A stretch of DNA of 22,823 nt from positions 1 through 22,823 of IMG/VR virus record IMGVR_UViG_3300044638_001752, one strand, 5' to 3'. The notes beneath the pieces are model-generated. The model searched no databases. It was not told where the DNA came from and saw nothing but the letters and a program-made list of their open reading frames with translations. Shown here piece by piece: positions 1-22,823 of this stretch (its first letter is position 1; each line of letters opens with the position of its first letter). The stretch is from a virus. The position numbers were made by a program, and so were the translations under genes.

Positions 1-874
1 AACCATGTGGTGAGTGGTTTACTTCAATATTAGCCAGTACACATCTAGAAAACGAATAAAGATAATCTGTTCCTAGGAAAGCCAGCTCAAACTCGTGCGG
101 TGTTTCTAATAATAAACCATCTGGTCTTGGCAAAGCGAAATATCTCAATAAGTTTATAATTTCGCGTAAATTATCAGCTTCTTCTTTATTTTTTGGCTGT
201 AGCATTTGCCAATCTAATCTAAATGTTCTTGGTTCCACTTTTTCAAAAATATTTGCCGAAAATGGATTAGCGATATTTCCTAGAGCAAGAGTACTCAAAC
301 CTCTTACTGAATCCACATTTTGTAACAAAGTTCTAACAAGATAAGCGCCAGCACTCACAGCAGGTTGAGCTAATGATCCATCATTCGCGAACGCTTGATC
401 GACTGAATTACCAAAATTATATCCTGCTCCAGCTATACCGAGATTATCTAGAGAATAGGTAACATTCAACGAGTCTGGTGGTATCTGTGTTGGTAATGGT
501 AGACAAATAAATGTATCTGTTTGCACATCTTGAGAAGTAAGGAGTTTAGCCTTAAAATCTTTCGAAATTAAAGTAAGAGTTTCTTGGGCTTGTTTGTTCG
601 CCGTATCTTTAAGAGTTTGATCTGTGTTTAATTCTTCTTCTGTTTTTGCAGCAACATCACGATTGAATTTAAGTATATTTGTAATTTGTTCGCTATATTT
701 CGTGTAATTTACTTTTACAGGTTTAATAAGAAAACTGTACTGGTTGTCACCTTGGTCGCTTAAGAATGATATTGATTTAGCGACTTTTGTTTGATTTCGC
801 TTTCTGTCCATATCTTGTTCGGCAATATTCTTGCCTCGTTTGCCACCTCTAGTTCTTGGTCCTGTACTGGTCAT
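1..874 (-). CDS. 48: Baseplate tail-tube cap protein gp48 (partial, C-terminus missing)
   Basis: An uninterrupted minus-strand frame runs from the ATG at 874-872 off the left edge (291 codons seen). The N-terminus is basic and Gly/Arg-rich. The middle carries the pattern PPDSLNVTYSLDN, and near residues 215-245 come VEPRTFRLDWQM and NLLRYFALP, which I associate with the gp48 tail-tube cap of T4-like phages. In T4, gp48 sits on the baseplate hub and, with gp54, forms the platform from which the tail tube polymerises. It is divergent from gene 4, and the 40-bp gap holds late promoter boxes facing both ways. The nearby gp54-like and tape-measure genes support the call. The true stop lies outside the window. 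Identification is by remembered similarity, so the exact number could be wrong, but a baseplate/tube role is likely. Confidence 0.72.
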   Translation of the reverse strand, partial: MTSTGPRTRGGKRGKNIAEQDMDRKRNQTKVAKSISFLSDQGDNQYSFLIKPVKVNYTKYSEQITNILKFNRDVAAKTEEELNTDQTLKDTANKQAQETLTLISKDFKAKLLTSQDVQTDTFICLPLPTQIPPDSLNVTYSLDNLGIAGAGYNFGNSVDQAFANDGSLAQPAVSAGAYLVRTLLQNVDSVRGLSTLALGNIANPFSANIFEKVEPRTFRLDWQMLQPKNKEEADNLREIINLLRYFALPRPDGLLLETPHEFELAFLGTDYLYSFSRCVLANIEVNHSPHG

Positions 875-881
875 ATAAATA
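874..881 (+). promoter_or_regulatory. T4-type late promoter box for gene 4 and the structural run
   Basis: An exact TATAAATA, the T4 late -10 consensus, lies 33 bp upstream of the gene 4 start at 915. Its first base is the complement of the first base of the divergent gp48 start codon. It would be read by host RNA polymerase carrying the phage late sigma system, to which the gp33 homologue in this window belongs. Confidence 0.72.
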
Positions 882-898
882 CCTTGTTGATTATATCT

Positions 899-906
899 TT
901 ATTTAG
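899..906 (-). promoter_or_regulatory. Late promoter box (CTAAATAA) for gp48
   Basis: On the minus strand CTAAATAA lies 24 bp upstream of the gp48 ATG. It differs from the T4 late box at two positions, but CTAAATA is a variant I associate with late promoters of marine T4-like phages. It forms a divergent pair with TATAAATA at 874-881. Confidence 0.5.
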
Positions 907-914
907 GCGATAAA

Positions 915-1349
915 ATGGCATGGAAAGGGAGATACACGGTCAAGAACCCAGCTAAATATAAGGGTGACCCGACCAAAGTTATTTATAGGTCAAGTTTAGA
1001 ACTGAAGTTTATGAACTTTCTTGACACGCATTCTGATGTTCTTGAATGGAACTCAGAAGAAGTCGTAGTGCCATATCGCTGCGTTACAGATAATAAGATG
1101 CATCGATACTTCGTTGACTTCTGGTTTAAGAAAAGAACACCAGATGGTAAATTAGAAAGTATCCTCGTCGAGATTAAGCCATTGGCTCAGACTCGCGAAC
1201 CCAAGAAACAGCAGAGAAGAACTAGACGCTATATTAACGAAGTGATGACTTGGGGCAAGAATCAATCGAAATGGAAAGCTGCCGAAGAATACTGTAAAGA
1301 TCGTGGCTGGAAGTTTCAAATTATAACAGAGAAGGAATTAAACGGCTAA
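915..1349 (+). CDS. 4: Head completion nuclease gp4 (T4 gp4/50/65 family)
   Basis: A 144-aa protein, close to the 150 aa of T4 gp4, which is needed to finish the filled head before tail joining. The fold family is a TnsA-N-like PD-(D/E)XK nuclease. Visible motifs are YRSSLELKFM at residues 24-33, the YFVDF segment with Asp68, and LVEIKP with Glu86 and Lys88, which together make the expected metal-binding and catalytic set. A basic QQRRTRR segment follows. The ATG at 915 sits downstream of an exact late promoter. The stop overlaps the next start as TAATG at 1347-1351, indicating translational coupling. Confidence in the family is high; the in vivo substrate is not known from sequence. Confidence 0.85.
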   Translation: MAWKGRYTVKNPAKYKGDPTKVIYRSSLELKFMNFLDTHSDVLEWNSEEVVVPYRCVTDNKMHRYFVDFWFKKRTPDGKLESILVEIKPLAQTREPKKQQRRTRRYINEVMTWGKNQSKWKAAEEYCKDRGWKFQIITEKELNG

Positions 1350-1948
1350 TGGCTGCATATATTTACACTAGATTGGTTAAAGACGCTACAAAAGCTGGCG
1401 TCGACTTGACATCGCATACCAAAAAAGCAGTTACATGGTTAAGAACCAAATACGCAGAAATCGGCAAAAATACAGTTGTTCCTTCTAAGTTTATTAATGA
1501 ATCTGAAAACAAAAGAAAGCGCGTCAAAATGGGTAGAATGTATATGTTCTTGTATGACCCAAAGGGTAAGAAAGAACTTCCATACTACGACCGCTTTCCT
1601 TTAATCTTTCCAGTGCAATTTGCGCCTGATGGATTCTATGGTTTGAATCTGCACTACTTGCCACCTATTCTACGCGCGAAACTGCTCGACGCTCTGTACG
1701 AAATGAGAATTAACACCGAGAAGAAAGACGAAACCACAAGACTTCGTCTAACATATTCATTGCTATCTGGAGCTGCTCGCTTTAGATTATTTGCTCCATG
1801 TTTCAAGCATTATCTATACGAGCATACTCGCTCGTCGTTTATCTATGTTCCACCAGAAGAGTGGGATATGACAGTATTCTTACCAACAGAACAATTCAAG
1901 AAAGCTACCAAAGAAAAAGTTTGGAAAGATAGCAGGAGCAAAGTATAA
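1349..1948 (+). CDS. Conserved T4-like phage structural-region protein, function unknown
   Basis: A 199-aa basic protein between gp4 and the gp54-like gene, coupled to both by TAATG overlaps (1347-1351 and 1946-1950). The core ELPYYDRFPLIFPVQ at about residues 75-89 and GFYGLNLHYLPP at about 95-106 is a pattern I recall from conserved virion-region proteins of marine T4-like phages, but I cannot assign a T4 gene number. It does not resemble gp53, which follows gp4 in T4. There is no signal peptide or membrane segment. Context suggests a head- or tail-associated late protein. Confidence 0.6.
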   Translation: MAAYIYTRLVKDATKAGVDLTSHTKKAVTWLRTKYAEIGKNTVVPSKFINESENKRKRVKMGRMYMFLYDPKGKKELPYYDRFPLIFPVQFAPDGFYGLNLHYLPPILRAKLLDALYEMRINTEKKDETTRLRLTYSLLSGAARFRLFAPCFKHYLYEHTRSSFIYVPPEEWDMTVFLPTEQFKKATKEKVWKDSRSKV

Positions 1949-2895
1949 TGGCTGAAGAACTTAATCGTTTTAGTGTAGACAATTTTGTAAGTAAGTTCTT
2001 AGAAGTTGGTTTAATTCAGGCTTCTAACTTTTATGTAAAGTTTACTCCGCCTGTTGACGGATTCAATGATGTAGCCATGTTATGTTCTGCCACCAATCTT
2101 CCTGGAAGAAGAATTGCTACAACTGAACAAAGACCCTATGGATATGGCCAAGTGATTAAAATGCCATATGATGTCATGTATGATGAAATTGAATTGACTT
2201 TTTTTGTTGATGCAAAGAGCGCATCGGCTTTGCAATTATTTGACAAATGGCTTTCTAAAATTATACTAACTGATAAAGAGTTTCCAAAGAATAAACAAAG
2301 AGTAGCATACAAATCAGACTATCTCTGCAACGATCTAAAGATATATGTAATGAATCAAATGGTCGGCACCGAAAACCCTACAGACGCGGATTCTTCAAAT
2401 GAATCAAATTCCATGGCCATAATTGAGTGTCATTTAATAGAAGCATTTCCTGTTCAAATCGGGTTTCCAATTTCATTAGATTGGGGTGATGGTGATGAAT
2501 TTTTGAGAGTTAATATTACCTTTGCGTACAGAACAACTGAATATAGATTCGGTAAATTAAACCTAGAAGCATTGGATGGCAAATACTACAACACACGCTC
2601 TCCTTATGATACTCCGTCTAGAGTTGACCAAGACGCTAAAGATATTTCGGATTTCTTGAATAGCACTGCGAACTTTATTGGTAGTGTTGCCGATACAGCG
2701 CAAAAGATTAATCAGGTTAAGACTAACTTGACTATTCTAAAGAGAGCAGATGGTATTCTTAATACTACCAGCTCGCTATTACCATTCTTGGGCAACAATA
2801 GAACTGCGATAGACACTATAAATAATGTTAATAAGATTATCTCAGGAACTAATTTCATAAAACAAAATCTGAATAATATTAGAAAATTCCCTTAA
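1948..2895 (+). CDS. 54: Baseplate tail-tube initiator gp54-like protein
   Basis: A 315-aa protein, matching T4 gp54 (320 aa). The N-terminal two thirds look like a tail-tube (gp19) fold: SNFYVKF near residue 27, the LPGRRIATTEQRPYGYG segment at about 51-67, then MYDEIELTFFVD and, near residue 185, FLRVNITFAYRTTEYR, all typical of tube-like proteins. The C-terminal third is longer than in gp19 and helical, as expected for gp54, which binds the baseplate and starts tube growth. A gp19 paralogue would be shorter, so length and neighbours (gp48, gp26, tape measure) favour gp54. It is coupled to the upstream gene by TAATG; about 28 bp separate it from gp26. Confidence 0.72.
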   Translation: MAEELNRFSVDNFVSKFLEVGLIQASNFYVKFTPPVDGFNDVAMLCSATNLPGRRIATTEQRPYGYGQVIKMPYDVMYDEIELTFFVDAKSASALQLFDKWLSKIILTDKEFPKNKQRVAYKSDYLCNDLKIYVMNQMVGTENPTDADSSNESNSMAIIECHLIEAFPVQIGFPISLDWGDGDEFLRVNITFAYRTTEYRFGKLNLEALDGKYYNTRSPYDTPSRVDQDAKDISDFLNSTANFIGSVADTAQKINQVKTNLTILKRADGILNTTSSLLPFLGNNRTAIDTINNVNKIISGTNFIKQNLNNIRKFP

Positions 2896-2923
2896 TAAAT
2901 GATTGACTGATTGGAGAAATACA

Positions 2924-3619
2924 ATGGCTTTACCCAAAATTAAACAACCTATCTTTGAACTAGAGATTCCATCAACAGGTCAGAAGATTCGTTATAGACC
3001 ATTCACCGTAGCTGAAGAAAAGATTCTTCTCGTCACTAAAGAAAGCGATGATGTGAAAGATATGGTAAATGCGTACAAAGCAATCGTAAATAACTGTTGC
3101 TTAGATAGTATCGATGTTGACAAATTATGCTCGTTCGATCTGGAATACTTCTTCTTGAATATTAGAGCGAAATCTGTTTCTAATATTATTGCGGCTAGAA
3201 TTAAAGACGAAGATGATGGTCAAACATATGATGTAGAAATCGATCTCGATAAACTAATCGTGTCTAAAACCAAAGCAGAAAAATTGATTAAGCTGACTGA
3301 TGATATTTCTGTTCTGATGAATTATCCTACATTTGATACCATTGCCAAGGTAGGAAAATTAGACGAAAGCAGTCAAATGTTAAGCACAATGATTGCTTGT
3401 ATCGAACAGATCTATCAGGGCGAGGAAGTATTTGAAACTTCAGAATACTCAAGGAAAGATATGGAAGAGTTCGTTCTTTCTATGGGTGTTAAAGAGCTTC
3501 AAAAGATTAAAGAATTTTTCGATGGCATGCCAAAGGTATATGCAGAAGTCAAGTATAAAACTAAAGATGGCGCTGAGAAAATGATTGTATTAGAGGGTAT
3601 CCAAAGTTTTTTCGACTAA
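2924..3619 (+). CDS. 26: Baseplate hub / tail chaperone protein gp26-like
   Basis: I place the start at ATG 2924, behind a GGAG at 2913-2916, rather than the upstream in-frame TTG at 2903; the product is 231 aa. The N-terminus MALPKIKQPIFELEIPSTG followed by YRPFTVAEEKILL is the pattern of T4 gp26-type hub proteins of marine T4-like phages. T4 gp26 (208 aa) helps assemble the baseplate hub and precedes the tape measure, the position occupied by tail assembly chaperones (G protein) in other long-tailed phages. The last codons run through a T_TTT_TTC heptamer before TAA at 3617. A -1 shift there would fuse this protein to the next ORF to give a 289-aa product. Confidence 0.7.
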   Translation: MALPKIKQPIFELEIPSTGQKIRYRPFTVAEEKILLVTKESDDVKDMVNAYKAIVNNCCLDSIDVDKLCSFDLEYFFLNIRAKSVSNIIAARIKDEDDGQTYDVEIDLDKLIVSKTKAEKLIKLTDDISVLMNYPTFDTIAKVGKLDESSQMLSTMIACIEQIYQGEEVFETSEYSRKDMEEFVLSMGVKELQKIKEFFDGMPKVYAEVKYKTKDGAEKMIVLEGIQSFFD

Positions 3620-3642
3620 TGGTAGGGTATATGTCCCTACCA
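3607..3642 (+). promoter_or_regulatory. Predicted programmed -1 ribosomal frameshift signal
   Basis: The heptamer T_TTT_TTC spans 3607-3613 in the gp26 frame (TTT at 3608, TTC at 3611). After 6 nt (3614-3619, containing the zero-frame stop) comes a hairpin: TGGTAGGG at 3620-3627, a 7-nt loop, and CCCTACCA at 3635-3642, giving 8 perfect pairs. A slip to the -1 frame reads CGA CTA ATG GTA GGG TAT and then directly the 53-aa ORF from ATG 3631, with no intervening stop. Slippery site, spacer length and stem match known -1 signals. Confidence 0.72.
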
Positions 3643-3792
3643 CATTATTACGAACTTAACTTTTCGCTGATGCAGCATCACAAGTATTCTCTCGAGGATA
3701 TTAATGAGTGGCTACCTTTTGAACGTGACATTTATGTCAGTATGCTATTAAAACATCTAGAAAAAGAAAAAGAACAAGCAAAGAGAAACTAA
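3631..3792 (+). CDS. 53-aa tail chaperone extension (GT-like), likely made by frameshift
   Basis: A short ORF beginning MSLPHYYELNFSLMQHH and ending in a charged helix. Its core FSLMQHHKYSLEDINEWLPFERDIY looks like the small conserved protein found between gp26 and the tape measure in marine T4-like phages. In lambda-like phages a -1 frameshift joins the tail chaperone G to a short T domain just before the tape measure; here the ORF is in exactly the -1 frame relative to gp26. Independent initiation is possible from ATG 3631 (AGGG at 3624-3627, only 3 nt away) or ATG 3619, but both the SD and the ATG are within the predicted hairpin. The stop TAA abuts the tape-measure ATG at 3793. I infer a chaperone domain that recruits tail-tube subunits to the tape measure. 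Confidence 0.7.
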   Translation: MSLPHYYELNFSLMQHHKYSLEDINEWLPFERDIYVSMLLKHLEKEKEQAKRN

Positions 3793-5421
3793 ATGGCAAC
3801 CAAACCACTACCGATGTTTTTGACTGATAAAAATGGTCGTCCTGCAAAAGGCGACGAATCATCAGACGCTAAACTAATGATTGAAGCTCAAAAAGATCAA
3901 CTTACTGTTTTGACGGATATTCGCGGGCTTATGAAAAATATAGCAGATAATATATTTGCGGGTATGGTTGTTACCTTGCCGTCAGAAGCAATGGATCTTC
4001 TTACTGCACCATCAAAGGCAAACGCTCTCGCTACGAAAGAAAAAGAAAGAGAAGCTGGTTTAGGTAAAGATGAAAAGGAAATGAGTCCACTTGGAAAATT
4101 GTTTCAAGAATATTTTGGTGGTCTCAAAAGAGTAGTGACAATTATAACAGCAGTATTGATACCATTTCTATTAGGATTCTTATTAAGTTTTGTTGATCTT
4201 ACCAAACCGCTTGATCTATTAAAGGCTGCTCTTACAGGTTTAGCTGTTTACATTGGCGGTAAATTTCTAGTATTGTTAGCAAAGAATTGGTTGAAGGGTT
4301 TATTCATGGGACCAAAGGTAATCAATGCTCCTGGTTCTGTAATCAATGCTGGTGGAATTCCAGGAACTCCTGCTGGTAAAGGTGGTAAAGGTGGAAGATC
4401 GATTCCAGTCCCAATTCCTCCAGTTCCTCTTCCCGAGGGATCTGCAGGAGGAGGAGGTATGCTTGGAAAATTGGCGAAATTGATGCCTGTGCTCAAAGTG
4501 ATTGGTAAATTGACTTTGGTATTAACAATAATCACTTCTGCGGTGGAGGGAATTTTTGGGGCAATCGAAGGATTCAAAAAGAATGGCATTGTCGGAGCAT
4601 TTAGAGGTGCTCTTGTTGGAATCACAAACGGATTGATCGGTTGGATAGTTGGCATCGGTCAGTTTATTGTTTCTGGTCTTTTAGATTTGTTCGGTTTCGA
4701 AGATGCAGCAAAGATAGTTGAAGAGTTTAACTTCAAAGAATTCTTAGATAAGTATATGGGTTTCCTAAACCCAATTGTTGGTTTTATCGATCTATTTGAT
4801 GAAACTAGTGTGATTAGAAAGAACTTTGATAAAGCACTACAAAAGGTTAGTGGCGTTAGCGACTTCGTTTCTAATATCTGGAAAGATATTACAGAAGCTA
4901 TAAAAACTACGTTGATTAAAATTGGCCAAGCGATTCCAGGTGGTAGTGCGTTACTCCGAGCACTTGGGCTTGGTGGTGGCGATGGAGCGAAACCAAACGA
5001 AAATGAGAAAATAGAAAGACTGGCCAAACAAGCCGAGGATCGTGGTGATACTGACCTTGCTGAAGAACTAAGATCAGCTAAAAACGAAAAAGAAGCTAAA
5101 AAAGCACTTATGGATTCTGGCATGAGTGAAGCAGAAGCAAGAGTAGCTCTTGATCCTGAGAAATATGCTGGAATGACTGGGTCTAAACCTACTCCAGTTC
5201 CGCCAGCAAACAGAGCAGAAGAACTTGATAGGAAAACTGATGAAGCCAGAGCAAAACCACCAGAAAAACCACAGCCAGCTCAAACTAACACAACAGTTGT
5301 AAATGCTCCAAACAATATACGATCCACAACTAATATGAACCAAGCGCCACACGCTGATAGGATGGGAATCGGTAGCAAAGGAAACGCTGGATACAGTGGA
5401 TTCAGCAAAGCATATACCTAA
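3793..5421 (+). CDS. 29: Tail tape measure / hub protein (gp29 position)
   Basis: A 542-aa protein placed immediately after the chaperone pair, where tape measures lie; T4 gp29 has 590 aa. The N-terminal 110 residues are charged and helical. Hydrophobic segments follow at about 114-135 (VVTIITAVLIPFLLGFLLSF), 145-166 and 235-295, typical of tape measures, which enter the host membrane at ejection. Gly/Pro-rich linkers at about 178-220 separate them. The C-terminal 130 residues are charged, then Pro/Asn-rich and probably disordered. The assignment rests on position, size and composition, not a specific motif. The gene ends 3 nt before a strong terminator hairpin. Confidence 0.65.
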   Translation: MATKPLPMFLTDKNGRPAKGDESSDAKLMIEAQKDQLTVLTDIRGLMKNIADNIFAGMVVTLPSEAMDLLTAPSKANALATKEKEREAGLGKDEKEMSPLGKLFQEYFGGLKRVVTIITAVLIPFLLGFLLSFVDLTKPLDLLKAALTGLAVYIGGKFLVLLAKNWLKGLFMGPKVINAPGSVINAGGIPGTPAGKGGKGGRSIPVPIPPVPLPEGSAGGGGMLGKLAKLMPVLKVIGKLTLVLTIITSAVEGIFGAIEGFKKNGIVGAFRGALVGITNGLIGWIVGIGQFIVSGLLDLFGFEDAAKIVEEFNFKEFLDKYMGFLNPIVGFIDLFDETSVIRKNFDKALQKVSGVSDFVSNIWKDITEAIKTTLIKIGQAIPGGSALLRALGLGGGDGAKPNENEKIERLAKQAEDRGDTDLAEELRSAKNEKEAKKALMDSGMSEAEARVALDPEKYAGMTGSKPTPVPPANRAEELDRKTDEARAKPPEKPQPAQTNTTVVNAPNNIRSTTNMNQAPHADRMGIGSKGNAGYSGFSKAYT

Positions 5422-5424
5422 AGA

Positions 5425-5452
5425 AAAGGGAGCCGAAGCTCCCTTTCTTTTT
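5425..5452. terminator. Bidirectional intrinsic terminator between converging units
   Basis: AAAGGGAGC (5425-5433), loop CGAA, GCTCCCTTT (5438-5446): nine perfect pairs closed by a stable tetraloop. On the plus strand CTTTTT follows; on the minus strand TTTTCTTT-like sequence follows. It separates the late plus-strand structural genes from the converging gene 32. Confidence 0.88.
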
Positions 5453-6362
5453 AACCAGCTAATTTTCGGAAAAAATCCAAATCATCATCTTCATCTGAAG
5501 CAGGAGTATCTGCTACTGGAGCAGATTGCGCTTCAGCTGCTTTCGCGCGAGGAACGTACTCAGCGACTTCTTCATCAGTGTCAGCAGCAGTTGCACCAGC
5601 AACACCACCAGCACCTAGAACACGGTCAAGATGAGTTTTCAATTCATCGTACGACTTGAAGTTCGACGGATCGACGATCTTCTTCAGGCTGTGCTCAGAA
5701 GCCCAGACTGATTCTAACTTAGCGTCATCATCAAGAAGCGGAGTCTTAGGATCGAACTGCGATTGGTCGTAGTTGCGATAGCCAGCGACTTGGCGAATCT
5801 TTAGACGGAAGTTAGCACCCTCCCACAAATCAAACGGATTGACTGCTTCGTCTCCTTCAAATTCAGGATACATGATAGCCTGAATCTTATCCCAGATCTT
5901 CTTGCCGAATTTGTACAAGAATACCTTACCCTCGTTTTCAGGATGGGCTGGATCTTTTACAACGTAGACGTTTGCGATATAGGACAAGCGACGCTTTTGC
6001 TTACGGGCTTGTTGGCGATTAGGATGTTCGTCATCCTTAGTTGAATTCCAGAGTTGCGAATTTAGTTCGCTTACTGGGTCTTTGCCACCGATGGTGGTCA
6101 GAGAGTTTTCGATATACCACTTACCAGTCGGACCTTGGAAGCCATGGTCAAACATTTGTACGAAAGGTACATCTTCGCCCTGTGGGGCTGGTAGAAAGCG
6201 GATTACAGCAAATCCATTACCTGCTTTATCTACCTCTGGTTTCCAATAATTAGAGTCATCCTTGGCATAGGATTTCTTATCATTGAGTTTATCAAGTTGT
6301 TCAGTCAGTTTGCTGAATGAGTCTTGACGGCTGCGCTTTAGTTGTTCGAACGATTGTGTCAT
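5451..6362 (-). CDS. 32: Single-stranded DNA-binding protein gp32
   Basis: A 303-aa protein, like T4 gp32 (301 aa), which coats ssDNA at the replication fork and in recombination. The basic N-terminal arm (residues 1-25, for cooperativity) is followed by the core: FAVIRFLPAP, the DHGFQGPTGKWYIEN segment, RKQKRRLSYIANVYVVKDP, EGKVFLYKFGKKIWDKI, and FDLWEGANFRLKIRQVAGYRNYD. The acidic C-terminus ends DEDDDLDFF plus six residues, the usual protein-interaction tail. The three Cys ligands of the T4 zinc site are absent from the equivalent segment, as I recall also for cyanophage homologues. The upstream gap carries overlapping early and late promoters. Helicase loader gp59, its known partner, is the next gene upstream. 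Confidence 0.93.
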   Translation of the reverse strand: MTQSFEQLKRSRQDSFSKLTEQLDKLNDKKSYAKDDSNYWKPEVDKAGNGFAVIRFLPAPQGEDVPFVQMFDHGFQGPTGKWYIENSLTTIGGKDPVSELNSQLWNSTKDDEHPNRQQARKQKRRLSYIANVYVVKDPAHPENEGKVFLYKFGKKIWDKIQAIMYPEFEGDEAVNPFDLWEGANFRLKIRQVAGYRNYDQSQFDPKTPLLDDDAKLESVWASEHSLKKIVDPSNFKSYDELKTHLDRVLGAGGVAGATAADTDEEVAEYVPRAKAAEAQSAPVADTPASDEDDDLDFFRKLAG

Positions 6363-6408
6363 AAGTATGTTCCTTGTATTGACGATGTATTAACGGTTTC
6401 ACATGTTC

Positions 6409-6436
6409 ATAATATAGTTGACTATTTATATGTCAA
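6409..6436 (-). promoter_or_regulatory. Overlapping sigma70-type and late promoters of gene 32
   Basis: On the minus strand a perfect -35 TTGACA (6436-6431), a 16-bp spacer and TATTAT (6414-6409) form a sigma70-type promoter. An exact late box TATAAATA (6430-6423) lies inside the spacer, touching the -35. Both face gene 32, whose ATG is at 6362 behind an AGGA. The -35 and part of the late box lie within the last codons of gp59. Early and late polymerases would compete for this site. Confidence 0.65.
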
Positions 6437-7013
6437 ATCGACTATCAATTATCTCTTTCATCTTAGCTTTGTCGAATTCTAAGAACGGTGTGTACTTCTT
6501 GATGAGAAGTTTGGTTTCTTTCCACGTAGGGTCATACTCGCTAATGTTTTTATCCCAGTAGGGAACAAAGTTGAGTACAGCATTCATAATACAAAGAGAA
6601 TCCAAGCTAAACTCTTTTAGGAGATACAGCCTGAGTAGATACGGATGATTGCCACCATCCATTATCAAATTGTCATCCAACTCATCTTTCAAATTGGACA
6701 ACTCTGACTTGAAGTTGTACGAAAGTGATTCCTTTCGCTTCTTCCATGCCAGATATGTTTCCTCACCAGATGAATCGATGATATCTCCGATCCATGCTTT
6801 AGTACCGCGAGAGGAAATGTTTGCCAACAAATACTCGAACGGCTCTGGTTTCTTGGAAAGTTTCATGAAGAAATACTTATCTCGGCGAACCTCGAAAGTG
6901 TCTTCCTTCACATTCATTTTACCGCCATAGCGGTGATAGTCATAACTCGGTGAAGAGAAATGAGTCTTGAGTGCTAGATAGGTGCTGTAACATTCAAACG
7001 GTGTCACTCTCAT
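6426..7013 (-). CDS. 59: DNA helicase loader gp59
   Basis: I start at ATG 7013, which overlaps the upstream stop as ATGA, instead of the longer frame to 7046; this gives 195 aa beginning MRVTPFECYSTYLALKTHF, versus 217 aa in T4. Signature segments are YDYHRYGGK, the basic RRDKYFFMKLSKK, and further on DGGNHPYLLRLYLLKEFSLD and LNFVPYWD. T4 gp59 loads the gp41 replicative helicase onto gp32-coated forks. Here gene 59 is directly upstream of gene 32. The all-helical, basic composition fits. The helicase itself is not in the window. Confidence 0.85.
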   Translation of the reverse strand: MRVTPFECYSTYLALKTHFSSPSYDYHRYGGKMNVKEDTFEVRRDKYFFMKLSKKPEPFEYLLANISSRGTKAWIGDIIDSSGEETYLAWKKRKESLSYNFKSELSNLKDELDDNLIMDGGNHPYLLRLYLLKEFSLDSLCIMNAVLNFVPYWDKNISEYDPTWKETKLLIKKYTPFLEFDKAKMKEIIDSRFDI

Positions 7014-7555
7014 GCCCACCACACTGGCACTTGTCGTTTCTTCCAACTAGCCATGCGCTGTTTATCACCGATGTAATAGTTGCGATAAGATTTCACAGAG
7101 TCACCTTTGACTTTGTATTTGTCTGGCATCGCAGGTGTTGGCTGAGTAAATGGCTTGGTTGGAATGTTTTCTGGGATGCAGTTTACAAGCCACTTGACAA
7201 GTCCGATTTCCTCGCACTTGTGTACCTTACCATACCGATGCGTGTATTCCTTACACAACTCGACGAGCAGATAAGCGAGCCACTGATAGTTGGCTTTGCT
7301 CTCTCGCGCCCAGATAGCGGAAGGATGATTGATATGCGTGGCTTTGTAAAGCAGACTGTCACCAGCGAAACTGTTGTTGAGTTTCCAGCGTTTGATGCGT
7401 CGTCCGCTGGAATCATCAACATACTGTTGTCCGTCTAGGACACGATGCGCCGTGGAAAGCAGTTGCGAATATTCCAAAATCATTTTAACGACATGCTTGT
7501 CCACGTGCATTTCAGCACACGTTTTAGGTTCTAGGTGAAGCGCAAATATATTCAT
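7010..7555 (-). CDS. Conserved T4-like phage protein, unknown function, possibly leaderless
   Basis: A 181-aa protein beginning MNIFALHLEPKTCAEMHVDK. Conserved-looking blocks are CAEMHVDKHVVKMILEYSQLLSTAHRVLDG (described only by position, residues 13-42), NHPSAIWARESKANYQWL, EEYTHRYGKVH-type sequence and a C-terminal SYRNYYIGDKQRMASWKKR with terminal VWW. I recall this family from cyanophages as hypothetical; His, Cys and Glu are well represented, so a metal-dependent or nuclease role is conceivable but not shown. The -10 hexamer of a strong promoter ends only 6 nt before the ATG and no Shine-Dalgarno lies between, so the mRNA could start at the AUG. It is coupled to gp59 by ATGA. Confidence 0.7.
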   Translation of the reverse strand: MNIFALHLEPKTCAEMHVDKHVVKMILEYSQLLSTAHRVLDGQQYVDDSSGRRIKRWKLNNSFAGDSLLYKATHINHPSAIWARESKANYQWLAYLLVELCKEYTHRYGKVHKCEEIGLVKWLVNCIPENIPTKPFTQPTPAMPDKYKVKGDSVKSYRNYYIGDKQRMASWKKRQVPVWWA

Positions 7556-7561
7556 AATGAT

Positions 7562-7590
7562 ATTATACCCTAAAATGTGTTGTTAGTAAA
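7562..7590 (-). promoter_or_regulatory. Early-type promoter (TTTACT-N17-TATAAT)
   Basis: On the minus strand TTTACT (7590-7585), 17 bp, TATAAT (7567-7562) preceded by AGGG. Transcription would begin at about the ATG of the gene starting at 7555. One of four near-identical promoters in this window. Confidence 0.78.
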
Positions 7591-7591
7591 A

Positions 7592-8245
7592 TTATGCTTC
7601 TTTCTTTTTGCGTGTTACTGGCTTCTTTGTCTTCGGAGTATGGATGGTTCCGATGATGTTATCAACGCAACCGAGAGCCAATGCTTCCTCGGACGACATA
7701 TAGAAGTCATGACGCATGTTGTAGATTTCTTCCAACTTAGCTGGAGTAATCTTAGTTTGACGAAGAGTGATATCTTCGATGCGATCTTGTAAGCGCGATG
7801 CTTCCAAGAATTCTGTTTCTACTTCTTTTAGTGTACCGATGATACCAGTCGAAACTTGGTGGTACATGTGAGTAGAATCAGCATAGCACGAACGAACATG
7901 ACCGCTAATAGCAATCAGGAAGCCACAGCTCATAGCTGTACCAGTCACGATTGTATGAATCGGTGTGCTAGATTCGCGCATGATTGACAACAGACCGAAG
8001 CACTGGTAGACCATACCACCATAGCTGTCAATGTAAATGTTAATGGGTCGTGGCGAATATTCAAGATTGTGAAGCGCATACAGCTTCTTGATATATTTGT
8101 CATGCTTCTCGATAGCAAGAATGCTTTCAGTCAGAGCAGCGATGCTGTCTTGGTCGACTTGCTTTGTAAAGAATAGATCGCGCTTCTTCGGTTGCGGTAG
8201 ACTTACTTCTTCACTCGAATCAATAACAGTTGTTTCTTCGCTCAT
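7592..8245 (-). CDS. clpP: ClpP-like serine protease
   Basis: A 217-aa ClpP-family peptidase. The core shows PINIYIDSYGGMVY (about 67-80), the nucleophile motif GTAMSCGF with Ser106, the His motif HMYHQVS with His129, and RHDFYMSSEEALALG with Asp180, so the Ser-His-Asp triad looks complete. There is a charged 25-aa N-terminal extension and a basic C-terminal tail. ClpP normally forms a tetradecamer fed by ClpX or ClpA; no ATPase partner is present here, so it may use host ClpX or act alone. A prohead protease role is less likely because it is far from the head genes. RBS AAGGA precedes ATG 8245. It follows gp33 with a 15-nt gap in the same transcript. Confidence 0.88.
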   Translation of the reverse strand: MSEETTVIDSSEEVSLPQPKKRDLFFTKQVDQDSIAALTESILAIEKHDKYIKKLYALHNLEYSPRPINIYIDSYGGMVYQCFGLLSIMRESSTPIHTIVTGTAMSCGFLIAISGHVRSCYADSTHMYHQVSTGIIGTLKEVETEFLEASRLQDRIEDITLRQTKITPAKLEEIYNMRHDFYMSSEEALALGCVDNIIGTIHTPKTKKPVTRKKKEA

Positions 8246-8260
8246 AATATATTCCTTTAA

Positions 8261-8497
8261 TTATAATGGTAATTTAGCTGTCCTTTCTAACAGATTAAGA
8301 TCTTTACATTCAGCTTCTAGCTTTGACTTAATCACATCAGATTTCTTAACAAGGTTCCCGATAGCTGTTGGTTCCATGTCATTCTCTTCGCAGAAAGAGA
8401 GGATGGCTTCGAGATAGCCCATCCCCATTTTTACTTTGCTTTCTACTGCCATAGCAAATGTATTGGCATCAAATTTCTTTTCAAGTTTATCTAGCAT
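8261..8497 (-). CDS. 33: Late transcription accessory protein gp33-like
   Basis: A 78-aa acidic helical protein. The pattern YLEAILSFCEENDMEP followed by KSKLEAECKDLNLL and a terminal KLPL is what I recall of the gp33 RNA-polymerase-binding protein of marine T4-like phages; T4 gp33 is 112 aa and shares little sequence. In T4, gp33 binds the beta flap, and with gp55 and the gp45 clamp directs late transcription from TATAAATA boxes, which this window contains. The start overlaps the end of the upstream hydrolase gene by 11 nt. It lies downstream of a candidate late promoter, so it may be part of its own regulon. Assignment rests on the C-terminal pattern and size. Confidence 0.66.
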   Translation of the reverse strand: MLDKLEKKFDANTFAMAVESKVKMGMGYLEAILSFCEENDMEPTAIGNLVKKSDVIKSKLEAECKDLNLLERTAKLPL

Positions 8498-9017
8498 AGA
8501 AAATATGCGCTCCTACTTTTGCTACGCGCTTCTTTTTGTAAGACCATTTCGGTTTTACAGATGTATTGTGGAAGTACATAACACGTTTGTTTAATGTACC
8601 GTTTTCATATCGTTCGATGATTTCTTGAACGACATCCCTAGTTTGATCATTGATGTGGTGCGGTTTTACTCTGCGAACATTAGTAAATTGCGCTTTTTGG
8701 TATGCTACACCACAAATTGTTTTTGGATAGTATTTACTATTCGCGCGATTGAAGACTGTCGCTCCGACGAGAATAGCACCCTGTGCTTTGTTACCTCTGG
8801 TTTCATTATAGATTACTGCCTCTAAACAGGCAATGTCACTCTTGGATAACGCTTTGATTGGTTTAGATTTGACTGGGTTAGTAATTGGAAAGGTTGGTGT
8901 TAGTTCTTGAAACAGTTTGTCATTATCTAAAAGTTTTGCATCAGCACTTCGTTGATTTATTACAGTCAGACTTGCCAGTACAACAGCAAGGATAACCGAT
9001 TTCTTCATAAAAGTCAT
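8487..9017 (-). CDS. Secreted SleB/CwlJ-type cell wall hydrolase
   Basis: A 176-aa exported hydrolase. Residues 1-27 form a signal peptide (KK, hydrophobic stretch, cleavage near SADA). The domain from about residue 58 shows DIACLEAVIYNETRGNK, where the Glu of YNETRG is the expected catalytic residue of the Hydrolase_2 (SleB) family, then GATVFNRANSKYYPKTIC and QAQFT-like sequence, and a His/Trp-containing C-terminal part. These enzymes cleave peptidoglycan glycan strands as lytic transglycosylases. ATG 9017 has a GGA 7 nt upstream; an in-frame ATG at 9008 is an alternative. A late box CTAAATAA lies 30 bp upstream, consistent with a lysis or virion-release role in addition to the GH19 endolysin at 22603. 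Confidence 0.85.
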   Translation of the reverse strand: MTFMKKSVILAVVLASLTVINQRSADAKLLDNDKLFQELTPTFPITNPVKSKPIKALSKSDIACLEAVIYNETRGNKAQGAILVGATVFNRANSKYYPKTICGVAYQKAQFTNVRRVKPHHINDQTRDVVQEIIERYENGTLNKRVMYFHNTSVKPKWSYKKKRVAKVGAHIFYAR

Positions 9018-9046
9018 CGCATTTCCTTTTTTGGTTGGACGAAAAA

Positions 9047-9054
9047 TTATTTAG
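9047..9054 (-). promoter_or_regulatory. Late promoter box (CTAAATAA) for hydrolase-gp33-clpP
   Basis: CTAAATAA on the minus strand, 30 bp upstream of the hydrolase ATG at 9017 and just past the terminator hairpin at 9058-9083. The spacing equals that of the other late promoters here. Confidence 0.58.
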
Positions 9055-9057
9055 TAG

Positions 9058-9083
9058 AATGGGGGAGTTTGACCTCCCCCATT
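9058..9083 (-). terminator. Terminator-like hairpin after the HTH gene
   Basis: AATGGGGGAG (9058-9067), 6-nt loop, CTCCCCCATT (9074-9083): ten perfect pairs. On the minus strand the run of T comes late (CTACTAAATAATTTTT), so termination may be partial. It insulates the HTH gene from the late promoter immediately downstream. Confidence 0.65.
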
Positions 9084-9102
9084 TCTTAACAACTATTAAG
9101 TA

Positions 9103-9366
9103 TTAGTTGCGGGTAAACAGCGTAGAACCGCCAGCGTTGTAAGCAGCAGCAATCATGCGACGGCTTGGGGTGCCAAGACGATAGCTGACTTTGCCATTGC
9201 TATCAGTGTTGGTGTAAACAGCATAGCCTTCAGAGCGAAGCTGACGGATGACTTCAGAAGCCGAAGTGACTTTGTAGCTGTTGGTGATTTGGGCGGTCGT
9301 CAGAGTCTTGCCGTTTTTCAGGGCATTCAGGACGGTTTCTTTCTGCGAGTTAGTATTCTTACTCAT
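9103..9366 (-). CDS. Small winged-helix/HTH DNA-binding protein
   Basis: An 87-aa basic protein. Residues 8-45 read as a helix-turn-helix: KETVLNALKNGKTLTTAQI, then a second helix around SASEVIRQLRSEGY, followed by a beta-wing (VYTNTDSNGKVSYRL) and a basic tail. The family resembles small helix-turn-helix proteins of myoviruses. It has its own early-type promoter at 9424-9452, a leader of about 50 nt, an AGGA before ATG 9366, and a terminator hairpin after the stop, so it is a single-gene unit made early. A regulator of phage or host transcription is a reasonable inference; the 14-bp repeats upstream are candidate targets. Confidence 0.72.
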   Translation of the reverse strand: MSKNTNSQKETVLNALKNGKTLTTAQITNSYKVTSASEVIRQLRSEGYAVYTNTDSNGKVSYRLGTPSRRMIAAAYNAGGSTLFTRN

Positions 9367-9423
9367 TGTGTTTCCTCATGATATTAAACATAAATGTAAT
9401 ACTGGCTTTTACCAGTCCAATTA

Positions 9424-9452
9424 TTATACCCTATTTCGGGGTCAAAGTAAAA
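9424..9452 (-). promoter_or_regulatory. Early-type promoter (TTTACT-N17-TATAAT) of the HTH gene
   Basis: On the minus strand TTTACT (9452-9447), 17 bp, TATAAT (9429-9424) preceded by AGGG. It lies downstream of two copies of the TAAGTCGTTGATTT repeat. Confidence 0.82.
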
Positions 9453-9504
9453 TAATGGCGAACCGAGCCAGACAGGGGGTGGGTCACAAAATAGACCTCG
9501 GTTG

Positions 9505-9585
9505 CAAGTCGTTGATTTATAAGGGATTTTTAGAGCTGGGTTTCATTCCACTTAAACGAAAAACCTCAATAAAATCAACGACTTA
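9505..9585. repeat. Two inverted copies of the 14-bp TAAGTCGTTGATTT repeat
   Basis: Within the 272-bp gene-free stretch 9367-9638. One copy, AAATCAACGACTTA, is at 9572-9585. The inverted copy, CAAGTCGTTGATTT with one mismatch, is at 9505-9518 and continues as ATAAGGG, matching the copy at 16648-16674. The pair could form a 13-bp stem across about 53 nt. It sits 50-130 bp upstream of the early promoter, as the cluster at 16619-16694 does. Apart from promoter and repeats I see no gene in this stretch. Confidence 0.85.
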
Positions 9586-9638
9586 GGTGAAAAAGTGACA
9601 AAGATTATGGTAAAATGTGGGTCAGGGTCGGATTTTGG

Positions 9639-10118
9639 TTAAAACATACTCTGTAGGGTCGTTCCCATGTTGTATGCTTTGCCATAATCAATCACTAGTC
9701 CTTTTTCGCGTCCGTGCGCTTCAATTTCCCAAGGGCGATCCCAGTAGTGCATTTCCCACTCATATCGCTTTCCTAGCCATTTACAGATTTCGTTGTTTGT
9801 GCTTGGGAGTTGGCGGAGTTCGCGTTTTGCATATTGCTTGATATGCACCATTTCGTGAGCGAGAGTTCTAAGGTAGTTTACCAGAAGGATATCGTCTGGT
9901 GCGAAAATCTGAATGTGGTATTTCTTTGGTGGATCTTCTTCGTCTGTCCAAACACAATCAGCGAGATCGGTGACGTCATGAATGTACGGATGATGCTCTA
10001 TCTTTACAGAGAGAGTTTTTGATAGTTCGTCTTTGAAGAACTTCTTCGCGAAGAACTTACAGAATTGTTTAGCGTGCAACCTTTGCTCTTCTGTACCACC
10101 CTTAATAGTGATTCTCAT
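9639..10118 (-). CDS. Zinc metallopeptidase-like protein (HExxH, SprT-like)
   Basis: A 159-aa protein with LRTLAHEMVHIKQYAKRE: His88, Glu89 and His92 form HExxH. A conserved DRPWEIEAHGREKG segment at 127-140 supplies a downstream Glu as a likely third ligand. This arrangement matches small SprT/WSS1-like or minigluzincin peptidases found in many myoviruses, where substrates are unknown. No signal peptide, so cytoplasmic. Its start overlaps the exonuclease end by 17 nt. SprT-type enzymes cut DNA-crosslinked proteins, which would suit the replication context, but that is inference. Confidence 0.78.
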   Translation of the reverse strand: MRITIKGGTEEQRLHAKQFCKFFAKKFFKDELSKTLSVKIEHHPYIHDVTDLADCVWTDEEDPPKKYHIQIFAPDDILLVNYLRTLAHEMVHIKQYAKRELRQLPSTNNEICKWLGKRYEWEMHYWDRPWEIEAHGREKGLVIDYGKAYNMGTTLQSMF

Positions 10119-10785
10119 TTCGGAACTGTTCCCTTAGATCTTTAAGCTGGTTGATGTGTTCGTCAACATAGGCATGATATACGTGGGTCTTTCCTGTTTC
10201 TTCTGTGGCAATAAAGATTAAAACATGGTCGATTTTCATACCAGTTCTCTCTTCCCACATTTTAGCATAACCAGCACCTTGGCAAAAGTAGTTGGTTATT
10301 TGTTCCTTGGACTTTTCTTTACGAGAAGTCTTCCAGTCCATTACTGCATATTTAGCCATATACTTCCCTATACAGTCAACCGTGCCAGCGACTTCTAATT
10401 CGTCTGACCATAGTCTGGCTTCTACTGCTAGGATTTCTTCCAAGCCCATGTCAATTTTCTCTTTGAGAGTATTGAACATTTGTATTGCGTCGGGCATGGC
10501 TTTTTGTGCTACATTAGCAAAGCCCTCTATATCGTCGAGGATATAGTGTTCTGCTAATGTATGCATCGATGTACCACGGCTGGATGCCATACGCGATACA
10601 CGATTTGCTTCAGCTTCGCCTACTCTGGCTCGCCATGCTTTAATACCATCGCGACCGAGCAGACCTGTAACACCAGTCAGGGAAGGATAATTTTTCCCTG
10701 ATGGTGTCTTATAGGTGCGCTTACCATCTTCATTAACCTGCACGATTTGCGGGATAACGAATTCATCAATTCTATTTTTGAACAT
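10102..10785 (-). CDS. PD-(D/E)XK exonuclease (RecB/MGME1-like)
   Basis: I start at ATG 10785 (TGATG overlap with the upstream stop); a GTG one codon earlier is possible. Numbered from that GTG, the 228-aa protein shows GTSMHTLAEHY (His76), VEARL (Glu123), EVAGTVDCIG with Asp138, VMDWKTS with Asp151 and Lys153, and QGAGY from Gln170: the complete RecB-type nuclease motif order. It resembles the stand-alone mitochondrial-genome-maintenance exonuclease-like family common in T4-like cyanophages. It probably processes DNA ends or Okazaki flaps together with RNase H (13506-14360). Cas4-like Cys ligands are absent. Confidence 0.85.
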   Translation of the reverse strand: MFKNRIDEFVIPQIVQVNEDGKRTYKTPSGKNYPSLTGVTGLLGRDGIKAWRARVGEAEANRVSRMASSRGTSMHTLAEHYILDDIEGFANVAQKAMPDAIQMFNTLKEKIDMGLEEILAVEARLWSDELEVAGTVDCIGKYMAKYAVMDWKTSRKEKSKEQITNYFCQGAGYAKMWEERTGMKIDHVLIFIATEETGKTHVYHAYVDEHINQLKDLREQFRNENHY

Positions 10786-11213
10786 CACTTCTTCTTTGGT
10801 CCGTAGAACCCGAGTTGTATATCTTGAAGGAATTTTTTAGATTCGGTTGTTTTTAACTGTCTTGCTTCTACTACTGAAGAAACTCCCAAGTCTTCCTTCG
10901 CTTTCTTCACACGTTCAACTTTTACCAACGCTTGTTCTGGTGTAATCTCGTTTCGGAGAACTCGCTTTAACAAAGCACACTTATAGCCAGAACAGGTCTT
11001 TGGTTTTTTGGGATCTTCGTAGATCGAACAACTGCCATTTATATGCATAGAACAAGGAGTAAGAAACACATGATTAATTTGATTGTCTTTCTTCTTGGTT
11101 TCTAAGCCAAGTGAACCCATATAGTCGGCTTCTTCTTTTGAACAAACGACATTGCCGAACAATGTTCCGTCGCAACACATACCGCAAGCAACACAGAGAT
11201 CAGACGGAGTCAT
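10785..11213 (-). CDS. YkgJ-type cysteine-cluster protein
   Basis: A 142-aa protein. The N-terminal CVACGMCCDGTLF (Cys7, Cys10, Cys13, Cys14) and, from about residue 54, PCSMHINGSCSIYED and KPKTCSGYKC supply the cysteines of the YkgJ/UPF0153 family, which is predicted to bind a metal or Fe-S cluster. The C-terminal 60 residues are charged and helical. The family is unassigned biochemically. It is coupled by ATGA to the secreted protein before it and by TGATG to the exonuclease after it. Confidence 0.78.
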   Translation of the reverse strand: MTPSDLCVACGMCCDGTLFGNVVCSKEEADYMGSLGLETKKKDNQINHVFLTPCSMHINGSCSIYEDPKKPKTCSGYKCALLKRVLRNEITPEQALVKVERVKKAKEDLGVSSVVEARQLKTTESKKFLQDIQLGFYGPKKK

Positions 11214-11677
11214 ACTTTAGTCGTAAAGTAGCATTGACCGACACGAGCAATAGCTTGCTTCATGTCATCAAGTTCGAAGCCAAACACGAAGTCACTATAA
11301 TTTCCAACCGCATAAACTTTCATTGCGGTAGAATTAACGATGATGTCTAGATTTTCAACTGAACCTTCGAGTTCCACGATAACGGTGCTAGAGTCGCGCG
11401 AATAAACCATAACTGGAACACGGATCCCGTCAAAGTCAGCTTCAGCTGCGCTCTCGAAAGGATTTTCCTTACTGGCTTTGATATTCCACTTTGCATTAAT
11501 TGCGGAAAGATAGAGTTTATCGTCAAACCAACCAAATCGTGTTTCGCCGATATTACCTTTGCCCCAATCAATTCCGTTTCTTGCGATACAGAACTCTGAT
11601 TCGGGAATCATCTCCCAGTCCGCTGCGACGGACTGGGAGGATACTGCAAGCATTGCTGCTAATAAAATCTTTTTCAT
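11210..11677 (-). CDS. Exported protein of unknown function
   Basis: A 155-aa protein with a clear signal peptide (MKKILLAAMLAVSSQSVAA, cut before DWEM). The mature part is about 136 residues, predicted mostly beta, with two cysteines far apart (one near FCIARNG, one near VGQCYF) that could form a disulfide in the periplasm. I do not recognise a family. It lies among replication and PhoH genes in one transcript, 6 nt after phoH, so it is probably made early and acts on the envelope, for example in superinfection exclusion, which is a guess. Confidence 0.65.
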   Translation of the reverse strand: MKKILLAAMLAVSSQSVAADWEMIPESEFCIARNGIDWGKGNIGETRFGWFDDKLYLSAINAKWNIKASKENPFESAAEADFDGIRVPVMVYSRDSSTVIVELEGSVENLDIIVNSTAMKVYAVGNYSDFVFGFELDDMKQAIARVGQCYFTTKV

Positions 11678-11683
11678 ATATTC

Positions 11684-12388
11684 CTATGCCAGACCCATCT
11701 CCGTCTTAGTGACAATATAATCGCGAACCAAACCAGATCGTACGATATCGGTTTCTAAAAACTCAATGTGGTCAAATTTTTTCATTTTATCTAAGATACT
11801 CATGAAGTCATGAATACCGCTCTTTTCTTTTGCATTCTTTAAGTCAGTTTGGCGGAAGTCACCGCAAAAGACAATCTTTGTCCCTTCGCCTACACGAGTG
11901 ATAACTGAGTCAAGTTCCGCGAACGAAAGGTTCTGAATCTCGTCTACAATCACTACTGCATTGTCAATAGTCAAACCACGAATAAACGAGGTTGACATGA
12001 ATTCTATTACATTTTTATTCTTGAGAATATCGTAAGCGTCACCACGACACAGCAGGTTGTTTACGATTTCTCGATAGGGTTGCTCATAAACTCTTAGTTT
12101 CTCATCCAATGTTCCTGGCATAAAGCCAACGTCGCGTGTTGCCACTGCGCTTCTAACAATGTAGATCTTTTTGAATGTACCATATTCCAACATTTCCTTT
12201 AATGCAAGGTATAACGAAATAAATGTTTTACCTGTACCAGCAATTCCGTGTAGCAGTAGGTGGTTATCATAAAACGAGCGAAACACTATATTCTGCGTTT
12301 CCGTCATCGGATTGATCTCTCTTAACTCTAAACCTAAACTATTAATCTTTACCACTTTCTTAGCTGCTGTTTTGGCGGTTCTTTTCAT
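11684..12388 (-). CDS. phoH: PhoH-like ATPase
   Basis: A 234-aa P-loop protein. Walker A GIAGTGKT at 48-55, Walker B VVIVDE at 145-150 followed by IQNL, and a sensor-like IVFCGDFRQTDL near 172-183 match the PhoH family, related to superfamily-1 helicase cores. A PhoH gene is a common marker in marine T4-like phages; the role is uncertain (RNA or nucleotide metabolism, formerly linked to phosphate stress). The N-terminal 20 residues are basic. AAGGA precedes ATG 12388. No pho box was noted upstream. Confidence 0.93.
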   Translation of the reverse strand: MKRTAKTAAKKVVKINSLGLELREINPMTETQNIVFRSFYDNHLLLHGIAGTGKTFISLYLALKEMLEYGTFKKIYIVRSAVATRDVGFMPGTLDEKLRVYEQPYREIVNNLLCRGDAYDILKNKNVIEFMSTSFIRGLTIDNAVVIVDEIQNLSFAELDSVITRVGEGTKIVFCGDFRQTDLKNAKEKSGIHDFMSILDKMKKFDHIEFLETDIVRSGLVRDYIVTKTEMGLA

Positions 12389-12421
12389 TGAAGATCCTTG
12401 TTGTTTTAGTTTATGGAATCA

Positions 12422-12649
12422 TCACCAATCGTTTATTGTGTTCCCCCTGTGTTTGGATTTAATCTTTTGTAGAACTTCGCGGAAACCAGCGTCTGGCTTC
12501 TTAGCGTCGTTATAGCTGAATGTTGTTGGCGTTTCATGCCATTGTATGACGTGCGGATTCTCCGAGAGGAATGTTTCCATCTCAGAGATCTTCATAAACT
12601 TTTCGAAGACTTCTTCAGTTTCAGTGTTTTTGAGATTGTACAGTGGCAT
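12422..12649 (-). CDS. Small FmdB-like conserved phage protein
   Basis: A 75-aa protein beginning MPLYNLKNTETEEVFEKFM and containing ISEMETFLSENPHV and KKPDAGFREVLQKIKSKHR near the end, a pattern I recall from small conserved proteins of T4-like cyanophages annotated as FmdB-like regulators. The Cys pairs of bacterial FmdB zinc ribbons are missing, so zinc binding is unlikely. Its start overlaps the preceding gene by 29 nt. Confidence 0.72.
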   Translation of the reverse strand: MPLYNLKNTETEEVFEKFMKISEMETFLSENPHVIQWHETPTTFSYNDAKKPDAGFREVLQKIKSKHRGNTINDW

Positions 12650-12872
12650 CTTTAATCTGCTCTATAAAGTGATCAATTAACTCATCGTTAAGTGCTGGAA
12701 GAATCTGTTTTGCTTGTTTGCGTGTTAGGGTTTTCTCGTGTATGAGCTGAGAAAGAACTACGCTTCCGCCACAAATAGAACCCTTGATAAAACCAGCGGT
12801 CTTACCTTGTCGGTGCATGTACCAACCATAAATTGCTAGGATAATCAAAGCAAATACAATTGTCATTTCCAT
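12621..12872 (-). CDS. Small single-pass membrane protein, unknown
   Basis: An 83-aa protein with one N-terminal membrane segment (TIVFALIILAIYGWYM, about residues 4-19) and a charged helical domain of about 60 residues. Alternative start ATG 12866 makes an ATGA overlap with the 57-aa ORF before it; ATG 12872 has GAGG upstream at good spacing. No family recognised. Confidence 0.6.
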   Translation of the reverse strand: MEMTIVFALIILAIYGWYMHRQGKTAGFIKGSICGGSVVLSQLIHEKTLTRKQAKQILPALNDELIDHFIEQIKDATVQSQKH

Positions 12873-13036
12873 CGATAATCCTCTTCGTCATCAAACTCAT
12901 CTTCGGTATATTCCAGCAGATGGTCGAGATCGTTAGACCTAAGCGCATTTTTGAGATTTCGTTCTTTGCGTTCAGGACGTTTTGGTTTTTTGATGTTGTC
13001 TTCCCTTTCGTGAAAAGATGCGCGCTTTATAGTCAT
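12863..13036 (-). CDS. 57-aa charged microprotein
   Basis: ATG 13036 overlaps the stop of the DUF6433-like gene as ATGA, and its TGA at 12865-12863 overlaps the next gene. The product begins MTIKRASFHEREDNIKKPKR and is basic in its first half and acidic (EYTEDEFDDEEDY) at the end. The seamless couplings on both sides argue that it is translated. No family recognised. Confidence 0.65.
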   Translation of the reverse strand: MTIKRASFHEREDNIKKPKRPERKERNLKNALRSNDLDHLLEYTEDEFDDEEDYRWK

Positions 13037-13506
13037 ACAGTTTGTTTCTTAGCTTCTTTTTCAGCTTTAGCGTTATCTTCTGCAACTTGCTTGGGAAACA
13101 ATTGCGGATATGCCTTCCTAGCAACATGAGCCGACATCGGTTTCCACGGTGTACGATGCTCCTTCATAGCAAGAATTAATTTGGCATCCTCGGGATGTAA
13201 TCCTTCGAGGTACTGAATGAACAATTGTTCGCGACGAACCTTGGCGATGTTGTTTCCAGGAAAGAAAAGATACATCTTCTTCCACTCTGAATACAGACGC
13301 TCTTCTAGGTCGGTAGCTTGTTCTTGAGTTGCTTGTTTGTAGGGAGGTTCGCCAGAAGGAAGATCTAAGTTGATATCTTCGTCGAACATAACTTTAAGGA
13401 CACCTTGTAGGACTACACTATCATGTTTGTGTAGGTGTTCTACTCGGGATTGTACATCGGGAAGCGCAGCAGCTTCCTCGAGAATTTGGGAGATGCGTTT
13501 CATCAT
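13033..13506 (-). CDS. DUF6433-like conserved phage protein
   Basis: A 157-aa protein. The pattern ISQILEEAAALPDVQSRVEHL near the start, VLKVMFDEDINLDLPSGEPPY in the middle (residues 37-57), and RREQLFIQYLEGLHPEDAKLI near 92-112 match a protein family I recall as conserved in T4-like cyanophages downstream of RNase H (DUF6433). Its function is unknown. A Lys/Glu/Ala-rich tail follows. Its start codon abuts the RNase H stop. Confidence 0.75.
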   Translation of the reverse strand: MMKRISQILEEAAALPDVQSRVEHLHKHDSVVLQGVLKVMFDEDINLDLPSGEPPYKQATQEQATDLEERLYSEWKKMYLFFPGNNIAKVRREQLFIQYLEGLHPEDAKLILAMKEHRTPWKPMSAHVARKAYPQLFPKQVAEDNAKAEKEAKKQTV

Positions 13507-14360
13507 TAGAATTCCGAAATGTTTTCCATTAAAAACTTTAGTTTGTGTTTGATAAAGTAGTTGAACAGTTGGTTCCTATCTTTACCTGCTTCCGAGTCAT
13601 ACTCTTGGATAATCCTATCCTTAATCTCACTCGGTATATTATTTAGTGAAATCAAAAGCTCGTTTCGTTTCCAGTTGCGTTGCTCTTCGTCTTTCAACTG
13701 CTCGAACGGAGTAGTCATAAAGTAGTCAAGTCGCTTCTGGGTGATGATACCCTGTCGCGTACCAGTAACAAGGCAGTCATCCTTAGACAGGATGTTCGGA
13801 ATTCCGTCGCTGGTATCGCCACGGATAATATGCTCGCGCAGGAACTCGTCGGCATCCGTACAGCTCAACATGCGTTTGCGAGTAGGATCGTATTGCTCGA
13901 CGTTATTATAGCATTGCAGTTGTTTGAAGTCTTTGTCACCAGAGACAATCATAATCTTTTCAGCATTACCAAACTCAACACCGAACTTGTGTACGAGGAC
14001 ACCGATAACATCATCGGCTTCAGCGTTATCTACGTGAATGACACGATACGGAAAGTATGCTTTCAACTCCTCACGGACTTTAGCGAATGTGTCAAACACA
14101 GTCGTCCAGTCCATATCAGAAGCATCACGGCTCTTGCGACGGTTGGCTTTGTAGTATGGAAACGCGCCACGACGCCAGCTGCTGGAGTCACAGGCGATAA
14201 CCATCTCACCATAGTCGGCTGCAAACTTCTTACGGATATTACGCAATCCGTTCAGAATCATGTGGCGAAGCAGATCTTCATCTAGCTTGGCATTTTGATG
14301 AGAGCCAAGCTGAGTCATCAGATTAGCAATCATCACTTGTTGTAAATCAATAATAAACAT
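13506..14360 (-). CDS. rnh: Phage RNase H / 5'-3' flap exonuclease
   Basis: A 284-aa FEN-family nuclease (T4 RNase H: 305 aa), which removes Okazaki primers. Acidic metal ligands appear in order: FIIDLQQ (Asp5), VIACDSSS (Asp58), NAEADDVIG (Asp116/117), VSGDKDFKQL (Asp142, Asp144) and RGDTSDGIPN (Asp182, Asp185). The WRRGAFPYYKANRRK segment at 62-76 is the usual basic bridge. Partners in the window are gp32 and gp59. The start follows the upstream stop by one base. Confidence 0.92.
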   Translation of the reverse strand: MFIIDLQQVMIANLMTQLGSHQNAKLDEDLLRHMILNGLRNIRKKFAADYGEMVIACDSSSWRRGAFPYYKANRRKSRDASDMDWTTVFDTFAKVREELKAYFPYRVIHVDNAEADDVIGVLVHKFGVEFGNAEKIMIVSGDKDFKQLQCYNNVEQYDPTRKRMLSCTDADEFLREHIIRGDTSDGIPNILSKDDCLVTGTRQGIITQKRLDYFMTTPFEQLKDEEQRNWKRNELLISLNNIPSEIKDRIIQEYDSEAGKDRNQLFNYFIKHKLKFLMENISEF

Positions 14361-14361
14361 T

Positions 14362-14673
14362 TTATTCTACCATTTCATGGAAATCTTCTGCAGTTATTTG
14401 CAGAGGATGTACGATACCTCGTTGACGAAGCAACATAGAATACATAGCTTCGCGGAACAGGACATAGTCTTTTACATTAACATCTAGCGGTTTGATACCA
14501 CGATTTACCAAAATAACCCATGCAGCTTCGAGCGCAAGATCAGCAATGTCGGTGACTTCACCGTATGCGTTTGCGAACTGGTCTACCAAATCAGCCACTT
14601 TCTTACTCGTGTCGTTCTCTTCTTGGATTGCTTTGAAGCGATCCGAAACATCAATTACATTATTGTCACTCAT
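14362..14673 (-). CDS. Small conserved-type phage protein, unknown
   Basis: A 103-aa acidic, mostly helical protein (MSDNNVIDVSDRFKAIQEEN at the N-terminus). No motif recognised. It is coupled by ATGA to the gene before and ends one base before the RNase H start, so it is produced with the replication genes. Confidence 0.6.
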   Translation of the reverse strand: MSDNNVIDVSDRFKAIQEENDTSKKVADLVDQFANAYGEVTDIADLALEAAWVILVNRGIKPLDVNVKDYVLFREAMYSMLLRQRGIVHPLQITAEDFHEMVE

Positions 14674-14927
14674 AGGTATTTCGCCTTTCTTCCTCGCTTC
14701 ATTGGCACGACTGGTTCTTCGATCTCGTCGATCATTTCATCGCGCGGATCGCGGAAAGATAGCGGTAGATCGGTGCCAGCATTTATCTTTACTGTATAAC
14801 CCAGCTCGCGCCAGCTGACAGCGTGTTGAATAGCAGTTGTTTTATCATTATAGTCTAGTTCTAAGCAATGACCTTGGCGTGGTCGCTTGTGATAAAAGAT
14901 TTGTACCGTCCAGTATTGTTTACGCAC
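14670..14927 (-). CDS. Small protein, unknown, GTG start
   Basis: An 85-aa protein starting at GTG 14927 that overlaps the stop of the 33-aa membrane peptide. The N-terminal half (QYWTVQIFYHKRPRQGHC, then AVSWRELGYTVKI) looks like a small alpha/beta domain; the end is a basic RKAKYL tail. No family recognised. Confidence 0.6.
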   Translation of the reverse strand: MRKQYWTVQIFYHKRPRQGHCLELDYNDKTTAIQHAVSWRELGYTVKINAGTDLPLSFRDPRDEMIDEIEEPVVPMKRGRKAKYL

Positions 14928-15021
14928 TTAGAAACCCCAATATAAATCCGATTATGAATGGCAAGGAAGAAATAATCATTAAAGCAATCATTATAATAAA
15001 CAAAAAGATAATTCCTTTCAT
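14920..15021 (-). CDS. 33-aa hydrophobic membrane microprotein
   Basis: ATG 15021 forms a TAATG overlap with the preceding gene, and its stop overlaps the next GTG start. After MKG the peptide is almost entirely hydrophobic (Ile/Leu/Phe/Met) and long enough to span the membrane once, with a Gly-containing second half. Tight coupling on both sides supports expression. The function is unknown. Confidence 0.55.
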   Translation of the reverse strand: MKGIIFLFIIMIALMIISSLPFIIGFILGFLSA

Positions 15022-16106
15022 TACCATACCTTGTAAAGAATAGTGGTATCATTCATGCGACCGTTGGCAGCACGTCCTTCAGTTTTCAACTGCTTGAATT
15101 GACGTTCAGCGTTGATACGAGTATCGATGAGCGGAAGGATGTCAAGCGGTTTACGAAGCTTCTTGATAAGGGATTTGGTTCCGTCAAAGTTGATAATACT
15201 AGTACCTTTGACCGAGAAGCCACCCTCGAGCGCATAGTATAGGGAAAGATCGCGCGTCTTAGTATTGAACGCGACCAGATACTTGGCACCAAGCAGTTTA
15301 GCTGGGTCGATAGAAGCGACGCGGAACTCTGCGTTCTCTTTCTGATACTTCAACTTTCCGATAATCTTTTCGACTTTCGGTGGTTTCTTGGCGCGTGGTT
15401 TGCGAGCAGCAGATTTCGTAACAGCTTTAATCTGTTTGAATTGAGTATTCATGTCAGTCAGCAGTTCAATAGTTTGCTTGACTGCTTTCCAGCTGACGTG
15501 ATTGTAGCCCTCGAGAAGTTGCTCGTCTTCCTTATCGGTCAGTTCGTTAAGTTCTTCTAGCAATAAAGAATACTCAGACGACAGTTCGTCTAGGTGGAAC
15601 TTAGTTGCTTTCATAGCCATCAACGTCTTATAGAAGTCGACTTTAATCTTCTCTCCCGCGAGCGAGCGCGCGATGAGATCGTCCATGAATTCAAGCATTT
15701 CGCTAGGAACAGCTTTCGGCTTGACAACTTTGTTTACGATGATGGGATTACCGTCTTCGTCAAGTTCCGGACGCTTGGAATCTAGGACAGTATCAATACT
15801 TTGTTTGATGGTCGCGTGATACTTCGGATCGATAGTGGATCCGTTCGTGTATAGACGCGCGAGAGATGCGGTGGTCGGAATTATTTTCCGGACCTTACCA
15901 GACACAGCAGAAATGTCATCTTTGCTGTACTTGTTCTTAGTCATGTATCCTACAAGCCACTTCTTGGCATTGTCAGGAGTCCACTGATTGTTAAACCAGT
16001 TGAGTGCACGAACAAATTCCACACCCTCTGGGTTATGGATTACAGGTTCGCCACCAACGGCATCATATTGTTTACGCGGTTTGCGTTTCTTTTCTGGCTG
16101 AGCCAT
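15021..16106 (-). CDS. Conserved marine T4-like phage protein, unknown
   Basis: A 361-aa basic protein. The N-terminal third is Lys-rich, the middle (about 170-225) is helical and charged with coiled-coil character, a basic linker with AARKPRAKKPPK follows, and the C-terminal 110 residues carry KYQKENAEFRVASIDPAK, LVAFNTKTRDLSLYYA, GFSVKGTSIINFDG and LRKPLDILP. That C-terminal domain is one I recall from cyanophage hypothetical proteins. The linker suggests nucleic-acid binding. It has its own early promoter 17 nt upstream and AAAGGA before ATG 16106. Confidence 0.72.
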   Translation of the reverse strand: MAQPEKKRKPRKQYDAVGGEPVIHNPEGVEFVRALNWFNNQWTPDNAKKWLVGYMTKNKYSKDDISAVSGKVRKIIPTTASLARLYTNGSTIDPKYHATIKQSIDTVLDSKRPELDEDGNPIIVNKVVKPKAVPSEMLEFMDDLIARSLAGEKIKVDFYKTLMAMKATKFHLDELSSEYSLLLEELNELTDKEDEQLLEGYNHVSWKAVKQTIELLTDMNTQFKQIKAVTKSAARKPRAKKPPKVEKIIGKLKYQKENAEFRVASIDPAKLLGAKYLVAFNTKTRDLSLYYALEGGFSVKGTSIINFDGTKSLIKKLRKPLDILPLIDTRINAERQFKQLKTEGRAANGRMNDTTILYKVW

Positions 16107-16123
16107 AAATATCCTTTAGAACT

Positions 16124-16152
16124 ATTATACTACGGTTTTGGTTGAAAGTAAA
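16124..16152 (-). promoter_or_regulatory. Early-type promoter (TTTACT-N17-TATAAT)
   Basis: On the minus strand TTTACT (16152-16147), 17 bp, TATAAT (16129-16124). It reads into the long replication operon starting at 16106. Confidence 0.82.
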
Positions 16153-16153
16153 A

Positions 16154-16552
16154 TTATACAACGCTGGCATTTTGCGTATGCTTGCATTGACGGCGAAATT
16201 GAAATCCAGCACAGGTGCACGTCCATCGACCACTTTCGTTAGTGACGTGATATGTGTTTCCTTTGCTTCCTGGAACTTCAATGTGTACGATCTTGGTTTG
16301 TTGAACGACAGGCTTCGTTGCACCTTTAATCATTTTCAGGTCAAAGACATGACGCAGATTAATGATGCGATGACCGAATGGCATGGATTTGTCTGCGAGA
16401 GCAAACTCTGTGTTGCTAATCGGATATGGCGGATTGATAACCTTTCCGCGATAAGTCGTGAATCGGAACTCGTTATCCGAGAACAGATAAGATTCCTTGA
16501 AACTAGTTGTTACCTCGACTTCCGAGGAAATCAATGGCATACGGTCAAACAT
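16154..16552 (-). CDS. SWIM zinc-finger protein
   Basis: A 132-aa protein whose C-terminus holds a SWIM finger: RWTCTCAGFQFRRQCKHTQN, with Cys112, Cys114, Cys123 and His125 (CxC-x8-CxH). SWIM domains bind DNA or proteins. The rest (residues 1-90) has no recognised fold. AAGGAG sits before ATG 16552. It is the first gene of the minus-strand early block, under its own promoter and preceded by three copies of the 14-bp repeat. I recall similar small SWIM proteins in cyanophage genomes, without a known role. Confidence 0.78.
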   Translation of the reverse strand: MFDRMPLISSEVEVTTSFKESYLFSDNEFRFTTYRGKVINPPYPISNTEFALADKSMPFGHRIINLRHVFDLKMIKGATKPVVQQTKIVHIEVPGSKGNTYHVTNESGRWTCTCAGFQFRRQCKHTQNASVV

Positions 16553-16574
16553 AGTATTCTCCTTCCATACAATT

Positions 16575-16602
16575 ATTATACTCCTATAAACCGAGAAGTA
16601 AA
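16575..16602 (-). promoter_or_regulatory. Early-type promoter (TTTACT-N16-TATAAT) of the SWIM gene
   Basis: On the minus strand TTTACT (16602-16597), 16 bp, TATAAT (16580-16575) preceded by GGAG. It directly follows the repeat cluster at 16619-16694. Confidence 0.82.
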
Positions 16603-16618
16603 ATAATAAAACCTTTAT

Positions 16619-16694
16619 AAATCAACGACTTAACAAGGTATAAAAAACCCTTATAAATCAACGACTTATAAGGGTCTTAAAAATCAACGACTTA
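16619..16694 (-). repeat. Three direct copies of the 14-bp TAAGTCGTTGATTT repeat
   Basis: On the minus strand TAAGTCGTTGATTT occurs at 16694-16681, 16668-16655 and 16632-16619, all identical, with start offsets of 26 and 36 bp. Copies 1 and 2 share the longer TTATAAATCAACGACTTA (plus strand). The middle copy is embedded in a perfect hairpin. Two more copies lie at 9505-9585, also just upstream of an early promoter. Confidence 0.92.
16642..16674 (-). terminator. Intrinsic terminator of the lysis-curli-cyclase unit
   Basis: On the minus strand CCCTTATAA (16674-16666), a 9-nt loop, TTATAAGGG (16656-16648), then TTTTTT (16647-16642). Nine perfect pairs and a U-run, 26 bp past the cyclase stop. 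The loop and stem contain the repeated 14-bp sequence. Confidence 0.8.
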
Positions 16695-16699
16695 GCGTA

Positions 16700-18727
16700 T
16701 TATTTGGAAGTCGCTCGGTAAATACCGTCCCAGCCATCTTTTCGCTTCATTCCGCTAATTCGCTCAATCATGATATCATAGTATTCAGCCATCTTTCCAT
16801 CAAAATGGAACTTTAATTGTTCGGCTGTCGCGATCGCAAGTTTGAACTCTTGGTTGTAATAATACTCCAAGAACAATTTGTGTTTATTGATTCCAGCTTT
16901 GTCATCAGGAACAACGGTGAAAATATGTACACCCTCTGTCTTTCCTTTTACCGCAATGTAGTCCAGCTCAATAATCGGGAACTCGTCTTCAACATATTCA
17001 GCAGTTTTTGGACCAATGATTAACTTAACACCATAGGACTTACTTTGTCCTTCTAATCTTGCAGCCAAGTTGACACCGTCGCCCAAGCAAGTATAATCGA
17101 AACGCTGAACAGACCCCATATTACCCACAACAACAACATCAGTGTTAATGCCAAGTCCCATACCAAATGCAGGAATCCCTTCTTTGGATATTTCTTCATT
17201 AAATTTCTCCAGGTCACCTAGCATAGCTAAACCTGTACGCAAAGCATTCTTCGCGTGTTGGGCATCATCAAGAGGAGCATTCCAAAAAGCCATCTGAGCG
17301 TCGCCAATGTATTTGTCTAGCGTACCCTCGTTCTCAATAATCTTCTGTGTCATCGCAGTCATGTAACGATTCATAATTTTAGTCAGACCCTGTACGTCTT
17401 TTCCGTAGTGTTCTGAAATAGTTGTAAAGCCACGAACGTCAGTAAACATAATTGACAGTTCGCGTGATTCGCCACCTAGTTGTAGCAGATCTGGGTTTTC
17501 TTGTAGCTTCTCAACCATCGCTGGTGACAAGTATGTACCGAACTGCTTCTTAATCTGTTGCTTGAGTAGGAAGTTCTCGAGGAACTTAGCAAATGAAGCA
17601 TGAGCGAATATAACAAGCATGCCTAGAACTGGTAGCGAAGCATCAAGTAGCAGATACTCAGTTTTCCAGTAGTGATATGATGCATAACCAAACCCACCAG
17701 CAATTAGAATAACCAACGGAAGAACTAGTTTCATTGGTGCTTTATAAACAGCCAGAATAATTAACAGACCGACGAATAGAATAATAACCAGCTCAAGGAA
17801 GTCAGCGTAGTCAGGGCGAACGATTGTGTTGCCATTCAGAACTGTTTGTAATAGATTAGCCTGAACTTCATGCGGATACATTGAGCCGACAGAAGTAGGA
17901 ACTGGGTTGGCTACACCCTCAGCGGTGACACCCCAGATAAGAAACTTGCCAGCTGTATTTTCAGGTGTGATGTCAGCAGCAGAGATAGAGTCAAACTTAT
18001 TCCAATAAGAAATATAGACAGAGCCATCAGCAGTTGTTTTAATTGGCTCAAACTTAGGAATGCGAACAGCTTCAACACCAGCTTCACCAACTTTCATTTG
18101 ATACGAGATATCACCAGCAGCGACGCGAATAGTTTCAAGCGCAACTGATGGATAGATTTGCTCATTAGCGCCAACGACCATTGGTAGTTTGCGGATTGTA
18201 CCATCAACGTCACCGATAGTAGAGGATACACCTACACCGCTTGACGCTTCAGCTAGAATTGTTACTGGCGGTAGAATACCAGACCAGCTGTTTACATAAT
18301 CAAATGGATTGCCGCCGAGAGTTGCGGTTCCTACGTGTGGACCAAGACCTTCAATAGATTGGTCAGTTGGTGCTGACGAAATGATGGTGGCTCTTCGCGC
18401 GAGCGCGTCCGCGAATACTTGGTCTTTACCGAAGCGATCTTCTTCTGAATAGATAACAGTAAATACGCTGATGCTGTCTTCTGCAGTTCTATCTAAAAGA
18501 TTAGCAAACTTATCGCGCGACCAAGACCATTGACCGTATTCTTTAATTGCTTTCTCGTCGATATTAACCAGTAGAACATCGCTAGACTTAATCTGCTCGT
18601 GGCTACGTTGTAGCGAATCAAAGTAAGTTAGTCGTGTGGCTTCAACCAAGAATGGGTCATAGAAGCGCAGGGCGACCAAGAGTCCGAGTGTAATTAATGC
18701 TAGATACCACTTTGTTAGGAATTTCAT
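16700..18727 (-). CDS. CHASE2-domain class III adenylate cyclase
   Basis: A 675-aa membrane protein. TM1 at about 7-23 is followed by a periplasmic CHASE2 sensor (about 25-300, with VLLVNIDEKAIKEYGQW), three TMs (about 309-328, 332-350, 358-376) and a cytoplasmic class III cyclase domain (about 422-608). Catalytic residues are present: metal Asp430 (MFTDVRGFT) and Asp476 (DKYIGDAQMAFWNAP), purine-binding Lys472, Asn553 and Arg557 (VNLAARLEG). The second purine-specificity position is Thr546 in FDYTCLGD, as in class IIIb adenylate cyclases, so cAMP is the likely product. The start overlaps the FecR stop as ATGA. CHASE2 cyclases paired with FecR proteins are a bacterial arrangement; finding it in a myovirus suggests host acquisition. 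Confidence 0.92.
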   Translation of the reverse strand: MKFLTKWYLALITLGLLVALRFYDPFLVEATRLTYFDSLQRSHEQIKSSDVLLVNIDEKAIKEYGQWSWSRDKFANLLDRTAEDSISVFTVIYSEEDRFGKDQVFADALARRATIISSAPTDQSIEGLGPHVGTATLGGNPFDYVNSWSGILPPVTILAEASSGVGVSSTIGDVDGTIRKLPMVVGANEQIYPSVALETIRVAAGDISYQMKVGEAGVEAVRIPKFEPIKTTADGSVYISYWNKFDSISAADITPENTAGKFLIWGVTAEGVANPVPTSVGSMYPHEVQANLLQTVLNGNTIVRPDYADFLELVIILFVGLLIILAVYKAPMKLVLPLVILIAGGFGYASYHYWKTEYLLLDASLPVLGMLVIFAHASFAKFLENFLLKQQIKKQFGTYLSPAMVEKLQENPDLLQLGGESRELSIMFTDVRGFTTISEHYGKDVQGLTKIMNRYMTAMTQKIIENEGTLDKYIGDAQMAFWNAPLDDAQHAKNALRTGLAMLGDLEKFNEEISKEGIPAFGMGLGINTDVVVVGNMGSVQRFDYTCLGDGVNLAARLEGQSKSYGVKLIIGPKTAEYVEDEFPIIELDYIAVKGKTEGVHIFTVVPDDKAGINKHKLFLEYYYNQEFKLAIATAEQLKFHFDGKMAEYYDIMIERISGMKRKDGWDGIYRATSK

Positions 18728-19815
18728 TTCTTCTGCCTTATAATAATTGTATTGCTGTCACCACCATTGATGACCACATTGAACTCTTTACCATCAAGAT
18801 TAAAGATAATGTTGTAAGCTGTTTTCTCATCAAGCACTAATTTAATCTTTCCGTTGTTATCCTTAGATATAGTTATAATATCTTTATTTAATACTGTTAG
18901 CAAACCTGTCTGCGCGTCAAGTCCGATATCTGTACCTGTAATTTCAGCAGCAGTGCGAACCTCACCCAACTTCGCTTCTTGTAACTTATCTACTTCAATC
19001 ATAACTGGGATAATGTCAGCCAGATAATCTACTTCAAGATAGTTAATGTCAATATCATTAAACTCTAGCGCGTCTCTTTCTTGTTCGATTGCTAGGTAGT
19101 CTACGTCAAGTTCGTTGTAAGCAAGCGCATCTTCCTCTAGTATCATCTCATCTTCTTCCTGCTCTACTACTTTAGGAGGATTAACAATAAGCATATTGTT
19201 GATCTGGTCTAAGGAAAGGTCGAGGATGGCTGGTTTAGTTGGAGCTGAGTCGCTCGAGAATGCAACGGTTGACTGCATAGATTTGTTTAGTACCACCGAG
19301 CCACCGTTGGTAGCAACTAAGATTTCACCAGATGGTGCACCGTTCTCATCGGGGAGAAGGATTACTAAACTACGACCGAGTTCGTCGACGGTGATTGTGA
19401 AGTCTGTACCGCGAACTGCGATCTGTGATGTGGGTGTTTTAATTGATACATTTTTCTTATCAATTTTATTCATTTTCCCAGTAGCAAATCTGGCTGTCCC
19501 ACTTGCGAAGTTGACAGCCAATTTGCCTTTACTTGGATTAGGATCGTAAACGAATTCATCTATTACGACTTTACTCTGTTCGGTGACTCGAAGTATCGAG
19601 CCATCTAGGAAATCGATCTTCATACGACCATTTCCTGTTCTTACGTCATCACGCATCTCGATTCCCAGCTGTAATTTAGCTGGGAGCGGAGTCTTTCTTA
19701 CAACTGAACCTGTTCCCTTCAGCTCGGTGATTGAACCAATCTTAGACTCAGCAGCCAGAGGTGCCAGTGTTAGACTGATAAACACAAATGGTAGAAGGAG
19801 TTTGTGCAGTTCCAC
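18724..19815 (-). CDS. Exported FecR-domain protein
   Basis: A 363-aa protein from GTG 19815, the only start that includes the whole signal peptide (LLLPFVFISLTLAPLAA, cut near 22). The FecR domain (about 25-185) shows GSITELKGTGSVVRKT, MRDDVRTGNGRMKIDFLDGS, and TPTSQIAVRGTDFTI at 128-142, the hallmark of periplasmic FecR-type domains. Residues 215-270 are very acidic and contain an imperfect repeat (DALAYNELDVDYLAIE / DALEFNDIDINYLEVD). The C-terminal 80 residues form a further beta-rich domain. Being periplasmic and translationally coupled to the CHASE2 cyclase, it probably senses or scaffolds the input to that cyclase. Its first 68 nt overlap the curlin-like gene. Confidence 0.85.
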   Translation of the reverse strand: MELHKLLLPFVFISLTLAPLAAESKIGSITELKGTGSVVRKTPLPAKLQLGIEMRDDVRTGNGRMKIDFLDGSILRVTEQSKVVIDEFVYDPNPSKGKLAVNFASGTARFATGKMNKIDKKNVSIKTPTSQIAVRGTDFTITVDELGRSLVILLPDENGAPSGEILVATNGGSVVLNKSMQSTVAFSSDSAPTKPAILDLSLDQINNMLIVNPPKVVEQEEDEMILEEDALAYNELDVDYLAIEQERDALEFNDIDINYLEVDYLADIIPVMIEVDKLQEAKLGEVRTAAEITGTDIGLDAQTGLLTVLNKDIITISKDNNGKIKLVLDEKTAYNIIFNLDGKEFNVVINGGDSNTIIIRQKK

Positions 19816-20464
19816 TAGTTGTACTCTCTATGGTGATTGAGTTGGTTTCAGTTGCGCCAGCCTGTGTAATGTTGAAGTTTGTATAATCGCCAGTGTGGTC
19901 GATGTTTACGCTATGTCCAGCAAAACCAGTTGCGCTTGTTGTTACGTTATTGTAATTACCAACCATTGTGATGGTGCTTTCAGCATTCTCTGAGTTTACA
20001 GTAGCATTGAAGTTATTGTAATCACCAGTAATATCCCATGTGAAAGTAGAACCGTCAGCCACATCAGCTGTACCAACATTCATTAGCAGAGTATTATTTC
20101 CGCCAGTGATATTAATGTCATACTCTGTGTCGTCTGCACTAAACGAACCGTTCGGGTTGTTGTTTAATGTAATTTCGTTATTATCGCCATATCCTAAAAT
20201 GCTTGCTAGGATACCGTTGCCATATAACCAACCATATAGCGAGTTGTTATTACCAGTTTGTGTTATGGTAATATCTTGTTGGTTGCCGTTAAAGTAAAAC
20301 GGTGTTTGACCGTCATCAGAACCTATGGTGTTATTTTCACCAGTTTGTTCCATGACAATTGTAGCCTGTTGACCAACCTGATTAATATAAATCTGGTTGT
20401 CACTAGCTTGACCCAATACTGTACCTGTCATCAAAAGCATCACGAAGAAGATGGCGTTCTTCAT
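19748..20464 (-). CDS. Curlin-like (CsgA/B-type) secreted amyloid repeat protein
   Basis: A 238-aa protein with a signal peptide (about 1-20, ending VLGQA). The mature part is Asn/Gln/Thr/Gly-rich with almost no Lys/Arg. A repeated G-x-x-N pattern recurs with Gly at about residues 31, 42, 71, 93, 121, 147, 169, 192 and 203, mostly 22-29 apart, for example EQTGENNTI, TQTGNNNSL, NITGGNNTL, DITGDYNNF and MVGNYNNVT. This matches curlin strand-loop-strand repeats, though it is degenerate compared with E. coli CsgA. The end has two cysteines (TICVYQSNTGTSGC). It lies directly after CsgG in the operon, so it is the probable substrate of the CsgG/CsgF pore. No separate CsgB nucleator is seen. Confidence 0.78.
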   Translation of the reverse strand: MKNAIFFVMLLMTGTVLGQASDNQIYINQVGQQATIVMEQTGENNTIGSDDGQTPFYFNGNQQDITITQTGNNNSLYGWLYGNGILASILGYGDNNEITLNNNPNGSFSADDTEYDINITGGNNTLLMNVGTADVADGSTFTWDITGDYNNFNATVNSENAESTITMVGNYNNVTTSATGFAGHSVNIDHTGDYTNFNITQAGATETNSITIESTTSGTAQTPSTICVYQSNTGTSGC

Positions 20465-20476
20465 TTACTTTTCCTT

Positions 20477-21316
20477 TTATTTGAATTGCCAGTATCCTTT
20501 CGCCTTACCATTTTTGATAAGTTGTAACACTGCTTCTTCTATTGCTTTTTGCGTTGCGATGTTTACAGACTCGTTTTGAGCTGTTCCGTTTTCAACTTCA
20601 ACGAGTGCCGTTCCTGCTTCTACGAAACGAAACACATCCTGCGAGTATCCTACCGACAGAATTGTCTTAGTTGAAATGACATCTATAAGAACTTCGCCTG
20701 TCGCAACCGAAACCAAACGAAGTGAAACTGTAACTGTATCTTTGACATAGCGTTTGGACGCACCGATACCCAAGTATCTTGCACCAGCACCGCCTGTCAT
20801 CGTGTTAGTATCATAACCAACAACTCCACCCTCTATGATTAAACCAGCAAAGAGCAGTGGTGGCAGTTTATTTATACCTTCGCCCTCGTAAGACTCACGA
20901 GTAGACTTAATAAGCTGGCGTTCTTTAGAAAGATTTTCTAATCCTTTGCGCTCTACTACTTGGAACACTTCGCCATAGCCAGCACCGCGAAGAGCGCGAA
21001 TTAGAAACACCTCTGGGGCTTGCGTTACAGCAGTCGAAAACGAAGATAGGTTTTCGCTAGGTTTGCGCTGACCTGTTAAATCAGCAAACGAATAGATCGC
21101 GATCGTCGGCTTCTGGACCACAGGTGGCAGATCTCTGAGTTCTCTATTGAAGACGAACTCTTGAATCTCAGCTTGGTCGATCTTCTGTATATGTAATCCG
21201 TTAAACTTTTCTGATGTCTCTACCACTTTTCCGCCAGCAGCGTGTAGTGTATAGCAACCAGTTAAATTAACCGAAGCAACAGAAACCGCTAATAGGAATA
21301 GTGACGCTCGTAACAT
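20477..21316 (-). CDS. csgG: Curli secretion lipoprotein channel CsgG
   Basis: A 279-aa lipoprotein (E. coli CsgG: 277 aa). The signal peptide ends in the lipobox LTGC with acylated Cys21. Diagnostic segments are ELRDLPPVVQKPTIAIYSFAD (62-82), FQVVERKGLENLSKERQLI, LLFAGLIIEGGVVGYDTN, TGGAGARYLGIGASKRYVKD, VSLRLVSVATGEVL and ISTKTILSVG, each closely matching the E. coli protein. CsgG forms a nonameric outer-membrane pore that exports curlin. Its first 50 nt overlap the csgF end. The set csgF-csgG-curlin is a minimal type VIII secretion system; csgE, csgC and csgD are not in the window. Confidence 0.95.
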   Translation of the reverse strand: MLRASLFLLAVSVASVNLTGCYTLHAAGGKVVETSEKFNGLHIQKIDQAEIQEFVFNRELRDLPPVVQKPTIAIYSFADLTGQRKPSENLSSFSTAVTQAPEVFLIRALRGAGYGEVFQVVERKGLENLSKERQLIKSTRESYEGEGINKLPPLLFAGLIIEGGVVGYDTNTMTGGAGARYLGIGASKRYVKDTVTVSLRLVSVATGEVLIDVISTKTILSVGYSQDVFRFVEAGTALVEVENGTAQNESVNIATQKAIEEAVLQLIKNGKAKGYWQFK

Positions 21317-21728
21317 CTGTGGGATCCGTTAAATTAGTTATGATAAGTTTTAATACTTCTGCTCCGTTCTCATCAACCGTCGACTGATAGTTAATGTTGT
21401 ATCCTTGTAGGTTAAGCGAACCAGAACCAGTTGCGCCTTCTGCGAATAGATTGGTCACTAGCTGTCTTGATAATTCAGCGTATATTCTTGACTCTACGTT
21501 TTTCAAGAATCGGTTCACAGTTGAGTTGTTTTCCGCTGCGATGGCAGCCTTCAACTCGTCTTCTAATTTCTTGGCGATGGCTTCTTTACGAGAAGTTTCT
21601 TGATTCTCAATAGTTAGATAATGTGATGATGTACCCTGTCCGTTGAAGGATGGGCTTTTGAATTGAAAGGTTATATCGCCAGCTAACGCGCTGAAAGGTA
21701 ATAGACTAAGCAGCAGGAGTTTCTTCAT
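21267..21728 (-). CDS. csgF: Curli assembly factor CsgF
   Basis: A 153-aa protein (E. coli CsgF: 138 aa) with signal peptide MKKLLLLSLLPFSALA. The mature N-terminus GDITFQFKSPSFNGQGTSS corresponds to the CsgF segment that inserts in the CsgG pore and forms a second constriction. The C-terminal part (NYQSTVDENG, TSVTIPISGF) matches the CsgF beta domain; it ends with CCFG, unusual cysteines. In E. coli, CsgF couples secretion to fibre nucleation at the surface. GAGGAG lies before ATG 21728. The order csgF, csgG differs from E. coli csgDEFG only by lacking the upstream genes. Confidence 0.88.
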   Translation of the reverse strand: MKKLLLLSLLPFSALAGDITFQFKSPSFNGQGTSSHYLTIENQETSRKEAIAKKLEDELKAAIAAENNSTVNRFLKNVESRIYAELSRQLVTNLFAEGATGSGSLNLQGYNINYQSTVDENGAEVLKLIITNLTDPTDVTSVTIPISGFCCFG

Positions 21729-21775
21729 CAGTCTTCTCCTCTTTCTTTTTCTTTCCGTTAGTCTCTAACAAAAAT

Positions 21776-22066
21776 TCAAGTGTCAGTATTTTTATCAGAC
21801 TTAGGCTTATGCTTATTCGCATGTTTCTCTTCCTCTTTCATTTGTAGGACAACGCTGACTTTTTGTTGCAATCTAATTAAGTCATTATCTAACATACGAA
21901 TACGGTCAATCAATGCAATTAAAATACCGCTGGTTTGTCCAATCAACGGTGTTAATTCTTTTGTAACAAAGCTGTAAATAAAGAATACGAAATATCCCAT
22001 CCCGACCGCAGCGACGATAGGAAAGCCATATTGTTTAATCAACTCAATGACTACATCAGGATTCAT
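21776..22066 (-). CDS. Holin-like small membrane protein (paralogue B)
   Basis: A 96-aa protein with one TM segment (about 14-33, GFPIVAAVGMGYFVFFIYSF), a short amphipathic linker, a heptad-like coiled-coil helix (about 45-72) and a very basic/charged tail. It aligns along its length with the 95-aa protein at 22230-22517. One-TM plus coiled-coil proteins beside an endolysin are typical of holins or their regulators. It is coupled to the 55-aa ORF by ATGA, and 47 bp upstream of csgF. Confidence 0.66.
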   Translation of the reverse strand: MNPDVVIELIKQYGFPIVAAVGMGYFVFFIYSFVTKELTPLIGQTSGILIALIDRIRMLDNDLIRLQQKVSVVLQMKEEEKHANKHKPKSDKNTDT

Positions 22067-22230
22067 TTTGTTTCTCTAAGCGTAGCAATATATTTTTTAT
22101 CTGATACCATATTGCTAAGTGTATCAGCTGTTCTTCTTAGGAACATACTTTCAGTGGTTATGCCATCTTCATTTTCCATAATTCTTGCATAGTCATGCAT
22201 TATAGTAATTAAGTCTTCTAGTGTTGACAT
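22063..22230 (-). CDS. 55-aa microprotein between the holin-like genes
   Basis: Start ATG 22230 overlaps the previous stop as TAATG; its TGA overlaps the next ATG as ATGA. It begins MSTLEDLITIMHDYARIM and is a soluble, mostly helical peptide. No family recognised. Its place between two holin-like paralogues suggests a role in timing lysis, which is inference. Confidence 0.6.
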   Translation of the reverse strand: MSTLEDLITIMHDYARIMENEDGITTESMFLRRTADTLSNMVSDKKYIATLRETK

Positions 22231-22517
22231 TAGTCTCTCCTTGCGTCGTTTTTGCCGTCTGCTCTTGCGAGTCTATCGAGATCTGGTCTTAGACCTAGCG
22301 CAGAACTAACAACCGCATCAACTCGGATGATATCATGATTCATGGTTTTCACACGATTATCTAATGCGATGATTATACCCTGCAACCCTTGGATCTGTTT
22401 TACCACACCAGTCAATATGAACTTAATTACGAAATAGACAAACACGCCAGCAGCCATAGCTGCAGCGATAGGAAATCCAACTTCGGCAATTATCTTAAAT
22501 ATAGCGTCGTAGCTCAT
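22230..22517 (-). CDS. Holin-like small membrane protein (paralogue A)
   Basis: A 95-aa protein with one TM (about 14-34, VGFPIAAAMAAGVFVYFVIKF), a helix with LQGIIIALDNRVKTMNHDIIR, and a charged tail with DGKNDARRD. It resembles the protein at 21776-22066 in TM position and in the GIxIALxxRxxxxxxDxIR pattern, so the two arose by duplication and could act as holin and antiholin. It is the first gene behind the minus-strand late promoter at 22547-22540, opposite the endolysin. Confidence 0.68.
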   Translation of the reverse strand: MSYDAIFKIIAEVGFPIAAAMAAGVFVYFVIKFILTGVVKQIQGLQGIIIALDNRVKTMNHDIIRVDAVVSSALGLRPDLDRLARADGKNDARRD

Positions 22518-22539
22518 ATAATCTCTCTTATAGTCAACC

Positions 22540-22551
22540 TATTTATAAATA
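22540..22551. promoter_or_regulatory. Palindromic divergent T4-type late promoter
   Basis: TATTTATAAATA contains an exact TATAAATA on the plus strand (22544-22551) and on the minus strand (22547-22540), overlapping by four bases. With flanking C and G the palindrome is 14 bp. It serves the endolysin (ATG 22603) and the holin/curli unit (ATG 22517). Confidence 0.78.
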
Positions 22552-22602
22552 GACTGACGTGGTTAATCCTTACATTATAACAATATTAACAAAGGAGCAG
22601 TC

Positions 22603-22823
22603 ATGAGTTTAGTTGCATTACAAAAGAAAATCGGTGTTACCGCTGACGGTGCATTTGGTCCAGGAACATTAAAAGCTGCGATGGCATTCTATAAAATGTC
22701 ACCAGTTCGCGCTGCGCATTTCTTCGCGCAGACTGCCCATGAGTCAGGTAATTTCAAAGCATTCTCTGAAAACCTAAACTACTCGGCAGATGGCTTAACC
22801 AAAATCTTCGGTAAATACTTCGA
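22603..22823 (+). CDS. GH19-type endolysin (partial, N-terminus)
   Basis: AAAGGAG at 22591-22597 precedes ATG 22603; 73 codons are visible before the window ends. Residues 1-32 (LQKKIGVTADGAFGPGTLK) look like a half peptidoglycan-binding repeat. Then RAAHFFAQTAHESGNFKAF, with Glu47, and ENLNYSADGLTKIFGKYF match the start of the glycoside hydrolase 19 lysozyme/chitinase-like domain used as endolysin by many phages; Glu47 would be the general acid. No signal peptide, so it needs a holin, for which the divergent genes are candidates. Confidence 0.88.
   Translation, partial: MSLVALQKKIGVTADGAFGPGTLKAAMAFYKMSPVRAAHFFAQTAHESGNFKAFSENLNYSADGLTKIFGKYF

Follow-up and report, generated by a model that had tools for sequence, protein, structure and literature searches.

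A curli export locus linked to a FecR protein and a predicted CHASE2 adenylate cyclase in a T4-like phage

Gene content and operon head

The window, a 22,823-nucleotide stretch of viral DNA (IMG/VR record IMGVR_UViG_3300044638_001752), had been predicted to carry csgF, csgG, a curlin-like gene, a FecR gene, and a complete CHASE2 cyclase gene as one minus-strand series within a T4-like genome. We find all five open reading frames in this arrangement, with Pfam matches for CsgF, CsgG, FecR, CHASE2, and Guanylate_cyc that all exceed the curated cut-offs. The features are, from the operon head downward:

22540..22547, minus strand: TATAAATA, -10 element of a T4-type late promoter; the holB ATG follows 30 nt after its first base
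22230..22517, minus strand: holB, 95-aa coiled-coil membrane protein (phrog_18771, E = 5e-34)
21776..22066, minus strand: holA, 96-aa holB paralogue (phrog_18771, E = 6e-34)
21267..21728, minus strand: CsgF-like type VIII secretion system (T8SS) protein with signal peptide (PF10614, E = 1e-14)
20477..21316, minus strand: CsgG outer-membrane curli export pore, lipoprotein (PF03783, E = 8e-51)
19748..20464, minus strand: curlin-repeat fiber protein, CsgA/B-like (invariant Q-x-G-x2-N repeats; all-beta model)
18724..19815, minus strand: secreted FecR-domain protein (PF04773, E = 4e-13)
16700..18727, minus strand: CHASE2 periplasmic sensor, TM bundle, and class III adenylate cyclase with C-terminal extension (PF05226 and PF00211)

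The csgF and csgG genes overlap by 50 nt, and 12 nt separate csgG from the curlin gene. The curlin gene shares 68 nt with the FecR gene, which starts with GTG and overlaps the cyclase gene by 4 nt. Tail tube, baseplate hub, gp32-like SSB, DNA end protector, head closure, and PhoH genes mark the surroundings in this aquatic phage as T4-like. Across the five named genes dN/dS ranges from 0.03 to 0.11 in the window's clade, indicating strong purifying selection, with the cyclase gene at 0.03. No tRNA gene was found within the window; a relative (G001) carries a tmRNA matching a betaproteobacterial family, which is just a hint as to the host.

The two small membrane proteins, for which we coined the names holA and holB, had been overlooked in the original prediction. 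Genes of phrog_18771 come as exactly two copies in 72 of the 72 loci that have any, and holB occurs in all 26 strict cyclase-anchored loci. No other protein of the set is as conserved as holB, which has a mean column identity of 74% (12 phages) and a conserved C-terminus, RADGKNDARRD. These two coiled-coil proteins belong to the module. Judging by position and copy number, they are most likely the "histidine kinase, sometimes two" described in the literature ahead of csgF, a label that we doubt because proteins of 95 aa are too short for a kinase.

Of 157 non-redundant loci, 36 have the element TATAAATA at most 120 nt upstream of their holB homologue, compared to 3.1% in shuffles; it was not found upstream of holA, csgG, or FecR homologues. 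A T4-type late-promoter-like element at the operon head is consistent with the late expression proposed earlier.

Export parts, FecR protein, and cyclase

The CsgG profile matches the solved CsgG structures 3x2r and 4uv3 (E < 1e-66), and the lipoprotein residue Cys21 is invariant. The window CsgF weakly matches the solved CsgF structure. By itself, the window curlin reading frame has no Pfam match and stays below the PF07012 cut-off; its homologues in phage Melnitz exceed it. The reading frame aligns with 37 phage homologues in which the Q-x-G-x2-N repeats are invariant, and a hidden Markov model of this phage family picks up the curlins adjoining csgG in nearly all bacterial loci. The predicted structure is all-beta (pLDDT 87.7), and a comparison of this model to the PDB returned nothing below E = 0.1. 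Since alphaproteobacterial curli modules also lack the gate protein CsgE (PMC9599517), its absence from all 22 phage records does not disqualify the locus as a T8SS. By sequence, the T8SS parts CsgG, CsgF, and a curlin-repeat subunit are present, the last at the family level.

The FecR protein consists of a signal peptide, a FecR beta domain (residues 24–200), a linker, and a C-terminal beta domain whose last strand is of a near-invariant ITIxQ type. The best fold matches of its model (pLDDT 80.6) are the PupR cell-surface signaling domain (6ovk, E = 1e-4) and a FecR-type anti-sigma protein. This is the periplasmic FecR signaling fold. The N-terminal cytoplasmic anti-sigma domain and TM segment are absent, as just the signal peptide precedes the FecR domain. 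Because the anti-sigma part is missing and the periplasmic FecR fold stands alone, this protein is not an iron regulator. We considered the C-terminus with its ITIxQ end as a curlin repeat, but a curlin profile comparison gave 7.8% probability, and we do not claim this identity.

The cyclase is complete, with a CHASE2 domain (E = 6e-37), four to five hydrophobic segments, and a cyclase domain (E = 1.5e-16) that retains the metal, base, and transition-state residues D430, K472, D476, T546, N553, and R557. Both metal-binding aspartates (430 and 476) and Lys472 are conserved in 163 of 163 phage cyclases, and Arg557 is kept in all except two rows that are gapped there. The sole catalytic-residue change in the Melnitz enzyme, Asn-to-Ser combined with Thr-to-Asp, is common to ten other contigs, and we read it as a variant rather than a dead cyclase. 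The Lys/Thr base-contact residues are of what we take to be the adenine type, and the phage cyclase is predicted to make cAMP.

Linkage in phages and comparison with known systems

Two isolates, HTVC008M and Melnitz, carry the module, as do hundreds of contigs in IMG/VR. We measured its linkage by three reciprocal scans anchored on the cyclase, csgG, and holB. Cyclase-anchored loci contained csgF, csgG, curlin, and FecR genes without exception (31/31). In the csgG-anchored scan csgF, curlin, and FecR were found in 26 of 26 loci and the cyclase in 24. Some phages (L335 and L369) have csgG, curlin, and FecR without the cyclase. Around holB, 33 of 35 loci contained the cyclase and 30 contained csgG, with two more encoding csgG elsewhere. 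Even when inverted relative to csgG (L051, L073, and L076), the cyclase lies within a few kilobases of it. Linkage is near-invariant across the three scans.

The original prediction had also mentioned curli genes in pelagimyophages. Indeed, the arrangement CsgF-CsgG-CsgA/B-FecR-(curlin)-adenylate cyclase had been described from pelagi-myo- and podophages by Wittmers et al. 2022 (PMC9599517), together with expression of phage curli genes in ocean metatranscriptomes. The module is therefore not new in kind, and the coupling to a cyclase, which the original prediction had set apart from the possibly known secretion part, had been published. None of the papers that we found names CHASE2 for the phage module. 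HTVC008M (I899_gp014–gp019) and Melnitz (gp99–gp104) share with the window the gene order and the same small genes before csgF; a second curlin gene between FecR and cyclase is missing from the window.

Alphaproteobacterial curli operons (Erythrobacter, Hyphomonas, Sphingopyxis, and others) resemble the phage module in that csgF and csgG are followed by curlins, and in most of them CsgG is 42–54% identical. In contrast, FecR, cyclase, and holA/B were found in none of 67 bacterial curli loci with flanks of up to 10 kb, so that we can reject the idea that such operons supplied FecR and cyclase ready-made. Ten genome-collection loci do carry phage-type parts; these are probably phage contigs binned with the wrong genome. 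Of the 20 closest bacterial CHASE2-cyclase loci, 6 have a FecR gene adjoining the cyclase or close by. This pairing is as in the phages, but curli genes are missing there, and FecR is mostly part of a longer surface or adhesin-like protein, unlike phage FecR. A further precedent comes from experiments in Sinorhizobium (PMC7529298, PMC13001267), where the outer-membrane protein NsrA signals to the inner-membrane CHASE2 cyclases CyaD1, CyaD2, and CyaK, resembling the circuit proposed below. Unlike the phage parts, NsrA is a large beta-barrel, and the Sinorhizobium output runs via the CRP-type regulator Clr, which the examined phages lack.

Proposed function and alternatives

It could well be, although we propose it tentatively, that these genes work as a late module at the cell envelope, exporting a curli-like fiber and reporting its status through FecR and CHASE2 as cAMP. 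The membrane proteins holB and holA would head an operon that remodels the envelope of the infected cell. CsgG with CsgF would form the outer-membrane pore exporting the curlin-repeat protein, and the secreted FecR protein may sit in the periplasm beside pore or fiber. From there it could tell the periplasmic CHASE2 domain how assembly stands, or that an outside ligand or a phage has arrived, whereupon the inner-membrane cyclase would make cAMP. The benefit would most likely consist of keeping or catching neighboring host cells and virions, or of blocking superinfection.

This sensor model is supported by the near-invariant linkage, the conserved catalytic residues, and the strong purifying selection, as well as by the FecR neighbors of bacterial CHASE2-cyclases and the NsrA precedent. 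It is weakened by the absence of clumping in Melnitz cultures (PMC9004378), the absence of CsgE, the phages that have csgG, curlin, and FecR but no cyclase, and the scarcity of cAMP receptors. Cyclic-nucleotide-binding domains (PF00027) occur in 9 of 118 SAR11 family genomes, the lone CRP/FNR-size protein among them looks FNR-like, and none occur in 22 phage records. The earlier idea of catabolic reprogramming via host cAMP and CRP is therefore doubtful in SAR11. This argument may fail for the window, since the relative mentioned above has a betaproteobacterial-type tmRNA. A phage-specific fiber machine, in which the two coiled-coil proteins and the FecR/CHASE2-cyclase pair form a self-contained circuit and cAMP acts on a non-CRP target or outside the cell, in hosts mostly devoid of their own class III cyclases and CRP, is a version that we consider unlikely, though not implausible.

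Our analysis adds to published work the near-invariant linkage, the absence of FecR, cyclase, and small-protein genes from 67 bacterial curli loci, the conserved catalytic residues and the purifying selection, holA and holB with a late promoter, and the scarce SAR11 receptors. If the circuit works as proposed, the phage would equip ocean bacteria, most of which lack the usual cAMP receptor, with both a surface fiber and a second-messenger sensor. Tight linkage, a conserved active site, and two ignored membrane proteins make the question of why phages carry curli genes testable gene by gene, and the apparent lack of receptors in the best-known host group sharpens this unsolved puzzle.

Superinfection exclusion or defense, as suggested for curli in PMC9599517, is a rather unlikely alternative. 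The sensor would detect competitor phages at the envelope, and a cyclic nucleotide or the fiber coat would block them, with the class III cyclase used in a Pycsar-like manner. The cyclase domain does match PADLOC PycC models (E = 1.5e-23), but this match spans the generic catalytic core only. The base-contact residues are adenine-type, and Pycsar requires an effector, for which PADLOC gave no match among the seven module proteins scanned.

Lysis timing, put forward for Melnitz (PMC9004378), strikes us as improbable. Here, the CsgG pore and small holin-like proteins would depolarize the envelope and trigger the endolysin at a time set by the cyclase. In the window, a divergent endolysin gene starts just past holB at 22603, and holA alone has a very weak holin-family match (E = 0.0065). 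However, this adjacency is confined to the window's clade and a few other loci, and we reject it as a general trait of the module. Holins usually diverge fast, whereas holB is the most conserved protein here, and lysis timing leaves curlin and FecR unexplained.

We give still less credit to an open pore for uptake of nutrients such as cofactors or siderophores with FecR as iron regulator (PMC9599517, PMC7029224). The missing CsgE gate fits this idea, but the FecR architecture does not, and a bare pore would not need the curlin that is kept in every adequately covered csgG- or cyclase-anchored locus.

Finally, we found no evidence that the genes are nonfunctional passengers or that a chimeric contig holds a piece of bacterial DNA, readings that the low dN/dS, the isolates, and the absence of this gene set from bacterial curli loci make exceedingly improbable. 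We can eliminate the assembly chimera that the original prediction had cautioned about, since isolates and hundreds of related contigs share the module and three other IMG/VR records (samples 3300049595, 3300036398, and 3300034092) are 99.94–99.99% identical to the window across 8.6–15.9 kb; an 84-kb contig is about 95% identical.

The gene series and its published relatives

The window, a virus record of 22,823 bases, carries T4-like genes for a tail tube, baseplate hub, DNA end protector, head closure protein, gp32-like SSB and PhoH. The five genes named in the original prediction (csgF, csgG, a curlin-like gene, a FecR gene and a CHASE2 cyclase gene) were each found where it had placed them. 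Two small genes ahead of these, with products of 95 and 96 residues, belong to the same set; their labels holB and holA were coined here and do not assign holin function.

Module series in the window
22547 to 16700, minus strand: TATAAATA (T4-type late promoter -10 element), holB, holA, csgF, csgG, curlin-repeat gene, FecR-domain gene, CHASE2 class III cyclase gene

An endolysin gene at 22603-22821 (plus strand) diverges from holB and runs off the window end; a full copy is present in another phage locus (L008:5513-6160).

The module is real, well supported and already published, and only the details added here are new. A curli cluster in pelagimyophages, mentioned in the original prediction, was indeed described by Zaragoza-Solas 2020 (PMC7029224). 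Wittmers 2022 (PMC9599517) reported CsgF, CsgG, CsgA/B, FecR, a second curlin and adenylate cyclase in myo- and podophages, with expression of the module genes in the ocean. The window is one more member of this module and not new in kind, differing from it by the absence of the second curlin gene. The CHASE2 domain is unnamed in the main texts of these two papers and of Buchholz 2022 (PMC9004378), which describes phage Melnitz. The latter states that Melnitz lacks curlin genes, but gp101 (L003:10734-11453) and gp103 (L003:12512-13528) of this phage (MZ577097) both score above the Pfam curlin-repeat cut-off.

Linkage of the module in phages and bacteria

The same series is present in the isolates HTVC008M and Melnitz. 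Near-identical sequence occurs in three further IMG/VR records, an 84-kb contig carries a 95%-identical version, and a cyclase scan returned at least 594 relatives, including several from contigs 258-344 kb long. On these grounds we reject an assembly chimera, which the original prediction had tied to absence of the cluster from other phages together with host-contig flanks. A holB scan added one more relative on a 349-kb contig.

Gene linkage in viral metagenomes was conserved in three reciprocal scans using HMMs made here, each retaining only the best 80 matches. Where a cyclase-anchored locus extended 9 kb or more upstream, it contained csgF, csgG, curlin and FecR in 31/31 cases and the small pair in 30/31. 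When csgG was the anchor and the flank was long enough, csgF, curlin, FecR and one or both small proteins accompanied it in 26/26 loci, and the cyclase did so in 24/26. Around holB, the cyclase was found in 33 of 35 loci and csgG in 30, with csgG elsewhere in the record in two more. These counts are not independent trials, since the loci share kinship and the scans retain the best 80; yet csgG and cyclase identity across much of the set is only about 45-55%, and the cyclase remains nearby even where inverted (L051, L073, L076). The six records with the module in an annotated phage collection are precisely those that have the small proteins.

Searching genomes with phage CsgG identified 77 loci, of which 67 are ordinary bacterial loci, mostly from Sphingomonadales and Hyphomonadales, with csgF, csgG and curlins. 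HMMs for FecR, the cyclase and the small proteins found none of them in the flanks of these 67, read out to as much as 10 kb in either direction; the FecR HMM, built from phage sequences, could overlook distant FecRs, and the cyclase HMM covers the general catalytic domain. The remaining ten hold phage-type curli parts on contigs from GTDB bins labelled Flavobacteriaceae, Maricaulis, Pirellulales, Pelagibacter and others (L084-L090, L092, L101, L160); these contigs are probably mis-binned phage sequence. Among the 20 closest bacterial CHASE2-cyclases, six have a FecR-domain protein adjoining or nearby, several of these long and surface-type, and no curli genes near them. Thus, the FecR-CHASE2 pairing is bacterial and curli is bacterial, whereas their union appears here only in phages.

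Predicted properties of the encoded proteins

HolB is the most conserved of the aligned proteins (mean column identity 74% in 12 phages, versus 61% for the cyclase and 55% for CsgG in 9-10), and its C-terminus hardly varies. Of 157 non-redundant loci, 36 have TATAAATA upstream of holB, compared with 3.1% in shuffles. The element does not occur upstream of holA, csgG or FecR, and holB is therefore likely to be the first gene of a late operon. Judging from their position before csgF and their copy number, which is two or one depending on the phage, holA and holB fit the "histidine kinase, sometimes two" reported ahead of csgF (PMC9599517). At about 95 residues, they are too short for a complete histidine kinase.

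The FecR protein begins with a signal peptide in place of an anti-sigma domain, which excludes an iron regulator. Fold comparison of its model (pLDDT 80.6) returned the PupR cell-surface signalling domain, a Parabacteroides FecR-type anti-sigma protein and, more weakly, the cell-surface anchoring domain 5ix9, also the top, non-significant, sequence match. On this basis it is a domain for signalling or anchoring in the periplasm. QxGxxN repeats are invariant in the curlin-like protein, whose model is all-beta. The second curlin protein of HTVC008M, gp018 (L002:10638-11963), contains a PA14-like domain (PF07691, E=3e-6), possibly a carbohydrate-binding tip.

The class III active site was examined across 163 phage cyclases; csgG or holB patterns, not cyclase patterns, had retrieved over half of these. 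All have both metal aspartates and the base-contact lysine, and the catalytic arginine is present in every ungapped row. Thr, Ser or Asp occupies the second base-contact position; in 11 rows, Melnitz included, Ser replaces Asn553, and all of these also have the Asp. Comparing the window with its 84-kb relative gives dN/dS values of 0.03 (cyclase) and 0.04-0.11 (csgF, csgG, curlin and FecR). Given the kept residues and low dN/dS, the enzyme is predicted to be a likely producer of cAMP. Stand-alone ORFs of 100-138 amino acids near csgF match only the last 95-110 residues of the phage CHASE2-cyclase.

Free C-terminal cyclase module ORFs
L012:4791-5099
L018:4959-5279
L037:2523-2936
L051:17965-18351
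L073:4035-4430
L076:15012-15407

Proposed order of events and the target of cAMP

Most likely, late transcription would start at the holB promoter, CsgG/CsgF would send curlin out as a fibre, periplasmic FecR would link pore or fibre to CHASE2, and the cyclase would then make cAMP; we infer fibre export, coupling and benefit. An outer-membrane protein signalling to CHASE2 cyclases has precedent in Sinorhizobium (PMC7529298, PMC13001267). We rank this order ahead of readings in which the module times lysis, serves exclusion or defence, or forms a nutrient pore.

The original prediction also suggested that host cAMP would be altered. For SAR11 this part is doubtful: cNMP-binding domains occur in 9 of 118 genomes in the family of a Pelagibacter-labelled MAG, versus 86 of 114 in an alphaproteobacterial sample, and in 0 of 22 module-bearing phage records, many of these fragments, leaving no obvious cAMP target in SAR11. 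Six of the SAR11-family proteins were inspected and named by eye: one is of CRP/FNR size with FNR-like N-terminal cysteines, another is an ABC transporter fusion, and four represent a common longer protein with acyltransferase-like sequence, one truncated by a contig end. This acyltransferase-like fusion (genomes L163-L166) is a possible non-CRP cyclic-nucleotide target. Class III cyclases occur in two of the 118 genomes, one on a phage contig bearing this module and the other of CHASE2 type. Betaproteobacterial-type hosts may have CRP. The 84-kb relative of the window carries twelve tRNA genes and a tmRNA matching betaproteobacterial family RF01850 (L381:13667-16062), the latter a hint as to the host.
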